A stretch of DNA of 64,000 nt from Rhodocyclales bacterium (lineage in GTDB: Bacteria; Pseudomonadota; Gammaproteobacteria; Burkholderiales; Rhodocyclaceae), in assembly GCA_028292505.1 (NCBI GenBank), contig JAQGMF010000010.1, positions 310,001 to 374,000 of the forward strand, given 5' to 3'. The notes below the pieces were generated by a model that made no database searches, was not told the DNA's origin, and saw only the letters and a list, made by a program, of their open reading frames with translations. Position 1 is the stretch's first letter. Every line of letters starts with the position of its first letter. Positions 1 to 64,000 of this stretch are shown in pieces. The position numbers were made by a program, and so were the translations under genes.

Positions 1-408
1 GCCGACACGCGGCCACCATTTACGCGCGGCGCTGTGTGGCGCAGGCGGCGAGGCAGCGGGGCGGGGCGGACGATTTGCCAACCAGGCAGCTGTCGCCGCG
101 GTGACGTCGTGGCCCAGCACCTCGGCGGCAGGCCTGCCGGCGTGAATCTCACCGATGACAGCATCATGTCGTGGTTGCTGCGCTACCTGGATGCGCGCGG
201 CCTCGGAGAGAAAACCCGCTTCGAGACTGGCCGGTGGCGCGAAAACCAGCGGCGCATATTCGGCCTGCGCAGTGCACGCCAGTTCGGCAAAGCGCGCCGT
301 CATCGCGACGGGTGCTTCGAAGCGTGGCACGCTGCGCAGCAGGCCGGCGAGGCGATCTTCGCCAGCGATGAAGCGCTCTACTATCCATTCGTTAGTTTCG
401 TTACTCAT
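1..408 (-). CDS. Probable anti-sigma / membrane-anchored regulator (partial, runs off left edge)
   Basis: An open frame begins at the ATG at 408 and continues past position 1, so only the first 136 residues are seen. It starts MSNETNEWIVERFIAGEDRL. Most of the visible part is predicted cytoplasmic and helical. It ends in a Pro/Ala linker followed by a basic-aromatic stretch (RKWWPRVG), the usual lead-in to a transmembrane helix that would lie outside the window. Its ATG overlaps the TGA of the ECF sigma gene (ATGA), so the two are translationally coupled. That position is typical of a cognate anti-sigma factor. No zinc-finger HxxxCxxC motif is visible, so the anti-sigma role rests on context only. 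Confidence 0.6.
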   Translation of the reverse strand, partial: MSNETNEWIVERFIAGEDRLAGLLRSVPRFEAPVAMTARFAELACTAQAEYAPLVFAPPASLEAGFLSEAARIQVAQQPRHDAVIGEIHAGRPAAEVLGHDVTAATAAWLANRPPRPAASPPAPHSAARKWWPRVG

Positions 409-971
409 GCCTGAGCCTCCAGGTCGCGTCGCAGGCGCGCAAAGGCGTAGCGCAAGCGACTCTTCACCGTCTCGAAGCCTTCGCCGACTGTGTGGGCGAT
501 TTCCTCCAGGCTCATGTCGCTGAAGAAGCGCAGCGCCACGACCTCGCGCTGTGCGGCGGGTAGTTGCAACAGCGCTTTGTGCACGCTTTGCAGGTTCTGG
601 CGCAGCAGCAGTTCCGCATCTGGCGAAAGATCTTCCGACGGCAATTGAAGATGCGCTTCGTCGATGGCTTCCTTGTGTTGTTCAAATGCGCTCTTGCGCG
701 CATCGAGCCAGGCGTTACGCGCGATCTGAAACAAGAAGGTGCGAAACGCAGCCTGCGGGCTGTAGTCCGCGCAACGCGTCATCAGTTTCACCCATGCCTT
801 CTGTGTCAGGTCCTCGGCCTCAGCAGTATTCCCTTGGCATAACCAGGCAACGAAGTTGAACAGCGCGCGATTGTGGCGGCGAAACAGTTCAGTGGCCGGA
901 CGTTCGATTACGCCATTGGCCACCAATACCATCAGGTCTTCGTCGGGTAGCTGGGTCAAGTCTTCGCTCAT
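405..971 (-). CDS. ECF-family RNA polymerase sigma factor
   Basis: 188-residue sigma-70 family protein with only regions 2 and 4. Region 2 includes AEAEDLTQKAWVKLM and FRTFLFQIARNAWLD (about residues 45-85). Region 4 includes LPAAQREVVALRFFSDMSLE and the helix-turn-helix ending VKSRLRYAFARLRRDL. I chose the ATG at 971 (MSEDLTQLPDEDL) because upstream in-frame codons overlap the neighbouring deacetylase gene and encode no conserved sequence. It would direct RNA polymerase to a small regulon under control of the overlapping downstream gene at 1-408. The stimulus cannot be read from the sequence. Confidence 0.9.
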   Translation of the reverse strand: MSEDLTQLPDEDLMVLVANGVIERPATELFRRHNRALFNFVAWLCQGNTAEAEDLTQKAWVKLMTRCADYSPQAAFRTFLFQIARNAWLDARKSAFEQHKEAIDEAHLQLPSEDLSPDAELLLRQNLQSVHKALLQLPAAQREVVALRFFSDMSLEEIAHTVGEGFETVKSRLRYAFARLRRDLEAQA

Positions 972-1065
972 GCGACGAGTATAGCGCCGCTGGGTGAGGT
1001 AAGACTTCAACGATTCAAGGTGGAAAGTCGGGTTGCTTAGCCTGAAAAGGCCACGCGCTACCGGC

Positions 1066-1980
1066 CTACACCTTGAGCTGCTCGATGTGCCGACATATCG
1101 CACCCGGCGTCGCCACCCAGATGTCGCCGCTGTCGCGCGCCGCCGCGATGTGCGCCAGGGCGCGACGCAAATGCCGCAGACGGTACGGCTGACCGACAAG
1201 GTAGGGATGCAGCGCAATGCCCATGACAAGTGGTTGACAGCGCGCCTGCTGCAACATCTCGTCGAAGTTGTCGACGATGAGCTGCGCGAAATCCTTGCCG
1301 TCCATTTGCCGCGCGATGATCATGGGAATGTCATTGACTTCCTGTGGATAGGGCAGCGCCCACAGGTTTTGCTCACTGCGGGTCCGCATCGCCACAGGCT
1401 GATCGTCGTGACACCAGTTGAGCGTGTAGGCATAGCCCGTCTCGGCAAGCAGGTCGGGCGTAAGGTGGCTCTCCGAAATCCACGGCGAGAGCCAGCCGGC
1501 AGGCGTCTGCCCGCTCTCCTGTTCGATACGCCGACGGCATGCGACGAGCAATTCGCGCTCGCCTTCCTCACCCAGTTCCGCCTGTCGTGTGGCGTTGCTG
1601 TGACCATGCGCGATCAGCTCGTCACCGCGCGCCACGCAGGCGCGCACGAGTTCCGGACAGTGATCGTAGAGCGCGGTGTTGATGATGGCCCCGGCCGGCA
1701 GCGAGAGGTCGTCGAATAGCTCCAGGCAACGCCACGCGCCTATGCGATTACCATATTCGCGCCACGCGTAGTTGAGCACGTCCGGTTCCGGCGACACGGG
1801 GCCGATCTTTGCGCCGAGGCCTTCGCCGAAAGCGAAATGCTCGATATTGAAACCGATGTACACGGCGAGCCGAGCACCGTTCGGCCAGCAATAATCGGTG
1901 CGGCGTGTGATGGGTGAATAGTCGAAACGTCCGTGCGCGGGCAATGGCTGCCGTGAAGGATCGCCTGCCGGCTTATTCAT
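1066..1980 (-). CDS. Polysaccharide deacetylase / PuuE-type amidohydrolase family protein
   Basis: 304-residue NodB-homology fold protein starting at ATG 1980 (MNKPAGDPS). Visible family features are YIGFNIEHFAFGEG near the N-terminus, the segment WRCLELFDDLSLPAGAIINT, and ELIAHGHSNATRQAE, a metal-binding H-x3 region as in the PuuE/chitin-deacetylase-like branch. This branch includes uricase-independent allantoinase (PuuE) and other C-N hydrolases, so the substrate may be a small amide rather than a glycan. The start overlaps the stop of the SnoaL-like gene upstream (ATGA), so they form one leftward operon. Together with the GGT-like, RidA and cyanase genes across the divergent promoter, the context points to nitrogen scavenging. 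That role is inferred. Confidence 0.75.
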   Translation of the reverse strand: MNKPAGDPSRQPLPAHGRFDYSPITRRTDYCWPNGARLAVYIGFNIEHFAFGEGLGAKIGPVSPEPDVLNYAWREYGNRIGAWRCLELFDDLSLPAGAIINTALYDHCPELVRACVARGDELIAHGHSNATRQAELGEEGERELLVACRRRIEQESGQTPAGWLSPWISESHLTPDLLAETGYAYTLNWCHDDQPVAMRTRSEQNLWALPYPQEVNDIPMIIARQMDGKDFAQLIVDNFDEMLQQARCQPLVMGIALHPYLVGQPYRLRHLRRALAHIAAARDSGDIWVATPGAICRHIEQLKV

Positions 1981-2396
1981 GGGCTCGCCAGTCCGGCACG
2001 CACCAGCAGCCACTCGGCGCTGTCGTTCCACACGTCCATCTGCACGATCAAGCCGTCACGCAACACGTAGCGATCGACATAGCGGTTGCCCTCGAACGGT
2101 GTGCCGTCTGGCCATTCGCCATACAGCGTGCCGCGATTATAGACGACGGCCTCGGCCGACGTCGCGCCGGCCACCACTTCGGTGCGTTCGAAGCGTTTTT
2201 TCACCCAGGCGTAACGTGTCGCGTTGAAGGCCGAGCATTCCGCGATGTCGCTCATTGCGCGCGCGCCGGTGAAGCGGATGCGGATGTCGGGCGAGACGAA
2301 ACGCCGCGCACCTTCTGGATCGGGAATCATGATGATGCGCAGAAATTCTTCGATGGTGGCGGCCGCTGTGACCGCGCTTTCCTGTGGTCCTGTCAT
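1977..2396 (-). CDS. SnoaL/NTF2-like small protein
   Basis: 139-residue protein of the NTF2-like superfamily (alpha+beta cone fold). Supporting features are a helical start (AAATIEEFLRIIMIPDPEGA), a conserved F-x-S-P-D-I-x-I-x-F-T-G strand, and terminal strands NRYVDRYVLRDGLIVQMDVW. ATG 2396 (MTGPQES) is preferred because GGAG lies 7 bases upstream; an in-frame ATG at 2414 is possible. The gene is translationally coupled (ATGA) to the deacetylase. Family members are isomerases, hydrolases or ligand binders; no catalytic residues can be assigned here. It is the first gene of the leftward arm reading from the palindrome at 2467-2484. Confidence 0.75.
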   Translation of the reverse strand: MTGPQESAVTAAATIEEFLRIIMIPDPEGARRFVSPDIRIRFTGARAMSDIAECSAFNATRYAWVKKRFERTEVVAGATSAEAVVYNRGTLYGEWPDGTPFEGNRYVDRYVLRDGLIVQMDVWNDSAEWLLVRAGLASP

Positions 2397-2466
2397 GGGG
2401 TTCTCCAGCAACATTGCAACCACCCGACGTGCAGGTGCCATGATCCACGCTAATGCCCGGCTTGTC

Positions 2467-2484
2467 TGTAGTAGTCGTACTACA
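2467..2484. promoter_or_regulatory. Palindromic operator candidate between divergent operons
   Basis: TGTAGTA-GTCG-TACTACA is a perfect 7-bp inverted repeat with a 4-bp centre. It lies between the leftward start at 2396 and the rightward start at 2569, the only non-coding gap between the two arms. GT-x-GTAC-x-AC-like dyads are typical of GntR (FCD) repressors, so a GntR-type regulator encoded elsewhere is a reasonable guess. No regulator gene is adjacent. Confidence 0.5.
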
Positions 2485-2568
2485 GCGTTTGCGCCATCAA
2501 AGTGCTAGGCTCGCAGCACGCCTTTGCGCCCCTGTTTTGCGCCCTGTTATCACCGCCAAGAGACCTCC

Positions 2569-4227
2569 ATGCCGCAGACACTTCGTACCCAGACCTCGCG
2601 CGGCGGCATGTTCACAGCGCCGCACTTTCTCGCCGCACGCAGTGGCGCCGCCGTCCTGCGCGAAGGCGGCAATGCCGTCGAAGCGATGGTCGCCGCCGCG
2701 GCCACGATTGCGGTCGTCTATCCGCACATGAACGGTATCGGCGGCGACGGCTTCTGGCTCATCGCCGAGCCCGGCAAGCCACCGGTCGCCATTCGTGCGT
2801 GCGGTCAGGCGGCGGCGCTCGCCACACGCGACTTCTATGCTGCGCATGATGACAAAATCATACCGACGCGCGGACCTCGCGCCGCGCTCACCGTGGCGGG
2901 CGCCATCGGCGGCTGGCATGCTGCGCTCGAACATGCCGCGCAATGGGACAGGCCATCGCGCCAAAGTCTGCCGCTGTCGCGCCTGCTGCGCGATGCCATC
3001 GACTATGCGCGCAACGGCGTCGCGGTCACGCGTTCGCAAATGGCGCTGACGCAAAGCAAGTGGCACGAGTTGCAATACGTTCCCGGTTTCGCCGCAACCT
3101 TTGCGCCGAACCACAGTCATTCCATTGGCATTACCAGCTTGCCGCAAGCGGGCGACATGCAAACGCAGCCTCGCCTTGCCAGCACGCTCGAACAACTCAT
3201 CCGCGCCGGCCTCGACGACTACTATCGTGGCGATCTCGCACGCAGCATCGCCGAAGACCTGGGGGCGCTCGGCAGCCCGCTGCGCCCCGCCGATCTGGCC
3301 GCTTACCGCGCCATGCAGGTTGCGCCGCTGTCCGTCGAGCTGGCAGTCGGCCGCGTCTTCAACCATCCGCCACCCACCCAAGGCGTCAGCTCGCTGGCCA
3401 TTCTCGGCATCTTCGAACGTCTCGGTATGCCAGGGCATGAGGCGGAGAGCTTTGCCCATCTGCACGGCCTGATCGAATCCACCAAGCGCGCCTTTCGCTG
3501 GCGCAACAGCCATGTCGGCGATCCCGACGTCATGCACACCAATGCGTCGACAAATCCGATCGTCAACCCGTCGGCTTTCCTCGCCCCCGAATCGCTGGCC
3601 TTCGAGGCCGCGCAGATCGACATGCACCGCGCCGCGCCCTGGCCGGAGATCGCCAAGCCGGGCGACACGATCTGGATGGGTGCTGCCGATAGTTCGGGCC
3701 GTGTCGTGAGCTATATCCAGAGCGTGTTCTGGGAATTCGGCAGCGGCGTTGTGCTCGACGAATCCGGCGTGCAATGGCAGAACCGTGGTGCCAGCTTCAC
3801 GCTGCACGACGGGCCCAACGCACTCGCTCCCGGCCGTCTTCCTTTCCACACTCTCAACCCGGCGCTGGCCCAGCTCAAGGACGGCCGCGTCATCGCCTAC
3901 GGCACGATGGGCGGCGAGGGCCAGCCACAGACGCAGAGCGCGGTATTCAGTCGTCATGTGCTCTTCGGCCAGGACCTGCAATCGGCCATCAGCGCGCCGC
4001 GCTGGTTGCTGGGCAAGACCTGGGGCGAAGACTCGACCACGCTCAAACTCGAATCGCGCTTTCCTGAGGAGCTCGTCGCGCAGCTCATCGCCGCAGGCCA
4101 CGCCGTACAAATGCTTGGCGACTACGAGGACACGATGGGACATGCGGGCGCGGTATCGCTACACGCGGATGGTTCGATGGAAGGCGCGACCGATCCACGC
4201 TCCGACGGGGAATGTTGCGGTCTCTAA
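2569..4227 (+). CDS. Gamma-glutamyltransferase-family amidohydrolase (HpxW/YwrD-like)
   Basis: 552-residue Ntn-hydrolase proenzyme. The autocleavage/catalytic threonine is T367 in GDT-IWMGAAD. Classical GGTs have a Thr-Thr-His at this point, whereas YwrD and oxamate amidohydrolase HpxW types diverge after the first Thr as here. Other family blocks are NGIGGDGFW (about residue 58), NRGASFTL, PGRLPFHTLNPALA and TMGGEGQPQTQ. The C-terminus AGATDPRSDG-like block (ATDPRSDGECCGL) closes the small subunit. There is no clear signal peptide, so it is probably cytoplasmic. ATG 2569 is preceded by AAGAGA. RidA and cyanase genes lie downstream on the same strand. An amide- or oxamate-hydrolysing role fits this context better than glutathione turnover, but this is inference. 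Confidence 0.85.
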   Translation: MPQTLRTQTSRGGMFTAPHFLAARSGAAVLREGGNAVEAMVAAAATIAVVYPHMNGIGGDGFWLIAEPGKPPVAIRACGQAAALATRDFYAAHDDKIIPTRGPRAALTVAGAIGGWHAALEHAAQWDRPSRQSLPLSRLLRDAIDYARNGVAVTRSQMALTQSKWHELQYVPGFAATFAPNHSHSIGITSLPQAGDMQTQPRLASTLEQLIRAGLDDYYRGDLARSIAEDLGALGSPLRPADLAAYRAMQVAPLSVELAVGRVFNHPPPTQGVSSLAILGIFERLGMPGHEAESFAHLHGLIESTKRAFRWRNSHVGDPDVMHTNASTNPIVNPSAFLAPESLAFEAAQIDMHRAAPWPEIAKPGDTIWMGAADSSGRVVSYIQSVFWEFGSGVVLDESGVQWQNRGASFTLHDGPNALAPGRLPFHTLNPALAQLKDGRVIAYGTMGGEGQPQTQSAVFSRHVLFGQDLQSAISAPRWLLGKTWGEDSTTLKLESRFPEELVAQLIAAGHAVQMLGDYEDTMGHAGAVSLHADGSMEGATDPRSDGECCGL

Positions 4228-4259
4228 TTTTAGCAAACACTTTGACGACGATATTCATC

Positions 4260-4742
4260 ATGGCCCAATCAAGAGAAGAACTGTTCCAAGCGACGCTGCA
4301 AAGCCTCGACATCGCATTCGAAGACGAAATACGTGGCGGCGCGAACTATGAAGCCGCTATCGAAGACGCGGGGCAGTTCTATGTAAGTGGCATGATCCCG
4401 CGCATGCACGGCAAAATCGTCGTAACCGGCCGTGTCGGCGAGACATGTTCATTGCAGGACGCGCGCCGCGCGGCGCAGATCTGCGTGTTGCGCGGCGTCG
4501 CCCTGATGCGTCAATCGCTCGGCTCGCTGGATCGCATCAAGCGCATCCTGCGGGTGAATGTTTACGTGCAGAGCGCCGCGGAGTTCACGCAGCAAAGCGA
4601 AGTCGCCGATGCTGCCTCCGACATTCTCTACGCAGTCTTCGCACCCGACGGCGGCCACACGCGCACCTCGGTCGGGGTCTACCAGTTGCCGAAGAACGCC
4701 GCGGTCGAGATCGACATGCTGGCAGCCGTTCATGACATTTGA
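4260..4742 (+). CDS. RidA/YjgF/UK114 family protein
   Basis: 160-residue member of the longer RidA subgroup. Conserved elements are GQFYVSGMIPR, LDRIKRILRVNVYVQS and HTRTSVGVYQLPKNAAVEID, where the Arg (of TRTS) matches the ligand-carboxylate-binding arginine of RidA. Family members deaminate reactive enamine/imine intermediates or hydrolyse carbamates (RutC-like). ATG 4260 follows the stop of the GGT-like gene by 32 bases, so the two are probably co-transcribed. Its neighbours (amidohydrolase and cyanase) suggest clearing of reactive nitrogen intermediates in the same pathway. Confidence 0.85.
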   Translation: MAQSREELFQATLQSLDIAFEDEIRGGANYEAAIEDAGQFYVSGMIPRMHGKIVVTGRVGETCSLQDARRAAQICVLRGVALMRQSLGSLDRIKRILRVNVYVQSAAEFTQQSEVADAASDILYAVFAPDGGHTRTSVGVYQLPKNAAVEIDMLAAVHDI

Positions 4743-4785
4743 GAATTACTGAAGTCCTTTTCAATCACTGCAAGGAGTCCATGCC

Positions 4786-5229
4786 ATGAACCGCAATGAC
4801 GTCACCGAACTCATCGTTACGAAGAAGATCCAGAAGAAACTCACCTGGAACAAACTCGCCGAGGTTATCGGCCTCAGCAAGGAATGGACGACGGCCGCGC
4901 TATTGGGGCAAATGACTTTGACATATGAGCAGGCCACGGCTGTCGGCGCAGCACTCGACCTGCCCGATGAAGCCGTAGCGCTGCTGCAGGTCGTTCCCTA
5001 CAAAGGCTCGCTGCCCACCGCCGTGCCGACCGATCCGCTGATCTATCGCTTTTACGAACTGGTCAGTGTTTATGGCACGACTTTCAAGGAACTCATCCAC
5101 GATGAGTTCGGCGACGGCATCATGAGCGCCATTGACTTCAAGATGGATCTGCAGCGCGAGCCGAATCCCGCCGGAGATCGAGTCAGCATCACGATGAGTG
5201 GCAAGTTTCTGCCTTATAAGACCTATTAA
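4786..5229 (+). CDS. cynS: Cyanate hydratase (cyanase)
   Basis: 147-residue enzyme that converts cyanate and bicarbonate to ammonia and CO2. It has an N-terminal helix-turn-helix-like domain ([20 protein letters not shown]) and the C-terminal catalytic domain. The catalytic triad is present as R88, E91 (in LIYRFYELV) and S114 (GIMSAIDF), with the same spacing as E. coli R96/E99/S122. AAGGAG precedes ATG 4786. Unlike E. coli there is no cynT carbonic anhydrase or cynX beside it. It sits instead downstream of the amidohydrolase and RidA genes, so cyanate or carbamoyl-type products may arise in that pathway. Confidence 0.95.
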
Positions 5230-5246
5230 CGCCGATATGCCTGATC

Positions 5247-5332
5247 GTAGGGCGCAGTGAGCACCGCGAACTGCACCACACCACGCGCACAAATTGTGCG
5301 AGCCATTCGGCGGAGTTTGCACTCCGCGCTAC
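5247..5332. repeat. Dispersed palindromic intergenic repeat, family B (copy 1)
   Basis: Begins GTAGGGCGCAGT and ends ACTCCGCGCTAC, roughly inverted termini. It contains a perfect 7-bp hairpin GCGGAGT-TTGC-ACTCCGC (5310-5327) and a CGCAC-AAATT-GTGCG hairpin (5286-5300). It shares CATTCGGCGGAGT with the copy at 54456-54522 in inverted orientation. It fills the gap between cynS and the DUF1348 gene. Confidence 0.65.
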
Positions 5333-5345
5333 CAGAGTATTTGCC

Positions 5346-5819
5346 ATGAACACTGCCGCCCGCCCGCCGCTTCCACCCTTCAGCTTCGAAACTGCTGCGC
5401 AGAAAGTTCGCATGGCGGAGGACGCATGGAACTCACGCGATCCCGAACGCGTGGCGCTTGCCTACACGCCGGATAGCGTCTGGCGCAATCGCGCGGAATT
5501 CCTGCATGGCCGCGCAGCCATCGTCGCCTTTCTTACGCGAAAATGGGCCAAGGAACTGGAATATCGTCTCATCAAGGAAATCTGGGCATGGCATGACAAT
5601 CGCATTGCCGTGCGCTTCGCCTACGAGTGGCATGATGACAGCGGTAAGTGGCATCGCGCCTATGGCAATGAGAACTGGGAGTTCGACAGCAACGGTCTCA
5701 TGCAGCGGCGTATTGCCAGCATCAACGACCTGCCGATCGCGGAATCAGAACGCAAATTTCATTGGCCGCAGGGGCGGCGACCGGATGAACATGCGGGGTT
5801 GTCGGAGTTGGGGCTTTGA
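5346..5819 (+). CDS. DUF1348 family NTF2-like protein
   Basis: 157 residues with the DUF1348 signature: [70 protein letters not shown] and [13 protein letters not shown]. The fold is a single NTF2-like domain. It is cytoplasmic, with no known reaction. It lies 116 bases downstream of cynS on the same strand, but a repeat element occupies the gap, so co-transcription is uncertain. Confidence 0.85.
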
Positions 5820-5848
5820 AGCTTGACTGTCGACGTCACCCCGCTATG

Positions 5849-6937
5849 TCATTCCGATATGTCATCCCGCGTCAAGATCGCATTCAACGCCACATTGATG
5901 TAGTAATTCGCACGCCCGATTTTCTTCTTCTCTACAAAACCACCTTCCGTCAATGCGGCAAGATATTTGGCTGCGGTAAGCCGTGAAACCTTGAGATCGT
6001 GCTCGATGAATTCGATCTTGGTGTACGGGTGATTGAAGAGGCCGTTGATGAGATCCTGACTATAGAATTTGTATGCCGTTCGGATACGATGCTTGTAATC
6101 CATGAGCGCGTCGCGGATAGCAGTCACGGTATCGATGGTGTGTTGCGCAGTCTCTTCAACCGCAGTGAGCATGTAGAGCACCCATTCCTCCCAACCATGG
6201 TCATCGCGCGCGCTTTGCAATAGGCGGTAGTAATCGGGCTTGGTGCGCACGATGTGGCGTGAGAGGTAGAGCAAAGGGATGTCGAGCAAACCTTTCTGCA
6301 CGAGGTAGAGCACGTTGACGATGCGCCCGGTGCGGCCATTGCCATCGTAGAAGGGGTGAATGCTCTCGAACTGATGATGGATGATCGCCATTTTGATCAG
6401 CGGGTCTGCGTCAAAAACCTGATCGTCATTGATGAAGCTTTCGAGGTCGCTCATAAGCGCGACGATGGTGTCGGGGTCTTGCGGTGGGGTGTAGACCGTC
6501 TCGCCGAGATTGTTCTTGAGCACCGTGCCAGGAAGCTTGCGAAAACCCCCGCTGTTCCTTTCCAGCGTTCGCTGAATTGCAACAATGTGATTGGCTGTGA
6601 GCAGGCCGGTGCTCATGACCAGTTCATGACCCATGCGTAAGGCCTGAATGTAGTGACGTACCTCCTTGGCTGCGGGATTGCTGATCAGGTAAGGGAAGGC
6701 ATCGTTCCTGAAAAGCTCGTCGTGAGTGATGACGATGCTTTCGATAGCCGAGCTGTCCTTGGCTTCCTGCATGCCCAGTGTGTTGATCAGGATGCCTTCG
6801 TTGGGAATTGAAGCGGCGAGACCCTTCAATTCAGCCAGCTTGCGGCTCGCCGTAGCGACCTTCTTGAGAATGGCCGTAGTCTCGAACTGAGCGGGCGTAA
6901 GACGGTTCAGCTCGGTGAGCAGATTCGTGATCGTCAT
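5849..6937 (-). CDS. Fic domain protein (AMP-transferase) with C-terminal winged helix
   Basis: 362-residue protein. The Fic core motif HPFYDGNGRTGR (residues 194-205) is fully canonical, including the catalytic His. An inhibitory-helix motif SSAIES (62-67) matches the (S/T)xxxE pattern of class II Fic proteins, whose Glu blocks ATP gamma-phosphate placement until relieved. The C-terminal 70 residues (TKIEFIEHDLKVSRLTAAKY, FVEKKKIGRANYYI) form a winged helix, common in regulator-like Fic proteins. It would adenylylate a target protein, possibly itself. No antitoxin gene is adjacent because inhibition is built in. Its promoter holds two inverted repeats and is markedly AT-rich. Confidence 0.93.
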   Translation of the reverse strand: MTITNLLTELNRLTPAQFETTAILKKVATASRKLAELKGLAASIPNEGILINTLGMQEAKDSSAIESIVITHDELFRNDAFPYLISNPAAKEVRHYIQALRMGHELVMSTGLLTANHIVAIQRTLERNSGGFRKLPGTVLKNNLGETVYTPPQDPDTIVALMSDLESFINDDQVFDADPLIKMAIIHHQFESIHPFYDGNGRTGRIVNVLYLVQKGLLDIPLLYLSRHIVRTKPDYYRLLQSARDDHGWEEWVLYMLTAVEETAQHTIDTVTAIRDALMDYKHRIRTAYKFYSQDLINGLFNHPYTKIEFIEHDLKVSRLTAAKYLAALTEGGFVEKKKIGRANYYINVALNAILTRDDISE

Positions 6938-6958
6938 GGTTATAGGAAGAGGTGATTG

Positions 6959-7032
6959 CTATACATGCTTTGGCAACATGCATAGAAAATAGCTTTTTTC
7001 TATACATTTGTCTTGCGATATGTATAGAAAAA
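6959..7032. promoter_or_regulatory. Double inverted-repeat operator in the fic promoter
   Basis: Two dyads built from the same half-site. The outer one, TTTTTCTATACAT (6995-7007) and ATGTATAGAAAAA (7020-7032), is a perfect 13-bp repeat with a 12-bp centre. The inner one, CTATACATG (6959-6967) and CATGCATAG (6977-6985), has one mismatch. All four half-sites share CTATRCAT. The region is far more AT-rich than its surroundings and lies directly upstream of fic (start 6937). Autoregulation through the winged helix is possible but unproven. Confidence 0.6.
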
Positions 7033-7058
7033 TGTCATTTCCTATATATTTATGAGCG

Positions 7059-7781
7059 CTAAACCCCCCAAACCCCCTGCGCCACCATTTGCTTCGTTGC
7101 CGCCTCGGCCCAGCCACGATTCGCCGCCGGACTCGCCGGGCTCGGGTGCAGCACGCGGCCGTAGCGCACATCGAGACCCACGCAGGCAAGCCGCGCGCGG
7201 TCTTCCGCCCAGGCGCCGACGCCAATGACCCATTCGGGCGCCAGGGTTTCCACCATGGTGCGCAAATGCTCATCGCATGCAGCCAGCAAGGGGAGCTGTT
7301 CCCTCGCCGGTAGTTTGTCGGGCGTTGCATTGCGGCCTTCCTCGAAGAATGCAAGCGGGCAATAGTTGGCGACGAAGTGATCGGCGAAGAAGGCTTCTGC
7401 CGTGCCGAAGCGTTGCGCGAAGAGTCCCCACAAGCGACGGCCGCTGACCTCCGAACGTGGACAGGCAAAACCTTCGATCGGACGCTTGGGATTCTGCTCG
7501 GTCGGCAAGTTGACCTCCGCCTCGATATTCATCCAGTCGCGCACGGCAGCGATCTCGCCGAACGGTACCCCCGTCTGCACCATGCCGAACGGGCCAGGAT
7601 TCATGCCGACAAAAATGACTTTCTTGCCGCTCTTGCCGTAGCGACGCAGGTAGATCTCGTGCGGCGCCCAGGCATAGTCGAGCGGATTGTAGATGTGGGT
7701 GATGGGCGCGGCGAAGCGCATGGCGCCGACTTTGGCGGAGAGGCTGTTGGCAGCGACGATGAGCGTGTCGGCTTTATTCAT
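7059..7781 (-). CDS. SMUG1-type uracil-DNA glycosylase
   Basis: 240-residue base-excision enzyme. The diagnostic SMUG1 motif GMNPGPFGMVQTGVPFGE is at residues 59-76, with the Asn in the water-activating position. The second motif HPSPASPAAN (about 212-221) carries the catalytic His. It removes uracil and some oxidised pyrimidines from DNA. Bacterial SMUG1 proteins are uncommon compared with Ung. It is followed upstream on the same strand by ampG, with only 1 base between the ampG stop and this start, so they are probably one transcript. Confidence 0.93.
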   Translation of the reverse strand: MNKADTLIVAANSLSAKVGAMRFAAPITHIYNPLDYAWAPHEIYLRRYGKSGKKVIFVGMNPGPFGMVQTGVPFGEIAAVRDWMNIEAEVNLPTEQNPKRPIEGFACPRSEVSGRRLWGLFAQRFGTAEAFFADHFVANYCPLAFFEEGRNATPDKLPAREQLPLLAACDEHLRTMVETLAPEWVIGVGAWAEDRARLACVGLDVRYGRVLHPSPASPAANRGWAEAATKQMVAQGVWGV

Positions 7782-7782
7782 T

Positions 7783-9105
7783 TTAAGGTAATGTATTTGT
7801 CATTGAATCGGGATCATCGCCCCAGGGCGCGACCTTGAGAAGCAGCAGCATGCCGGGAATGGCGAGCAAGAAGCAGAGCAAGAAGAAATTGAAATATCCG
7901 AGTCCGGCAACATGAAAGTTGCCAATCCAGCGTAGGGATACATCGAAACCTTCAACGAGCCAGCCTGCTGAAGCATTGATGAGCGTGCGTGGCACCGCCA
8001 TCAGACTGGTGAACAGGGCCAGCTGCGTCGCCGTATATGCTGGATGGGTACTGCGCGCGATGAAGGCGACAAAGGCTGCCGTACCCAGGCCGACGCCCAG
8101 CGCTTCAAGGCCGATCACGACCGCGAGCACCGCCAGGCGCGAGGCATCGGGCGTTGCAGTACCGAGCCACGCCAAGTACGCAAAGCCGAGAATGGCGATC
8201 ATCTGCACCACGCCGAACAGCCATAGCGCGCGATTGATGCCAGTGCGCACCATCCACAAACCGCCGAGCAAGCCGCCGATGACACTGGGCCATAGACCGG
8301 CATTTTTGGCGATGAGGCCGATATCCGTTTTGGTGTAGCCCATATCGAGATAGAAGGGCGTGGCAAGCGCGGTGCACAGTGAGTCACCGAGCTTGTACAG
8401 CAGGATGAAGGCGAGGATCAGCAAAGCCGCCTTGATGCCGTTGCGCTGGAAGAATTCGTGGAAGGGTTCGATCACCGCCTCGCGCAAGCTACGCGGCGCC
8501 GCGTTGGCAGCAATGGGTTCGCGCACCAGCAGGGTCATGACCAAACCGGGTAGCATGAACAATGCGGTTATGACAAATACCTGCCCCCACGGCAAACGAT
8601 CGGCAAGAATCAGCGCCAGCGAACCAGGTACGAGCCCCGCGAGTCTGTAGGCGTTGACGTGCACTGCGCTGCCCAGACCCAGTTCTTCGTCGTGCAATAG
8701 CTCGCGACGAAATGCATCGAGCACGATGTCGAGCGTCGCGGAGAGAAAAGCGATGCCGGCGGTAAACGCCAGGACCATGCCAATATCATTCTTCGGCGAG
8801 AGCTGACCGAGCCAGGCGATGGCCGCCAGCAAGGCGATATGCGAAATCGCCATCCAGCCACGCCGACGTCCGAGCCAAGGCAGTGCATAGCGGTCGAGCA
8901 GCGGTGACCACAGGAACTTCCAGGTGTAGGGAAACTGGATCAGCGCAAACGCGCCGATCGCTTTCAGGCTCAGGCCCTCGGTCTTGAGCCAGGCCGGTAC
9001 GAGGTTGAGCAGCAGGTAGAGCGGCAAGCCCGACGAGAAGCCGGTGAAGACGCAAATCAACATGCGCCGCGATAACAGCGCGCGCCAAGCGGAAGTGGGG
9101 TTCAT
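7783..9105 (-). CDS. ampG: AmpG-type muropeptide MFS permease
   Basis: 440-residue major facilitator protein with about 12 hydrophobic segments. The N-terminus RMLICVFTGFSSGLPLYLL and QFPYTWKFLWSPLLDRY are characteristic of AmpG. It imports GlcNAc-anhydroMurNAc peptides from the periplasm for cell-wall recycling and affects beta-lactamase induction. ATG 9105 is chosen; upstream in-frame sequence overlaps metW. The order metX-metW-ampG is frequent in betaproteobacteria. The NamZ-type muramidase at 47785 is the other muropeptide gene in the window. Confidence 0.9.
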   Translation of the reverse strand: MNPTSAWRALLSRRMLICVFTGFSSGLPLYLLLNLVPAWLKTEGLSLKAIGAFALIQFPYTWKFLWSPLLDRYALPWLGRRRGWMAISHIALLAAIAWLGQLSPKNDIGMVLAFTAGIAFLSATLDIVLDAFRRELLHDEELGLGSAVHVNAYRLAGLVPGSLALILADRLPWGQVFVITALFMLPGLVMTLLVREPIAANAAPRSLREAVIEPFHEFFQRNGIKAALLILAFILLYKLGDSLCTALATPFYLDMGYTKTDIGLIAKNAGLWPSVIGGLLGGLWMVRTGINRALWLFGVVQMIAILGFAYLAWLGTATPDASRLAVLAVVIGLEALGVGLGTAAFVAFIARSTHPAYTATQLALFTSLMAVPRTLINASAGWLVEGFDVSLRWIGNFHVAGLGYFNFFLLCFLLAIPGMLLLLKVAPWGDDPDSMTNTLP

Positions 9106-9134
9106 GCGGTTTCTTTTGCGTGGCAGCTGGTGGC

Positions 9135-9731
9135 TCAACGCCCTAGCCTGTAGATCGCCACGCTGGCGTAGTTGTTCGGGTCGGTCGTGATCTCGCGGTC
9201 TTCGTCGAACGCCACGCGCTGCAAAACGGTGATGCCGCGTTTCTGACACAACAGCTCGAAATCGGCCATGGTGAAGAAGCGCACGTTGGGCGTGTTGAAC
9301 CACTCGTAGGGCAGGATGTCGGAGACGGGCATGTGGCCTTCGGCGATCGATACGCGATGGCGCCAGTAGCCGAAGTTCGGGAAGCTGACCACGGCCTCGC
9401 GGCCGACACGCAGCATTTCGCTCAGTATGCCATCGGTATTGTGTACGGCCTGCAGCGAGAGGCTCATGATGACGTGATCGAACTGCGCGTCCTCGAAGCC
9501 AGCAAGGCCTTGCTCCAGGTCGATCTGCAGCACGTTGATGCCGGCTGCGATACAGGCCACCACGCGTTCCACGTCGCGCTCGATGCCGTAGCCTTTCACG
9601 CCGCGCTCGGCGATGAGATGCGCGAGCAAGTCGCCGTCGCCGCAGCCGAGATCGAGTACGCGCTCGCCGGGCGTGATCCAGCGCGTGATGATGTCGAAAT
9701 CGAAGCGGCTATCCTGGGTAAGACTGACCAT
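9135..9731 (-). CDS. metW: Methionine biosynthesis protein MetW
   Basis: 198-residue Rossmann methyltransferase-like protein. VLDLGCGDGDLLAHL (AdoMet-binding motif I), YGIERDVERVVACIAAGINV, DHVIMSLSLQAVHN and SFPNFGYWRHRVSI are typical MetW blocks. ATG 9731 starts 4 bases after the metX stop, so the pair is transcribed together from the riboswitch-controlled promoter. MetW is needed with MetX for homoserine acylation in many proteobacteria. Its exact biochemical role is less defined than that of MetX. Confidence 0.94.
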   Translation of the reverse strand: MVSLTQDSRFDFDIITRWITPGERVLDLGCGDGDLLAHLIAERGVKGYGIERDVERVVACIAAGINVLQIDLEQGLAGFEDAQFDHVIMSLSLQAVHNTDGILSEMLRVGREAVVSFPNFGYWRHRVSIAEGHMPVSDILPYEWFNTPNVRFFTMADFELLCQKRGITVLQRVAFDEDREITTDPNNYASVAIYRLGR

Positions 9732-9735
9732 GATT

Positions 9736-10863
9736 TCAGACCTCGATGTTCGAGAAATAAGCACGCAACGCCGCATGGTAATGCGCGTCGTCAAGCAGGA
9801 AGGAGTCGTGGCCGGCAGCGCATTCGAGTTCGACGTAGGCGACATCGCGGCCGCCATGCATCAGCGCAAAAAGAAGTTCGCGCGAACGCTCGGGCGGGAA
9901 ACGCCAATCCGTGGTGAAGGAGGCGATGAAGAACTTCGCCCTGGCGCGCACCATCGCTTCTTGCAAATTGCCGTCGTAGTCGTAAGCGGGATCGAAGTAG
10001 TCCAGCGCCTTGGTGGTGAGCAGGTAGGTGTTGGCGTCGAAGAAGCCGGCGAACTTGTCCCCCTGATAATGCAGGTAGGATTCGATCTCGAAGTCGACGC
10101 CAAAGTGGAATTTGTGCTCGCCGTGGCGCAGGCGGCGGCCGAACTTCTGGGCCATCGCATCGTCCGACAGATAGGTGATGTGGCCCAGCATACGCGCCAG
10201 ACGCAAGCCGCTGACCGGCACGACGCCGTGCTCGTAATAGTTACCCCCATGAAAATCCGGGTCGCGCAAGATGGCCTGGCGCGCCACTTCGTTGAAGGCG
10301 ATGTTCTCGGCCGAGAGCTTGGGCGCAGCGGCGACGATCATGCCGTGACGTACGCGATCGGCATATCGCAGGGTCCAGTCCAGCGCCTGCATGCCGCCCA
10401 GACTACCGCCCAGCACGGCGGCGAATTGCGAGATGCCGAGTCGCTCGCCAAGACGTGCGTGGGAGTCGACCCAGTCGTCCACCGTGACGAAAGGGAAGTC
10501 CGCGCCCCAAGGCTTGTCCGTCGCCGGGTTGATGGATTTTGGCCCGGTGCTGCCATAACAACCGCCAAGATTATTGACGCCGATGACGAAGAACTTGTTC
10601 GTATCCAGCGGCTTGCCCGGGCCGACGAGATTGTCCCACCAGCCGACGCTTTTGGGATCGTCCGCGTATATGCCAGCGACATGGTGCGAGCCGGACAGTG
10701 CGTGGCACACCAGTACCGCATTGCTGGCCGTAGCGTTGAGCGTGCCATAGGTCTCGAAGACCAGGTCGTAGGCGGGCAGCACACCGCCGCTCTTCAGGGC
10801 GAGCGGTGTATCGAAGTGAGCGCGTTGCGGCGTTACGATGCCGATGGATGCAGAGGTTGTCAT
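9736..10863 (-). CDS. metX: Homoserine O-acyltransferase MetX
   Basis: 375-residue alpha/beta hydrolase-fold enzyme activating homoserine for methionine synthesis. The nucleophile elbow is GGSLGG with S154. The catalytic Asp and His are in DWRFPPERS and [12 protein letters not shown] near the C-terminus. ATG 10863 ([10 protein letters not shown]) is preferred over the upstream ATG, which lies between the attenuator and the gene. Whether the donor is acetyl- or succinyl-CoA cannot be decided by eye; betaproteobacterial MetX proteins include succinyltransferases. It is controlled by an AdoMet riboswitch in its leader. Confidence 0.95.
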
Positions 10864-10906
10864 GTCGGAAAACAAGTAAGCAGCAATGGCAGAGGCAGGC
10901 AAACAG

Positions 10907-10946
10907 AAAAGCAAAAGCCCAGCCGGCTGGTTTGCGCGACTGGGCT
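10907..10946 (-). terminator. Attenuator hairpin in the metX leader
   Basis: On the minus strand AGCCCAG (10946-10940) pairs with CTGGGCT (10922-10916), with a 17-base loop, followed by TTTTGCTTTTC. It lies between the SAM-II aptamer and the metX start, so it is a likely ligand-controlled or constitutive terminator. Another gene's terminator is unlikely, since no gene ends here. Confidence 0.7.
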
Positions 10947-10970
10947 GTTTGTACCATCGGTACCGCTCCC

Positions 10971-11024
10971 ACTCGCTTTAGCCAAATTTATAAAGCGCCC
11001 GCAAGCTGAGTCAAATTGGCGCAG
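10971..11024 (-). ncRNA. SAM-II riboswitch upstream of metX
   Basis: Read on the minus strand this is TGCGCCAATTTGACTCAGC followed by TTGCGGGCGCTTTATAAATT and TGGCTAAAGCGAG. It follows the SAM-II pattern: P1 GCGC...GCGC, the AATTT loop segment, the conserved T-ATAAAT joining strand and the GCTAAAG 3' pseudoknot strand. It sits about 110 bases upstream of metX, with an attenuator hairpin between them. High AdoMet should close the pseudoknot and reduce metXW expression. Confidence 0.87.
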
Positions 11025-11029
11025 AGGGG

Positions 11030-11058
11030 AAACTAACGCCTGAGCAATGGATTGTCAA
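11030..11058 (-). promoter_or_regulatory. metXW promoter
   Basis: A perfect -35 TTGACA (11058-11053, minus strand) is followed after 17 bases by TAGTTT (11035-11030). The predicted transcript start, near 11023, coincides with the first base of the SAM-II element, which supports both calls. Confidence 0.55.
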
Positions 11059-11231
11059 ACATGCTGGATCAAGGATTGGTGCGAACTTGTCGAACTGCGT
11101 AGCAATACCGGACTAGACACTGCCCTTTTGCACACATAAATTCATAACGAGTCTGGGCTATAAAGAGAACCTCTTATGAAATATCGCCTGACATAACGGC
11201 GTCGCATGCGCTTTCCCTAACGGGGGTTCAG
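11059..11231. other. Non-coding remainder of the metX / sigma-54-activator gap
   Basis: The gap 10864-11231 contains the metX attenuator, riboswitch and promoter. The remaining 170 bases before the activator gene show an AT-richer stretch with TATAAAG and CTCTTATGA words. I see no -24/-12 (GG-N10-GC) promoter, RNA gene or ORF in it. Confidence 0.4.
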
Positions 11232-12203
11232 ATGGCTACTGTCGTACCCAACATGATCGGTGCCTCGCCTGTCTTCACGCGAGTTCTGGAAACCATTAAA
11301 TGCCTGGCACGTTTTGATGCGCCGGTGCTGCTCACCGGCGAAACAGGGACGGGCAAGGAGCTGGCCGCGCGGGCCATTCATTATCTGAGCGCGCGTGCCG
11401 CGTCGCCCTTTGTGCCGGTCAACTGCGGCGCATTGCCCGACACACTAATCGAGAGCGAATTGTTCGGACACGAGCGCGGCGCATTCACCGATGCGCGCCA
11501 AAGCCGCATCGGTCTGGTCGAAGCAGCGCGCGGCGGCACTTTGTTCCTGGATGAAGTCGACTCGCTGCCGATGCGCGCACAGGCTGCGCTGTTGCGCTTT
11601 CTGCAGGATCAGACCTTCCGTCCATTGGGTGCTTCCGATGAGGTATCTGGCGACGTGCGCATCGTTGCGGCTGCGAGTCCTCGTATGCCGGAGATGGTGG
11701 CGCACGGCAGCTTCCGTGCCGATCTGGCTTTTCGCCTCGATGTGCTGGCCGTGGAGATGCCACCGCTGCGCGAGCGCACGGGCGATGCGCATCTGCTCGC
11801 CGCGCACTTTGCCGAACGCCACGCGGCACGCTACAACATGAAAGTCCGCGCTTTCGATGCAGACAGTCTGGTCTGGCTCGACACGCATCACTGGCCCGGC
11901 AATGTGCGCGAACTGGACAACCTCGTACATCGCCAGACTCTGCTCGGCCAAGATGCGGAACTACGCCTCGCGCCGGAAAAGTGGCATGCCCGCAGCGAAC
12001 GTCCGACGTCCGGCCCGGTGCTTTTCAACGATGCGCGCCACGAAGCCATGAGTGCCTGGGAGCGCCAGTATCTTTCACACCTGTTGCGTGAAACCGGCGG
12101 CAATGTCACGCGCGCCGCGCAACTGGCCGGCAAGGAGCGCCGTGCGCTGGGCAAGCTGCTCAAGAAGCACGGCATCGATCGCGACTTCTTCGGTACGGCT
12201 TAG
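11232..12203 (+). CDS. Sigma-54-dependent transcriptional activator without a sensory domain
   Basis: 323-residue bacterial enhancer-binding protein made of the AAA+ domain and a Fis-type helix-turn-helix only, like PspF. Walker A is GETGTGKE (36-43), Walker B is LFLDEVD (104-110), and an arginine-finger region LRER is present. The sigma-54 contact loop reads GAFTDA (83-88) instead of the usual GAFTGA. The C-terminal helix-turn-helix is GNVTRAAQLAGKERRALGKL (from about residue 288). Lacking a receiver or ligand domain, it must be controlled by a partner protein or by expression. No obvious partner is adjacent. Confidence 0.9.
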   Translation: MATVVPNMIGASPVFTRVLETIKCLARFDAPVLLTGETGTGKELAARAIHYLSARAASPFVPVNCGALPDTLIESELFGHERGAFTDARQSRIGLVEAARGGTLFLDEVDSLPMRAQAALLRFLQDQTFRPLGASDEVSGDVRIVAAASPRMPEMVAHGSFRADLAFRLDVLAVEMPPLRERTGDAHLLAAHFAERHAARYNMKVRAFDADSLVWLDTHHWPGNVRELDNLVHRQTLLGQDAELRLAPEKWHARSERPTSGPVLFNDARHEAMSAWERQYLSHLLRETGGNVTRAAQLAGKERRALGKLLKKHGIDRDFFGTA

Positions 12204-12209
12204 AGGCTG

Positions 12210-12242
12210 TTCACAGTAGCGCGACCGTCAGCCCACTGTGAA
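12210..12242 (+). terminator. Possible terminator hairpin after the sigma-54 activator
   Basis: TTCACAGT (12210-12217) and ACTGTGAA (12235-12242) form a perfect 8-bp stem just after the stop codon. There is no U-run, so it may be a processing or Rho-associated structure. Confidence 0.35.
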
Positions 12243-12359
12243 TACGCCCTAAGATCCGCCGCCATTTCAAGGGATCGCGTCGCGGACAATGACTTGCGGA
12301 ACAAGGTGCGAGCGTGGGTCAGGCAATATCATATGGGCATAAACACATGGGAGCCCAAC

Positions 12360-12848
12360 ATGCAAATTCGTCCTTTCGTGCCACGCGACGAACTCGGTAT
12401 CAGTGAGATTTACAACGACTACGTCACTGAGACAATCGTCACCTTTGAAGAAGAGCCGCTGTCATCCAAGCAAATGCGTGATCGGATCGACAGCTACCTC
12501 GGGCACTATCCGTGGTTCGTATGCGAGCTTGATGGACAGATCGTTGGCTACAGCTACGCCGGCAAGTTCCACCAACGGGCCGCGTATCGGCACACCACGG
12601 AAGTTACTGTTTATGTGCGCAGGGGCTTCGAGCGACGAGGCATTGGCAGAGCACTGTACGAACCGCTGTTCGCTCGGCTCGCAGGCGAGGGCTGTCATGT
12701 GGCACTTGCAGCCATTGCGTTACCCAATCAAGGCAGCGTCGGTTTGCATGAAGCATATGGTTTTACGAAAGTGGCGCACTTCTCGGAAGTTGGCAAGAAA
12801 TTCGGCGAATGGATTGACGTCGGCTACTGGCAAAAACGGTTCGCATAG
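12360..12848 (+). CDS. GNAT acetyltransferase, phosphinothricin-acetyltransferase-like
   Basis: 162 residues of the Pat/Bar type GNAT family. Visible features are ISEIYNDYVTETIVTFEEEP, the motif YSYAGKFHQRAAYRHTTEVT and acetyl-CoA binding RRGFERRGIGRALYE, then SVGLHEAYGFTKV and the C-terminal DVGYWQK. Such enzymes N-acetylate small amines (phosphinothricin, methionine sulfone/sulfoximine or similar). ATG 12360 has GGGAGC 6 bases upstream. It is cytoplasmic. The substrate is not deducible; amino-acid analogue detoxification is the family norm. Confidence 0.88.
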   Translation: MQIRPFVPRDELGISEIYNDYVTETIVTFEEEPLSSKQMRDRIDSYLGHYPWFVCELDGQIVGYSYAGKFHQRAAYRHTTEVTVYVRRGFERRGIGRALYEPLFARLAGEGCHVALAAIALPNQGSVGLHEAYGFTKVAHFSEVGKKFGEWIDVGYWQKRFA

Positions 12849-12912
12849 GAGCGATTTGCTGTACTAATTCGCTGTACTACATTGAAGCGCCGACATAAAA
12901 ATAGAGAGCGTC

Positions 12913-13386
12913 ATGCCGCCACGCACCTCACCCGTTGACCTGCATGACAATGCCCACACCATGGATCTGCTTGATCACTATGCCCACGACCCCATGGGCG
13001 GCGCTGCGGGTCTGTCGCAGCATGCCAAAGCCCATCTCGTCGAAGCACTGCGCATGCGTTCGGATTATTTCGGCTTCTTCGCGTGGCAGGACGAACAAGC
13101 CATCGGGCTGATCAACTGCTTCGAGGGCTTCTCGACCTTCACCGCCAAGCCCTTGTTGAATATCCATGACATTGTCGTAATGCGCGAGCATCGGCGGCGC
13201 GGTGTCGGCCGCATCTTATTGGCGGCTGCGGAAAATTGCGCAATTGCGCGCGGCTGTTGCAAGCTCACGCTCGAAGTGCTTGACCGCAATGCCGCGGCAT
13301 TGGCCGCCTACTTCACCTTCGGCTTCGCGCCTTATGCACTCGATCCAGCGGCCGGCCAGGCGATTTTCTTACAAAAATTCATTTAG
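12913..13386 (+). CDS. GNAT family N-acetyltransferase
   Basis: 157-residue GNAT protein, unrelated in detail to the preceding one. Motif A is HDIVVMREHRRRGVGRILLAAAE with the Q/RxxGxG/A acetyl-CoA loop. Motif B is NAAALAAYFTFGFAPYALD. The N-terminal half (MDLLDHYAHDPMGGAAGLS) matches the group that places a DPMGG segment at the substrate side. Substrate unknown. Same strand as its neighbours, but separated by about 65 bases on each side, so probably its own unit. Confidence 0.85.
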   Translation: MPPRTSPVDLHDNAHTMDLLDHYAHDPMGGAAGLSQHAKAHLVEALRMRSDYFGFFAWQDEQAIGLINCFEGFSTFTAKPLLNIHDIVVMREHRRRGVGRILLAAAENCAIARGCCKLTLEVLDRNAAALAAYFTFGFAPYALDPAAGQAIFLQKFI

Positions 13387-13454
13387 GCACCGAGCATTAG
13401 CCCTTCCCTGGAACTAATAACTGTTCTATATTTCTCAGGAAACGCGGAGGAATC

Positions 13455-13841
13455 ATGCTTGATATTGGCATTACACCTGCAGACGAAGCCGAGACGGAGC
13501 CGAGCGCGGTGCTTTCCAAAGCGCTGGTGCGCACCGCCGAACAGCTTGGACTGTCGCAAGCGCGGCTTGCGAAGGTGCTCGGTGTAAGCACGGCGACGGC
13601 CTCCCGCCTCGTCGCCGGACGCTACCGTCTGCAGCGCGAAAGCAAGGAATGGGATTTCGCCGTCCTGCTGGTGCGGCTGTTCCGTTCGCTCGATTCCATC
13701 GTCGGCACGCAGGAGGCCGCCCGTACCTGGCTCAACAATGAAAATCTGGCGCTGTCGGGCATGCCCATCGAATTGATCCAGCATACCGAGGGTCTGGTGC
13801 GTGTCGTGCAGTACCTCGACGCTTCGCGCGCACGGGTTTGA
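13455..13841 (+). CDS. Xre/MbcA/ParS-type antitoxin
   Basis: 128-residue antitoxin with an N-terminal Xre-like helix-turn-helix (QLGLSQARLAKVLGVSTATA, about residues 30-50). It also has the C-terminal MbcA/ParS toxin-binding domain: FRSLDSIVGTQEAARTWLNN, then GMPIELIQHTEGLVRVVQYL. It neutralises the RES toxin and normally represses the operon. Its stop overlaps the toxin start by 4 bases (TTGA). GGAGG precedes ATG 13455, and a TATATT -10-like word lies in the short upstream gap. Confidence 0.93.
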   Translation: MLDIGITPADEAETEPSAVLSKALVRTAEQLGLSQARLAKVLGVSTATASRLVAGRYRLQRESKEWDFAVLLVRLFRSLDSIVGTQEAARTWLNNENLALSGMPIELIQHTEGLVRVVQYLDASRARV

Positions 13842-14551
13842 GCACCTTGTTCGACGCTGCACAACTTGTCGCACTGGCTCGCCCGTTGCGTGCCACGCTG
13901 TGGCGCATGGTCGAGTCGCAACACGTCGCCAGCACCATGAAGCTGGTCGACAGTGCGGCCGAGCAAGACGTATTGGAGATTCTTCTCGAACAGGGCAAGC
14001 CGCCACAGCCCGTCAGCACGCAGACGCTCGACTACCTGCTCGCAAGTCCCTTCCGCTATCCACCCTATCCGTCGGGCTCGCGCTTTCGCGGCAGCACCGA
14101 TCCCGGCGTGTTCTACGGCGCGCGCAGCATGCGCACTGCTGCCGCCGAGCTGGGTTATTGGCGCTGGCGCTTCCTGCTCGATAGTCCTGCCTTGCAACAA
14201 GTCGGGCCCGTGCTACACACGGCTTTCCGCACCAAGGTCGATGCGTCTACCATCGATTTGCGCGAACCGCCGCTCGCCGCACACGTCGCGCTGTGGACCG
14301 CGCCGCGCGACTACAGCGCGACACAGGCATTGGCACGTGAGGCACGCACAGCGGGGCTGCAAGCCATTGTCTATGATTCGGTACGCGATCCGCAGCCGGA
14401 CTGGTGTGCCGCGCTCCTCACACCGGCCGGCTTCGCCAGCCGCAAACCCGATCCGCGCATGCAGTCGTGGTGGCTCACCACCACGCGCCAACGGGTCGTG
14501 TGGCGACGCGATGCGCAAACGATGAGCTTTGCCACCGACGATTGGCAGTGA
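13838..14551 (+). CDS. RES-domain toxin (NAD+-consuming)
   Basis: 237-residue RES-family protein. Conserved features are LWRMVESQHV (the R), SGSRFRGSTDPGVFYGARSM, RTAAAELGYWRWRF (the E) and IVYDSVRDPQP (the S). Characterised RES toxins (MbcT, ParT, P. putida Res) degrade or phosphorolyse NAD+ or ADP-ribosylate a target. Translation appears to start at TTG 13838 inside the antitoxin stop, which would couple and limit toxin synthesis. At 237 residues it is longer than minimal RES toxins; the N-terminal 60 residues are a helical extension. Confidence 0.92.
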   Translation: MSTLFDAAQLVALARPLRATLWRMVESQHVASTMKLVDSAAEQDVLEILLEQGKPPQPVSTQTLDYLLASPFRYPPYPSGSRFRGSTDPGVFYGARSMRTAAAELGYWRWRFLLDSPALQQVGPVLHTAFRTKVDASTIDLREPPLAAHVALWTAPRDYSATQALAREARTAGLQAIVYDSVRDPQPDWCAALLTPAGFASRKPDPRMQSWWLTTTRQRVVWRRDAQTMSFATDDWQ

Positions 14552-14581
14552 CAGATCGTTGCCAACGACATGGAGAGACTG

Positions 14582-15082
14582 ATGCTGCCATGCCTGAATT
14601 CCGCAAATTTCCTGACGCGTGTTGTCGTGACGACAAGTCTCTGCGCATGCATTCAGGCAGGCGCTGCTGATCTGCCCTGCGGCACGGGCGAACCAACCGC
14701 TACCTGCAGCGCACCGGTAATCGGCAACTGGGATATCTGGCGCTTCGTGATTGATAAGAAGACGGGCGACGCGCAGTCGTCGGAATCGGCCGCGATAGAT
14801 GATGCCGTGGCGATGCTGAAGCAGATCTACTCATGCACCCTCAGCTACGGAATCACCGACGCACCTTATGCCGAGAGCGCCAAGGTCCTGGACTGGACGT
14901 CGAAGGAAGATGCACCGCGCATTTCTTATTCCGGCGTCAGCAGCGGCAATGGCACTTGTCAGGACCGCGCAACGGAAAGCTCGGGCATGGTGATCATCCG
15001 CCGCGAACGCCGCATCGCCTGCCCGCGCGGCTACACCTGGCTGATACGCGACAACGAGATGTCGCTGTGCATTAAAGGGTGA
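14582..15082 (+). CDS. Exported cysteine-containing protein of unknown function
   Basis: 166 residues with a plausible signal peptide (about residues 1-29, cleavage after CIQAGA). ATG 14582 is preferred because GGAG stands 6 bases upstream, although an in-frame ATG exists at 14570. The mature part has six or more cysteines and ends CPRGYTWLIRDNEMSLCI, a motif reminiscent of N-terminal leaders of RHS/DUF6531 proteins. No RHS repeats follow, so it is either a free-standing relative or a remnant. Periplasmic disulfides are likely. It is the last rightward gene before the convergent FAD protein. Confidence 0.6.
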   Translation: MLPCLNSANFLTRVVVTTSLCACIQAGAADLPCGTGEPTATCSAPVIGNWDIWRFVIDKKTGDAQSSESAAIDDAVAMLKQIYSCTLSYGITDAPYAESAKVLDWTSKEDAPRISYSGVSSGNGTCQDRATESSGMVIIRRERRIACPRGYTWLIRDNEMSLCIKG

Positions 15083-15104
15083 TATGCATGATTCATATCA
15101 CGGA

Positions 15105-16733
15105 TCATAACAAACGCCGTGCCGCGACCTCGCCCCACCACGCCGCCTCCTCGAACACCGAATAGCCCGACAGATCGCTGTGCGCGAACTGCAACGGGCC
15201 GTCGACCTCGCGCAGCGCCAGCAAGCCTTTATTGCTGAGGTAACCCGGCGTCGGGCTGGCCATGCCATGACCGCGCAAGGTGATGTCCACCCGCTCGACG
15301 CAGGGCCACAGGTGTTCGTAAGCCATGCTCAGGTCGCCCGCCGCACGTCCCAGCAATTCGGTAGGCGTGGCCGTCTCCAACCAGCGCCGCATCTCTTGTG
15401 GCGAGCGCTCGCTGAGCGCGTCGTAGGCGCTGAACACCGTGTATTCGGGTCGTGCCACGCGGATCAGCTGGTGCGTCGCCACCACGTAGCCCAGGCCCTT
15501 GCCCGCGTATATGACATTGTCCCAAGCCAGCGGCGATTTGGCGCGCTCTTCGGGAAAGCGGCGCATCAGAAAATTAGCAATCATCCATGGCGCGCTCTGC
15601 GGCAGATGCGTCGCTGCATCGAAGCCGAAGCCGGGCATATCGTTCACCACGTGCGCGGCGACGTGCAATGGCATCGCGCAGATCGCATGACGTGCGCGTA
15701 TGCGCAGCGTGCGCGAAGCGCCACCTTCTTGCTGAACGATCAGCGCCTCGACACCCTTGCCTTTGAGTTGAACACTCGCGGCGAAGCCCGACATCCTGCG
15801 CGGTGCAGTCCTGTCATCGAGGCGCGAACCGGCCGCGAAGCCGATGCGCGCACGCAGCGCACGCACGAGACTCTGCAAACCATCCGGCCAGGTCAGCACC
15901 GCGCCGGGCTCCGCATTGCGCGCCTCGCCGGCACGGCTGGCGAAGTAGTGCAGACCGGCGTAGGCGGAGATGCGCTCGTAGCCCGCGCCGTAGTCGTCGC
16001 GGCAGGCGTAATTGGCATACCAGTGCAGCGCGGCGGAACGGTAACCCTCCCGTGTCAGCCAGTCGCGAAAACTCAGCTTGTCCAGCATGCGCCACTGCGC
16101 ATCCTGCGAGGACAGGGCTACCGGAATCGCAAAAGCGCGACGGCCATCGCTACCGACAGCAGATTTGAGCTGCTCGATGGTGCGGGCGAAGCGTTGATGC
16201 TCGGCTCGCTGTGCCGGCGCATCGACCTCGTCCGGCAACAAATCCTCGTACCATTTGCCCGCACGCAGCAGGCGCTCCTGCGGCGTGTGCACCAATACGC
16301 GTTCGTCGAACTCGGGCTGCCTGCCGTAGGCGTCGCCGACTATGACACCAACATCCTGCAGCATTTCGCGCACATGTCGCGACTCCATCGACGGCAGCGG
16401 CAGGTAGTGCGCGCCGGTGGGGCAAGCCTGTCCCGCCATGCTGGCGCCAGCCGCGTTGCCATCCGGTTCGGGGCCTTCGACGACGATGAAATCGCGACGC
16501 CCTTCTTTGGCCAATCGCCAGGCAGCCGCGAGTCCGGCGGCACCGCTACCGATTATGACGATGTCACAGTCGATGTCTGCTGAAGGCGGCGGCAGCTTCG
16601 CCGCATCGCGCAGCGCGTGTCCCTGCGCCATGCCGGGCATGAAGATCCGCACCGGCGGATCTTGCCATGGCAAGCGGCCGCAGCCCGACAACGTGCTTGC
16701 GGCGCTGGCACAGAGAAACTCCCGCCGTTTCAC
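15105..16733 (-). CDS. FAD-dependent amine-oxidase-like oxidoreductase, Tat/lipoprotein-type N-terminus
   Basis: 542-residue flavoprotein. It opens with MKRREFLCAS, resembling a twin-arginine signal, and has a lipobox LSGC at Cys18, so a Tat-exported lipoprotein is plausible. The dinucleotide-binding loop GSGAAG (62-67) in DIVIIGSGAAGLAAAWRLA binds FAD. The C-terminal region (GPLQFAHSDLSGYSVFEEAA) resembles the flavin-binding end of NAD(P)-binding/flavin amine oxidases. Its start overlaps the stop of the membrane spermidine synthase by 4 bases. In this polyamine context an amine- or polyamine-oxidising role is plausible but not shown. Confidence 0.8.
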   Translation of the reverse strand: MKRREFLCASAASTLSGCGRLPWQDPPVRIFMPGMAQGHALRDAAKLPPPSADIDCDIVIIGSGAAGLAAAWRLAKEGRRDFIVVEGPEPDGNAAGASMAGQACPTGAHYLPLPSMESRHVREMLQDVGVIVGDAYGRQPEFDERVLVHTPQERLLRAGKWYEDLLPDEVDAPAQRAEHQRFARTIEQLKSAVGSDGRRAFAIPVALSSQDAQWRMLDKLSFRDWLTREGYRSAALHWYANYACRDDYGAGYERISAYAGLHYFASRAGEARNAEPGAVLTWPDGLQSLVRALRARIGFAAGSRLDDRTAPRRMSGFAASVQLKGKGVEALIVQQEGGASRTLRIRARHAICAMPLHVAAHVVNDMPGFGFDAATHLPQSAPWMIANFLMRRFPEERAKSPLAWDNVIYAGKGLGYVVATHQLIRVARPEYTVFSAYDALSERSPQEMRRWLETATPTELLGRAAGDLSMAYEHLWPCVERVDITLRGHGMASPTPGYLSNKGLLALREVDGPLQFAHSDLSGYSVFEEAAWWGEVAARRLL

Positions 16734-18241
16734 CGGATCACCCGATGCCAGTCCTGTTCGAAATAATGAACCAGCGCCTGGTTGTTGAGCCGGTTCGGCT
16801 CGACATCAGGCGCCAGCATGTCGGCTGGAAAGTGAAACATCTCGCGCGTGCTCGACGCGTCGAGAAAATGCATGGGCACGTCGTAGTGATCGGGTTGCGT
16901 GAAACTGTCGTGGCGACTTGCCAGCACATAGCCCCACTCGCCGAAAGAAGGCACGTTGACGTGATACGGCCAAGTGTAGAAACCCGCTTCGCGCAGCGTG
17001 GCGACGACGCACCAGAAAGCATGTGGCGCGAAGTACGGCGAGGTCGATTGCACGACAACGTAGCCATGCTCAGCCAGATGTTTGCTCACCAGCCGGTACA
17101 TCGGCACGGAGTAGAGCTTGCCGAGCGCGAAGTTCGACGGGTCGGGCAGATCGATGACAATGGCATCATAGGAATGCGCGTCGGTTTCCAGCCACTGTCC
17201 CGCATCGGCATTGATGACATGTACGCGCGGATTGGTCAGCGCGTGTTCATTGATCGCCGTCAGCTCCGCCGAGGTCGAGAACAGGTGCGTCATCGCCGGG
17301 TCGAGATCCACCAGCGTGACATGTTCGAGCGTCTTGTATTTGAGCAGCTCGCGCACCGCCAGCCCGTCGCCACCACCGAGCACCAGCACGCTGCGCGCGC
17401 CGGGCAGCGATTGCATGGCGGGATGAATCAGCGCTTCGTGATAACGGTGCTCGTCGCGTGTCGAGAACTGCAGGTTGCCATTGAGATAAAGACGCAGATC
17501 GTCCTGCCAGCGCGTGATCACCATGCGTTGATAAGGCGTGGTCTCGGCATGCACGATCTGGTCGCCGAAAACGCTCTGCTCGGCCCAGCGCGTCAGTTGC
17601 GAGGAAAACGCCAGGGCGCCGATGAGCATGATTACGACGATAGCGCCGCGCAGCCGTATGCCGCGCGTGCCCTTGATCTCCTTGTCGAATACCCGCGCCG
17701 TCAACAGCGCCACACCGGCGTTGAGCAGGCCGAAAAGCAGTGCTGTGCGCGACATGCCCAGACGCGGCGCTAGCACCAGCGGAAACAGCAAGGACACGAC
17801 GAGTGCGCCAAGATAATCGAAGGTCAGCACGCGGCTCACCATCTCGCGCATCTCGGCCTTGCGGCCATACAGCACGCGCATGACGAGTGGGATTTCCATG
17901 CCGACCAACACGCCGACAACAAACACCAGCGCATACAGCACCGTGCGGAACGGCGCCGAAGCCCAGGCGAAAATGGCGAATAGCAAAGTGGCCGACAAGC
18001 CGCCGATGATGCCGACCAGCAACTCCACGTCGATGAAGCACGCCAGCGCGTCCTCGTCCTTCACGTAGCGCGACAGGTGCGAACCGACGCCCATGGCAAA
18101 CAGGTAGCAGCCGATGATGGACGAGAACTGCAGCACTGTGTCGCCGAGCAGATAGCTCGCCAGCGCACCGGCGATAAGCTCGTAAGCGAGTCCGCAGGAG
18201 GCGACGATGAAAACGGAAAGAATCAGTATGCGATCGCGCAT
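16730..18241 (-). CDS. Membrane-embedded spermidine synthase-like aminopropyltransferase
   Basis: 503 residues with two parts. Residues 1-215 hold about seven transmembrane helices (for example LSVFIVASCGLAYELIAGAL and VLYALVFVVGVLVGMEIPLV). Residues 225-500 form a spermidine synthase domain with the AdoMet/dcAdoMet loop VLVLGGGDG (286-293), VDLDPAM (311-317) and the active-site segment DAIVIDLPDPSN (359-370). It would transfer aminopropyl groups from decarboxylated AdoMet at the inner membrane surface. SpeD, the donor-making enzyme, is encoded in the divergent arm at 22276. It is long compared with soluble SpeE (about 290). The acceptor is unknown. Confidence 0.87.
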   Translation of the reverse strand: MRDRILILSVFIVASCGLAYELIAGALASYLLGDTVLQFSSIIGCYLFAMGVGSHLSRYVKDEDALACFIDVELLVGIIGGLSATLLFAIFAWASAPFRTVLYALVFVVGVLVGMEIPLVMRVLYGRKAEMREMVSRVLTFDYLGALVVSLLFPLVLAPRLGMSRTALLFGLLNAGVALLTARVFDKEIKGTRGIRLRGAIVVIMLIGALAFSSQLTRWAEQSVFGDQIVHAETTPYQRMVITRWQDDLRLYLNGNLQFSTRDEHRYHEALIHPAMQSLPGARSVLVLGGGDGLAVRELLKYKTLEHVTLVDLDPAMTHLFSTSAELTAINEHALTNPRVHVINADAGQWLETDAHSYDAIVIDLPDPSNFALGKLYSVPMYRLVSKHLAEHGYVVVQSTSPYFAPHAFWCVVATLREAGFYTWPYHVNVPSFGEWGYVLASRHDSFTQPDHYDVPMHFLDASSTREMFHFPADMLAPDVEPNRLNNQALVHYFEQDWHRVIR

Positions 18242-18265
18242 ATGGAAGCCGGCTATCTACTTGGT

Positions 18266-18290
18266 CGTCATTCCCGCGAAAGCGGGTACA
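18266..18290. repeat. Dispersed palindromic repeat, family C (single unit)
   Basis: CGTCATTCCCGCGAAAGCGGG is one half of the CGTCATTCC-type palindrome found also at 53053, 54359 and 60221. It lies in the divergent gap between the spermidine synthase and DUF350 genes. Confidence 0.6.
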
Positions 18291-18368
18291 TTTCATCCGA
18301 ACGCACTTGCACACCCAATAAGCGCTTGCTAGTCTGCGACAGCGTTGGAAGGCAAACGGGAGACGGCA

Positions 18369-18761
18369 ATGGTATTACAACAACTCTACGCATACCTGAT
18401 TCATCTACTCGCCGGGCTGGCCGTGGTCGGCGTTTTCGTGGCGGTCTATCTGCAAGTGACACCGTTCCGCGAGATTCAACTGATCTGCGATGGCGGCACC
18501 GCCGCTGCCCTGTCTCTTGCTGGCGCCACACTGGGTTTCGCGCTGACCGTCGCCTCAAGCATTTTGCATAACGACACTTTTCTCATGTTCCTGTTCTGGG
18601 CAGCATGCAGCGCTGCCGTGCAGGTCGTGGCCTACGCCCTGGTCTCGCGCAGCCTGCCCGGCCTCAACGCGGCACTGGAGAACAATAACGTCGCCATGGG
18701 CGGGCTGATGGGGGTCGTGTCGCTGGTCGTCGGCATCATCAATGCCGCAGCCCTGTCGTAA
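18369..18761 (+). CDS. DUF350 family membrane protein
   Basis: 130-residue protein with four predicted transmembrane helices, the DUF350 (YjfL-like) arrangement of two internal repeats: LIHLLAGLAVVGVFVAVYLQ, ALSLAGATLGFALTVASSIL, FLFWAACSAAVQVVAYALVS and GLMGVVSLVVGIINAAA. GGGAGA precedes ATG 18369. It opens the rightward arm of the polyamine/membrane cluster. In enterobacteria the related yjfL stands beside PspA-like and glutathionylspermidine synthase-like genes, an independent link of DUF350 with polyamines. Function unknown. Confidence 0.88.
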   Translation: MVLQQLYAYLIHLLAGLAVVGVFVAVYLQVTPFREIQLICDGGTAAALSLAGATLGFALTVASSILHNDTFLMFLFWAACSAAVQVVAYALVSRSLPGLNAALENNNVAMGGLMGVVSLVVGIINAAALS

Positions 18762-18802
18762 CCCCGCAAAGTTTCTGCAACACCACATTTAGGAGAGCCA
18801 TC

Positions 18803-19804
18803 ATGGGTCTGGGCGATTTCATCAAGAAGCAGTTTATCGACATCCTGCAATGGACCGAGGACAGCGAAGGCGTGCTCGCCTGGCGTTACCCGATGGCCGA
18901 CATGGAAATCCAGAATGGCGCGAGCCTGACGGTGCGCGAATCGCAGATGGCCATTTTCGTGAACGAGGGCAAAGTCGCCGACGTGTTCGGGCCGGGCATG
19001 CACAAGCTCACCACGCAGACCCTGCCGGTGCTCACCTACCTGAAGAACTGGGACAAGCTTTTCGAGTCGCCCTTCAAGTCCGATCTCTACTTTTTCAGCA
19101 CGCGCCTGCAGCTGAGCCGCAAGTGGGGCACGCCACAAGCCATCACTATCCGCGACAAGGATTTCGGCATGGTGCGCTTGCGCGCTTTCGGCATGTATTC
19201 GTACAAGCTGAGCGACCCGAAGAAGTTCTACAGTGAAATCAGCGGCACGCGCGAGCTGTACACGCGCGATCAGCTCGAAGAACAATTGCGCAACCTCGTC
19301 GTGTCCACCATGACATCGACATTAGGCAGCGCCGAGCTGCCCTTCCTCGACATGGCTGCCAACCAGGGTCTGATGTCGGAGAAGATGAAGGAACACATGA
19401 CGCCGGTGTTCGAACAATATGGCCTGGCGCTGGACAACTACGCGGTGGAAAACATCTCGCTGCCAGAAGAACTGCAGAAAGCAATCGACACGCGTATTTC
19501 GATGGGCATGATGGGCGATATGGGCAAGTTCACCCAATACCAGGTGGCCAGCAGTATTCCACTGGCGGCGCAGAATGAAGGCAGCATAGCCGGGGTGGGC
19601 GCGGGCCTCGCGGCAGGCGTCGGCATGGGGCAGGTGATGGCCGATGCGATGCGCTCCAGCCTCAATCCGGCTGCCGGCGCGCCTGCGGCCGAGGCGCCGG
19701 AAGTGCGTCTGGAAAAGCTCAAGGGTATGCTCGACAAAGGGCTGATCTCACAAGCCGATTATGACAATGCCAAGGCAGAGATTCTTAAAAAATTAGTCGG
19801 GTAA
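18803..19804 (+). CDS. SPFH-domain protein with C-terminal SHOCT motif
   Basis: 333 residues of the SPFH/virion-core-like (YdjI-type) family. The SPFH domain spans about residues 20-220, including SLTVRESQMAIFVNEGKVAD, FGPGMHKLTTQTLPVLTYLK and VRLRAFGMYSYKLSDPKKFY. A Gly/Ala-rich linker follows (GSIAGVGAGLAAGVGMGQVM). The C-terminal 30 residues, RLEKLKGMLDKGLISQADYD onwards, are a SHOCT motif used for oligomerisation. There is no transmembrane helix, so it is probably a membrane-peripheral scaffold. It lies 41 bases after the DUF350 gene with AGGAGA upstream, in the same operon. Confidence 0.88.
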   Translation: MGLGDFIKKQFIDILQWTEDSEGVLAWRYPMADMEIQNGASLTVRESQMAIFVNEGKVADVFGPGMHKLTTQTLPVLTYLKNWDKLFESPFKSDLYFFSTRLQLSRKWGTPQAITIRDKDFGMVRLRAFGMYSYKLSDPKKFYSEISGTRELYTRDQLEEQLRNLVVSTMTSTLGSAELPFLDMAANQGLMSEKMKEHMTPVFEQYGLALDNYAVENISLPEELQKAIDTRISMGMMGDMGKFTQYQVASSIPLAAQNEGSIAGVGAGLAAGVGMGQVMADAMRSSLNPAAGAPAAEAPEVRLEKLKGMLDKGLISQADYDNAKAEILKKLVG

Positions 19805-19849
19805 CACTGTGGTGGTTCTGAGAATTCGTATTGGCACGGGGGAGATGTC

Positions 19850-20590
19850 ATGCCGTTGATCGCCATCCTGGTTCTGCTCATCCAGGTTTCTTTTGCATTT
19901 CACGCGCTGAAAACCGGCCGGCCTTACTGGTGGGTTTTCGTCATCATGAGTTTCCCGGTGATGGGCTGCTTGATCTACTACTTCACCGAAGTCTTTCCGA
20001 ACTCGCGTGAGCACCGCAACGCGCACAAAACTGCGCGCAAGATCGTCAGGGCGTTGAAGCCGGACGCGGAACTGCATCGTCGCGCGGAGGAGCTGGAGAT
20101 ATGCGGCAGCGTCGATAACAAGATTGCACTGGCGCTGGAATGCATGAATCATCAGATGTATGACGATGCGGTAAAGCTGTACGAAAGTTGCCTGCAAGGC
20201 GCATTCCAGACGGATGGCGCTTTGCTGTTCGGCTTGGCTCGCGCCGCCGTCGAAGCGGCGGACTGGAACAAGGCCACAGTAACCATTGCGCGCATCAAGG
20301 CCGTCGCGCCGACGCTGCGCCCACAAGAAGTTCGTCTGCTCGAAGCGCGCATTCTGGAGGGTCAGGGCAACACCGATGCGGCGCTCGCCATATATCGCGA
20401 ACTGGTGCCGGTATTCGTCGGCTTCGAAGCGCATTGCCGATATGGCGACTTGCTTTCGCGCCTGGGACAACACGAAGCGGCGAGTCATGTTTTCGATGAA
20501 GTGATCAAACGCGCCAAGCGCTTCAAATCGGCGATTGATGAAGAGCAGGAGTGGGTTTCGTTTGCGCGACGATCCATCGTCAATTCATGA
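19850..20590 (+). CDS. Membrane-anchored TPR protein
   Basis: 246 residues. The N-terminus carries two hydrophobic helices (LIAILVLLIQVSFAFHALKT and WWVFVIMSFPVMGCLIYYFT) in the PLDc_N-like arrangement. The rest is cytoplasmic tetratricopeptide-type helix pairs (KIALALECMNHQMYDDAVKL, ARAAVEAADWNKATVTIARI, EARILEGQGNTDAALAIYRE, YGDLLSRLGQHEAASHVFDE). It probably serves as a protein-binding adaptor at the membrane for the SPFH and DUF4178 partners. It is 45 bases downstream of the SPFH gene. No enzymatic motif is visible. Confidence 0.8.
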   Translation: MPLIAILVLLIQVSFAFHALKTGRPYWWVFVIMSFPVMGCLIYYFTEVFPNSREHRNAHKTARKIVRALKPDAELHRRAEELEICGSVDNKIALALECMNHQMYDDAVKLYESCLQGAFQTDGALLFGLARAAVEAADWNKATVTIARIKAVAPTLRPQEVRLLEARILEGQGNTDAALAIYRELVPVFVGFEAHCRYGDLLSRLGQHEAASHVFDEVIKRAKRFKSAIDEEQEWVSFARRSIVNS

Positions 20591-20627
20591 AGTCCGTGAC
20601 AGCGCGCTCGGCCTGAGCGCCAAATCT

Positions 20628-22124
20628 ATGTACCAGATCGCCTGCCCCAGTTGTGGAGCACAAGTCGCGTTTCGTTCAGCCGCCTCGGTCATGGCGGTGT
20701 GCGCCTATTGCCAGAGCACGCTACTGCGCGATGCCGATTCGGTGCGCGACATCGGCAAGATGTCGGCAGTGCTGGAAGACTACTCGCCGATCCAGATCAA
20801 TACCGCTGGCATGTTCGAAGGCAAGCGCTTCACTGTCGTCGGGCGTATTCAATTGGAATACGAGGACGGTTACTGGAACGAATGGTATGCGCTGTTCGAC
20901 GACGGCACTGCATGCTGGCTATCCGATGCCTCGGGCAAGTACGCGCTGACGACTCAGTCGTCCGCCGTGCCGCAGGAAGTGCCGATCTTCGAGCGCATCC
21001 AGCCCGGCGGCCGCTTTGCTTTCGAGGGCGCGGGCTACGTCGCTTCGGACGTGCGCACTGCGCGCTGCACCGGCGGCCAGGGCGAGCTGCCCTTTAAGGT
21101 CGGCGAGGACTGGCAGGCCAAGGTCGCCGACTACCGCAGCGGCCCGCGCTTCCTCACGCTCGATTACTCCGACGGACCGGCGCCCGTCGCTTACGTCGGC
21201 AAAGCCGTGACGCTGGAGACGATGGCCTGCCAGTTGTTGCGCGAGGAAACGCAGATCGAGCAAAGCGCCGGCAAGCTGCGCGGCAGCACCGCCAACCTGG
21301 AGTGCCCGAACTGTGGCGCATCGATTGCCTACCGGCCGGGCATCGCGCAACACCTCGTCTGCCAGACTTGTCACGCGGAAGTCGCGGCACGCGCCGGACA
21401 GGCCGAAGTACTGGCGAAGAATGAGGAACTCGAACAGCGCACGACCACGCTCGCACTCGGTGACATCGCCAAGATTGGTGGCGCGGCCTGGACTCTCATC
21501 GGCCTCATGGAGTGCCGCGAAACGGGCAGCACGGAAGAGGCATCGACCTGGGTCGAATACCTGCTGTATCACCCGCAGAAAGGCTTTCAATGGATCGTCG
21601 AAAGCATGGAGGGCTGGGACCTGGTGACGGTGCTCGATGAGTGGCCTGAAGCGGCAGGCAATGGCCAGCTCAGGCTGCGCGGACAGGTCTTCAGCAAGCT
21701 CTACGACTATGGTGCGGAAGTGATCTGGGCGGCAGGCGCCTTCAACTGGCGTGTACACATCGGCGATCGCGTTAGCATCAGCGATTTTAAACAAGGCAAT
21801 ATGACGCTCACCGCCGAGCGCAGCGCCAGCGAACTGAACTGGAGTCTAGCAAAACGCGTTGCCGCGCGCGATGTGCTCGGCTGGTTCGGCAAGGCGGCCG
21901 AAGCGGGAGGTTTGCCACGACAAACTGCCACGGTCAGCACCGGCGGCACGCGCGGCCAGTTGCGCACCGTTGCCTGGATATTCACAGCGCTGATCGTCGT
22001 GCTGAACATCCCCGTGCTGTTCTCCAGCGGCTTCGACAACATCGAGATCCCGTTCTTCGGCCTGATCGCTTTGTGGTTTCCTATCGGCAAGTTCGGCGGT
22101 TCCAGTGCGGGGGATGACGACTGA
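20628..22124 (+). CDS. DUF4178 protein with two zinc ribbons and C-terminal membrane helices
   Basis: 498 residues. Two zinc-ribbon pairs are visible: C6-C9/C25-C28 (CPSC...CAYC) and C226-C229/C245-C248 (CPNC...CQTC). Each precedes a DUF4178 beta-rich domain (about 50-215 and 270-420, for example IGGAAWTLIGLMECRETGST). The end is hydrophobic (VAWIFTALIVVLNIPVLF and IEIPFFGLIALWFPIGKF), so the protein is membrane-attached. ATG 20628 is the first Met upstream of the first zinc ribbon; the Shine-Dalgarno signal is weak. Its stop overlaps the next ATG (TGATG). No reaction is known for DUF4178; co-occurrence with SPFH, DUF350 and SpeD genes is the main clue. Confidence 0.85.
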   Translation: MYQIACPSCGAQVAFRSAASVMAVCAYCQSTLLRDADSVRDIGKMSAVLEDYSPIQINTAGMFEGKRFTVVGRIQLEYEDGYWNEWYALFDDGTACWLSDASGKYALTTQSSAVPQEVPIFERIQPGGRFAFEGAGYVASDVRTARCTGGQGELPFKVGEDWQAKVADYRSGPRFLTLDYSDGPAPVAYVGKAVTLETMACQLLREETQIEQSAGKLRGSTANLECPNCGASIAYRPGIAQHLVCQTCHAEVAARAGQAEVLAKNEELEQRTTTLALGDIAKIGGAAWTLIGLMECRETGSTEEASTWVEYLLYHPQKGFQWIVESMEGWDLVTVLDEWPEAAGNGQLRLRGQVFSKLYDYGAEVIWAAGAFNWRVHIGDRVSISDFKQGNMTLTAERSASELNWSLAKRVAARDVLGWFGKAAEAGGLPRQTATVSTGGTRGQLRTVAWIFTALIVVLNIPVLFSSGFDNIEIPFFGLIALWFPIGKFGGSSAGDDD

Positions 22125-22279
22125 TGTGGCGCTTCCTCTACATCATTTATGCCATTGTCGTCACAGTCGCGACGACAAGTCTCAATGGCATAGCCAACGG
22201 CAGGGGCTCCAGCTATCGCAGCTGGGGCGGATCGAGCTACGGCAGTGGCTATTCCGGCGGCGGCTCGTTCCATAAATGA
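22124..22279 (+). CDS. 51-residue membrane-anchored Gly/Ser/Tyr-rich small protein
   Basis: A short gene locked between DUF4178 and speD. Its ATG overlaps the DUF4178 stop (TGATG), and its TGA overlaps the speD ATG (ATGA). It encodes an N-terminal hydrophobic helix (MWRFLYIIYAIVVTVATTSL) and a low-complexity tail rich in Gly, Ser and Tyr (SYRSWGGSSYGSGYSGGGSF) ending in HK. Coupling on both sides argues strongly that it is translated. The tail resembles those of small proteins that accompany DUF4178 genes. Function unknown; a flexible membrane-tethered partner of the cluster is likely. Confidence 0.8.
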   Translation: MWRFLYIIYAIVVTVATTSLNGIANGRGSSYRSWGGSSYGSGYSGGGSFHK

Positions 22280-22659
22280 CAACCGCAACGACGCTCGGCC
22301 AGCACCTATTGCTCGATCTGAACGGCGTGTCTTCCGCGCTATTGGGTGACACGGCGCAGATCGAAAATGTGCTGCGCGAAGCAGCGCGTCTTGCCGGCGC
22401 GACGCCGATCCATGCCCACTTCCATCACTTCGGGCCGGGCATGGGCGTAACCGGCGTACTGCTGTTACGCGAATCGCATATCAGCATCCACACCTGGCCG
22501 GAGCATGCCTTTGCGGCGGTGGATGTGTTCATGTGTGGTCAGGCGCAGCCGGGAGTAGCAACAGCGCACATTGCCGCAGCCTTTGCGGCAGCGTCGCATT
22601 CCATCAGGAAGCTCGATCGTGCCACGGCGTTCGCAAAGCAGGATTGTAGGTTGGGGTGA
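22276..22659 (+). CDS. speD: S-adenosylmethionine decarboxylase proenzyme
   Basis: 127-residue class 1B AdoMet decarboxylase that makes the aminopropyl donor for spermidine synthase. The self-processing serine is S67 in ESHISIHTWPE, giving the pyruvoyl group. H72 and C87 (DVFMCG) have exactly the spacing of the T. maritima enzyme (S63/H68/C83). It is coupled by ATGA to the 51-residue gene. The last residues (CRLG) and the stop codon are encoded by the left arm of the dispersed repeat at 22646-22748. The partner aminopropyltransferase is the membrane protein at 16730. Confidence 0.95.
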   Translation: MTTATTLGQHLLLDLNGVSSALLGDTAQIENVLREAARLAGATPIHAHFHHFGPGMGVTGVLLLRESHISIHTWPEHAFAAVDVFMCGQAQPGVATAHIAAAFAAASHSIRKLDRATAFAKQDCRLG

Positions 22660-22748
22660 GCGCAGCGATGCCCAACGCGAAACGTGGATCCAGATCTGTA
22701 CGATTTTAGAGACCGATGTTGGGCATCGCTGCGCTCACCCCAACCTAC
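22646..22748. repeat. Dispersed palindromic repeat, family A (31-bp perfect inverted arms)
   Basis: The left arm 22646-22676 (begins GTAGGTTGGGGTGAGCGCAG) and right arm 22718-22748 are perfect 31-bp inverted copies around a 41-bp centre. The left arm supplies the speD stop codon. A related, imperfect copy is at 44045-44127. It may act as a terminator between speD and the convergent gatB. Confidence 0.8.
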
Positions 22749-22772
22749 GAAGCGATTTCGTGATGGTTAATT

Positions 22773-24272
22773 TCAACCGCCCAGCTTTTTCTTCAACAGC
22801 TCATTCACCTGCGCCGGACTAGCCTTGCCTTTGCTGGCCTTCATGACCTGACCGACCAGCGCGTTGAAAGCCTTCTCTTTGCCCGCGCGATATTCCTCGA
22901 CGTTCTTGGCGTTCGCCGCGATCACTTCGTCGATGATGGGTTCGATGGCCGAAACATCGGTGACTTGCTTGAGCCCGTTTTTCTCAATCAGCAGATCAGC
23001 AATATTGTCGGCTGCGTAGTACATCATTACGTCAAACTCTTCTGAATTATTCCTGTTCCAAATTTCATCAAATAGCTCGCGAGCTATTTTATTGGAGATC
23101 GTCGAATCACTAATTCGTCGAATGATGCCCGCAAGTTGCACAGGAGTTACTTGAACCATATTTGGGGCACCGTGCTTCATCAAATTAAGATACGAAGCTA
23201 AAGTTCCTGTCACCCAATTTGCACATAGCTTGGCATTTGTTACGCCAGCAGCATTAAGTAATTCCTGAAAGTACTCCGCCACTTCACGGCTGCTCGTCAG
23301 CGCCGCTGCGTCATAGGCGGACAGTCCGTATTCGTTCTGGAAACGCTCTGCCAGTTGCTGTGGCAACTCCGGCATCTCGCTCTTCACACGACTGATCCAC
23401 TCCGATGAAATTTCCAACGGCAGCAGATCAGGATCGGGAAAATAGCGGTAGTCGTGCGCGTCTTCCTTGCTGCGCATCGAGCGCGTCTCGCCGCTGTCCG
23501 GATCGAACAGCACCGTGGCCTGCTGAATCGCGTGGCCGTCCTCGATCTGTTCGATCTGCCATTGCACTTCGTAGTCGATGGCCTGCTGCATGAAGCGGAA
23601 GCTGTTGAGATTCTTGATCTCGCGACGCGTGCCTAATTTCTCCGCGCCTTTCTTGCGCACGGAGACGTTGGCGTCGCAGCGGAAAGATCCTTCCTGCATA
23701 TTGCCGTCGCAGATGTCGATCCATTGCACCAGCGAGTGTAGTGCTTTGGCATAAGCCACCGCCTCGGCTGAAGAGCGCATGTCCGGCTCAGTGACGATTT
23801 CCAGCAAGGGCGTGCCGGCACGATTCAGGTCGATGCCTGATTGGCCCTGGAAGTCTTCATGCAGGCTCTTGCCGGCGTCTTCTTCGAGATGAGCGCGCGT
23901 CAGGTTGACGGTCAGCGAATAAGCCTTGTCCCCCTCGCCAACCTGGACCGTGAGCGTGCCACCGACCACCACCGGCAGCTCGTACTGGCTGATCTGGTAG
24001 CCCTTGGGCAGATCCGGATAGAAGTAATTCTTGCGCGCAAAAATCGAGCGCGGCGCGATCTCGGCGCCAATCGCCAGTCCGAAGCGGATGGCGCGCGCCA
24101 CGGCGCCTTGATTCAATACGGGCAGCACGCCAGGCAAGGCGATATCGACGGCGCAGGCCTGCTCGTTTGGTTCAGCACCGAAGGCTGTGCTGGCGCCGGA
24201 AAAAATCTTGGACTTGGTGTTGAGCTGGGCGTGGGTTTCCAGGCCGATGACAACTTCCCAATCGCTTCTCAT
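22773..24272 (-). CDS. gatB: Asp/Glu-tRNA amidotransferase subunit B
   Basis: 499-residue GatB, which carries the kinase/tRNA-binding part of the enzyme converting Glu-tRNA(Gln) or Asp-tRNA(Asn) to the amides. The N-terminal catalytic cradle ([57 protein letters not shown]) and C-terminal YqeY-like tail ([20 protein letters not shown]) are both complete. gatA and gatC are not next to it. Its start overlaps the stop of the DUF971 gene (ATGA). A segment at about 23040-23280 is about 42% GC, far below the flanks, suggesting a mosaic gene. Confidence 0.96.
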
Positions 24273-24721
24273 GACGTGCTCGATGTGTTTATGCGTAGGC
24301 TTGCTATGTTACCGCAGCTGTTCAGTGGCAACCGCGCGGTGCGGGCGGCAGCATCGCGATTGGCGCCGGCCGTTTCGAGGCGCTGCAGGTAGTCTATCCA
24401 CAGGCTCTCGTGCTGCGTCGCCAGCAGGTAAAGGTGGTCCCAGCTGTAAAGACCGGAATCGTGGCCGTCCGAGAAAACCAGTTTCACGGCATAGTTACCC
24501 ACCGGCTCGATGGCGGTGATGGCCACCTCGCGCTTGCCGGTCTGGAGCACTTCCTGACCGATGCCATGGCCGCGCACTTCTGCCGAAGGCGAATAAACGC
24601 GCAGCAGCTCATGACTGAGTTGCGCACTCACACCATCGTCGAAATGGATTTCGAGCAGATGCGATTGTTGGTGCAGGCGCAGCTCTGTGGGGATGGGCGT
24701 ATCTTTGTTCAAGCCGGACAT
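24269..24721 (-). CDS. DUF971 (gamma-butyrobetaine hydroxylase N-terminal-like) protein
   Basis: 150 residues. The domain matches DUF971: [54 protein letters not shown] and [15 protein letters not shown]. The C-terminal 35 residues are less conserved and Ala/Arg-rich. Free-standing DUF971 proteins are thought to bind iron-sulfur or zinc centres or to be assembly factors; no cysteine ligands stand out here. It is coupled (ATGA) to gatB downstream and shares a divergent promoter region with phoB. Confidence 0.85.
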
Positions 24722-24775
24722 ATTTTTCTCGGGTGAAAGGGCCGTGACGGCGCGACTTTGTTTCAGAGCGATGAC

Positions 24776-24809
24776 GTGTCATAAATCGTTCATCAATCGG
24801 CAATACACT
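24776..24809 (+). promoter_or_regulatory. Pho box and -10 of phoB
   Basis: GTGTCATAAATCGTTCAT (24776-24793) matches the 18-base Pho box consensus at 15 positions. TACACT (24804-24809) follows after 10 bases, the standard distance for a PhoB-activated promoter in which the box replaces the -35. The phoB start is at 24840. Positive autoregulation is expected. Confidence 0.75.
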
Positions 24810-24839
24810 GCGCTCAATTCATCGCAAAGCAAACAAATT

Positions 24840-25547
24840 ATGGCCGCCAATATTCTGCTGGTTGAAGACGAACCCGCGATTCAGGAACTGATTGCCGCGA
24901 ATCTTACCCGCGCCGGCCACACGGTGGTGCGCGCGGCAGATGCGGAAACGGCGCAGCGCATCGTGCGCGATGCCTTGCCGGACTTGGTGCTCCTCGACTG
25001 GATGCTGCCCGGCATGTCGGGCATCGAGCTGGCGCGCAGGTTGCGTGCCGATGAACGCACGCGGCAGATTCCGCTCATCATGCTGACCGCCCGCGGTGAG
25101 GAAGAGGACCGCGTGCTAGGGCTGGAAACCGGCGCTGACGATTACATCTCCAAGCCATTCAGCCCGCGCGAGCTGGTGGCACGCATCAAGGCCGTACTGC
25201 GTCGCCGGGCACCGGAAGCCACCGAAGACGCGGTGGAGACCTCGGGCCTGCGTCTCGACCCGTCGACGCATCGCGTCACGGCTGGCGAAGTCGGCATCAA
25301 TCTCGGCCCGACGGAATTTCGCCTGCTGCATTACCTCATGACCCACCCGGAACGCGTACACTCGCGCTCGCAACTGCTCGACCAGGTCTGGGGCGATCAT
25401 GTCTTCGTGGAAGAGCGTACCGTCGATGTGCACATCCGCCGTCTGCGCAGCGCGCTCGAAGTCTCGCAGCATGACCGCCTGATCCAGACCGTGCGTGGCA
25501 GCGGCTATCGTCTATCGGCGGATGTTTCAGCTGTCGATAACGTCTGA
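24840..25547 (+). CDS. phoB: Phosphate regulon response regulator PhoB
   Basis: 235-residue OmpR-type regulator. The receiver domain has phospho-acceptor D53 ([12 protein letters not shown]) and the switch Lys in [20 protein letters not shown]. The C-terminal winged helix ([37 protein letters not shown]) is of PhoB type. It controls phosphate uptake genes under phosphate limitation together with PhoR just downstream. ATG 24840 follows the Pho-box promoter by 30 bases. Confidence 0.95.
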
Positions 25548-25601
25548 GGCACCCAGCTCGCCGCCGGGTGAGCGTCATAACGAACTGGGTGAGGTACTGT
25601 T

Positions 25602-26927
25602 ATTTTTCCGAGCCGCCTGATCTGGACGTATGCATTAAGCATATTTTCCGGTTTACTGATCGCTGCCTGTTTCGTATGGGCACTCTGGAGCGGCCTCGCC
25701 GCTGCGCTATTCCTGTGCGCGGGCCTGTTGGCCGTCGGCGTTTATCATCTGCGTAATCTTGGCAAGCTGATGAACTGGGCGCGCGAGCCGCTAGGCACAC
25801 CGACGCCGCACGCCATGGGTACCTGGGATCACGTTTTCGCGTCACTGGCGCGGCGCTCGCGCATTGCTTACGATCAACGCGAACGTCTATCGCAAACGCT
25901 GGCACGCTTCCGCGAAGCAGCGCTAGCCATGCCAGACGGCGTGGTGTATCTGACGCGGCTGAATCTCATCGAGTGGATTAATCTCGCCGCTGAACGCCAC
26001 TTCGACCTCGATGCCTCGCGCGACCTGGGCAGCGCTATCACCAATCTCGTGCGACAGCCGGACTTCGTGCATTACGTGGAATCGGGCGACTATCGCGAGC
26101 CGCTGCTGTTCAAGCCCACGCGCAGTGACGGTCTGACCTTGTCGATGCAGATTGTGCCTTTCGGCGAAGATCTGAAAATGCTGTTGTCACGCGACATCAG
26201 CCAGCTCGAAAAGCTGGAGACGATGCGCCGCGATTTCGTCGCCAATGTCTCGCACGAGCTCAAGACGCCACTTACGGTGGTCAGTGGTTTTGTCGAGATG
26301 CTGCATGATGGCCTCGAAGATTTTTCAGCCGAAGATATGCGCCGCTACCTGCGTCTGGCCACCGAGCAATCGGTGCGTATGCAACGGCTCATTGAAGACT
26401 TGCTGGCGCTCTCCGCACTGGAGACCGGTGCGCCAATGCCGGTGGATGACAAAGTCGATGTGCAGGGGTTGTTGCGCGCCGTCGCGCAAGAGGCCGAGTT
26501 GCTCTCCGCCGGGCGTCATCGCATTGTCATAGAGGCCGGCGTCGGCGCTGCACTGATCGGCTCACAGAAAGAGATTCACAGCGTGCTGGCCAATCTGGCC
26601 ACCAATGCCGTGCGTTATACGCCCGAAGGCGGCGAGATTCGCCTGATCTGGCAAAGCACCCACGAAGGTGCCGAGCTTGCCGTGCAGGACAATGGCCCCG
26701 GCATCGATGCGCACCATCTGCCGCGCCTGACCGAGCGTTTCTATCGTGTCGATCGCGGCCGTTCGCGCGAAACCGGCGGCACGGGCTTGGGTCTGGCCAT
26801 TGTCAAGCACGTGCTGACGCGCCACCAGGGAACATTGGAAATTCAGAGTGAGGCGGGACGCGGTAGTCGTTTTGCGGCGCATTTTCCGGCACGTCGCGTG
26901 GTGTGGGCAGAAAAGACAACGTCATGA
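25602..26927 (+). CDS. phoR: Phosphate regulon sensor kinase PhoR (probable non-standard start)
   Basis: Histidine kinase with two N-terminal membrane helices (LIWTYALSIFSGLLIAACFV and AALFLCAGLLAVGVYHL), a PAS-like domain (about 85-190), the H-box FVANVSHELKTPLT, and ATPase motifs NLATNAVRYTPEGG, DNGPGI and GTGLGLAIVKH. The first helix is encoded upstream of any ATG, GTG or TTG in frame; the frame is open only from 25593. ATT 25602 with GAGG 7 bases before it fits best, CTG 25617 is an alternative, and TTG 25728 would delete both helices. It lies 54 bases after phoB. Confidence 0.88.
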   Translation: MFPSRLIWTYALSIFSGLLIAACFVWALWSGLAAALFLCAGLLAVGVYHLRNLGKLMNWAREPLGTPTPHAMGTWDHVFASLARRSRIAYDQRERLSQTLARFREAALAMPDGVVYLTRLNLIEWINLAAERHFDLDASRDLGSAITNLVRQPDFVHYVESGDYREPLLFKPTRSDGLTLSMQIVPFGEDLKMLLSRDISQLEKLETMRRDFVANVSHELKTPLTVVSGFVEMLHDGLEDFSAEDMRRYLRLATEQSVRMQRLIEDLLALSALETGAPMPVDDKVDVQGLLRAVAQEAELLSAGRHRIVIEAGVGAALIGSQKEIHSVLANLATNAVRYTPEGGEIRLIWQSTHEGAELAVQDNGPGIDAHHLPRLTERFYRVDRGRSRETGGTGLGLAIVKHVLTRHQGTLEIQSEAGRGSRFAAHFPARRVVWAEKTTS

Positions 26928-26968
26928 AATGACGTTCGCATCGCAGGGCGTGGAGCGCCAAAGGCGTT

Positions 26969-26984
26969 GCGCACCAAGGTGCGC
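26969..26984 (+). terminator. Hairpin between phoR and the convergent gene
   Basis: GCGCACC-AA-GGTGCGC is a perfect 7-bp stem in the 76-base gap between convergent phoR and the gene ending at 27004. No T-run follows, so it is only a candidate. Confidence 0.3.
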
Positions 26985-27003
26985 GTCACGGCAGCCTCAA
27001 CGA

Positions 27004-28638
27004 TCAATCCACCGCATCTTCAGCCGGCTCACGTGTGAAAGTGACGCGATCGAAGTTGGCGCCACGCGCCACGAGCTTCACCATGCGCGCGAACCATGCC
27101 CCTTGCTCAAACACCTCGACGCGGCGATTGGCGAGGTACCAGCCCGACGGCACGATGATGCTGACTTCAGTCTTGAGCGCCGGCACTGAGGGGATCATGA
27201 AGCCCAGGCGATAACGTTCGCGTGCGGAACGATCGCCCAGGTGGAGCCGTACGGCAACGACCCTGGGTGGTCCCGGCAGCAGATTCACACCCGCCTGCAG
27301 GGTGCCATTGTGCTGGTACTGTAGCCAGCTCACCTCGGCCAGCAGCATCGATTCGGACGGCGTGGCGCGCAGGCCGACAAGCTGTCGATGCTCGACGCGC
27401 GAATCGCCCTGACTGCGCGCCAGGCGGTAACCGGCAACGGACTGATCCGTCACCTGCCACACTTCTTCCTGCGCATAGCCAAGCTGTGCAGCGCGTTTCA
27501 CCAGATATTCCGGCGTGATTTCGGATTCGGCGCGCTCACCGAAGGTGCGCATCACCTGCGTCTCGGAGAAGCTCGTCACACGCGCATCGGCGGGCTGCGC
27601 GAATTCGCGTCCTTCGAGAAAGAAGGCAATGGTCTGCTGGTCCACGCACAGCTGCACCTTGGCGCTGAGGCGCCGCCGCGGGAAGCGTCGGCCCGCCGCA
27701 GCATGGCCCCAGGGGCGGTACAAGGACACGAGCAGACGCGAGCAGGCCGGCTGCATGCAATCGTCGCCAAGGCCCAACGATGCCGGTGAAACGCCCTTCT
27801 TCAGTTGTGCCACGACGGCCTGGATATGGTTCGCCAGGCGCTTGGTGTCGATGCCGCGCACCGGTGCTTCGGGCACGATCAGACCGATCGGGCGCAGGCC
27901 ATGATCGGCATTGACGTCGAGTGCAAACTGGGTTGCTTTTTCGGGGCGCGGCTCATTGCCGGGCAGCACCATGCAATAAGGCGCGAAGCGCTGCGCCCAA
28001 CGCATGATCCACACCAACTCGCGCGGTGTGCGGCCGCTAGGCATGGCCGCATCTACGAGCAGCAATGCCACATAACACTCCTGCGCACTCTGCGCGCCCC
28101 ACACTTCGTTAAGCGCATCCGGCACGCGTACGTCCGCCAGACCAGCACGCTCCGAAGCCACGAACAAGCCGTGCAGATTGCGCCACAAACCCGGCGGCAT
28201 CTCGCGGCGCGCGCGGAAATTCTCGACCATCGCCAAGGCGCAATACTGGATGCGACGGTGCGCCAGCAGGGCGCGCTTGTCGACGAAGCCGGGGTCCATT
28301 GCCGAGCGTTGTGCGATCAGCGCATAACTCTTGGCCATTGTGTTCCAGCCCGCCACCACGCGCTGCAGACGTTCGTCTTCTTCGCTGGCGGGCGGCAACG
28401 GACGGGCGACGTAACGCTGCGAGGCTTGCGCCATGATGAAATCGAGCGTCGTGCGAATCTCTTCGAGCACTTGCAGATGCTCCACCGGCTCGGGCGGATG
28501 GGCACACATGCCATCAAGGACAAGTGCCATGACGGCCATCGAATCGTCCACGTCGGTCGGGTTGAGCGCGCGCAGCGCGCCAAGGCACTGCGACGACTGG
28601 GAAAAGTCGATGTGGGCTAGTTTACGCGTGCCAATCAT
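27004..28638 (-). CDS. Conserved protein of unknown function, possible PilZ-like c-di-GMP effector
   Basis: 544 residues. There is no signal peptide or membrane helix, so it is cytoplasmic. The N-terminal half is helical (IRTTLDFIMAQASQRYVARP, WNTMAKSYALIAQRS, RIQYCALAMVENFRARREMP). The C-terminal part has a beta-rich stretch (HRQLVGLRATPSESMLLAEV, LQAGVNLLPGPPRVVAVRLH) with the shape of a PilZ domain, and large size and layout recall FimW-type proteins. The PilZ RxxxR motif is not clear, so this stays tentative. ATG 28638 has GGAGG 9 bases upstream; a TTG at 28644 is less likely. Confidence 0.6.
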   Translation of the reverse strand: MIGTRKLAHIDFSQSSQCLGALRALNPTDVDDSMAVMALVLDGMCAHPPEPVEHLQVLEEIRTTLDFIMAQASQRYVARPLPPASEEDERLQRVVAGWNTMAKSYALIAQRSAMDPGFVDKRALLAHRRIQYCALAMVENFRARREMPPGLWRNLHGLFVASERAGLADVRVPDALNEVWGAQSAQECYVALLLVDAAMPSGRTPRELVWIMRWAQRFAPYCMVLPGNEPRPEKATQFALDVNADHGLRPIGLIVPEAPVRGIDTKRLANHIQAVVAQLKKGVSPASLGLGDDCMQPACSRLLVSLYRPWGHAAAGRRFPRRRLSAKVQLCVDQQTIAFFLEGREFAQPADARVTSFSETQVMRTFGERAESEITPEYLVKRAAQLGYAQEEVWQVTDQSVAGYRLARSQGDSRVEHRQLVGLRATPSESMLLAEVSWLQYQHNGTLQAGVNLLPGPPRVVAVRLHLGDRSARERYRLGFMIPSVPALKTEVSIIVPSGWYLANRRVEVFEQGAWFARMVKLVARGANFDRVTFTREPAEDAVD

Positions 28639-28829
28639 CAGCAAATACCTCCCTCGACGGCTCCGTGGGCAGAATGCAGGAGCCTGTCCGGTGCAAATGA
28701 TATGACGGCACCACCTATCGGATAGGCCCGAAGATATGCAGAAAGTTGCGCTGCGGTCAAAGAAACGGTGACAAAACCACCCGTGCTTACCGATTTTCCA
28801 CTCGATTTAGTGCCAGCTGCCGCGTACAT
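28638..28829 (-). CDS. Possible 63-residue small ORF coupled to the downstream unknown gene
   Basis: An open frame from ATG 28829 (MYAAAGTKSSGKSVSTGG...) ends at a TGA that overlaps the downstream ATG as TGATG. GAGGG lies about 10 bases before its start. The product has no recognisable domain and one moderately hydrophobic stretch. Coupling is the only argument for translation, so this is a weak call. Confidence 0.25.
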   Translation of the reverse strand: MYAAAGTKSSGKSVSTGGFVTVSLTAAQLSAYLRAYPIGGAVISFAPDRLLHSAHGAVEGGIC

Positions 28830-29048
28830 AGTGCCAAATCCCTCGAATAAGATCTGCCCGGAAACGCCACGACAAGAGCCCCTACCGGCCCGCTGGCTGC
28901 CCGTCCCCACTGGCGGCGAGTATGACAGACGACGATTCTTCCGAACAAATCAAGCGGCTGTACGGTCGTATGCGGGCGTTCGTGTCGCCTGACGGTATTG
29001 TGAACGCCCGGCGATCTGGCATCGATCAAAAATTGAAGAAGGAATGTG
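28830..29048. other. Intergenic region upstream of the ABC exporter
   Basis: The gap 28639-29048 separates divergent genes. Apart from the weak small ORF and a short dyad CCTATC-G-GATAGG (28714-28726), I see no RNA gene, repeat or clear sigma-70 promoter. AAGGA precedes the ABC gene start at 29049. Confidence 0.4.
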
Positions 29049-30839
29049 ATGGACTGGAGTCATGAACTACTTGCCAGCCTGATCTGGCTTGGCAAGGCTT
29101 TTATCATCAGTGTGGTGGGCCTGATCGTCACCACGTGGGCGCTATGCCGCTTCACCGTGTGGGGGCGCCAATTCAGGCGCCTGGCATGGCCTTGGTTCAA
29201 GCCTTCACGCAGCGTGTGGCCGCTAGCGGCCTTGGCGCTAATAATATTTATGTCCCTTTTTTCAGTGCGTCTGAATGTGCTGCTCTCTTTTTGGAGAAAC
29301 GGCCTCTATACCGCGATTCAGAAACTCGACGCGCCGGGATTCTGGTCGATGATCATCGTCTTTGCTGTCTTGGCTACGATTCACGTCGGTAGATCGATGT
29401 TTGAACTTTATGTGCGCCAATCCTTGGTCATTCATTGGCGGGCCGGGCTTACGGACTTTCTGGTTAAGCACTGGCTTACAGAGCAAAACTACTACCGAAG
29501 CCGCTATGTGGCGGACGGAATGGACAACCCCGATCAACGTATCCAGCAAGATGCCAACAGCTTTGTCACGCTGTCTTTGGACTTGGCGATGGGGCTATTG
29601 GAAGCCGTGGTTTCTTTGCTGTCATTCACGATTGTTCTTTGGGCTTTGTCCGGATCGTTGTCGATTTTCGGTTTCCAGTTGTCTCGCGCAATGGTCTTCC
29701 TCGCGTACCTATATGTAATTGTCGCAACAATATTCGCGGTATGGATCGGTCGTCCCTTGATCCAATTAAGCTTTCTCTCCGAAAAACTCAATGCAAATTT
29801 CCGCTACGCACTCGTGCGGATGCGCGAATATGGCGAAAGCATATCTTTCTTCCGAGGAGAGTCTGTAGAAAACAAGACATTGACAGGCCGCTTTGCAAGC
29901 ATCGTGAACAATATGTGGGGCTTGCTTTTTCGGCGGATTAAACTTCAAGGTTTCAATTTGGCGAGCGGTCAAGCCGCCGTCATATTCCCCATGATCGTTC
30001 AGGCTCCGCGATTATTTAGCAAAGAAATTACTTTGGGCGATTGGAGCCAGACAAACGAGGCGTTTAATCAGGTACAGGATGCTCTATCCTTCTTTCGCGA
30101 GGCCTACGATGACTTTGCGAGTTACCGTGCCGTTTTAAACCGGCTTAGCGGTTTTCTTAATGCCATGGACGCTGCCGAGCAGCTACCTGCCGTACAGGCT
30201 GAGAGCGATGGCGCGCGGCTGGCGTTCGTATCCTTGTCGGTACGCACGCCGGATCATGTGCTGCTGCTTGAAAACCTTGATCTGTCCTTGTCGCCAGGCG
30301 CGGCGCTGCTGATCCGCGGTCCGTCCGGCGCGGGCAAGACCACGCTGCTGCGGGCAGTTTCAGGGCTGTGGCCGTTCGCCACCGGCAAGGTGATTCGGCC
30401 GCAAGGTAAAGCCTCGCTTTTTCTGCCGCAGAAGCCTTATCTGCCGCTCGGCACTTTGCGCGCGGCGCTGTATTACCCCGACAGTACACAATCCGGCACG
30501 AATGCTGATGACATACTAAGGCATTGCCAGCTAGGGCATCTTGTCAGCCGCCTTGACGAGGAAGATGACTGGACCGGCATCCTGTCGCTCGGCGAACAGC
30601 AACGTCTAGCCATCGGACGAGCGCTACTTGCCAAGCCACAGGTGCTGTTCCTCGACGAGGCCAGTTCGGCCATGGACGAGGGTCTGGAACATGGGATGTA
30701 CCGCTTGCTGCGCGCATCGCTGCCGGACGCGATCCTGGTCAGCGTCGGACATCGCAGCAGCCTGCTGGAATTCCATACCCAGGAGCTAGAAATGCTCGGC
30801 GAAGGGAGATGGCAAATGCGTGAGCTGGTGCACGCATAG
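29049..30839 (+). CDS. SbmA/BacA-YddA type ABC transporter (fused permease and ATPase)
   Basis: 596-residue half-transporter that works as a dimer. The membrane domain (about 1-370, six helices) has the ABC_membrane_2 signature (NPDQRIQQDANSFVTLSLDL, EKLNANFRYALVRMREYGES). The ATPase domain has Walker A GPSGAGKT (424-431), ABC signature LSLGEQQRLAIGRALL, Walker B VLFLDEASSAMDE and a His in VSVGHRSSLLEF. Relatives move peptides, bleomycin or cobalamin-like compounds. ATG 29049 has AAGGA upstream. The membrane half is about 47% GC while the ATPase half is about 65%, with the change near 30170, suggesting recombination at the domain joint. Confidence 0.92.
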   Translation: MDWSHELLASLIWLGKAFIISVVGLIVTTWALCRFTVWGRQFRRLAWPWFKPSRSVWPLAALALIIFMSLFSVRLNVLLSFWRNGLYTAIQKLDAPGFWSMIIVFAVLATIHVGRSMFELYVRQSLVIHWRAGLTDFLVKHWLTEQNYYRSRYVADGMDNPDQRIQQDANSFVTLSLDLAMGLLEAVVSLLSFTIVLWALSGSLSIFGFQLSRAMVFLAYLYVIVATIFAVWIGRPLIQLSFLSEKLNANFRYALVRMREYGESISFFRGESVENKTLTGRFASIVNNMWGLLFRRIKLQGFNLASGQAAVIFPMIVQAPRLFSKEITLGDWSQTNEAFNQVQDALSFFREAYDDFASYRAVLNRLSGFLNAMDAAEQLPAVQAESDGARLAFVSLSVRTPDHVLLLENLDLSLSPGAALLIRGPSGAGKTTLLRAVSGLWPFATGKVIRPQGKASLFLPQKPYLPLGTLRAALYYPDSTQSGTNADDILRHCQLGHLVSRLDEEDDWTGILSLGEQQRLAIGRALLAKPQVLFLDEASSAMDEGLEHGMYRLLRASLPDAILVSVGHRSSLLEFHTQELEMLGEGRWQMRELVHA

Positions 30840-30987
30840 TCGGCATTTCTCTCGTCGCATGGACGGTGCTGTGTGGTGAGATGCGTGCGCCGACGAACAC
30901 TCACACTATGGCTTGTCGGATACGCTTGGCATGCGTTGCGCCATTGATATGGCGCCGTCATTTCAATCGACTTGTATCTGGAGCGCC

Positions 30988-31785
30988 ATGTATATGCATC
31001 ACATCCGCCAGGGCGTCGGCAAGCCGCTGCTGCTTATTCATGGTCTCGGTGGCAGCTGGCGTTCGTGGAGCCCGATTCTCGACGCACTGACGACCACGCG
31101 CGAAGTGATTGCGGTCGACCTGCCGGGGCACGGTCAGACACCGTCGCTCGAAGGCGAGACATCGATACGCACACTCGCCAATGCGCTGACGGAGTTCCTT
31201 GCTGCCAATAATCTGATTGGCATAGATGCGGTCGGCAGCTCGATGGGCGCGAGTCTGGTGCTGGAGCTGGCGCGCCGCGGCGGTGTGCTCGGCGCCGTGG
31301 TGTCGTTCGATCCGGGGGGCTTCTGGTGCGGCTGGGAGATTCCTGTTTTCCATGGCTCGCTATACGTCTCGATCCGCCTCGCACGCGCCCTGCGCCCGCT
31401 GATGCCAACCCTGGCACGACACACGATGACGCGCACGCTGTTCTTTGCGCAGCTGTCGGCACGGCCATGGAAATTGCCGCCGCAATTGTTGATCGACGAG
31501 ATGCGCAGCTATGTCGCCTCGCCCTCATTCGACGAGTTGCTGCATCGTCTCGGCCATGGCGAAGCACTGAAGGGCGCGCCGCGCGGCAGCATCAAACATC
31601 CTCTGGCGATCGGCTGGGGACGTCGCGATCGCATCTGCTTTCCGCGTCAGGCGGCGCGCGCGCAAGCACTGTTTCCCGATGCGCATCTGCACTGGTTCGA
31701 GCATAGCGGCCACTTTCCGCATTGGGATATGCCGCAGCAGGCGATCGAGCTGATCCTCGCTACGACCGGCAGGAATGTCGAATGA
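30988..31785 (+). CDS. Alpha/beta hydrolase
   Basis: 265-residue hydrolase. Motifs in order are LLLIHGLGGSWRSWSPIL (oxyanion region), VDLPGHGQTPSLEGE, the nucleophile elbow GSSMGAS, an acid in IGWGRRDRICFP and the His in FEHSGHFPHWDMPQQA. ATG 30988 (MYMHHIRQG) is chosen because GGAG lies 5 bases upstream; earlier starts are possible but add nothing conserved. It is cytoplasmic. Substrate unknown (ester or C-C bond hydrolase). It is 148 bases downstream of the ABC exporter on the same strand. Confidence 0.85.
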   Translation: MYMHHIRQGVGKPLLLIHGLGGSWRSWSPILDALTTTREVIAVDLPGHGQTPSLEGETSIRTLANALTEFLAANNLIGIDAVGSSMGASLVLELARRGGVLGAVVSFDPGGFWCGWEIPVFHGSLYVSIRLARALRPLMPTLARHTMTRTLFFAQLSARPWKLPPQLLIDEMRSYVASPSFDELLHRLGHGEALKGAPRGSIKHPLAIGWGRRDRICFPRQAARAQALFPDAHLHWFEHSGHFPHWDMPQQAIELILATTGRNVE

Positions 31786-31796
31786 ACTCTGCCGAA

Positions 31797-32159
31797 CTAA
31801 CTCTGGCCCGGTGAGGGCTTGCCGAGTGCAGCGGCGGTCTGCTCTAGCGCGCGTTTGCCCGCTGCATCGGCAGACCGGTAGTTCTCGAGAAGCGCTGCTT
31901 CCCTGGGCGGCAGGATGGGTTCGTGCAGGGCCAGTGCGCTGGCCGTGGCCGTCTGGTAGCTGAAGCGCGTGCCGGTAACGACGTAAAGGATATCGCCGCC
32001 GATGGACGCGAACGAGGCGAGGTATTGGGCATCGGGCAAGCGAACACCGGATTCGTAATTGACCTGTGTGCGCGTCGTGACGCTGCATGACCGCGCGACC
32101 TCGGATTGAGGCTTTGCCAGACGCAGTCGCTCGGATTTCAGACGCTCCCCAATACTCAC
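31797..32159 (-). CDS. XRE-family (phage repressor-like) transcriptional regulator
   Basis: 120 residues with an N-terminal helix-turn-helix (GERLKSERLRLAKPQSEVAR, TTRTQVNYESGVRLPDAQYL), followed by GGDILYVVTGTRF, a block typical of small phage-type repressors. The C-terminal half is helical. It starts at GTG 32159 with AAGGA upstream. The perfect dyad at 32185-32208 in its promoter is a likely autoregulatory operator. No phage genes are adjacent, so this is either a captured regulator or a prophage remnant. Confidence 0.85.
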   Translation of the reverse strand: MSIGERLKSERLRLAKPQSEVARSCSVTTRTQVNYESGVRLPDAQYLASFASIGGDILYVVTGTRFSYQTATASALALHEPILPPREAALLENYRSADAAGKRALEQTAAALGKPSPGQS

Positions 32160-32182
32160 GAAAAATATTTCCTTATTTTACT

Positions 32183-32210
32183 TGCATAGAGCACGTTTGT
32201 TCTCTATGAT
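32183..32210 (+). promoter_or_regulatory. Divergent promoter with dyad operator beside the XRE gene
   Basis: CATAGAG (32185-32191) and CTCTATG (32202-32208) form a perfect dyad with a 10-bp centre. It sits inside a rightward promoter TTGCAT (32183-32188) - 16 bp - TATGAT (32205-32210). Binding of the XRE repressor here would block both this promoter and its own. Confidence 0.6.
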
Positions 32211-32229
32211 TGGTGGGTACTTGGCTTGC

Positions 32230-32271
32230 CTGCAATAGGACGATGGATGCGCGCCTATTGCAGCCTTTTTT
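32230..32271 (+). terminator. Strong intrinsic terminator just downstream of the divergent promoter
   Basis: CTGCAATAGG (32230-32239) pairs perfectly with CCTATTGCAG (32254-32263) and is followed by CC and a run of six T. It lies about 15 bases after the expected start of the rightward transcript, which would therefore be only about 50-60 bases long. Confidence 0.75.
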
Positions 32272-32922
32272 GTGCTGACTTTTGGCTTGGTCCATCACGC
32301 GCTCGTGTCCATTGTTCGGCACCGTTTGTTTTTTCTCGTGAAGTTCGATGAAGCTCGACATGTTCATCTCGCCCGCGGAAATCGCGGGGCAAGATTTTTT
32401 TCGAAGACCCGATCGCTCTATTTCAGGAAAACGAACACCACGAAATCCACAAACCCTTCTCAAGAAGACACATGCGTACCGACGCTCGCAGCATCTTCGA
32501 GCGGATGACAATATGCATTTGCAATATCGCGCAGCCGGGCCGCGTCCATCAATGCATTCATCCTACTTGATGCGTTGCCACCGCCGATTGCGCAGACGTC
32601 TGCATTCGAGCGCTCATCAAAGAGCACAGCAACCCGCGCAAGCCTTTCGGCTTGCACGCCAACTTCTTTTCGCGCTACTCGGAGCGTGATTGTCGCGCCT
32701 GGGCGCGTTTTCGACGAGTCAATTTTACGCAGTCCCCCGACCGTCGTCCGCGAAAACACCACGTCGGCCCTTGCGCATCGCGGTGAAGCGCGCTGTCGCA
32801 CGCCATTCCGGCATCTCGAATCCACCCATTTTTGCGCATTTGTCTGTTGTTCCGTACCTGGGCACAGGCCTTGCGCCTATGCCAATGGCTGAATCGCCGT
32901 TCAATTCAAGAAGGAGCTCAAG
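32272..32922. other. 650-base region without a supported gene
   Basis: Several open frames cross this stretch on both strands (for example 32460-32825 minus and 32348-32689 plus), but none shows a recognisable domain, a convincing start signal or consistent codon bias. A start-like segment MKLDMFISPAEIAGQDF (from 32348) looks protein-like but degenerates after a T-run. The region could hold decayed accessory genes. A GGAG Shine-Dalgarno site for csbD closes it. Confidence 0.4.
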
Positions 32923-33108
32923 ATGAATAAGGACCAAGTCAAAGGTACAGCAAAGAAAGTAGGCGGTAAGATCGAAGAAGCCGCCGGTAAGGTAACACGC
33001 AGCGCAAAGCTCGAAGCCAAAGGCAACGCCAAGCAGGTCGAAGGCACGATCCAGAAGAACTACGGTGATGCCAAGGCTGCGGTGAAGGACATCAGCCGTC
33101 GCTCATAA
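32923..33108 (+). CDS. CsbD family stress protein
   Basis: 61-residue charged, Ala/Lys-rich protein with the CsbD signature: MNKDQVKGTAKKVGGKIEEA followed by GKVTRSAKLEAKGNAKQVEG. CsbD-like proteins are abundant stress-induced helical proteins of unknown mechanism (sigma-B dependent in Bacillus; osmotic or phosphate stress in proteobacteria). GGAG lies 8 bases before the ATG. It is a single gene, not linked to its neighbours. Confidence 0.93.
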   Translation: MNKDQVKGTAKKVGGKIEEAAGKVTRSAKLEAKGNAKQVEGTIQKNYGDAKAAVKDISRRS

Positions 33109-33197
33109 AGCGCTGCGTTGGCGTCGTCCGGCATATGCGGGGCCGCTTGCGCTCCGCGAATGCCGGCTTGCAGTGTCCACGAAGTGCTTTTCGCTAA

Positions 33198-33434
33198 ATG
33201 CGTCTACCCAATCTGGTTGTCATGGGCGTCGTCGGCTGCGACAAGAGCAGCGTGGGTAAGCCTTTTCATGCCATTGTCGTCCGCGATCTCGAGCCACCCG
33301 GGCCGGACGAGTTTGCGTCCACCTTCAGCGGTGACGCGCCGCCCATTGAATTGGCCACGCACATCATCGAACAATTGCGGGCCAAAACCGGCCACTCCTC
33401 AGGCGCGGCCGGCGATGTACGCCGGCTGGAGTAG
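33198..33434 (+). pseudogene. Gluconokinase remnant with internal deletion
   Basis: The 78-residue frame joins the two ends of a GntK-type gluconokinase. The N-terminus NLVVMGVVGCDKSSVG is the P-loop, but its GxxxxGK glycine is now Asp. The C-terminus DLEPPGPDEFASTFSGDAPP then IELATHIIEQLRAKTG matches the final strand/helix region of the family. About 110 central residues (of about 170) are missing, including the lid and gluconate-binding parts. It cannot be an active kinase. The reading frame is intact, so a short product could still be made. Confidence 0.65.
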
Positions 33435-33529
33435 ATGTTGCAACACCTGATGGCATGACGCGTTCGTTGCGGTAATCTGCGGACGCCCTATCAACCGCCC
33501 TATTAACAATTCAACCAAAGAGGCACACC

Positions 33530-33925
33530 ATGAATCGTTTCATTCTGATCGCAGCCACCGCGCTGCTTGCTGCGCCGGCGTTCGGCGCTTCCGTCAATAT
33601 ATTCGGCCGCGTGGACATCGGCGGCCTGCCGCGCCCTCCCGTGCTGATCGCGCCAACGCCGATCATAGTGGAGCGAGGCCCGGCCGTGGTCGAACGCGAG
33701 CCTGTGTATCTGCACGTACCAGAAGATCATCGTCGCCACTGGAACCGTCACTGCCGCGAATACAATGCTTGCGGCGAACGCGTCTTTTTCGTGCAGGACG
33801 ACTGGTATCAACGTGAATACGTCCCACGCCATGAGCATGAACATGAACACGACCGTGATCGCCACGACCAAGGACGCGGCAGAGGTCACGACGACCATGA
33901 TCGCGGCCGTCATGACAATCGCTAA
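33530..33925 (+). CDS. Exported protein with His/Asp/Arg-rich tail
   Basis: 131 residues with a clear signal peptide (MNRFILIAATALLAAPAFGA). The mature part has VNIFGRVDIGGLPRPPVLIA, PVYLHVPEDHRRHWNRHCRE and YNACGERVFFVQDDWY, blocks typical of a small periplasmic family in Burkholderiales-type genomes. The last 30 residues alternate His, Glu, Asp and Arg (HEHEHEHDRDRHDQGRGRGH), which could bind metals such as Ni or Zn. AAAGAGGC precedes the ATG. It is followed by a strong bidirectional terminator. Function unknown. Confidence 0.82.
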   Translation: MNRFILIAATALLAAPAFGASVNIFGRVDIGGLPRPPVLIAPTPIIVERGPAVVEREPVYLHVPEDHRRHWNRHCREYNACGERVFFVQDDWYQREYVPRHEHEHEHDRDRHDQGRGRGHDDHDRGRHDNR

Positions 33926-33935
33926 ATAGCGCTCG

Positions 33936-33989
33936 GCGATCACTGCATAAAAAACGCGGCCCAAGCCGCGCTTTTTATGCAGTGATCGC
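33936..33989. terminator. Bidirectional terminator, 25-bp stem
   Basis: 33936-33960 and 33965-33989 pair over 25 bases with one mismatch around a CCAA loop. The GC core (CGCGGC/GCCGCG) is flanked by A6 and T5 runs, so it can terminate both the exported-protein gene (plus) and psd (minus, ending at 34026). Confidence 0.9.
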
Positions 33990-34025
33990 GCACGTATCGG
34001 CTTCCGGCTGACAGTGGCCTATGCA

Positions 34026-34952
34026 TTAGGAATTTTCCTCGCGTGCCATTTCTTCGCCAAGTCTGATCGCTCCGGCAGGCATCCATAGCGGATTGAAGCG
34101 CAGTGCGCGTCCCGCCGGCTGCTGTGGAAATAGCATCACCACCGTCGAGCCAAGCAGAAAGCGGCCCATCTCTTCACCTTTTTTCAGTACGATCCGCTCG
34201 TCATTCTTCAAGTCGCCGTAATGCCATTCGCGTATCTCGCCAGTGCGTGGTGGATTGACGACGCCATGCCACACCGTCGCCATGCTGCCAACGATGGTCG
34301 CACCGACCAGGATCAGTACGAAGGGGCGGCCAGGTTCATCGACACGCTCGAACACACAGACGACGCGCTCGTTGCGCGCGAACAGCCCTGGCACGCCGCG
34401 CGCCGTGACGGGATTGACCGAGAACAGATCGCCGGGCACGTAGATCATGCGCATCAGGCGCCCATCGCATGGCATGTGGATACGGTGGTAGTCCTTGGGA
34501 CTCAGGTACAGCGTGGCGAAACTGCCATGCTCAAACTGCGCCGCGAGATCGGCATCGCCGCCCACCACGGCGGTGGTCGTATAGTGATGTCCCTTGGCCT
34601 GGAAAATATGCAGGCGGTCTATCGCGCCGAACTGGCTGATGGCACCATCGACCGGACAGATCAGCTCAGCATCGGCAAGCGGCCGCGCGCCGGGCTTGAG
34701 CGCGCGCGTGAAGAAATCATTGAAGGTCTTGTACCGGGTGATGTCCGGTTCGACCGCTTCGTTCATGTCGACGCCATATTTGCGCACGAACCAGCGAATG
34801 ATGCGCGTTGTGACGAAGCCCCAGCGATTGCCCGCCACGAAGCCAGCGAAGGTGGTGATCGCTTTTTTGGGAAAGAAGTATTGCGGCAGGACATCGAAAC
34901 GGGCGGACACGGGCATTCCCGAAAATGTGTGGGCGGCCATTGTAGCGTTCAT
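34026..34952 (-). CDS. psd: Phosphatidylserine decarboxylase proenzyme
   Basis: 308-residue membrane-associated enzyme making phosphatidylethanolamine. The autocleavage site LGST, with S269 becoming the pyruvoyl group, is intact. Other family blocks are ICPVDGAISQFGAIDRLHIF, SPKDYHRIHMPCDG, PGDLFSVNPVTARGVPGLFA and GATIVGSMATVWHG. The length fits the E. coli-type class. ATG 34952 overlaps the upstream esterase stop (ATGA); later ATGs at 34940 and 34916 are also possible since the first 12 residues are not conserved. It ends at the bidirectional terminator. Confidence 0.95.
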   Translation of the reverse strand: MNATMAAHTFSGMPVSARFDVLPQYFFPKKAITTFAGFVAGNRWGFVTTRIIRWFVRKYGVDMNEAVEPDITRYKTFNDFFTRALKPGARPLADAELICPVDGAISQFGAIDRLHIFQAKGHHYTTTAVVGGDADLAAQFEHGSFATLYLSPKDYHRIHMPCDGRLMRMIYVPGDLFSVNPVTARGVPGLFARNERVVCVFERVDEPGRPFVLILVGATIVGSMATVWHGVVNPPRTGEIREWHYGDLKNDERIVLKKGEEMGRFLLGSTVVMLFPQQPAGRALRFNPLWMPAGAIRLGEEMAREENS

Positions 34953-36103
34953 CCAGCAGATTGGCGGCCTGCCAGCGCCGCACGCGCGGCGCAATCGTGG
35001 AAGAAGCGCAGCGCCAGCTTCAAGGCGTCGGGGCCCGCAGGATCGGAGAACGCCTGACGTGCCGCCCCGCCGCTCCAGGCGTGGCCCAGGCCGGCGACGC
35101 GGATCAATCGCACGTAAGGCTGACCGAAGAGTTTCCAATCGGTGACGCTGTAGCGCCGCCTCGCGCCACGCTGCACTTCGCGCCGGTGGCCCGGCGTCAG
35201 TAAAAGATGGGTGTTGGCGGAAACGTCGCGCGGCAACAGTTCCAGCCAGAGCGCTGCAGATACCAAGGCGTTGTCGGCAACGACGGTACGGTCCGCATCG
35301 CCGTGCACAAGCAACAGGGGCGGCAATCGCCGGCCGCCGAGCGAATGCAGCAAGCCTTGCGTATCGGGCAGGCGCTTGCCATGCATGGACTGCGTCGCCT
35401 GCAAAGCATTGGCGGCGCTATGCGGCACCGCGCCCGAGTGACTGACCACGGCAGCAAAGCGCTCCGGGAAACGCAACGCCATGGTCAGTGCCATGCTGCC
35501 GCCTGCTGACATGCCAAGTAGATAAACTTTGTCACGTTGCACGCCATGTTGGCTGCACACGCGCTCGACAATCGCCATCAGCAACATCGCTTCCGCCGCC
35601 ACGTGCGCCTCGGCACGAAACCAGTTCCAGCAACGCTGCGCATTGGCCTGCGCCGATTGTTCCGGCAAGAGAACCATGCAGCCCGCTGTCCGCGCAATGG
35701 CCGCGGCACGTGTGCTCGCCGCGAAGCTCGCCGCGTCCTGTCCGCAACCATGCAATAACACGAGCAGCGCGGCAGGTCGCGCAGGCGTCACATCAGCCGG
35801 TGTGAACATGCGGTATTTACGTTGCAGGAGCGGACCGAGACCCCAATGGCCTTCTTCCCAGTGACCACTGCCGCGATTGCTCGGTGCAGGTGCCGGCAAA
35901 ACAAAGTCTGTGAGAACACCGGTGAGCACCTGCCGTGCCGCCTTCGTCATCTGCGTGGTCTGGCGTGCAGTCGCTTGCCCCACGGCCTTGGTGATTGTTT
36001 TGCTGAAGGCTTTGCTGACCTTTTTCTGCGTGCGAACCGTGCTCTTCGTTGCGGCCTTGGAGAAGGCATTCCAGGCACCGAGCCAGCTTGCGCGCCTAGC
36101 CAT
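34949..36103 (-). CDS. PHB depolymerase-family esterase
   Basis: 384-residue alpha/beta hydrolase of the esterase-PHB (LpqC/feruloyl esterase-like) family. The N-terminal 70 residues are Lys/Thr-rich and not conserved. The catalytic part has ALLVLLHGCGQDAASFAAST, CWNWFRAEAH, the nucleophile elbow LGMSAGGSMAL, the acid in LLVHGDADRTV and the His in VAGLGHAWSGG. There is no signal peptide, so an intracellular oligomer hydrolase is more likely than a secreted depolymerase. It is coupled to psd (ATGA), an unusual partner. Confidence 0.87.
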   Translation of the reverse strand: MARRASWLGAWNAFSKAATKSTVRTQKKVSKAFSKTITKAVGQATARQTTQMTKAARQVLTGVLTDFVLPAPAPSNRGSGHWEEGHWGLGPLLQRKYRMFTPADVTPARPAALLVLLHGCGQDAASFAASTRAAAIARTAGCMVLLPEQSAQANAQRCWNWFRAEAHVAAEAMLLMAIVERVCSQHGVQRDKVYLLGMSAGGSMALTMALRFPERFAAVVSHSGAVPHSAANALQATQSMHGKRLPDTQGLLHSLGGRRLPPLLLVHGDADRTVVADNALVSAALWLELLPRDVSANTHLLLTPGHRREVQRGARRRYSVTDWKLFGQPYVRLIRVAGLGHAWSGGAARQAFSDPAGPDALKLALRFFHDCAARAALAGRQSAG

Positions 36104-36167
36104 GAGAGAACCTGTTCTTAGGAAATGCTTGAGTCATAACAGGGCAGGTTGTGGCCATGGATGTTCG

Positions 36168-37169
36168 TCAAGCCAGACCATCACGTGCCTGCGCAGCAAT
36201 CTCGAAGGAATGCAGGCGCGTGCGGTGATCGAACATCTGGCAAGTGATCATCAGCTCATCGGCGCCGGTGCGCGCGATGAAGGCAGCCAACTTCTCGCGC
36301 ACTGTTTCGAGAGAACCTATTGCAGAACTCGACAGCACGTTGGCCAGTAGCGCTTTCTCGGGTGGTGCAAGCAAGTCGAGATAACCGGCAACTGGCGGCT
36401 TGAGTCGTGAGGGCCGGCCGCTGCGCAGATTGACGAATGCTTGTTGCATAGAGGTGGCGAGCACAGCCGCTTCTTCATCCGTGTCCGCGGCGAAGACATT
36501 GAAGCCGAGCATCACGTAAGGCTGTTCGAGCTGCGCCGAAGGGCGGAACTGCGCGCGGTACAGGGCTATTGCTTCCATCATCTGCTCGGGTGCGAAATGC
36601 GAGGCGAACGCATAGGGCAAGCCTAGCGCAGCGGCGAGCTGTGCGCCGAACAGGCTGGAGCCGAGAATCCAGATCGGCACTTTCAATCCTTCGCCCGGCA
36701 CCGCACGCACGCGCTGCCCCGGCGCGGCCGGCTCGAAATAACTGATCAGTTCTACAACATCCTGCGGAAATTCATCGCCACGGGTGAGGGCACGTCGCAT
36801 GGCGCGCGCCGCGGCCTGATCGGAGCCCGGTGCACGCCCAAGGCCCAGATCGATGCGGCCAGGGAACAGCGATTCGAGCGTACCGAACTGCTCGGCGATG
36901 ACCAGCGGCGAATGATTGGGCAGCATGACACCGCCCGCACCGACACGAATCGCCGACGTGCCCGCTGCGATATGCGCGATCACCACCGCAGTCGCGGCGC
37001 TGGCGATGCCCGGCATGCTGTGATGCTCAGCCAGCCAGTAACGCCGAAAGCCCCAACGCTCGGCATGCTGCGCCAGATCCAGCGAGTTGCGAAACGATTG
37101 CGCCGCGTTGCTGCCTTCGGTGATCGGCGCAAGGTCCAGGACGGAAAAGGGAATTTTTGCGAGGCTCAT
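36168..37169 (-). CDS. LLM-class flavin-dependent oxidoreductase
   Basis: 333-residue luciferase-like monooxygenase of the YhbW group (MsnO8 type). Blocks are [55 protein letters not shown] and [16 protein letters not shown], the usual FMN-binding TIM-barrel signature. ATG 37169 (MSLAKIPF) is used; a GTG at 37178 is possible. Substrate unknown. Single gene between psd-side genes and the diguanylate cyclase. Confidence 0.9.
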
Positions 37170-37269
37170 ATCAGGCACGTGGGGTCGTCGATGCGAACAT
37201 CAAGCCTCGTCCGCACGAATAAATGGTCATCCTTGCAGTGTCATCAGCCCTGCTGTAAACACGATGACC

Positions 37270-39384
37270 CTAAGCCGTGCTGACACTGCGCTCCGCATGG
37301 CGATTGCGGCCAGCCTGCTTGGCCTCATACAGCGCCGCGTCGGCCAGCTCGATGACTTCCGCCGCGTCCATAGCACCGCCTTCGACAAAGGCGATGCCGA
37401 GGCTGGTCGTGATGAGCGGCAGATCGCGCTTACTACCCAACGCGCGCACGTGTTCGAGCACCTTGTCGGCGATGCGCCGTGTGTTGTCGAGCGAACCGAC
37501 GTTTTCGAGGAGTATGCAGAATTCATCGCCACCGATGCGGCCGAGAATATCTGAAGCGCGAATGGCGCTCTTCAATGCGCCAGCGAATGCGCTCAAGACA
37601 CTATCACCCGCCGCATGACCAAGCGTGTCGTTGATGCTCTTGAAGTGATCGATGTCGAGATAGAACACGGCAAGCTTGCCGCCATTGTCAGCTTGGTGCT
37701 GCCGCGCGAGCGCCTGCCCGACGGCGTCCACAAATGAGAAACGGTTATGCGCACCGGTAAGCTGGTCTACCAGGGCGCGCGACTGCCACTTCATCTCCTG
37801 TTCTTTGCGCGTATGGACGTCCCAGGCAAGAACGCAGAAGCCGTTGACGGTCCGGCCGTCGCCATCGAATTGCGGAATGAAGTGTATCTGCGTGTAGCGC
37901 AATCCATCCATGGTTTGCAGACGATATTCGAATTCGGCGGCACGCCCGCTCAGCGCCATATCTATATGTTCTTTGAGTATTTCGTATCTCTCTTCGCTGA
38001 CCGATCCGCGAATGGTCTCGCCCAGCGGATCCTTGCCGAGCATTTCGAGATAGTGCTTGTTGGTGTACTGGTAGCGCTCGTCGCCGTCGATAAAGGCCAC
38101 CAGCGCCGGAATGCCGTCGGTGATCGAGCGCAGCAATTGTTGTTGCTGGCCAAGTGCCGCCAGTGCGCACGTTCTCTCTTCGAGCAGGGCCGTGTTGGTC
38201 TCGAAAGCCAGGCGGTCGGCGAGCGCGGCGCCGAGCAACCCGGCAACCAATTGCACGGTCTGCACATCGCTCTCGTCGAAACCGTCTGTCATATTTGAGA
38301 AAATCTTCAGCACGCCGACAGCTTCGCCCCTACGCAACAAGGGTGCGACCACCACGGCTGCCGCACCTATCTTGACGGCCGCCGCATGATTGACGCGCGG
38401 GTCGCTGGCAATGTCTTGGGAAATCATCACTTTTTTCTCGGCGATACTCATGCCTGACAGCGAGCTGGCGCGTGGCATACGCAGCCCGATAAAATCCGCC
38501 GCGGTACCACTGGCCGCGAGGTACACCACTTCGTCGCCTTCGACCATCTCGACCACAGCGCCACTGGCAGATGACAGCAACAACATGCGCTCCACAACCA
38601 GTGCGACAAAGTCTTCAAGATGGGACGTCGTCTGTGACAACGCCATTTGCATTTCTATGATCTGGTTGAGTTTGTGAGCGTGGGCTTCGAGCTTGCGCAT
38701 GGCCTCATAGCGCAATGTACCCTCGGCCAGCAGGTGCTCGTTGGCCAGCTCTGCTACGCGCCCTGCATATTCCTCGGAGTGCAGCAGCCGCATGGCAAAC
38801 CCGAAAGCCGCGCTAAACAGCAGCACATCCACGATGGTAACGGCAACAGTCAGCCAACGACTTCTTTCTTCAAGGGCCGCGGCGCTAGTGTTCGCCGCTG
38901 CGGCAAGCCGGTCGGCACGCTGGGTGATGGCCCCCACTTTGATGCGGATGGCATCCATGATGGCTTTGCCACGTTTGTAATCTTCAGCACCCGTCGTCTT
39001 GCCGACACGTCGTGTATCGATCTGTTCGCGCTGGTACTGTACGGCCTGCCGATCAAGTTCGAGCAAGCCCCTATATTCGGCCGGTTGTGCCAGGTCGGTC
39101 GTAAGTGACTTGCCAATCTGCGGCAATAAGGCCTCGATGGCATGCCGTCCACTGACGTAAGGTTCGAGATACTCGGCGCTACCCGATAGCATGAAACCGC
39201 GCTCGCCGGTCTCGGTGTCTTTATAAGCGGAGAGCAGATAATTCAGCCGATGAACATCGGCCTCGATCTTGTTGGCAATGTCGTGCTTCTGCGTCACGCG
39301 TTCGGCCAATACAAATGGCACGATTGCGTCGCAGATCAACACGATCAGTCCTAGTGAAAACGCGATCCGTAATTTTCTTTTCAT
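37270..39384 (-). CDS. Diguanylate cyclase with CHASE3, GAF and PAS domains
   Basis: 704 residues. The N-terminal helix (LRIAFSLGLIVLICDAIVPF) and a second helix near 180-200 (VAVTIVDVLLFSAAFGFAMR) flank a CHASE3-like periplasmic domain (DTETGERGFMLSGSAEYL). Then come a GAF domain (about 245-395), a PAS domain (about 410-525, YTNKHYLEMLGKDPLGE) and the GGDEF domain. The active site is RIGGDEF, canonical. An allosteric I-site RASD stands five residues before it, so product inhibition is expected. It makes c-di-GMP in response to a membrane or cytosolic cue. No phosphodiesterase domain is present. Confidence 0.95.
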   Translation of the reverse strand: MKRKLRIAFSLGLIVLICDAIVPFVLAERVTQKHDIANKIEADVHRLNYLLSAYKDTETGERGFMLSGSAEYLEPYVSGRHAIEALLPQIGKSLTTDLAQPAEYRGLLELDRQAVQYQREQIDTRRVGKTTGAEDYKRGKAIMDAIRIKVGAITQRADRLAAAANTSAAALEERSRWLTVAVTIVDVLLFSAAFGFAMRLLHSEEYAGRVAELANEHLLAEGTLRYEAMRKLEAHAHKLNQIIEMQMALSQTTSHLEDFVALVVERMLLLSSASGAVVEMVEGDEVVYLAASGTAADFIGLRMPRASSLSGMSIAEKKVMISQDIASDPRVNHAAAVKIGAAAVVVAPLLRRGEAVGVLKIFSNMTDGFDESDVQTVQLVAGLLGAALADRLAFETNTALLEERTCALAALGQQQQLLRSITDGIPALVAFIDGDERYQYTNKHYLEMLGKDPLGETIRGSVSEERYEILKEHIDMALSGRAAEFEYRLQTMDGLRYTQIHFIPQFDGDGRTVNGFCVLAWDVHTRKEQEMKWQSRALVDQLTGAHNRFSFVDAVGQALARQHQADNGGKLAVFYLDIDHFKSINDTLGHAAGDSVLSAFAGALKSAIRASDILGRIGGDEFCILLENVGSLDNTRRIADKVLEHVRALGSKRDLPLITTSLGIAFVEGGAMDAAEVIELADAALYEAKQAGRNRHAERSVSTA

Positions 39385-39500
39385 GTCTTGTCGTCGCTCG
39401 CGGAAAAGCGTGCTGCAGCACCACCCATGGCGTTACGACATTTATGGCCACGGGTTTAGGGTCGGTCCCCTCGAGCACGCTACTACATTGCAAGACAGAC

Positions 39501-39725
39501 TTATCCGTCAGTCGAGCCGGTGTTGCATCCCCAGCGATGCAGCTCTGCAATGGTCGACGCGGAAAGCGCGGTGTCGTCGATCGCCTCGCTGCGCGTATAG
39601 ATCATGCGGCCAAGCAGTTCCACTAGCAGGTGACTTTCCTGCGGCAGTACGGTGTCGATTGCTGGATGGGCATCGAGACAGCGCGCAGTGGCGTGCTGGA
39701 CCTGTTCGAGCGTGATGGGGTTCAT
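39501..39725 (-). CDS. Small DUF3717-like protein
   Basis: 74 residues from ATG 39725 (MNPITLEQVQHATARCLDAH). The middle (LVELLGRMIYTRSEAIDDTA) followed by ALSASTIAELHRW resembles the small DUF3717 family of Burkholderiales. It is soluble and of unknown function. It is divergent from the helicase gene, and the LexA box lies in the shared promoter region, so it could be co-regulated. Confidence 0.6.
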   Translation of the reverse strand: MNPITLEQVQHATARCLDAHPAIDTVLPQESHLLVELLGRMIYTRSEAIDDTALSASTIAELHRWGCNTGSTDG

Positions 39726-39796
39726 GGCGATTCCTTCGGGCTGCGAGGGCACGTCGATTGGCAGAAGATAAATCCTGAAACGTGCTTGTAAGCGTG

Positions 39797-39820
39797 ACTG
39801 TATATTTGTACAGTTACAAT
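39797..39820. promoter_or_regulatory. LexA (SOS) box and -10 upstream of the helicase
   Basis: ACTGTATATTTGTACAGT contains CTGT-N8-ACAG (39798-39813), the LexA consensus with an AT-rich centre and flanking A/T dyad. TACAAT (39815-39820) directly follows as a likely -10. The helicase starts at 39904 and the small divergent gene at 39725. Confidence 0.75.
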
Positions 39821-39903
39821 TCGCAAGCTTATTCGCTCCCTGTTCGTCAATTGCTCGTCAATTCCTCGCCAAATTAACTGCAAAATTTAGTTGCCCATTC
39901 GTG

Positions 39904-42033
39904 ATGCCTTCGATCTCGTTCATACCCACCGCAGCGCCACCAGCCCATCCTACCTACCTCGCCCGGCTCAACGCCGAACAAAGACACGCGGTGGAGCATG
40001 GCATCGATGCAAATGGCATACATGCCGCAGGCCCGCTACTGGTCATTGCTGGCGCCGGTTCGGGCAAGACCAACACACTGGCGCACCGCGTTGCGCATCT
40101 CATTGCCAATGGCACCGATCCGCGCGCGATTCTGCTGCTTACCTTCTCGCGCCGTGCGGCCATCGAGATGGGGCGTCGTGTCGAGCGCATCGTCGCCAGC
40201 ATCGATGGGCCCGCCTCGCAGTTGGCGCAATCCGCACTCACCTGGGCGGGCACCTTTCACAGCATCGGTGCGCGACTGCTGCGCGAATATGCCGAACAAC
40301 TAGGCATGAGTCCGTCGTTCACCATTCACGACCGCGAAGACTCGGCGGACCTGCTCAATCTCGTGCGTCACGAGCTGGGCTTATCGAGCAAGGACAAACG
40401 TTTCCCCACCAAGCACACCTGCCTGTCGATCTACTCGCGCGCCGTCAATACGGAAGCGCCCTTGCAGCACGTGCTGGAAAAGGTTTTCCCGTGGTGCGCG
40501 GAATGGGCTGAAGAATTGCGGACGCTCTTCGCCGGCTATGTCGAAGCCAAGCAGAAACAGGCCGTGCTCGACTACGACGACCTGCTGCTCTACTGGGCGC
40601 AGATGCTCACCGAGCCCACGTTGGCAGCGAGCGTCGGCGCGCGTTTCCAGCATGTGCTGGTCGACGAGTACCAGGACACCAATCGCCTGCAAAGCGCCAT
40701 CCTCACGGCACTCAAGCCAGACGGGCGTGGCCTCACTGTCGTCGGCGACGATGCGCAATCCATCTACGCGTTTCGCGGCGCGACGGTGCGCAATATCCTC
40801 GACTTTCCCAAGCAGTTCGATCCGCCCGCCACCGTCATCACGCTGGAGCGCAACTATCGCTCGACGCCTTCGATTCTCGAAGCCTCCAACGCGGTGATCG
40901 GTCTGGCCACCGAGCGCTACAGCAAGGAGCTATGGACCGAGCGCCCCGCGGCCGAAGCACCACTACTGGTGACCGTGCGTGACGAAGGCGATCAGGCCAA
41001 TTACGTGGTGCAGGAGATTCTCGAACGCCGCGAAGAAGGCACCATTCTCAAGAAGCAGGCCGTCCTGTTCCGCGCCTCGTGGCACAGCGCCCAGCTCGAG
41101 ATCGAACTCACGCGCCGCAATATTCCGTTCATGAAATTCGGCGGTCTCAAGTTTCTCGAAGCTGCCCACATCAAGGACCTGCTCGCCGTGTTGCGCTGGA
41201 TCGAAAATCCGCGCGACCGCGTTGCCGGTTTTCGCGTACTGCATCTCCTGCCCGGCATCGGCCCAAAGACAGCTGGCAAGGTGCTCGACGGCATCGCACT
41301 CACCAATGAATCCGTTGCCGTGCTCGAGAATTTCGTGCCGCCCGTCCAGGCAAGCACCGACTGGCATCTCTTCACGGAAATGTTCCGCCTGACGCGGTCG
41401 AGTGCGTCGCGCTGGCCTGCCGAATTCGAACTCGTGCGTCAGTGGTACGAGCCGCATATGGAACGCAAACATGAAAATGTCATAACACGCAGTGACGACC
41501 TGCTGCAACTCGAAAAGATCGCCGCCGGTTTCCCCACGCGCGAACGCTTTCTCTCCGAACTCACGCTCGACCCGCCGAATGCCACCAGCGACGAATCCGG
41601 CGCACCGCTGCTCGATGAGGACTACCTCATCCTCTCCACCATCCATTCCGCAAAAGGACAGGAGTGGGACGTCGTATTCCTGCTCAACGCCGTGGATGGC
41701 TGCATCCCCTCCGACATGGCCACCGGCGACAGCGAAGAAATCGAGGAAGAACGCCGCCTGCTCTACGTTGCCATGACACGCGCCAAGGATCAGCTACAGA
41801 TTCTTACGCCGCAACGCTTCTATGTCACTGGCCAAGCCGGCATGGGCGATCGCCACGTTTATGCCAATTGCACACGCTTCATACCCGCAGAGTTGATCCA
41901 GCATTTCCAGATGCGCGCCTGGCCAGTCGCCGCGCCGCCCTCGCTCAACACACCGGCAACGCCACCGCCGCAAGCGTTCATCGATCTGGCAGCGCGGATG
42001 CGGGAAATGTGGCGGGACAAGTCGGAGATTTGA
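39904..42033 (+). CDS. UvrD/Rep-family ATP-dependent DNA helicase
   Basis: 709-residue superfamily 1A helicase. Motifs in order are I (Walker A) IAGAGSGKTNTLAHRVAHLI; Ia LLLTFSRRAAIEMGRR; II VDEYQDTNRLQ; III VVGDDAQSIYAFRGA; IV TLERNYRST; V TIHSAKGQEWDVVFL; and VI EEERRLLYVAMTRAKD. It moves 3'-5' on single-stranded DNA. ATG 39904 is one codon inside a GTG start at 39901. A LexA box in its promoter implies DNA-damage induction. It is shorter in the C-terminus than UvrD, whose MutL-interaction tail is not evident. Confidence 0.94.
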   Translation: MPSISFIPTAAPPAHPTYLARLNAEQRHAVEHGIDANGIHAAGPLLVIAGAGSGKTNTLAHRVAHLIANGTDPRAILLLTFSRRAAIEMGRRVERIVASIDGPASQLAQSALTWAGTFHSIGARLLREYAEQLGMSPSFTIHDREDSADLLNLVRHELGLSSKDKRFPTKHTCLSIYSRAVNTEAPLQHVLEKVFPWCAEWAEELRTLFAGYVEAKQKQAVLDYDDLLLYWAQMLTEPTLAASVGARFQHVLVDEYQDTNRLQSAILTALKPDGRGLTVVGDDAQSIYAFRGATVRNILDFPKQFDPPATVITLERNYRSTPSILEASNAVIGLATERYSKELWTERPAAEAPLLVTVRDEGDQANYVVQEILERREEGTILKKQAVLFRASWHSAQLEIELTRRNIPFMKFGGLKFLEAAHIKDLLAVLRWIENPRDRVAGFRVLHLLPGIGPKTAGKVLDGIALTNESVAVLENFVPPVQASTDWHLFTEMFRLTRSSASRWPAEFELVRQWYEPHMERKHENVITRSDDLLQLEKIAAGFPTRERFLSELTLDPPNATSDESGAPLLDEDYLILSTIHSAKGQEWDVVFLLNAVDGCIPSDMATGDSEEIEEERRLLYVAMTRAKDQLQILTPQRFYVTGQAGMGDRHVYANCTRFIPAELIQHFQMRAWPVAAPPSLNTPATPPPQAFIDLAARMREMWRDKSEI

Positions 42034-42179
42034 TGAGTACCGGCAACCCTCTCCCGGCGCTACACGCCACCCCGCTCCGCGCCCCACGACTGGCACTGCA
42101 TTGCCAGTCGGCTGCACAGGCGGGTGGCATGCCACCCGAAACCCCTGCTTCGCCCCATAAATGGGCGAGGGAACAGCAC

Positions 42180-42250
42180 GCACCGCACATTGCCGTCCCC
42201 TCACCCGCCTGCGGGAGAGGGTGGTCCGTCAGGACCGGGAGCGGGCTCGT
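42180..42250. repeat. GC-rich palindromic intergenic sequence before the DUF72 gene
   Basis: The 241-base gap after the helicase holds short palindromes, among them GACTGGCA-CTGCAT-TGCCAGTC-type pairing (about 42087-42108), GGGTGGCATGCCACCC (about 42122-42137) and CTCACCCGCCTGCGGGAGAG. No ORF is supported. It resembles common dispersed intergenic sequence rather than a gene. Confidence 0.4.
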
Positions 42251-42274
42251 TGCTATGACAATAGAATTAGTTCA

Positions 42275-43183
42275 ATGGCCACCCGCGTAGGCACCTCCTC
42301 CTGGACCGACAAAAGCCTCATCGCCTGCGGCCGCTTCTACCCGCGCGGCTGCAATACGGCCGATGCGCGCCTGCGCTTCTACGCCGCGCAATTCCCGCTC
42401 GTCGAAGTCGACTCCAGCTACTACGCGATGCCCACGCCACAGAACTCGCAAATCTGGGCCGAGCGCACGCCGGATGACTTTGTCATGAATATGAAAGCCT
42501 TCCGCCTGTTCACCGGCCATCACACAGCACCGAGCGCGCTGCCCAAAGACATTCAGCAAGCCCTCTCGCCGACACCACGACAAAACCTCTTCTACCGCGA
42601 CATACCGCCGAGCATCCGCGATGAACTGTGGCGCCGTTTCATCGATGCACTACAGCCATTGAAAGCCGCCAACAAGCTCGGCGCCGTGCACTTCCAGTTC
42701 GCACCATGGATGCTCAACAACCGCGCCGGCCGCGCCCACGTCGAGCACTGCGCCGATCGCATGGTCGGCCACGCCATGGCCGTCGAGTTCCGCAATCGCA
42801 GCTGGTTCAGCAACGAACAAACCGCCTCCACGCTCGCCTTCGAACGCGAACGCAGTCTCGTCAATGTCATCGTCGACGAACCACAAGGTTTCGAGAACAG
42901 CATCCCCGCCGTGTGGGAAGTCACCAACCCCAAGCTCGCCGTCGTGCGCCTGCACGGCCGCAACGCCCACACCTGGGAACATGCCGGCAACATAACCGGC
43001 GGCCGCTTCGATTACGTCTACACCGACAACGAGCTTGCCGACCTCGCCCTCAATATCGGCAAGCTGACCGATCTGGCGGAGGACGTACATACCGTGCTCA
43101 ACACCAACAAAGAAGATCAGGGGCAGCGCAATGCATTACGCTTGATGTGGCAGTTACAGGATGTCGGGGTATTACGACAATGA
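42275..43183 (+). CDS. DUF72 (YecE-like) family protein
   Basis: 302 residues with a TIM-barrel DUF72 fold: RVGTSSWTDKSLIACGRFYP, FPLVEVDSSYYAMPTPQN, TPDDFVMNMKAFRLFTGHHT, VHFQFAPWM, VEFRNRSWF and VVRLHGRNAHTWE. The reaction is unknown; the barrel has a conserved acidic/aromatic pocket. ATG 42275 begins the conserved region. Single gene after a palindrome-rich gap. Confidence 0.92.
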   Translation: MATRVGTSSWTDKSLIACGRFYPRGCNTADARLRFYAAQFPLVEVDSSYYAMPTPQNSQIWAERTPDDFVMNMKAFRLFTGHHTAPSALPKDIQQALSPTPRQNLFYRDIPPSIRDELWRRFIDALQPLKAANKLGAVHFQFAPWMLNNRAGRAHVEHCADRMVGHAMAVEFRNRSWFSNEQTASTLAFERERSLVNVIVDEPQGFENSIPAVWEVTNPKLAVVRLHGRNAHTWEHAGNITGGRFDYVYTDNELADLALNIGKLTDLAEDVHTVLNTNKEDQGQRNALRLMWQLQDVGVLRQ

Positions 43184-43250
43184 TTGTGCAGCTCGATCCA
43201 AGCGCAAACCAAATTGCCTTTGTGTGCGGACAAGGCGTGCCACCTGCTTT

Positions 43251-43673
43251 TCATAGCGCCCAGGGATTCAAGACTTGCGGGTAGTACGAGAAGTCCTGCA
43301 CATTACGTGTGACCACCGTGAGGCCGTGACATTGAGCGGTGGCCATGAGCAGGCCATCCATTACAGGAAGCGGTTTTCCGGCTAGTTCGGTATGTGCTGC
43401 GAGCTGCGCCCAGACATGCAGCGCAGCGGCATCGAGCGGAAGGATGCGTCCGGCAAAGCGTTGCTCTACCTTGCCCAGCCAGGCGGTCAGTTTCTGGCTG
43501 CGGCGCGGATCGCTAACGCGCAACTTGAGAATGCCTTTTTCGATCTCGCCCAAAGATATTACGCTGACGAACAGGCTGGTCTCTTCCTGCTCATCCAGCC
43601 AGGCAATCACATTTTGCGCCGGCGCTTTCCTCGCATATTCGGAAAGAACACAGGTGTCCAGCAACCAACTCAT
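43251..43673 (-). CDS. VapC-type PIN-domain toxin
   Basis: 140-residue PIN ribonuclease. Acidic residues are in place: the first Asp in WLLDTCVLSEY, Glu in SLGEIEKGI, Asp in LPVMDGLLMATA and the last Asp in TRNVQDF. The protein resembles FitB/VapC toxins that cleave tRNA or rRNA in a Mg-dependent manner. It lies 10 bases downstream of the Phd/YefM-type antitoxin, in one operon controlled by the dyad at 43948-43972. Confidence 0.94.
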   Translation of the reverse strand: MSWLLDTCVLSEYARKAPAQNVIAWLDEQEETSLFVSVISLGEIEKGILKLRVSDPRRSQKLTAWLGKVEQRFAGRILPLDAAALHVWAQLAAHTELAGKPLPVMDGLLMATAQCHGLTVVTRNVQDFSYYPQVLNPWAL

Positions 43674-43683
43674 AATTCGCCGC

Positions 43684-43935
43684 TCATAACTCGACCTCTC
43701 GCCCAGTGTCGCGACTACGGGAAATGTCTAGGTCTTCAGCGGCGAGGTCGGGACGCAGCAATGCACTGGAAAGCTTGCCTTTGCGTTTCGTGAGGCGTGC
43801 ATACTCTTCAGCCGAAACAACCACCGCTGTGGGCTTGCCATGCACGGTGACTACTTGCGCGTCACCACTCGCTGCCCGCTTGATGAGCTGGCTGAAGTTG
43901 CCCTTCGCTTCCTGCAGTTGCCATTCGCTGTTCAT
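43684..43935 (-). CDS. Phd/YefM-type antitoxin
   Basis: 83 residues. The N-terminal Phd/YefM fold is WQLQEAKGNFSQLIKRAASG then AQVVTVHGKPTAVVVSAEEY, which dimerises and binds DNA. The C-terminal tail (KRKGKLSSALLRPDLAAEDL then DISRSRD) wraps the toxin. Its promoter has a perfect 8-bp dyad, as expected for autorepression. Paired with the PIN toxin downstream. Confidence 0.93.
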   Translation of the reverse strand: MNSEWQLQEAKGNFSQLIKRAASGDAQVVTVHGKPTAVVVSAEEYARLTKRKGKLSSALLRPDLAAEDLDISRSRDTGREVEL

Positions 43936-43947
43936 GACGCGCTCCGT

Positions 43948-43972
43948 AATTCTGGTCTGTCTGGCCAGAATT
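43948..43972. promoter_or_regulatory. Operator dyad of the Phd-VapC operon
   Basis: AATTCTGG (43948-43955) and CCAGAATT (43965-43972) are perfect inverted arms around 9 bases, starting 13 bases upstream of the antitoxin ATG. This is the standard place for antitoxin binding. Confidence 0.7.
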
Positions 43973-44044
43973 TAGCATTTCCTGCGTCGCTTGGCTAGAC
44001 GCCCCCCAAAAACATCAATCACGATTGCGAGAGCGGCCAGCGTC

Positions 44045-44127
44045 GTAGGTTGGGCTGACGCAGGAAGCCCAACGTGGCAGGTGGGTCCCAAAACTGTTGG
44101 GCATCGCTGCGCTCAGCACCAACCTAC
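44045..44127. repeat. Dispersed palindromic repeat, family A (imperfect copy)
   Basis: The left arm 44045-44073 begins GTAGGTTGGGCTGACGCAGG; the right arm 44096-44127 ends CACCAACCTAC. The right arm keeps GTTGGGCATCGCTGCGCTCA exactly as in the copy at 22646-22748, while the left arm has diverged. It lies between the Phd antitoxin promoter and the radical SAM gene. Confidence 0.75.
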
Positions 44128-44189
44128 GCATGGGCGAAGCCGTCCGCTAGAATGCAGCACCTCCGCTGCACGCTATCCCGCGACCCCAC

Positions 44190-46163
44190 ATGACCAAGCC
44201 GTTCCGCAATGCCGATGGGTCGTTCAGGCTGATTGAAGAGCGACCGCAGCCGCCCCCAAGCACGCAAGCGGACAAACCCCTGCGTGTGCTCTCCGTCATC
44301 CCGCCGATGACGCAACTCAACACGCCTTATCCGTCGACGGCTTACCTCACCGGCTTCCTACGTTCGCGCGGCGTCGATGCGGTACAGGAAGATCTTGCGC
44401 TGGCATTGGTGCTACGTCTGTTCTCCACGGATGGTCTGCTGGAAGTCCACACGCAGATCGAAGCGATGCCTGAGCACAATCGCACGTCGCTCGTGCAGGC
44501 TTTCCTCGCGCAGTTCGACCGTTATCTGTCGACGATCACCCCAGTCATCAATTTTCTGCAAGGGCGTGATTCGACCGTCGGTCACCGCATATGCTCACGT
44601 AATTTTCTACCGGAAGGTACGCGCTTCGCTTCGCTGGACGAGTACATCGATCCGGACGGTGGCGATCCGCTGGCATGGGCGTTTGGTGCCTTGGGCATGC
44701 AGGATCGTGCGCGGCATTTGGCAACGCTCTATCTGAATGATCTCGCCGATGTGTTGCGCGAGGCCATCGATCCGCGTTTCGAGTTCGTGCGTTATGCCGA
44801 ATCGTTGGCGCAGAGTCAGCCGACTTTCGATCCGCTGGCACGCGCGCTAGAAGCGCCACTCAATCTGGTCGACCGGACCTTGCATGAGCTGACCCTGGCA
44901 TCCATCGCGAAGCATTCGCCGCAACTGGTGCTGGTGTCGGTGCCGTTTCCCGGTGCGGTGTATGCGGCGTTCCGCATTGCGCAGACGATCAAAGAATATG
45001 ACAAATCGATGGTCGTTGGATTGGGCGGCGGTTTTGTGAATACGGAGTTGCGCGAGCTGAGCGATGCGCGCGTGTTCGACTACTTCGACTACGTGACGCT
45101 CGACGATGGCGAGCGTCCGCTGCTGGCGCTGCTCGATCACTTGCACGGGAAGCGTCCGGCGGAGCGGCTGGTGCGTACTTTTGCGCGCATCGACGGCAAG
45201 GTTCAGTACATCACCAGCGATGAGCCCGACGTGGCTTTCGCAGAGGTCGGCACGCCGACCTGGGATGGTCTGCCGCTGGACAAATATCTGTCGCTGCTCG
45301 ACATGCTCAACCCCATGCATCGCCTGTGGTCGGACGGGCGCTGGAACAAGCTGACCGTGGCGCACGGTTGCTACTGGAAGAAGTGCAGTTTCTGCGACGT
45401 GAGCCTCGATTACATCTCGCGCTACGAAGGCGTTGCGGCGACGACGTTGGTGGATCGCATCGACGCGATCATCGCGGAGACGGGGCAGACGGGTTTTCAT
45501 TTTGTCGATGAGGCTGCGCCGCCCAAATCGCTGCGCGCACTCTCCGAAGAGCTGCTCAAGCGCAATCGTTCGATCTCGTGGTGGGGCAATATCCGCTTCG
45601 AAAAATCCTTTACGCCAGAGTTGTGTCAGCTGATGGCAGACAGCGGCTGCATCGCGATTTCTGGCGGGCTGGAAGTGGCTTCCGACCGTCTGCTCAATCT
45701 GATGAAAAAGGGTGTATCGGTCGACCAAGTGGCACGGGTGACGAATGCCTTCACGGAGGCCGGCATCCTGGTGCATGCCTATCTCATGTATGGCTTTCCG
45801 ACGCAGACGGTGCAGGACACGGTGGACGCGCTCGAATATGTGCGTCAGTTGTTCGAGGCCGGCTGCATCCAGTCCGGCTTCTTCCATCGCTTCGCCTGCA
45901 CGGTGCACTCGCCGGTCGGCAAGAACCCTGAAGAATACGGCGTGACGCTCATGCCGCTGCCGCCCGTGTCATTTGCAAAAAATGACGTTGGCTTTATCGA
46001 CCCGACGGGTGTCGATCACGATGCGCTCGGCAAGGCGCTGAACAAGGCGCTCTACAATTTCATGCACGGCATCGGGTTGGAAGAGGATGTGCGCAGCTGG
46101 TTCGGCGGTCGCGTGCCGCGCACACGCGTGGCGCGGAATTTTGTGGAGCGGGCTTTGCGTTAG
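44190..46163 (+). CDS. B12-binding-type radical SAM protein with CX4CX2C cluster motif
   Basis: 657 residues. The N-terminal half contains a cobalamin-binding-like Rossmann domain (about 225-330, LVLVSVPFPGAVYAAFRIAQ and VVGLGGGFVNTELRELSD) without a classical DxHxxG. The radical SAM domain follows with C394, C399 and C402 (GCYWKKCSFC), a CX4CX2C spacing rather than CX3CX2C. FHFVDEAAPP, SGGLEVASDRLLNLMKKGVS and VHAYLMYGFPTQTVQDT are further radical SAM strands. Orphan gene with no maturase or peptide substrate nearby. The reaction is unknown; methyl transfer or ring chemistry are options. Confidence 0.88.
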   Translation: MTKPFRNADGSFRLIEERPQPPPSTQADKPLRVLSVIPPMTQLNTPYPSTAYLTGFLRSRGVDAVQEDLALALVLRLFSTDGLLEVHTQIEAMPEHNRTSLVQAFLAQFDRYLSTITPVINFLQGRDSTVGHRICSRNFLPEGTRFASLDEYIDPDGGDPLAWAFGALGMQDRARHLATLYLNDLADVLREAIDPRFEFVRYAESLAQSQPTFDPLARALEAPLNLVDRTLHELTLASIAKHSPQLVLVSVPFPGAVYAAFRIAQTIKEYDKSMVVGLGGGFVNTELRELSDARVFDYFDYVTLDDGERPLLALLDHLHGKRPAERLVRTFARIDGKVQYITSDEPDVAFAEVGTPTWDGLPLDKYLSLLDMLNPMHRLWSDGRWNKLTVAHGCYWKKCSFCDVSLDYISRYEGVAATTLVDRIDAIIAETGQTGFHFVDEAAPPKSLRALSEELLKRNRSISWWGNIRFEKSFTPELCQLMADSGCIAISGGLEVASDRLLNLMKKGVSVDQVARVTNAFTEAGILVHAYLMYGFPTQTVQDTVDALEYVRQLFEAGCIQSGFFHRFACTVHSPVGKNPEEYGVTLMPLPPVSFAKNDVGFIDPTGVDHDALGKALNKALYNFMHGIGLEEDVRSWFGGRVPRTRVARNFVERALR

Positions 46164-46227
46164 ACTGATTCAGCGGGCACGTGCGTTGCGCTACTAGCAC
46201 GGTGGGTACACCGACGAGGAGAAGAAC

Positions 46228-46650
46228 ATGAGCGACGAAAATACGCTGGATGTGGTCGAAGGCAATGCGATGCTGCCGGCGAACCCCGCGCATGTGCAGC
46301 TGACGCACATCCTCTATCTGCTGCATTCCATTGGCCTGGTCATCGGTGCCTGGTCGCAGGCTGCGACGATGGTGGGCGCCTTCGTGTTCGGCTGGACTTC
46401 GATCGTGGCCATCATCATCAACTACGTGAAACGCGACGAGCTGAAAGGTACGTTTCTCGAGAGCCATTTCATCTGGCAGGCGGATACCTTCTGGCGTTGC
46501 GCAGTGGTGATCCTGATCGGCATGGCGCTTTACTTCGTGCTCGTCGGCTTCTTCATCAACTGGCTGATCTTTGGGCTGGTGGGCTTGTGGGCCGTGTATC
46601 GCATCATCAAGGGCTGGCTGGCACTGAATGAAGGCAGGCCGGTCGCGTAG
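46228..46650 (+). CDS. DUF4870-like small membrane protein
   Basis: 140 residues with three to four transmembrane helices (THILYLLHSIGLVIGAWSQA, MVGAFVFGWTSIVAIIINYV, CAVVILIGMALYFVLVGFFI). The layout, LESHFIWQADTFWR between helices and WAVYRIIKGWLALNEGRPV at the end, fits DUF4870/TIC20-like proteins of proteobacteria. GAGGAG precedes the ATG. Function unknown. Confidence 0.85.
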   Translation: MSDENTLDVVEGNAMLPANPAHVQLTHILYLLHSIGLVIGAWSQAATMVGAFVFGWTSIVAIIINYVKRDELKGTFLESHFIWQADTFWRCAVVILIGMALYFVLVGFFINWLIFGLVGLWAVYRIIKGWLALNEGRPVA

Positions 46651-46688
46651 CCCACGTTGGGCGTCATACACGTAATCAGGAGCCGCGG

Positions 46689-47099
46689 ATGGCCACGATC
46701 TATAGAGAAATAGAACTTGATGCCTCATCCGATTTTGTCTGGGCCGCAGTCATGGATGTTGGCGAGGTTCACACTCGCCTTGCGAAAGGCTTCGTCACCA
46801 ACACAATTCTCGCGGACTCTGTGCGAACCGTTACATTCGCGAATGGTTTCACAGCGACGGAACAGATTGTCACAGTCGATGATGAGCACAAGCGCTTGGT
46901 GTATTCGTCTGTTGGTGGGAGAGCTTCGCATCACAACGCATATTTCCAGGTATTTCCTTGTGGCGAAGGCAAGTCGCGGCTGCTTTGGGTAACTGATCTC
47001 CTCCCCGATGATATGCGCCCCGCAATTGCACAAATGGTCGACCTCGGAATGTCTGCCATTCAGCAAACGCTGGAACAGGCTTCCACGGAGGCTACTTGA
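46689..47099 (+). CDS. SRPBCC family protein
   Basis: 136-residue START/Bet v1-like fold: an N-terminal strand IYREIELDASSDFVWAAVMD, the central YSSVGGRASHHNAYFQVFP strands and a long C-terminal helix (MRPAIAQMVDLGMSAIQQTL). Such proteins bind hydrophobic ligands or act as cyclases. No active-site residue can be assigned. 38 bases downstream of the DUF4870-like gene. Base composition is lower in GC than its neighbours. Confidence 0.82.
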   Translation: MATIYREIELDASSDFVWAAVMDVGEVHTRLAKGFVTNTILADSVRTVTFANGFTATEQIVTVDDEHKRLVYSSVGGRASHHNAYFQVFPCGEGKSRLLWVTDLLPDDMRPAIAQMVDLGMSAIQQTLEQASTEAT

Positions 47100-47233
47100 C
47101 GCCCCACAATTCCATCGAGAAGGACCGCCGACAAGCCGCGCGCGGCTTCGCCTGTCACCACATCTTTTCGCAGTTCCCGCAGTAGCGCGTCGATTCGGTA
47201 CAGTACTGGCTTTCATATGCTGCTCCGACTCGC

Positions 47234-47788
47234 GTGACTCACTCTTCCAGCCTGCACTGCCATCCTGCCAATTCGTGCTCAGCCGTCACCGCCTTGCGTG
47301 TCATGACAGGGACATTAACTGATGGCGGGCTGCGACTGCGCTTTGAACTGCACGGGAAACTGGATGCGTTGCGCATTCCTGCGCCGGTGCAGGCGGACTT
47401 CGCCGACGAGTTGTGGCGGCACACCTGCTTCGAGGCCTTCGTTGGCTCAAGCGAATCCGCCGCTTACCGCGAGTTCAACTTTTCGCCAAGCGGGCAATGG
47501 GCGGCGTACGCCTTCACGGATTACCGCCAGCGCGATCTGTCGTGGCAGCCATCGCCTGCGCCGCACGTTGCGACAGACCTGACTGCCGATGGCCTCGTGC
47601 TTGAGGCACATATCTCGGCCGCGCTGTTACCTTCTGACTTAGGCAATCTGCATATCGGTCTGAGCACCGTCATCGAAGCTACCGATGGCACACTCAGCTA
47701 CTGGGCGCTGTCGCACCATAGCGAGCGGCCCGACTTCCACCAACGCGCGGCCTTCACGCTGCGCCTTGCACCCCACGACACGCCATGA
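47234..47788 (+). CDS. DOMON-like domain protein
   Basis: 184 residues from GTG 47234. The N-terminus SSLHCHPANSCSAVTALRVM is the typical opening of proteobacterial DOMON-like proteins. ELWRHTCFEAFVGSSESAAY, REFNFSPSGQWAAYAFTDYR and YWALSHHSERPDFHQRAAFT are other conserved blocks. The fold is beta-rich and may bind heme or sugar. Its stop overlaps the start of the NamZ-type gene (ATGA), so the two act together. No signal peptide. Confidence 0.82.
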   Translation: MTHSSSLHCHPANSCSAVTALRVMTGTLTDGGLRLRFELHGKLDALRIPAPVQADFADELWRHTCFEAFVGSSESAAYREFNFSPSGQWAAYAFTDYRQRDLSWQPSPAPHVATDLTADGLVLEAHISAALLPSDLGNLHIGLSTVIEATDGTLSYWALSHHSERPDFHQRAAFTLRLAPHDTP

Positions 47789-49002
47789 CCCACTCTGTTC
47801 TTTTCGGTCTCGATCGCCTGATCGCCGAACCTGCCTTGCGCGCACCGCTCGCTGGTCGCCGCGTCGCGCTGCTGGCGCATCCTGCTTCGGTCACACGCGA
47901 TCTCACGCATGCCATCGACGCACTCGCGCCGCTGCCCGAGATCACGCTGAGTGCCGCCTTCGGCCCGCAGCACGGCCTGCGAGGAGACAAGCAGGACAAT
48001 ATGATGGAGTCGCCGAACTATCGCGACTCACAACATGACATCCCGGTGTTCAGTCTCTATGGCCAGGTGCGTCGCCCCACCGATGAAATGATGTCGTCAT
48101 TCGATGTCTTGCTTGTCGATCTGCAGGACCTGGGCTGTCGCATCTACACCTTCATCACGACCTTGCGCTACGTACTCGAAGCAGCGGCCGCACATGGCAA
48201 GGCCGTGTGGGTGCTGGATCGACCCAATCCGGCCGGTCGACCCATCGAGGGTCTGAAACTGCGCGAAGGCTGGGAGAGCTTCGTCGGCGCCGGCCCGATG
48301 CCGATGCGTCACGGCCTGACCATGGGCGAGCTCGGTCACTGGTTCATCGCACAACTTGGCCTGCAGCTCGAATACAAGGTGATCGCGATGCAGGGCTGGC
48401 AGCCCGACACGGCACCCGGCTACGGCTGGCCGCTGGGCGAGCGCAACTGGGTGAACCCGAGTCCCAACGCGGCCAATCTTTCGATGGCGCGTGCCTATGC
48501 TGGCACGGTCATGCTTGAAGGCGTGACCCTGTCGGAAGGCCGCGGCACGACGCGTCCGCTGGAGCTCTTCGGTGCGCCCGACATTAATGCCCGCGCATTG
48601 CTCGCCGAGATGCAGCGCCTCGCGCCGCACTGGCTGCAGGGCTGTCGTTTGCGCGAATGCTGGTTTGAGCCGACATTCCACAAGCATGCCGGCAAGCAGT
48701 GCAATGGTCTGCAGATTCACGTCGAAGATGCGGCCTATGACCACGCGGCTTTCAAACCGTGGCGACTGCAGGCGCTAGCTTTCAAGGCGCTTCGTAATAT
48801 GCATAGAGAATACCCGCTATGGCGCGATTTTCCTTATGAGTACGAATTCAATCGCCTGGCCATCGACCTCATCAATGGCTCGCCGCTGTTGCGCGAGTGG
48901 GTGGATGATCCGAACAGTACGCCTGCCGACCTTGATGCATTGGCACTAGCCGACGAAGCCAACTGGGCGGTAGAGCGCGAAGCATTCCTATTGTATCGCT
49001 GA
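47785..49002 (+). CDS. namZ: NamZ-type exo-beta-N-acetylmuramidase (DUF1343)
   Basis: 405 residues of the DUF1343 family, founded by Bacillus NamZ, which releases terminal MurNAc from peptidoglycan fragments. Blocks are RVALLAHPASVTRDLTHAID, FGPQHGLRGDKQDNMMES, LLVDLQDLGCRIYTFITTLR, VWVLDRPNPAGRPIEG, GLTMGELGHWF and LSEGRGTTRPLELFGAPDIN. No signal peptide is seen, so it is probably cytoplasmic, acting on imported or recycled fragments (compare ampG in this window). Coupled to the DOMON-like gene by ATGA. Confidence 0.9.
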   Translation: MTHSVLFGLDRLIAEPALRAPLAGRRVALLAHPASVTRDLTHAIDALAPLPEITLSAAFGPQHGLRGDKQDNMMESPNYRDSQHDIPVFSLYGQVRRPTDEMMSSFDVLLVDLQDLGCRIYTFITTLRYVLEAAAAHGKAVWVLDRPNPAGRPIEGLKLREGWESFVGAGPMPMRHGLTMGELGHWFIAQLGLQLEYKVIAMQGWQPDTAPGYGWPLGERNWVNPSPNAANLSMARAYAGTVMLEGVTLSEGRGTTRPLELFGAPDINARALLAEMQRLAPHWLQGCRLRECWFEPTFHKHAGKQCNGLQIHVEDAAYDHAAFKPWRLQALAFKALRNMHREYPLWRDFPYEYEFNRLAIDLINGSPLLREWVDDPNSTPADLDALALADEANWAVEREAFLLYR

Positions 49003-49030
49003 CAGCATTCATATTGCATATATGAAAACC

Positions 49031-49056
49031 GGCCAGTGACGCGAGCGCCACTGGCC
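49031..49056 (-). terminator. Terminator between convergent genes
   Basis: GGCCAGTG (49031-49038) and CACTGGCC (49049-49056) form a perfect stem. On the minus strand the stem is followed by GGTTTTCAT, so it serves mainly the leftward c-heme protein gene ending at 49077. Confidence 0.6.
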
Positions 49057-49076
49057 GATTCCGGTCTGCCTGGTAA

Positions 49077-50639
49077 CTACTTCAGCTTGGTGGTAATCAA
49101 GCCGGAGAAAATGTGGCTGACCGCAACGGTATTGGTATTTGGCGACGTAGCGGACGTGCCCTGTTGCCCGGTATGACATGCAAAGCAATTGTTCAGATTG
49201 TTCTTCACGGTCACATAGGTTTCCATCATCGTATTGGCAAGGCTGCTGGTGCCAACCTGGTTTGAGGTGCCTCCGGGCGGCAGCGGCATCACGCTGGGTG
49301 CTGCGCCACCGTTGGTCCACGTTGCGCCGATGAAGAGATAGTTTCTGCGTACATCATCGGCCTTCAACATGCCACGGACATTATTGTTGATGGAAATGAT
49401 TTCGGTATTGGACGCCGCCGCGCTCGGTACGACAGGATTGGGCGTCTGCTCGTTGGCTCCCCAAGGATAACGACGCAGCGTGTCGCTCGGTGTCACCGCG
49501 AAATTACCCAGACGCACGAGGCTCAATGCTGTCGGGTCGGCGGCGATACCCACGCCGCGCATATGCTCCTGATTGAACGGGCCAGTGGAACCGTTGGCCG
49601 CAAACAGCATGTTCTGCGGTATCTCCTGCGCATGCGTGACGGTAGTGCCCGAGGCATTGACATATGCATATTCTGCGTCTGGCGCGTTGGTGTCATGCTC
49701 GAAGGTTGCCCAGATCATTTCCGGATGACCCGCAACGCTACCAACAATGTGGACGCCGACCATGGCGAGGAGGGTTTTCTTCTTGCCGGTCTGCGCCCAC
49801 ACGGCATTGTCCTGCGAGCGGTGGAAAGTCGGCACCTCAGCCTCCATCGTCACGTACTTGCGCTTGTCCAGCCCGCTTGCTTCGACCCACGCGATCTTGA
49901 CTTCGATAGTGAGTGCATTGGCATCCGGGAATGGCTTTTTCACGTCCTGCGATTTGGCATATTGCTGGACCGCATCGAGCTGTGTCTGCGTCGTCGGGAA
50001 CTGCAATGAGTACGTCGCAGGCAGCGGCAGATTCTGTTTGCCGAAGTAGGCATATACGTCATTGACATGCATGGAGTAGTACACGACCTTGTCACCCTGT
50101 CCCATCAGGGCAGCATTGCCATTGCCATTGCCACTGCCGTCGGCTTGACCGTCTGCGGTATTGATCGGCTTGGCTTTGCGCAAACCGAAGTGGTGGAAGA
50201 AGCCTTTCTGGTTCGGGATCAGCGTCCCGTCGGCGAGCACAGTGTAGAAAGTTGGCGAGTCATATACGCGTTCGCCCCTGCCGCCGTAGCTCTCCGGCGC
50301 AGGCGAAGTCAACCACAGAAACATCTGCTGCGACCACTGATAGAAATTGCAATTGATCGTATTGGGTTGTGGCGGATTCGGCGTGCTGTGATTGAAAGCA
50401 ACGCTGTTGGCAGGAACGACCGCGCCATCCCTGGTTACTTTATTTTTTGCGAACCACGTGTCGAAAGTTGCCGAGGGCACCGTGCAACTTGCCTGCGCAT
50501 CGGCGGGTACTGCCGTCTGCGCGTGCGCTGCCGGTGCGAACACTGCGGCGAACAGCAGGGTCGATACTGCCAGTTCGCCAATGCACTGGCGCCATGACCG
50601 GCTGCTCACTTCTGTCCGCACACTTGTGTCGATATTCAT
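49077..50639 (-). CDS. Exported protein with a C-terminal c-type heme motif
   Basis: 520 residues with a signal peptide (LAVSTLLFAAVFAPAAHAQT, cleavage after AHA). A single CxxCH heme site, CFACH (C485, C488, H489), lies near the C-terminus. Most of the protein is beta-rich with no known domain (NCNFYQWSQQMFLWLTSPAP, IEVKIAWVEASGLDKRKYVT, MVGVHIVGSVAGHPEMIWAT). ATG 50639 has GGGAG upstream; earlier in-frame Mets are less likely. A periplasmic redox protein or a heme-tagged catabolic enzyme are options. Lone gene. Confidence 0.78.
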   Translation of the reverse strand: MNIDTSVRTEVSSRSWRQCIGELAVSTLLFAAVFAPAAHAQTAVPADAQASCTVPSATFDTWFAKNKVTRDGAVVPANSVAFNHSTPNPPQPNTINCNFYQWSQQMFLWLTSPAPESYGGRGERVYDSPTFYTVLADGTLIPNQKGFFHHFGLRKAKPINTADGQADGSGNGNGNAALMGQGDKVVYYSMHVNDVYAYFGKQNLPLPATYSLQFPTTQTQLDAVQQYAKSQDVKKPFPDANALTIEVKIAWVEASGLDKRKYVTMEAEVPTFHRSQDNAVWAQTGKKKTLLAMVGVHIVGSVAGHPEMIWATFEHDTNAPDAEYAYVNASGTTVTHAQEIPQNMLFAANGSTGPFNQEHMRGVGIAADPTALSLVRLGNFAVTPSDTLRRYPWGANEQTPNPVVPSAAASNTEIISINNNVRGMLKADDVRRNYLFIGATWTNGGAAPSVMPLPPGGTSNQVGTSSLANTMMETYVTVKNNLNNCFACHTGQQGTSATSPNTNTVAVSHIFSGLITTKLK

Positions 50640-50931
50640 TGTTTCTCCCGTCAAATCCGAGTTGGCGATGCATGGGATGGACGCGCCGTCGCTGCAAGCG
50701 CCCCTCATGGGAACGACCATCGTGGTGTTTCGCTAAAAGAATGCGGGGCTTTGTGGAGAGCGCAACTAAGGAGAAGATGCGTGTTCTTGTCGCAATTGAA
50801 CAAGCGGCCATTTTGCTTTTGTCATAGGCTTTTCAAAATGCCATTGTTATTGTTTTGAACAAATTATTTTAGCGTACCTCGGAATGTGCCATGACGTCCA
50901 AAGTCTTCCATGGCAAAAGACTCATCAGACA

Positions 50932-52059
50932 TCAGACGGAGGCCTTGGGCCTGGAAGGCAAGGCGGACTTGCCCGCCTCCTTGTCCAGCAGGGCACGTTT
51001 GCGTTCCACACCCCAGCGATAGCCGGACAAGGCGCCGTCATTGCGCACCACGCGGTGACACGGAATCAGCACCGCAATTGCGTTGGCCGCGCAAGCGCCC
51101 GCTACGGCACGCACGGCTTTCGGCGAGCCTATGCGTTTGGCAAGTTCGGTATAGCTGACGGTTTGCCCCAGCGGAATCTCGCGCAGTGCCTGCCACACTT
51201 TTTGCTGAAATGCCGTGCCGCGCACATCGAGCGGCAGCGATGTGGAATTCGCTGCCGGCGTTTCGACAAGGCCGACAACGGTCGCCACCAGTTTCTCGAA
51301 ACCGGCATCGCCGCCAATAAAGGTTGCACGCGGAAAGCGGTCCTGCAGATCGCGCACCAGCGCGTCAGCGTCGTCGCCGATCAGTACGGCGCAAACACCG
51401 CGCGCGCTCTGCGCAACCAGAATCGCGCCGAGCGAGCACTCGCCCACGGCGAAGCGGATCTGCGCGTCGGCGCCGCCTGCGCGATAAGATGTCGGTGTCA
51501 TACCGAGCGTATCATTGGCGCTGGCATAGAAGCGGCTATTGGCATTGTAGCCCGCGTCGAAGATCGCATCCGTGACGCTGCCGCCGCGCCCCAGCTCTTC
51601 ACGAACGCGCTTCGCGCGCTGAGCGGCTGCGTAGGCTTTAGGCGTAACACCGGTGATGGATTTGAAGACGCGATGAAAATGATACGCGCTGAACCCGACG
51701 CGTGCGGCCAGCTCGTCGAGGTCTGGTACCGCTTCTGCCGTCGCGACCGACTGCTCGATGATGCGGCAGGCCTCCGTCACTTTCGCCGCGTGCTGGTCAG
51801 CAAGGGCGGCCTGATCAGGCTTGCAGCGCTTGCATGGGCGGAAGCCGGCCCGCTCGGCGTCTTCGCGTGTTGCGTGAAAAGCAACGTTCTCCGGCAACGC
51901 AGGACGTGCCGCGCACGAAGGGCGGCAATACACGCCCGTCGTCTTGACCGAGAAATAAAAGCTGCCATCTGCTGTGGGGTCGCGTGCCACGACAGCCGCC
52001 CAGCGCGGATCGCTCAACGTGGCTGCGGCGAGCGCTGCGTTCTTGAGTGAAGCCTTCAT
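50932..52059 (-). CDS. ada: Ada: methylphosphotriester/O6-methylguanine-DNA methyltransferase and regulator
   Basis: 375 residues with full Ada architecture. The N-terminal zinc domain has C45, C49, C76 and C79 (VYCRPSC...PCKRC), with C45 the methyl-phosphotriester acceptor. The AraC-type helix-turn-helix spans about 110-190 (LDELAARVGFSAYHFHRVFK). The O6-methylguanine transferase domain has acceptor C334 in PCHRVV. Self-methylation turns it into an activator of the adaptive response. The 3-methyladenine glycosylase gene at 57653 could be a regulon member. Confidence 0.97.
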   Translation of the reverse strand: MKASLKNAALAAATLSDPRWAAVVARDPTADGSFYFSVKTTGVYCRPSCAARPALPENVAFHATREDAERAGFRPCKRCKPDQAALADQHAAKVTEACRIIEQSVATAEAVPDLDELAARVGFSAYHFHRVFKSITGVTPKAYAAAQRAKRVREELGRGGSVTDAIFDAGYNANSRFYASANDTLGMTPTSYRAGGADAQIRFAVGECSLGAILVAQSARGVCAVLIGDDADALVRDLQDRFPRATFIGGDAGFEKLVATVVGLVETPAANSTSLPLDVRGTAFQQKVWQALREIPLGQTVSYTELAKRIGSPKAVRAVAGACAANAIAVLIPCHRVVRNDGALSGYRWGVERKRALLDKEAGKSALPSRPKASV

Positions 52060-52241
52060 GATGTATTCCTTCCGATGATCGACATGATGGCTTGCAATCT
52101 ACGCCTCACATCGGAGGGTCGCACTCCGCTGCTTGCTTTTGATTTCGGGCATCTTTTTGCATCGAAGGCGTCGACCACTGCCTCAGGATGAGGCAATATG
52201 CTGTACGCCTATTCATTTCAAACAAGATCACGGCCTATCCC

Positions 52242-52466
52242 ATGTCAAAACGCACACTTCTTTGGCTCGCATTCGCGATCTCCGCAGCCGTTGCCTATGG
52301 CCTGACCTTTTGGCAGGGTTTCTGGCCGCTTGGCCGGATCATTGCAGGCTGGTACGTGATCTTCGCAATCGTTATGTTGCTCGGCGCGCTGATCGTTACC
52401 TTATCCAGGAAGGCCGGCCCTCTTGAAAGAGGCGATGACCTTGCGGAGTTTTTCACGCTTTGGTGA
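52242..52466 (+). CDS. Small two-helix membrane protein
   Basis: 74 residues from ATG 52242 (MSKRTLLWLAFAISAAVAYG), with two hydrophobic helices (TLLWLAFAISAAVAYGLTFW, IAGWYVIFAIVMLLGALIVT) and a short acidic tail (LERGDDLAEFFTLW). An ATG at 52188 in the same frame would add 18 residues without conservation. No family recognised. Divergent from ada, convergent with trxC. Confidence 0.55.
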   Translation: MSKRTLLWLAFAISAAVAYGLTFWQGFWPLGRIIAGWYVIFAIVMLLGALIVTLSRKAGPLERGDDLAEFFTLW

Positions 52467-52513
52467 GCACGTAATGCGCGCATGGTTACGTGCTGGCCAT
52501 GTGATTGTCGCGC

Positions 52514-52939
52514 CTATCCAATCCCTGCTTCCACCCACGCTACGATCTGCGCCGTCTGCACCGCGCCCGGCTGACGTTTGATCTCTTCGCCACCGCGTAG
52601 CAGCAGAAGCGTTGGCAGGCTGCGAATGTCGAAGCGCGATGCGGCACGCGGGTTGTTGTCACTATCGACCTTGGCGAAAATCGCGCGACCCTTGAAGCGC
52701 TCGGCAGCCTGTTTGAAATGCGGCGCCATCATCTGACAAGGACCACACCACGCGGCCCAGAAGTCGACCACGATGGGCAATTCGGTACGGCCGGTAAAGC
52801 GGTCGAAATGCGCATCCGTGAGCTCGACAGGATGGCCGTGGAGCAGCACGTTCTTGCATTTGCCGCAGACCGGATCGCTGGCGCTGCGCTCGGCGGGCAC
52901 GCGGTTGATGGTTTGGCAGTGTGGGCACACGATGAGCAT
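52514..52939 (-). CDS. trxC: Thioredoxin 2
   Basis: 141-residue TrxC. The N-terminal zinc site is C5-C8/C25-C28 (CPHC...CGKC) and the active site is WCGPC (C65, C68) in VVDFWAAWCGPCQMMAPHF. The cis-Pro loop is RSLPTLLLLRGG. It is a cytoplasmic disulfide reductase, often part of the oxidative stress response. Complete and of normal length. Confidence 0.96.
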   Translation of the reverse strand: MLIVCPHCQTINRVPAERSASDPVCGKCKNVLLHGHPVELTDAHFDRFTGRTELPIVVDFWAAWCGPCQMMAPHFKQAAERFKGRAIFAKVDSDNNPRAASRFDIRSLPTLLLLRGGEEIKRQPGAVQTAQIVAWVEAGIG

Positions 52940-53052
52940 GTCGATCCCCTGTCAGGTAGTGATTGTGTGACCGCTTGTGCGGCAAAAGATTCGCGGAAGC
53001 CGACACCTGAAAGCCCGCCGGCAGTTGCGGGAAACTGCGCGCTCTTCCGCAC

Positions 53053-53080
53053 CGTCATTCCCGCCTTCGCGGGAATGACG
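53053..53080. repeat. Dispersed palindromic repeat, family C (perfect 12-bp arms)
   Basis: CGTCATTCCCGC-CTTC-GCGGGAATGACG, perfect inverted arms. It lies in the 218-base gap between trxC and trmA; the rest of that gap shows no gene. Confidence 0.75.
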
Positions 53081-53157
53081 AATGAAATTTTGTGCCCATT
53101 ACATCGACCGTCACGTCGCAACGTTCGGACCGGCATCCCGCTATCTTCTACATGCCC

Positions 53158-54255
53158 TTAACGCCGCGCCAGCAATAGCCCGCACTCCAGGTGATGCGTA
53201 TACGGAAACTGGTCGAACACAGCCGCGGCGGATATGCCATGCGTATTTTGTAGCACGGCCACATTCTCATGCAGAGTCTGCGGATTGCACGAGATGTACA
53301 GCACACGCTCAAAGCTGCGCGCCAGCTCCACGGTCGCCGCATCGAGCCCGCTGCGCGGCGGGTCGACGAATAGCGTTGTGAAACGGTAACTGTCGAGGTC
53401 GATGTCCTTCATGCGCGTGAAGGGCCGCACGCGCGCCAGGGCAGCGCTGATCTCGTCGCTGGCCATTCGCATCATCGTTACATTGTCTATGCCGTTAGCA
53501 TCAATATTGTACTGTGCAGCCTTGACTGATGGCTTGCTCATTTCGGTGGCGATGACCTTGCCGAAACACGGCGCCAACGCCACGGTGAAATTGCCATTGC
53601 CGCAGTACAGCTCCAGCAAATCACCGGCGGCTTGCGAGCCTTGCTGTGCCTGGCTGATCGCCCATTCGAGCATCTGCCGATTCACCCCCGCGTTGGGTTG
53701 CGAGAACGAACCCTCGATTTGCTGGTAACGCAAACGCTTGCCGTTCACTTCGATCTCTTCAAGCAACCAGTCGCGCTCCAGCACGATCTTCTGCTTGAGG
53801 CTGCGACCGATCAGCTTCACCTGTAATTGCTCCGCCAATTCGCGCGCGGCGATTTCCCAAACTGCATCGAGCTTGCGATGGTAGATCAGCGTGACCAGCA
53901 TCTCGCCCGACAGCGTGGCGAGAAAATTCACTTGGAATAATCGGTTCTTCAACTCTGTCTTTGCCTGCAGCACAGCTTTCAAGCGCGGCATCAAATCGCA
54001 AATCGATTCTGCTGCGACGGGGAAGGTTTCCATCAGCACCGGCTGCTTGGGCTCGTCCGGGTCGAACATGGCGTAGTGCATGACCTCGCCGTCGTGCCAG
54101 ATGCGGAACTCGGCACGTTGGCGGAAATGCAGCGGCGCCGAGCGAAACACTTGCGGCTCGGGCAGACCGAAAGGCGTGAACGATTCCTTGAATTGCGTGA
54201 GCTTGGCGGCAAGCTGCGCGTCGTAGTCAGCGGGGTTGATGCTTGGCAGAGCCAT
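53158..54255 (-). CDS. trmA: tRNA (uracil-5-)-methyltransferase TrmA
   Basis: 365 residues, matching the usual TrmA length (366). It makes ribothymidine at tRNA position 54. Catalytic Cys323 is in YISCNPQTL and the general-base Glu in HHLECGLLL; the AdoMet loop is LLELYCGNGNFTVALAP, with DPPRSGLDAAT. ATG 54255 (MALPSINPADYD) fits the E. coli start region. Upstream in-frame extension is not conserved. Confidence 0.96.
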   Translation of the reverse strand: MALPSINPADYDAQLAAKLTQFKESFTPFGLPEPQVFRSAPLHFRQRAEFRIWHDGEVMHYAMFDPDEPKQPVLMETFPVAAESICDLMPRLKAVLQAKTELKNRLFQVNFLATLSGEMLVTLIYHRKLDAVWEIAARELAEQLQVKLIGRSLKQKIVLERDWLLEEIEVNGKRLRYQQIEGSFSQPNAGVNRQMLEWAISQAQQGSQAAGDLLELYCGNGNFTVALAPCFGKVIATEMSKPSVKAAQYNIDANGIDNVTMMRMASDEISAALARVRPFTRMKDIDLDSYRFTTLFVDPPRSGLDAATVELARSFERVLYISCNPQTLHENVAVLQNTHGISAAAVFDQFPYTHHLECGLLLARR

Positions 54256-54358
54256 GAATGGGGCGAAACCGGAAAAACGAGCGAGCGCAAGGATACCGCG
54301 TGCGTGTAGCGAGTGACTGTTTACCGCCAAGGCTTGGGTCAAGAGAAAGGCCCCGTAT

Positions 54359-54429
54359 CGTCATTCCGGCGAAAGCCGGAATCCAGTTCGAGCGAGTGCA
54401 TCTGGATCCCGGCTTTCGCCGGGATAACG
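54359..54429. repeat. Dispersed palindromic repeat, family C (two inverted units)
   Basis: A CGTCATTCCGGCGAAAGCCG unit and its inverted partner ending CGGCTTTCGCCGGGATAACG face each other with matching ATCCAG/CTGGAT inner ends. Same family as 18266, 53053 and 60221. Confidence 0.75.
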
Positions 54430-54455
54430 AGGCTAGTCAAACGTGCTGTCTGGGA

Positions 54456-54522
54456 GTAGGGCGGAGTGAAACTCCGCCGAATGATGATGAAAACATGCGG
54501 CGCAGTTATCACTGCGCCCTAC
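54456..54522. repeat. Dispersed palindromic repeat, family B (copy 2)
   Basis: Termini GTAGGGCGGAGT and ACTGCGCCCTAC are inverted with one mismatch. Two internal hairpins are GGCGGAGT-GAA-ACTCCGCC (54460-54478) and GGCGCAGT-TATC-ACTGCGCC (54499-54518). Related to the element at 5247-5332. Confidence 0.75.
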
Positions 54523-54558
54523 GCCCGTCGTTGAGTCTTGTGCCGACAAAAGTGCCGC

Positions 54559-55113
54559 TCAGCTCCGCGTGAAGCCCACAAAGCCCTGCATGAACTGCTT
54601 CAGCTGCGTCTTGATCTGCTCGTCAGTCAATTCGCCCGCTTCGTTGAAGACGCCGCCTGCGCGCGAGACCATCAATCGCCCGCCGAACCATTGCCGCGTG
54701 CCCAAGGTGCGCAGCACGGGCAGCCAGGCGTTCTGCGCGAGGATGGTGCCAAAACCGCTCGGCGAAGCGCCTATGACGGCGAAGGGACGGTTGCCGAAGG
54801 TCTTTGGGCCGTCGGCCGATTGTCGCGACAGCCAGTCGATGGCGTTCTTGAGCACACCCGGCATGGAATTGTTGTACTCGGGGCTGACGATCAGCACGCC
54901 ATCGGCGCTCGCGATCTGGTCTCTCAGGGCGAGCACGGCCGGTGGCGCGCCCTCGGCGCTTTCAACGTCGCCGTCGTAAAGCGGAATGCCGCGAATCGTG
55001 CCGATCTCCAACACGCTATCGTCCGGCATCAGCGATACAGCGGCACGCAAAAGCGCAGCGTTGTAGGAACCGGCGCGCAGACTGCCAGCAATGCCGATGA
55101 TCTTTGTTGTCAT
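54559..55113 (-). CDS. NADPH-dependent FMN reductase family protein
   Basis: 184-residue flavodoxin-fold reductase. The phosphate-binding loop is GIAGSLRAGSYNAALLRAAV; VLIVSPEYNNSMPGVLKNAI with DWLSR is the FMN isoalloxazine site; VIGASPSGFGTILAQ follows. It reduces FMN, quinones or azo/chromate-like acceptors (ChrR/YieF type). Single gene, cytoplasmic. Confidence 0.93.
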   Translation of the reverse strand: MTTKIIGIAGSLRAGSYNAALLRAAVSLMPDDSVLEIGTIRGIPLYDGDVESAEGAPPAVLALRDQIASADGVLIVSPEYNNSMPGVLKNAIDWLSRQSADGPKTFGNRPFAVIGASPSGFGTILAQNAWLPVLRTLGTRQWFGGRLMVSRAGGVFNEAGELTDEQIKTQLKQFMQGFVGFTRS

Positions 55114-55187
55114 GCAATGACCCTCCGAAATTAAGTGCTAATCATGCACGCTCCGTGCCGACAAGAGTGCGTGAAAATGTTTTGTAG

Positions 55188-56759
55188 TCAGTGCGTGGCG
55201 GCGCGATTGCGCAAGCCCGCAGGAATGACCCAGCGTTCGCCAAAGCCGAAGGCTGCTTCAATCAGCAAAGCCAGCACCGCGCAGGGAATCGCACCGGCAA
55301 GCAGTGTTGCATTGTCGTTGAGCGCCAAGCCGGTGACTATGCGTTCGCCATACCCGCCGGCGCCGACGAATGCGGCAATAGTGGCGGTGCCGACGCTGAT
55401 GACGGCAGAAGTTTTGATGCCGGCCCAGATCGTCGCGGCGGCCAGCGGCAGTTCGATTCGCCAGATGATCGTGCTGCTTTCCAGGCCCAGCGATTGCGCC
55501 GCCTGCTTCATGCCGACGGGTATCTGCTGCAGACCTGTATGCGTATTGCGTACGATGGGTAGCAAAGCATACAAGGCCAATGCGATGAGGGCCGGCACCT
55601 GACCGATGCGGCCGGTCACGGGAATGAGGATGGCCAATAACGCCAGCGAGGGGATTGTCTGCAACATGCCGGTGAGCGTGAGAATCACCGCACCAATTTT
55701 CGCTCGTTTGGCCGCAATGATGCCGAGCGGCACACCGAGCACAATGCTGGTCGCCAGTGCGATGAACACCAGCGCGAGATGTTCGAACGTGAGACGCCAG
55801 AAATCGTCGCGGAAGAGTTCATGCAGCCATGAGCGCGAGCTGGTCTTGGCGCCCGCAGCGCTAGAGTGCGCGGCACGCTGCGCCAGGAAGTCTTGCGCCA
55901 CGACCGCGAAATCCTTGCCGCCCAGCTCTGCCGCTGCGTTCATGCGACGCATCGCGGCATCGGCAATCGCGCCTTGCAACTTACCGAGCGCAGCCCAGCT
56001 TCGTGGAAAGCGCTGCGGCAGATCGGTGCGATACAGAAGTACAGCGTCATAACGCGGGAAATACTGCTTGTCGTCCTGCAATACCGTAAGCGGATATTTT
56101 TCCAGCATCGCGTCGGTGGAGTAGACATCGATGAGGTCGACCTGGCTTTGCGCCAGCGCTTGATAGGCGAGCCCATGATCGAGGCCGCGCGGCGTCTCCA
56201 GATGCAGGACATAGTGCCGCTGCAAACCGGGCCAGCCGTCGGCACGGCCGATGAACTCCTGCGACAGGCCGAAGCGCAGCGGCGTCGCTGCCGCGAGCGT
56301 GGCCAGATCGGAAATCTTTGCGATCTGACGTGCCTTGGCATCGGCCGTTCGCATCGCCAGTGCATAGGTATTGTTGAAGCCAAGCGGCACGGCGACCGCC
56401 AGGCCCATGGGCGCAAGCTGCCTGTTGAGCTCGTCGAGCGAGGGCACCGCGTCTAGACGCAGGATCTCCTTGGCGATGGTGCCGGTGTATTCGGCATACA
56501 CGTCGATATCGCCGGTCTTCAGTGCATTCAGAACGATGCCGGTATTGCCCAGCCCGCGCTGGTGCACGGCCGCCGTCTCGCCCGCCGCACGCGCCTGCTG
56601 CGCGATGAGCTCACCGAGGACGTAGGACTCGGTGAAGCGCTTGGAGCCGACTTTGAGGATTGCGGGCACAGCTAGTGCGACATGCATGAATGCCAAGGTC
56701 ATTGCCATGACGCACAGCACGCGAATCCGTGATCCCACCTTGTTCGCCTCCCTGGTCAT
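55188..56759 (-). CDS. Osmoprotectant ABC transporter, substrate-binding protein fused to permease
   Basis: 523 residues. A signal-anchor-like N-terminus is followed by an OpuAC-type binding domain (about 32-300, VGSKRFTESYVLGELIAQQA, GDIDVYAEYTGTIAKEIL, GLSQEFIGRADGWPGL). The permease domain (about 325-510) has the EAA-like loop (QAAQSLGLESSTIIWRIELP). Glycine betaine, choline or similar quaternary amines are likely substrates. The partner ATPase is not in the window near it. The gene stops at 55188, 75 bases from the FMN reductase start. Confidence 0.88.
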   Translation of the reverse strand: MTREANKVGSRIRVLCVMAMTLAFMHVALAVPAILKVGSKRFTESYVLGELIAQQARAAGETAAVHQRGLGNTGIVLNALKTGDIDVYAEYTGTIAKEILRLDAVPSLDELNRQLAPMGLAVAVPLGFNNTYALAMRTADAKARQIAKISDLATLAAATPLRFGLSQEFIGRADGWPGLQRHYVLHLETPRGLDHGLAYQALAQSQVDLIDVYSTDAMLEKYPLTVLQDDKQYFPRYDAVLLYRTDLPQRFPRSWAALGKLQGAIADAAMRRMNAAAELGGKDFAVVAQDFLAQRAAHSSAAGAKTSSRSWLHELFRDDFWRLTFEHLALVFIALATSIVLGVPLGIIAAKRAKIGAVILTLTGMLQTIPSLALLAILIPVTGRIGQVPALIALALYALLPIVRNTHTGLQQIPVGMKQAAQSLGLESSTIIWRIELPLAAATIWAGIKTSAVISVGTATIAAFVGAGGYGERIVTGLALNDNATLLAGAIPCAVLALLIEAAFGFGERWVIPAGLRNRAATH

Positions 56760-56762
56760 GGA

Positions 56763-57614
56763 TTAGGCTGGCGGCTCGCGCAACACTATCTTTTCGAGCG
56801 CAGCCGTCATGGCTTCATCCTGCGGCACGGCAATACCGAATACATCGCGCAGACTCGCGCGCAAAGCTTCAGCAGTATGCAGGATCTGTTTGCTCGTACC
56901 TTCGCTGAGCGAATGCGTCGATAGCTGGTTGTTCAGCAAGGTGTAGCGCTTGTCCGGTACGGTTCGCGCGCATATCAGATTATTCACGAAGCGTGACGAG
57001 GGATGCGTGCAGGCGTACCAGTTAGGGCTTTCGTAGTCGACAGCCGCCTGTTCGGTGAGCTCGAAGCGATACAGCGAACGCCATTCGCCGCGCATTTTCG
57101 CCTGTATGCATATGTCATTGCCGAGCGGTGTGAGCCGGAAAATTTCGTGCGGCGTCGCTTGCTCGCCCGTGCTGTCGAGCAGCAAGGGCGCTGTCAGCGT
57201 GAAGCTGCCGAATCCGATATCGGCGATATAGCTGCGCCCGTCGATCTCAACCCGCAGAATCATGTGGCTGCGCGGGGTGATCGTGCCCTCGGGTGCGAAC
57301 CACAGCACGCGTGCCAGCAAGCCTTTGACCTCGAAGCCGAGTCGTTCGAGCACGCGCTTGAAGAGCCCGTTTTGCTCATAACAATAACCACCACGTTGCG
57401 CGCGCAACAGCTTGTCATACACGACCTGCGGGTCGAGGCTGACGCTAAGTTGCCGCAACGAGTCGAGATTCTCGAAGGGAATGGCTTGTGGATGCAGCAC
57501 GTGCAGCGCGGCAAGCGTTGCGAGTGTCGGCTTGCCATCACCCGTGTAGCCGATGCGTGCAAAATAGGCGCCTAGATCGTCGTCTGTCATGCTTGAATTT
57601 GCCTGCTGTGTCAT
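56763..57614 (-). CDS. nat: Arylamine N-acetyltransferase
   Basis: 283 residues. The NAT catalytic triad is C78 (RGGYCYEQN), H117 (RSHMIL) and D132 (IADIGFGS). Other family features are IPFENLDSLRQLSVSL and NLICARTVPDKRYTLLN. It transfers acetyl from acetyl-CoA to arylamines and hydrazines. ATG 57614 is used; ATG 57590 (MTDDDLGAYF) is equally possible and closer to the usual NAT start. The ABC gene starts 3 bases beyond its stop. Confidence 0.93.
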   Translation of the reverse strand: MTQQANSSMTDDDLGAYFARIGYTGDGKPTLATLAALHVLHPQAIPFENLDSLRQLSVSLDPQVVYDKLLRAQRGGYCYEQNGLFKRVLERLGFEVKGLLARVLWFAPEGTITPRSHMILRVEIDGRSYIADIGFGSFTLTAPLLLDSTGEQATPHEIFRLTPLGNDICIQAKMRGEWRSLYRFELTEQAAVDYESPNWYACTHPSSRFVNNLICARTVPDKRYTLLNNQLSTHSLSEGTSKQILHTAEALRASLRDVFGIAVPQDEAMTAALEKIVLREPPA

Positions 57615-57652
57615 GGTGCTTGTCGTCAATGCCAAAAGAATAAGCTGAAGCA

Positions 57653-58204
57653 ATGAAAAAACTTGATCACGATTTCTATGTGCGCAACACTCTTACGGTC
57701 GCCCAGGATCTGCTCGGCACCCTGCTTGTGCACCACGTCGATGGCGTGGCGCGCGTCGGTCGCATTGTCGAAACCGAAGCCTATCTCGGCGCGCACGATC
57801 TGGCTGCACATTCTTCAAAGGGCATCACCAAACGCACGCAGATCATGTACGGCCCGCCCGGTGTGGCGTATGTCTATCTCATCTACGGCATGCACAACTG
57901 CATGAATGTCGTGACCGAGCCAGAAGGCAACGGTTCGGCCGTGCTGATCCGCGCGCTCGAGCCTGTTGCCAATATTACGGGCAATACGCGCGGCCCCGGC
58001 CTGCTGTGCAAGGCGATGGCGATTGATCGCAGCCTGAACGGCCACGATCTCATGAGTGAGGATTTCTTTATCGCCGCGCCCGATTCGCACGAGCACATCG
58101 CCATCGTCACGCGACCACGCATCGGCGTGGACTATGCGGGCGATTGGGCGCACGAGTTGTTGCGCTTTTACATTGAAGGCAACGCGTTCGTGTCGCGACC
58201 TTAG
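57653..58204 (+). CDS. DNA-3-methyladenine glycosylase (AAG/MPG type)
   Basis: 183-residue alkyladenine glycosylase. Signature blocks are VAQDLLGTLLVHHVDGVARV with GRIVETEAYLG (catalytic Glu in ETEAY), YGPPGVAYVYLIYGMHNCMN and GPGLLCKAMAIDRSLNGHDL. It removes alkylated purines; the AP site is then processed elsewhere. It divergently faces nat with a 38-base gap. It complements Ada in alkylation repair. Confidence 0.95.
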   Translation: MKKLDHDFYVRNTLTVAQDLLGTLLVHHVDGVARVGRIVETEAYLGAHDLAAHSSKGITKRTQIMYGPPGVAYVYLIYGMHNCMNVVTEPEGNGSAVLIRALEPVANITGNTRGPGLLCKAMAIDRSLNGHDLMSEDFFIAAPDSHEHIAIVTRPRIGVDYAGDWAHELLRFYIEGNAFVSRP

Positions 58205-58229
58205 CAATGAACAGAATGTTGAGCCTCGC

Positions 58230-58535
58230 CTAACCGGCCTTCCTTGCGCGACGCAATTCCTGGCTTATGGTTTTGCGAACGGTCTCGGTAAGTGACTCAC
58301 CGAGCATCGCCTGCTTCAACGATTCATTGATCAAGGTTTGATAGCCGCGCGCTCCAGCCTTGGCTTTGAAGTGCTCGATCACGGCGCGGTCGATGAAGAT
58401 GTTGACGCGCTGCTTGTTCGGCAGAAGCTTGCCTGTTGGCGCACGCTTGCGCAAGACCAGCTTGCCGGCGTCGATGTCTGCCCGGCTCAGCGCCGGTGCA
58501 TCATCGGAGATAGTCGCGGTAGATTGCTTTTTCAT
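58230..58535 (-). CDS. brnA: BrnA-type antitoxin
   Basis: 101 residues. It has a disordered N-terminus and a ribbon-helix-helix-like DNA-binding segment (KQRVNIFIDRAVIEHFKAKA) followed by GARGYQTLINESLKQAM. It binds BrnT and represses the operon. Its start lies inside the 3' end of brnT (overlap 58501-58535), so they are translationally coupled. The C-terminus is extended (LGESLTETVRKTISQELRRA). Confidence 0.92.
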   Translation of the reverse strand: MKKQSTATISDDAPALSRADIDAGKLVLRKRAPTGKLLPNKQRVNIFIDRAVIEHFKAKAGARGYQTLINESLKQAMLGESLTETVRKTISQELRRARKAG

Positions 58536-58776
58536 CTTTGCTTGCCTTTCGCATCGAAATGACGCGTACCTTGTCATCATTCTCGGTGGTGACGATCACC
58601 ACCAATTCGTCGTTCAAAGGGCCTATCGTGACGTAGCGCTGTTCATCATAATCAAAGCGCCGGTCCTCAAAAGTCACCGTCAGACCACTTTCGATGACGA
58701 GCTTGGCATCGGCCAAATCAAAGCCATGCTTGTCCTGATTGGTAGCCTGCTTCTTCTGATCAAAGCTGTAGCGCAT
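58501..58776 (-). CDS. brnT: BrnT-type ribonuclease toxin
   Basis: 91 residues of the BrnT fold (RelE-like): FDQKKQATNQDKHGFDLADA, VTFEDRRFDYDEQRYVTIGP, VTTENDDKVRVISMRKASKD and EKAIYRDY. The toxin-first order is typical of brnTA. It cleaves RNA and stops translation when BrnA is lost. Confidence 0.94.
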   Translation of the reverse strand: MRYSFDQKKQATNQDKHGFDLADAKLVIESGLTVTFEDRRFDYDEQRYVTIGPLNDELVVIVTTENDDKVRVISMRKASKDEKAIYRDYLR

Positions 58777-58786
58777 GGTTTGATTG

Positions 58787-58807
58787 TATGTGTATTTTTA
58801 TGCGTAT
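58787..58807. promoter_or_regulatory. Direct-repeat operator candidate of brnTA
   Basis: TATGTGTAT (58787-58795) and TATGCGTAT (58799-58807) are near-identical nonamers 12 bases apart, starting 11 bases upstream of the brnT ATG. They lie in an AT-rich promoter and are candidate BrnA sites. Confidence 0.45.
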
Positions 58808-58858
58808 TCAAACTTGCCATTATGAATTCACTGCCGGTATGCTTTTAGACTCCCTCCA

Positions 58859-60121
58859 ATGATCCTGAACTTCATCTGGCTGTTCTTCTTTTTCGGCGCC
58901 TTCATCGCCTGCCTGTTTCAGTGGCTGGTGCTGGGTGACGCGAGCATCTTCAGCAAGGTCGTGCAGGATTCATTCGACATGTCGAAGACGGCGTTCGAGA
59001 TCGGTCTCGGCCTGACCGGCATTCTCTCTTTCTGGCTCGGCGTGATGAAGATCGGCGAGCGCGCCGGTGCAGTGCAGATGCTCGGTCAGCTGGTCGATCC
59101 GCTATTCCGGCGCCTGTTTCCAGGCATTCCCGCTGGCCACCCAGCGACGGGCTCGATGCTGATGAATATCAGCGCCAATCTGCTCGGCCTCGATAACGCC
59201 GCAACGCCGATGGGCATCAAGGCGATGAAGGAATTGCAAGCGCTCAACGAGCAGGATGTCGCGCGCAATGGCGGCGACAAGGAGACCGCTTCCGACGCGC
59301 AGATCCTATTCGTCGTGCTGCATTCGAGCAGCCTGACCTTGCTGCCAGTGAGCATCATGACCTACCGCGCACAGCTTGGCGCGGCGAACCCGGCGGATGT
59401 CTTCCTGCCGATTCTGCTGGCGACTTTCTTTAGCACGTTGGCCGGCCTGATCGCGGTGAGTTTCTTCCAGAAGATCCGTCTGCGTAATCCCATTGTCATA
59501 GCCTGGCTGCTGGGCCTGACCATGGCCGTGCTCGGCACGCTGTGGTACTTCGCGCGGCTATCGGCGGAGCAATTGGGCGCGACCAGTGCACTGATCAGCG
59601 GGCTCGTATTGCTCGGCCTGATCGTAAGCTTCATGGCGCTGGCTGTGGTACGCAAGGTGAATGCCTTCGAGACCTTCATCGAGGGTGCGCGCGAAGGCTT
59701 CAATACCGCTGTCATGGTGGTGCCGTACCTGGTAGCGATCCTCGTCGGCATCGCTGTCTTTCGCGCCAGCGGCGCCATGGATTTCCTGATGCATGGCGTC
59801 GCCACTGTACTGACGGCGATGGGCCTGCCGGCCGATGTGGTGCCCGCGCTGCCGACAGCATTCATGAAGCCGCTCAGCGGCAGCGGCGCGCGCGGCTTGA
59901 TGATCGATACGATGAAGACTTTCGGTGCAGACAGTTTTGCCGGCCGCCTGAGCTGCCTGTTGCAAGGTGCGACCGATACCACTTTCTACGTGGTGGCCGT
60001 GTATTTCGGCGCCATCGGCGTGCGCAACACACGCCACACCATCGCCTGCAGCTTGATTGCAGATCTGGTCGGCGCCATTGCCGCCATTTGCATGGCTTAC
60101 CTGTTTTTCCCGCCGCGATAA
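58859..60121 (+). CDS. Nucleoside-recognition (Gate) domain membrane protein, SpmA-SpmB-like fusion
   Basis: 420 residues with about ten transmembrane helices. The N-terminal half resembles SpmA (FEIGLGLTGILSFWLGVMKI, HPATGSMLMNISANLLGLDN and AATPMGIKAM) and the C-terminal half SpmB (EGFNTAVMVVPYLVAILVGI, PLSGSGARGLMIDTMKTFGA). Both carry Gate/nucleoside-recognition motifs. In non-sporulating bacteria the role is unknown; transport of a small molecule across the inner membrane is likely. Confidence 0.92.
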   Translation: MILNFIWLFFFFGAFIACLFQWLVLGDASIFSKVVQDSFDMSKTAFEIGLGLTGILSFWLGVMKIGERAGAVQMLGQLVDPLFRRLFPGIPAGHPATGSMLMNISANLLGLDNAATPMGIKAMKELQALNEQDVARNGGDKETASDAQILFVVLHSSSLTLLPVSIMTYRAQLGAANPADVFLPILLATFFSTLAGLIAVSFFQKIRLRNPIVIAWLLGLTMAVLGTLWYFARLSAEQLGATSALISGLVLLGLIVSFMALAVVRKVNAFETFIEGAREGFNTAVMVVPYLVAILVGIAVFRASGAMDFLMHGVATVLTAMGLPADVVPALPTAFMKPLSGSGARGLMIDTMKTFGADSFAGRLSCLLQGATDTTFYVVAVYFGAIGVRNTRHTIACSLIADLVGAIAAICMAYLFFPPR

Positions 60122-60220
60122 CGTCGCATCTGAATCCGAGCGCCCCCTCGCAACGTAGTAGAGATGAGCGCCAACGGGAATTGAATTTGCTGCGATATCC
60201 ATAGCCATGCGCTCAAAGCA

Positions 60221-60304
60221 CGTCATTCCTGGGAAGGCGGGAATCCAGCGGCTTTAGCACGGCGGTAGCAACGACACTGGATTCCCGCCTTCGCGGGAAT
60301 GACG
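60221..60304. repeat. Dispersed palindromic repeat, family C (two inverted units)
   Basis: The left unit starts CGTCATTCCTGGGAAGGCGG; the right unit ends CCGCCTTCGCGGGAATGACG. The inner ATCCAG and CTGGAT ends face each other across about 25 bases. It fills most of the gap between the SpmAB-like and DoxX genes. Confidence 0.75.
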
Positions 60305-60315
60305 GAGAAGACCTC

Positions 60316-60732
60316 ATGTACCCTGGTCACACCTTGTCCGAAAAGCTGCTCGCGACCTTTTTCGTCGCTGGCGGTACGCTGCATTTCCTCTTCCCGCACG
60401 CGTATGCAAACATCATCCCGTCATGGATTCCGCAACACCTGCTCATGGTGTGGATCAGCGGCGCGTGCGAGATTGCCGGCGGGCTTGGCGTGCTCGACGC
60501 GCGACTGCGGCGCATGGCGGGCCTTGGCCTGATCGCCTTGTCTTTGGCCGTATTTCCAGCCAACGTACAGATGTTCCTCAATACCTATGCGGCTGATCAT
60601 TCAATCGCGACGCAGGCGCTTCTGTTGTTGCGCCTACCCTTGCAGCTTCCGCTCCTATACTGGATCTGGCGCACTGCCGTAGCGCCTGATGCGGCGGAGC
60701 CTGCGCCGGTTTTGCACAGGAGAAGCAAATGA
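60316..60732 (+). CDS. DoxX-like small membrane protein
   Basis: 138 residues with four predicted helices: KLLATFFVAGGTLHFLFPHA, LLMVWISGACEIAGGLGVLD, MAGLGLIALSLAVFPANVQM and LLLRLPLQLPLLYWIWRTA. GxLHF and P-x-W-x-P in the first loop are typical DoxX-like features. Coupled to the SRPBCC gene by overlap (ATGA). Possibly a quinone-linked or thiosulfate-related membrane partner; unproven. Confidence 0.85.
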   Translation: MYPGHTLSEKLLATFFVAGGTLHFLFPHAYANIIPSWIPQHLLMVWISGACEIAGGLGVLDARLRRMAGLGLIALSLAVFPANVQMFLNTYAADHSIATQALLLLRLPLQLPLLYWIWRTAVAPDAAEPAPVLHRRSK

Positions 60733-61169
60733 CCGAACTTGAATTGAAGGCTGTGCGTATTACGCACAGCTTTAAGGCGTCTGCCGAAAGTGTTTTCGAT
60801 GCCTGGCTAAAGCCGGAGCGGGCACGCAAGTGGCTGTTCGCCACGGACACCGGCGAGATGGTGCACGCGGAGATCGAGGCGCGGGTCGGTGGCGGCTTTC
60901 GCCTTGTCGATCGGCGCAATGGCGAAGACGTTGAGCATATTGGCGAATACATCGAGATCGACCGGCCGCGTCGGCTCGTCTTCGACTTCGCAGTGCCCAG
61001 GTACGACCCGCGCAAGACGCGTGTCGCTGTCGAAATTGAAGCGCAGGGTACCGGCTGCGTACTGAGCCTTACGCATCATGGGGTTCCCGATGAATTTACC
61101 GAACGCACACGCTCGGGCTGGGCGAAGATTCTCGACGGGCTAGATGCCAGCCTGTCGCCCCTGCACTAA
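60729..61169 (+). CDS. SRPBCC / AHSA1-like protein
   Basis: 146 residues of the AHSA1 (activator of Hsp90-like) branch: AVRITHSFKASAESVFDAWL with KPERARKWLF, GGGFRLVDRRNGEDVEHIGE and RSGWAKILDGLDASL at the end. Cytoplasmic ligand-binding fold. Overlap with the DoxX-like gene suggests a two-gene unit. Confidence 0.9.
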   Translation: MTELELKAVRITHSFKASAESVFDAWLKPERARKWLFATDTGEMVHAEIEARVGGGFRLVDRRNGEDVEHIGEYIEIDRPRRLVFDFAVPRYDPRKTRVAVEIEAQGTGCVLSLTHHGVPDEFTERTRSGWAKILDGLDASLSPLH

Positions 61170-61198
61170 ATCCCGCAGGATTTCTGCTTGGTGTGCGC

Positions 61199-62170
61199 CT
61201 ACAGCATGCGGTCGCTCGGCTCAGCGAAGTAGAACCACTCGTTGCCCGGCAGGGAATTCGGGTTCGGGAATACCACGAAGCCATCGCGCGGCGCGCTGAC
61301 AATGCCGCCGTCATGGCGTTTGCCGACAGCCTCACCCTGCTTGACCGGGTCGAAGCTCTTCCACGGCTTTATGAAAGTGTCATCCGGATGCAGGCGATCG
61401 ATGACTTCGGCAAGGCGCAGCACTTCGGGTGCGGCGTGCGGCTCGGGCATGGGTGCGTCAATCAAGCCGATGAGGGCAAGGGTGCGGCGAATGGCCTGGT
61501 AAGCCACTTCGGGCGCGGCTGGATCGGTATGCTGCCCACATTCTAGCGTAATGGCATAGCCGCCCTGACTGCGCATGTATTCGGTCGTACCGACACCATA
61601 ACTCGGGTCGGTGCTAAGCATTTGCGCGCGCATGTCGGCCGAAGCATATGCCAGACGATTGGCAACGCCACGTGCGTAGGTATCGAGCCAGCCTTCGACG
61701 ATGCGCCGCGGGCCGAGGCGCACGGCCATCGCTTCCTCTTCTTGCGCGTGCGTGAAAGGCTCCAGCGTGCCGCTGTTGTTGCGCGGCCCGAGCATTGCAA
61801 ACGGTTCGCCCGGCGTATGGAAAGAATGCAGATCGAGCAGCACATCGTTGGCCGCCAGCAACGGGCATAGCACGTTGGCGATGCGGTCTTCGTAGTCGAG
61901 CGGCTCGTCGGTCGGACGCAGATTGCGATTGAGATTGCGATCGCCCATGCGCTGCCGCAACTTGTACGCCAGCGGGTTGGTGATCGGCACGAACGTAACC
62001 CGCCCGCGCGCCAGGATCAGATCGCCGATGTCGAACTCCGCAACGATGCGCTCGATACCTCGCGCGCCGCAGGTTTCATTGCCATGCACGGCGCCGAGCA
62101 CGAGCAGTTTCGGACCCGGCTGCAGGCCGGCAAAAGTGTGAATGCGCAGAGCGGTGGTGTGTTGCGTCAT
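61199..62170 (-). CDS. Succinylglutamate desuccinylase / aspartoacylase family protein
   Basis: 323-residue zinc carboxypeptidase-like deacylase. Zinc ligands are in GAVHGNETCG (His and Glu) and LLDLHSFH (His). The conserved NPLAYKLRQRMGDRNLNRN and ITLECGQHTDPAA (catalytic Glu) are present, followed by a beta-rich C-terminal domain (FDPVKQGEAVGKRHDGGIVS). Substrate unknown. ATG 62170 (MTQHTTALRIHTFAG) is used; upstream sequence is not conserved. Confidence 0.9.
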   Translation of the reverse strand: MTQHTTALRIHTFAGLQPGPKLLVLGAVHGNETCGARGIERIVAEFDIGDLILARGRVTFVPITNPLAYKLRQRMGDRNLNRNLRPTDEPLDYEDRIANVLCPLLAANDVLLDLHSFHTPGEPFAMLGPRNNSGTLEPFTHAQEEEAMAVRLGPRRIVEGWLDTYARGVANRLAYASADMRAQMLSTDPSYGVGTTEYMRSQGGYAITLECGQHTDPAAPEVAYQAIRRTLALIGLIDAPMPEPHAAPEVLRLAEVIDRLHPDDTFIKPWKSFDPVKQGEAVGKRHDGGIVSAPRDGFVVFPNPNSLPGNEWFYFAEPSDRML

Positions 62171-62296
62171 GATGTTTCCGTAATTTCCGGCTGTCCGGTG
62201 AAATCTTGAAAGGCATATCTTGGCATGAAACGTCGCATAGAGCCTGGCATGAAACGCGCGGTTCAAGATGCCTTCGCAAAGCGCATTCCCGAAACC

Positions 62297-63331
62297 TCAG
62301 CGGACGCTACAAAACGCGGCGAAAGCCTTATCGAACACGCTGCGCGGCAAGTCACGCACGATGAAGACGAGGCGCGAATCATGATCCTCGTCCGGCCACG
62401 CCGGCAAACTGCTGTCGGCATGGCGTTCGTGTTGCACGGCTTGCACGACACGCGGCGCATCCTCGCCGCGCACATTGAGCAGCCCCTTTATGCGCAGGAT
62501 GCGATCGCCGACGACGGATTGCAGCGTGTCCATCGCGCGCGAAAAATCGCCCCATGCGATGGGTTCGCTGAAACGCAGCAGATAGGTGTTTATGCTTTCA
62601 TCATGCAGGAGCGGCGCAGCACCGAACACACCGCCGCTCGCCTGCAGACGCGCCTGTTCCCGGATTGCTTCCTCGCCCAGCCAGCGCACCGCATCGGCGG
62701 TCTTGCTCACCGGGTCGTACAGGCTCATGCCTTCGAGTAGACCGACTGGCATCTTGCCCGGTTCGCTCCGCCCCAGCTGTGCCGTGGGATTCAAGGCGGC
62801 AACGCGTTCGCGCGCTTCCGCAATCTGCAGGCTGTCGGCCAGATCGCACTTGGTAAGCACGAGGCGATCGGCCATGGCCACCTGCTTGACGGCCTCTGCA
62901 TGCTGACCGAGTTGCCAATGAACGTTGCGTACATCTACCGTGGCAACCACACCTTCAAGACGAAAGCGCTCGGCAAGAAAGAAATCGCGCATCAAGGTGT
63001 GAATGACCGGCGCAGGATCGGCGAGGCCGCTGGTTTCGATGACGACGCGATCCAGTGCCTTGATCTCGCGGCTGAGACGACGCTTGAAAAGATCGCGCAG
63101 GCTGCGCGCCAGATCGCCGCGAACGCTGCAGCACAGGCAGCCCGATTCGAGCAGGGAGATGTCTTCACTGAGCTGTTGCACCAGCAGGTGGTCGAGACCG
63201 ATCTCGCCGACTTCGTTGATGAGCACCGCGCAGCCGGCCATGTGCGACTCGCGCAGCACGCTGGCCAACAGACTGGTCTTGCCGCTGCCCAGAAAGCCGG
63301 TAAGCAGGACAACGGGGATGCGCGAAGTCAT
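62297..63331 (-). CDS. COG0523/CobW-type GTP-binding metallochaperone
   Basis: 344-residue G3E GTPase. Walker A is GFLGSGKTS (12-20). The metal-binding CxCC is C65/C67/C68 in ESGCLCCSVRGD. The GTP specificity motif is LTKCD. The C-terminal CobW domain is present (INTYLLRFSEPIAWGDFSRA, LLNVRGEDAPRVVQAVQHE). The start lies 11 bases after the stop of the ZIP transporter gene, so they are an operon. Zinc allocation is the likely role (YjiA/ZigA-like). Confidence 0.93.
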   Translation of the reverse strand: MTSRIPVVLLTGFLGSGKTSLLASVLRESHMAGCAVLINEVGEIGLDHLLVQQLSEDISLLESGCLCCSVRGDLARSLRDLFKRRLSREIKALDRVVIETSGLADPAPVIHTLMRDFFLAERFRLEGVVATVDVRNVHWQLGQHAEAVKQVAMADRLVLTKCDLADSLQIAEARERVAALNPTAQLGRSEPGKMPVGLLEGMSLYDPVSKTADAVRWLGEEAIREQARLQASGGVFGAAPLLHDESINTYLLRFSEPIAWGDFSRAMDTLQSVVGDRILRIKGLLNVRGEDAPRVVQAVQHERHADSSLPAWPDEDHDSRLVFIVRDLPRSVFDKAFAAFCSVR

Positions 63332-63341
63332 GACAACGACA

Positions 63342-64000
63342 TCAATGCACAGCGGAGGCGCTGATCGCGATCAACGCGATGCCGACCAGCATGCATGCGG
63401 TCTGCCACATGGAAGTATGACGATGTCCTTCGCGACGAAGCATCGGCAGTAAATCGGAAATGGCAATGTACAGAAAGCTCGATGCGGCAACGATGAGAAT
63501 GTACGGCAACCAGCTTTGCGCGTGCGACAGCGCGAAGAAGCCGAGTATGCCGCCGAGGACCGAAGCCAAACTCGACACCCCATTGAGCAGCAGCGAACGC
63601 AGCGCCGAGTAGCCGGCCGCACGCACGATGGCAAAGGCGCCGGCTTCGTGAGGAATCTCGTGCGCAATCACGGCGAAAGCGGTACTCCAGCCGAGCGCCG
63701 GACTGGTCAGGAATGTAGCGGCGAGCAGGACGCCGTCGACGAAATTATGAAAGGTGTCGCCGATGATCACGGTAAATACGGCATTCCTGTCGATGCCATA
63801 TGCATGATGATGGTGGCCGTGCTCGTGCGGCGGGCAATGATGATCGTGCCCTTCTTCGTCCGGATGCGAATGGCGCCACACGGCCACGCGCTCGAGGCCA
63901 TAGAAGCACAGTAGGCTGATCAGCAGCGTGGCGAATAATTTGTGTGGCTCGACGCCGGCCTCGAAGGCTTCCGGCAACACATCCAGCAGCGCCACGGCCA
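63342..64000 (-). CDS. ZIP family metal transporter (N-terminus outside window)
   Basis: The visible 219 residues continue past 64000 in frame (AVALLDVLPEAFEAG at the edge). A cytoplasmic His-rich loop (SHPDEEGHDHHCPPHEHGHH) and the ZIP metal-binding helices with HNFVDG and HEIPHEAG are present. It imports or moves Zn or related divalent metals. It is upstream of the COG0523 GTPase in the same operon, supporting a zinc function. Partial gene; the true start is not visible. Confidence 0.93.
   Translation of the reverse strand, partial: AVALLDVLPEAFEAGVEPHKLFATLLISLLCFYGLERVAVWRHSHPDEEGHDHHCPPHEHGHHHHAYGIDRNAVFTVIIGDTFHNFVDGVLLAATFLTSPALGWSTAFAVIAHEIPHEAGAFAIVRAAGYSALRSLLLNGVSSLASVLGGILGFFALSHAQSWLPYILIVAASSFLYIAISDLLPMLRREGHRHTSMWQTACMLVGIALIAISASAVH

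Follow-up and report, generated by a model that had tools for sequence, protein, structure and literature searches.

Operons that unite a seven-transmembrane (7TM) spermidine synthase fusion with DUF350, DUF4178 and a "novel lipoprotein" have been described around a CesT/Tir–PspA dyad (Ravi et al, 2024, mSystems, PMC11237479); the passages of that paper dealing with these operons propose a membrane or envelope role, consider aminopropylation of other substrates and cite Li et al (2019, Biochem J 476:2579), with no mention of a C-terminal lysine. A related chemistry is reported from E. coli, where the peptide-spermidine ligases YgiC and YjfC go with the DUF1190 proteins YgiB and YjfM (Pederick et al, 2023, Biochemistry 62:899). 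YjfC and YgiC also carry the RefSeq product name peptide–spermidine ligase, and their DUF1190 neighbors YjfM and YgiB end in -HWGG and -SMGG, respectively; in the open-licence PMC literature, we found no joint mention of DUF1190, YjfM or YgiB with the ligase. Fusions of an MFS-type membrane region to spermidine synthase, linked to AdoMet decarboxylase and DUF350, reportedly occur in bacteria that contain no spermidine and fail to complement an E. coli speE deletion, and a non-polyamine acceptor is said to have been proposed for them, the acceptor itself not being named.

The cluster described here lies in the window (the whole 64,000-nucleotide stretch of Rhodocyclales bacterium DNA that was analyzed). 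It has the 7TM fusion, DUF350 and DUF4178 in common with the operons of Ravi et al (2024) and the enzyme pair and DUF350 with the fusions reported earlier. Unlike the operons as described by Ravi et al (2024), it encodes an SPFH–SHOCT protein, SpeD and a 51-residue tail protein; none of its eight proteins matches PspA or CesT (the dyad is present at one related locus, L100), and the lipoprotein partner reported there is not matched here, the tail protein being a transmembrane (TM) protein with no lipobox. The E. coli yjf operon resembles our cluster in its DUF350 gene, in its exported Gly/Ser-tailed neighbor and in a peptide polyamine chemistry of the kind we propose below, but uses an ATP-grasp ligase and a Gly-Gly end where we find an aminopropyltransferase and a Lys end. 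Neither an ATP-grasp family (Pfam, NCBIfam) nor DUF1190 (Pfam) is matched among the eight proteins of our cluster, and the partner ends in His-Lys. The operon type and the notion of a non-polyamine acceptor are already published (Ravi et al, 2024; reportedly also Li et al, 2019); new here are the 51-residue protein and its C-terminal lysine, invariant among the counterparts compared.

Gene content and conservation of the cluster

All eight genes proposed by a first-pass annotation were recovered by open reading frame checks and Pfam/NCBIfam profiles, with the strands and spacing it had given. On the reverse strand, a protein of FAD amine-oxidase fold with a Tat signal (15105–16733; GTG start, lipobox LSGC; assigned by Pfam, homologue alignment and AlphaFold2 (AF2)) overlaps by 4 nt the gene for SpeE, a fusion of seven TM helices to an aminopropyltransferase (16730–18241). 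The forward strand carries a DUF350 membrane protein (18369–18761; PF03994, 95.4 bits), an SPFH/Band-7 protein with a C-terminal SHOCT domain (18803–19804; PF13421 (Band_7_1), 255.4 bits; PF09851 (SHOCT), 30.0 bits), a TPR membrane protein (19850–20590; Pfam TPR matches), a DUF4178 protein (20628–22124; PF13785, 93.6 bits over two stretches), the tail protein (22124–22279) and SpeD (22276–22659), separated by gaps of 37–45 nt or overlapping. The DUF4178 protein, whose start codon was chosen by homologue comparison, combines CxxC-type zinc-ribbon-like stretches, two DUF4178 domains and a C-terminal TM helix. The DUF350, Band_7_1, SHOCT and DUF4178 scores exceed the Pfam gathering cut-off, as do those of both polyamine enzymes (Spermine_synth, 118.5 bits for SpeE; AdoMet_dc, 120.0 bits for SpeD).

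The grouping recurs well beyond this genome, as the first-pass annotation had expected of a membrane-embedded aminopropyltransferase set among SPFH, DUF4178 and DUF350 genes. Full-length membrane SpeE was found in 38 of 39 DUF4178-bearing relatives versus 0 of 111 without DUF4178, and SpeD in 38/39 versus 24/111; one genome (G047, locus L084) has the tail but no membrane SpeE match, its cluster lying at a contig edge. SPFH is present in 61 and DUF350 in 76 of the 82 fetched stretches. Such an association is far from chance, apart from the gene of the TPR protein, which had been counted as a member and must be struck from the list: no homologue was detected at E 1e-3 in any of 50 loci (a set that does not include L085–L116). 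The related loci also include a CesT–PspA operon (L100) and a DUF2170–PspA operon (L110), and bacteria with the cluster include Silvimonas (L036 and L043) and Novosphingobium (L113). Neither the TPR nor the 51-residue protein has a PHROG match below E 0.05. A defence system was considered and rejected (PADLOC at E 0.01: mad2 for the SpeE domain, 1.1e-17; HEC-08 for DUF4178, 0.0087; C3a186 for the flavoprotein, 0.0037; none for the tail protein).

The enzymes of the cluster

SpeE belongs to the NCBIfam family NF002956 (690.2 bits, cut-off 472) and falls below the cut-off of the canonical soluble spermidine synthase model TIGR00417 (114.5 against 249.55 bits). Its AF2 model (pLDDT 86.6) has seven TM helices followed by the synthase domain, in agreement with the annotated helix count. 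The solved folds nearest to this domain are 1uir/3anx and the thermospermine synthase 6bq2; the T. thermophilus triamine/agmatine aminopropyltransferase (3anx) and the plant thermospermine synthase (6bq2) have the same enzyme-domain fold, and their catalytic Asp residues align with those of SpeE, but both are soluble enzymes with no membrane domain, whereas SpeE has one together with a D-[FL]-P-D-P loop. Triamine/agmatine aminopropyltransferase and thermospermine synthase use acceptors larger than putrescine. The D-[FL]-P-D-P loop is present in 73 of 73 SpeE homologues, and the catalytic motif is intact. Lys+Arg sums are 2.5, 3.6 and 3.5 after TM2, TM4 and TM6, against 0.2, 0.7, 1.2 and 1.35 after TM1, TM3, TM5 and TM7; this distribution and the seven helices predict that the enzyme domain lies outside, on the same side of the membrane as the flavoprotein with its Tat signal and those tails that are lipoproteins.

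SpeD matches TIGR03330 (127.3 bits, cut-off 75.65), which together with gene context makes it a putative decarboxylase of AdoMet; homologues of AdoMet decarboxylase neofunctionalized to ornithine or arginine decarboxylation exist. The first-pass annotation had raised the case that this SpeD/SpeE pair is the organism's sole spermidine route, and in part the facts agree: no other AdoMet_dc or Spermine_synth gene was found in the genome, which is 92.7% complete. The finding lends itself to a reading in which SpeE is simply a membrane-bound synthase of spermidine or another polyamine, releasing free product at the envelope. The genome has two PF02784 decarboxylases and one of PF01276, so putrescine may be made; the intact catalytic motif and the name of the NCBIfam model (polyamine aminopropyltransferase) point the same way. 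We nevertheless consider a free product unlikely. In four relatives (G012, G036, G041 and G085), membrane SpeE is accompanied by another SpeE-like protein whose match covers just the enzyme domain, and the two may therefore not be interchangeable; the lack of spermidine and of speE complementation reported for such bacteria argues against a free product too, and this reading leaves the invariant lysine described below unexplained.

The flavoprotein was annotated as of Tat/lipoprotein type. An export signal is borne out by a twin-arginine motif in 12 of 12 aligned homologues, the lipoprotein part in only some of them (seven of the 12 have a lipobox, including the protein from the window). Its Pfam matches are NAD_binding_8, DAO, FAD_binding_2 and Amino_oxidase (the last at 26.5 bits, cut-off 19.8). 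A sequence search against solved structures gave nothing at E 0.001, so that the fold search alone was informative: with the AF2 model (pLDDT 83.8), the best Foldseek match is spermidine dehydrogenase SpdH (7d9h; E 1.2e-20, 16% identity), followed by bacterial monoamine/putrescine oxidases. The predicted fold and the Amino_oxidase model together assign it to the flavin amine oxidase superfamily.

The tail protein and its C-terminal lysine

The 51-residue protein, for which neither Pfam nor NCBIfam gives a match at E 0.01, consists of a TM segment and a Gly/Ser/Tyr tail that ends in His-Lys (codons CAT AAA, 22271–22276; the TGA stop after them overlaps the start of SpeD). C-terminal lysine is found in 82 of 82 tail counterparts compared (the window and 81 of 82 other loci), a set partly picked with knowledge of how the proteins end: among the first 50 loci, nine came from a scan for -HK alone, and L100, L102, L105 and L116 were also chosen in this way. 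The locus left out of this tally (L106) holds a lone DUF4178 gene with no other cluster gene found, and no Lys-ended TM frame lies near it.

Searches in which the C-terminus was not a criterion give the same picture. With a profile of the 51-residue protein, 20 relatives were detected among 50 loci, and all 20 end in -HK. When 73 DUF4178 loci were scanned by position, 62 proved to have a TM micro-ORF beside DUF4178. The micro-ORF ends in K at 55 of these; at the other seven, the tail is fused to DUF4178, and that protein itself ends in -HK. An open frame directly 3′ of DUF4178 is closed by -HK in 49 of 50 loci (next dipeptide, 4/50), compared with 28 of 2000 random places for -HK and 128 of 2000 for any K. 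The His, Lys and stop codons at this end all vary across loci, so it is the protein that is conserved and not the DNA. We also rejected the idea that the lysine merely results from the ATGA overlap with the following start codon, since the next gene is non-overlapping in most long-DUF4178 loci and the ends show three different stop codons and either Lys codon.

The tail occurs as a micro-ORF, fused to DUF4178, or on larger exported proteins, in three phyla, and the lysine is kept across four architectures, although the tails are otherwise divergent (median ungapped C-anchored identity of 11% among 71 of the 82, last two residues excluded). The residue before the lysine differs among the 82 (His in 65, Gly in 11, Val in 4, Ile in 2), and hence no strict recognition motif is common to the tails. 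In eight loci, the Gly/Ser tail and its -HK form part of the DUF4178 protein; on the SpeE tree (from which L091, having no SpeE, is absent), these fusions fall in two separate positions. Eight loci with a distant SpeE have other exported proteins, two with a lipobox, that also end in K; the tails of L100, L105, L110, L115 and L116 match no Pfam family. Tail class tracks the SpeE tree with three changes (least possible, two), a result that plain co-inheritance also gives. At L110, PspA, a cytoplasmic protein, likewise ends in K.

An invariant lysine could instead serve recognition or anchoring, as an address or contact point for SPFH/DUF4178, the membrane or the envelope, with the acceptor elsewhere, for example a lipid or envelope polymer. 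At the DUF4178 loci scanned, the tail adjoins or is fused with DUF4178, SPFH and DUF350 accompany it at the frequencies given above, and Gly/Ser-rich tails are common linkers. Yet the lysine persists at L105, L110 and L116, which lack a double-DUF4178 protein and carry the tail on a larger exported protein of unrelated sequence; SpeE and DUF350 are what these loci still have in common. Moreover, both ligase-linked DUF1190 proteins of E. coli end in Gly-Gly, which suggests that the last residue follows the chemistry of the neighboring enzyme. We judge an address role rather unlikely. Far less probable is that the lysine is a substrate of the flavoprotein in a lysyl-oxidase-like cross-linking: the amine-oxidase fold, Tat signal and gene overlap with SpeE would suit this, but the lysine is kept even though 35 of the 82 stretches, all eight distant loci among them, gave no match to the flavoprotein (some of the 35 are cut by contig ends).

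Proposed aminopropylation of the tail lysine

Since the small exported partner of membrane SpeE always ends in lysine among the relatives examined, this residue is a candidate for the missing aminopropyl acceptor. We put it at about an even chance that the cluster is a protein-modification system in which membrane SpeE aminopropylates the C-terminal lysine of the tail protein. SpeD would make decarboxylated AdoMet (dcAdoMet) in the cytoplasm, and the 7TM SpeE fusion would transfer the aminopropyl group to the ε-amine of the lysine, whose aminobutyl side chain would mimic putrescine, giving a peptidyl C-terminus resembling carboxyspermidine. The reaction would probably occur on the periplasmic face, dcAdoMet being carried across by the 7TM part or DUF350; we know of no precedent for such export, which a periplasmic catalytic domain would need. 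We further infer that an SPFH/DUF4178 assembly may tether the tail protein to the membrane and that the amine-oxidase-like flavoprotein, where present, may act on or reverse the modification.

An aminopropylated membrane component had been suggested as a possible product by the first-pass annotation, an idea that our results support and that is already in print (Ravi et al, 2024); what the annotation missed is that the 51-residue protein is the likeliest such component and the most informative part of the cluster. Aminopropyl-lysine, or an aminopropyltransferase or aminopropylation tied to a C-terminal lysine, was not found in the open-licence PMC literature. By analogy, the proposed reaction would be the aminopropyl-transfer counterpart of the peptidyl-spermidine made by ligases in E. 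coli. With slightly more reserve, we suggest a new modification in which exported tail lysines are aminopropylated once or repeatedly, so that proteins at the envelope would carry ends resembling spermidine or a longer polyamine, a bacterial echo of the lysines of silaffins.

For bacteria that have an AdoMet decarboxylase and a membrane spermidine synthase fusion and yet reportedly no spermidine, the acceptor has been missing; a lysine on the cluster's own exported protein makes that question testable. If the proposal is true, polyamine chemistry on protein ends would be a general means by which bacteria make their envelope more positively charged, and two unrelated enzymes would have arrived at it.

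Gene content and conservation of the cluster

All eight genes of the cluster (window 15105-22659) lie where the first-pass annotation had placed them, and its names for them are backed by family models (NF002956, DUF350, Band_7_1 + SHOCT, TPR, DUF4178, AdoMet_dc/TIGR03330). The membrane SpeE, a fusion of seven transmembrane (TM) helices with an aminopropyltransferase, scores 690.2 bits against NF002956 (polyamine aminopropyltransferase, cut-off 472); the SPFH gene matches both Band_7_1 and SHOCT, the DUF4178 protein holds two DUF4178 stretches, one further gene each matches DUF350 and TPR, SpeD (the AdoMet decarboxylase that makes dcAdoMet) matches AdoMet_dc and TIGR03330, and the flavoprotein matches NAD_binding_8, DAO, FAD_binding_2, and Amino_oxidase. 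The 51-residue protein has no match among Pfam or NCBIfam models at E 0.01. No further Spermine_synth or AdoMet_dc genes were found in the window's genome (92.7% complete), which encodes two PF02784 decarboxylases and one PF01276 decarboxylase. Just upstream of the cluster sits a RES-Xre toxin–antitoxin pair (Xre-like-HTH/Xre_MbcA_ParS_C plus RES domain; window 13455-14551, + strand).

The conserved co-occurrence expected beyond this genome is indeed observed: in a survey of 150 genomes (the window's own included), DUF4178 is present in 39, and a full-length membrane SpeE (counted at E <= 2.7e-176) accompanies it in 38/39, versus 0/111 of the others. SpeD is found in 38/39 genomes with DUF4178 versus 24/111 without. 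Membrane SpeE is missing from a single DUF4178 genome, G047, whose contig ends 506 bases from DUF350 in the direction in which SpeE lies in the window; SpeD is likewise missing from a single one, G016, which is 79% complete. In 4/39 DUF4178 genomes (G012, G036, G041, and G085), membrane SpeE is accompanied by another SpeE-like protein whose match is confined to the enzyme domain. The G041 cluster (locus L055, contig C21) has no SpeD next to it; the single SpeD gene of that genome is located elsewhere, adjoining the second SpeE-like gene, and the dcAdoMet supply may be shared.

Profiles from the window proteins, searched against 82 stretches around relatives' loci (L035-L116, many of which end early, making all counts lower bounds), place SpeE in at least 73, DUF350 in at least 76, DUF4178 in at least 73, SPFH in at least 61, the flavoprotein in at least 47, and SpeD in at least 42. 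A half-size DUF350 (about 70 aa) adjoins SpeE in 28/82 loci (e.g., L113:9703-9912), added to or replacing the full-length gene. The membrane TPR gene (window 19850-20590, + strand, between SPFH and DUF4178) had been counted as a cluster member, which the relatives do not bear out, as no homologue turned up in the first 50 loci, the same-genus L047 among them; other genes occupy the corresponding site in L051 and L059. On Alteromonas mediterranea plasmid pAMCP48-600 (L116), the gene row SpeE–SpeD–"toxic anion resistance"–DUF4178–lipoprotein–DUF350 adjoins a DNA cytosine methyltransferase gene.

A C-terminal lysine on the partner protein

The 51-aa TM protein ends His-Lys, and its profile, run on the first 50 loci, recovers 20 relatives, all of which (20/20) share this end. 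A search requiring -HK found a frame so ended just downstream of DUF4178 in 49/50 loci; in the fiftieth (L059), the profile-found copy sits one gene further on. Because that search had required -HK, we reran it without any C-terminal criterion, seeking a TM micro-ORF adjacent to DUF4178 in the 73 loci matched by the window DUF4178 profile. Such an ORF is present in 62/73 and is Lys-ended in 55/62; in the remaining seven, where the scan chose a different ORF, -HK is found at the end of the DUF4178 protein. The 11 unmatched loci comprise one fused form (L092), one gene further off (L059), and nine with an -HK ORF outside the scan's start or hydropathy limits. As controls for chance, -HK closes the frame downstream of DUF4178 in 49/50 loci versus 4/50 for the next commonest dipeptides, and at random places -HK is found in 28/2000 and any Lys in 128/2000. 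Codon usage over the 49 loci is mixed for His (CAC 36, CAT 13), Lys (AAA 29, AAG 20), and stop (TGA 18, TAA 18, TAG 13).

Beyond near relatives the penultimate residue differs and Lys is constant (ends -RIK/-RVK, -GGGK, -HTGK, and -RHGK), with the position between DUF4178 and DUF350 unchanged. Eight loci carry the tail as the C-terminal end of the DUF4178 protein, a fused form that falls in two separate places on the SpeE tree. Differently built operons (L100-L103, L115) encode an exported partner of 78–100 aa ending -GGK or -SGK, and L105, L110, and L116 one of 336–576 aa ending -RGK or -SGK, with a lipobox in two (L110, L116). L100 carries a CesT_Tir-PspA dyad and L110 DUF2170-PspA, gene pairs as in published operons; the L110 PspA is likewise Lys-ended. 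In total, 82/82 proteins end in Lys (51 primary, window included; 15 extended; 8 fused; 8 distant), the partners in L100, L102, L105, and L116 having been picked with the C-terminal end already known, and L106, which has no Lys-ended TM ORF near its DUF4178, standing outside the tally since its surroundings yielded no further cluster gene. The final Lys is preceded by His in 65 of the 82 proteins, by Gly in 11, by Val in 4, and by Ile in 2, and a further Lys lies within the last 25 residues in 13/82. The sample spans Pseudomonadota, Gemmatimonadota (L112), and Bdellovibrionota (L044-L046). On the SpeE tree (74 rows), penultimate-residue classes require three changes, against a minimum of 2 and a mean of 16.2 after shuffling.

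Predicted topology and enzyme relationships

In the AlphaFold2 model of SpeE (pLDDT 86.6), seven long helices precede the enzyme domain. Averaged over 74 SpeE sequences, the loops that follow TM2, TM4, and TM6 hold 2.5, 3.6, and 3.5 Lys+Arg, and those that follow TM1, TM3, TM5, and TM7 hold 0.2, 0.7, 1.2, and 1.35, such that the positive-inside rule predicts an enzyme domain on the outer side of the membrane. That the tail, too, is outside is predicted from the lipoprotein forms of its protein (L110, L116). A twin-arginine motif is present in 12/12 aligned flavoprotein homologues and a lipobox in 7/12 (26/27 and 9/27, respectively, when 27 of the flavoprotein matches were scanned with looser motifs).

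The D-[FL]-P-D-P motif is kept in 73/73 SpeE homologues. Among solved structures, SpeE is closest to T. thermophilus triamine/agmatine aminopropyltransferase and thermospermine synthase, enzymes whose acceptors are larger than putrescine. The SpeE enzyme domain (window 16730-18241, - strand) also matches PADLOC mad2 (E 1.1e-17), probably because the two have a Rossmann methyltransferase-like fold in common. For the flavoprotein model (pLDDT 83.8), the best fold matches are spermidine dehydrogenase SpdH and bacterial monoamine/putrescine oxidases (15–18% identity); protoporphyrinogen oxidases score nearly as high, and the fold match singles out no one substrate.

A candidate acceptor for membrane SpeE

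Lysine carries an aminobutyl side chain, the group also found in putrescine, and aminopropylation of this chain would hence be the same chemistry as spermidine synthesis. Applied here, that chemistry would have SpeE aminopropylate the C-terminal Lys of the tail, yielding a peptide with a carboxyspermidine-like last residue. Work by Li in 2019 reportedly found AdoMetDC to be functional, spermidine to be absent, and the fusion unable to complement, and noted linkage to DUF350.

A parallel is offered by the E. coli yjf operon, which encodes DUF350, YjfM, and YjfC, the last annotated as a peptide–spermidine ligase. The K-12 DUF1190 proteins YjfM (L117:7388-8026, ending -HWGG) and YgiB (L119:745-1416, ending -SMGG) are each encoded beside a peptide–spermidine ligase gene, and in both the Gly-Gly end is preceded by a tail with RGG[FY]G, which suggests that these ends mark a possible site of ligase action; a paper citing Pederick 2023 calls YgiC and YjfC peptidylpolyamine synthetases. 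Whereas yjf pairs a carboxylate ligase with a Gly-Gly end, the window cluster pairs an aminopropyltransferase with a Lys end, and by this analogy (a small sample, n=2 in E. coli) the last residue appears to fit the neighboring enzyme.

Ravi 2024 (PMC11237479) describes an operon of 7TM-SpdSyn, DUF350, and DUF4178 that also encodes PspA and a lipoprotein, and suggests polyamine monitoring or aminopropylation of other substrates; the window cluster is a variant of this operon type that lacks PspA. Literature searches for aminopropyl-lysine, aminopropyltransferase with C-terminal lysine, and membrane aminopropyltransferase, which took in few subscription papers, found no report of the tail; within this coverage, the lysine-tailed protein is undescribed. 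It is the best candidate for the acceptor that membrane SpeE has been missing.
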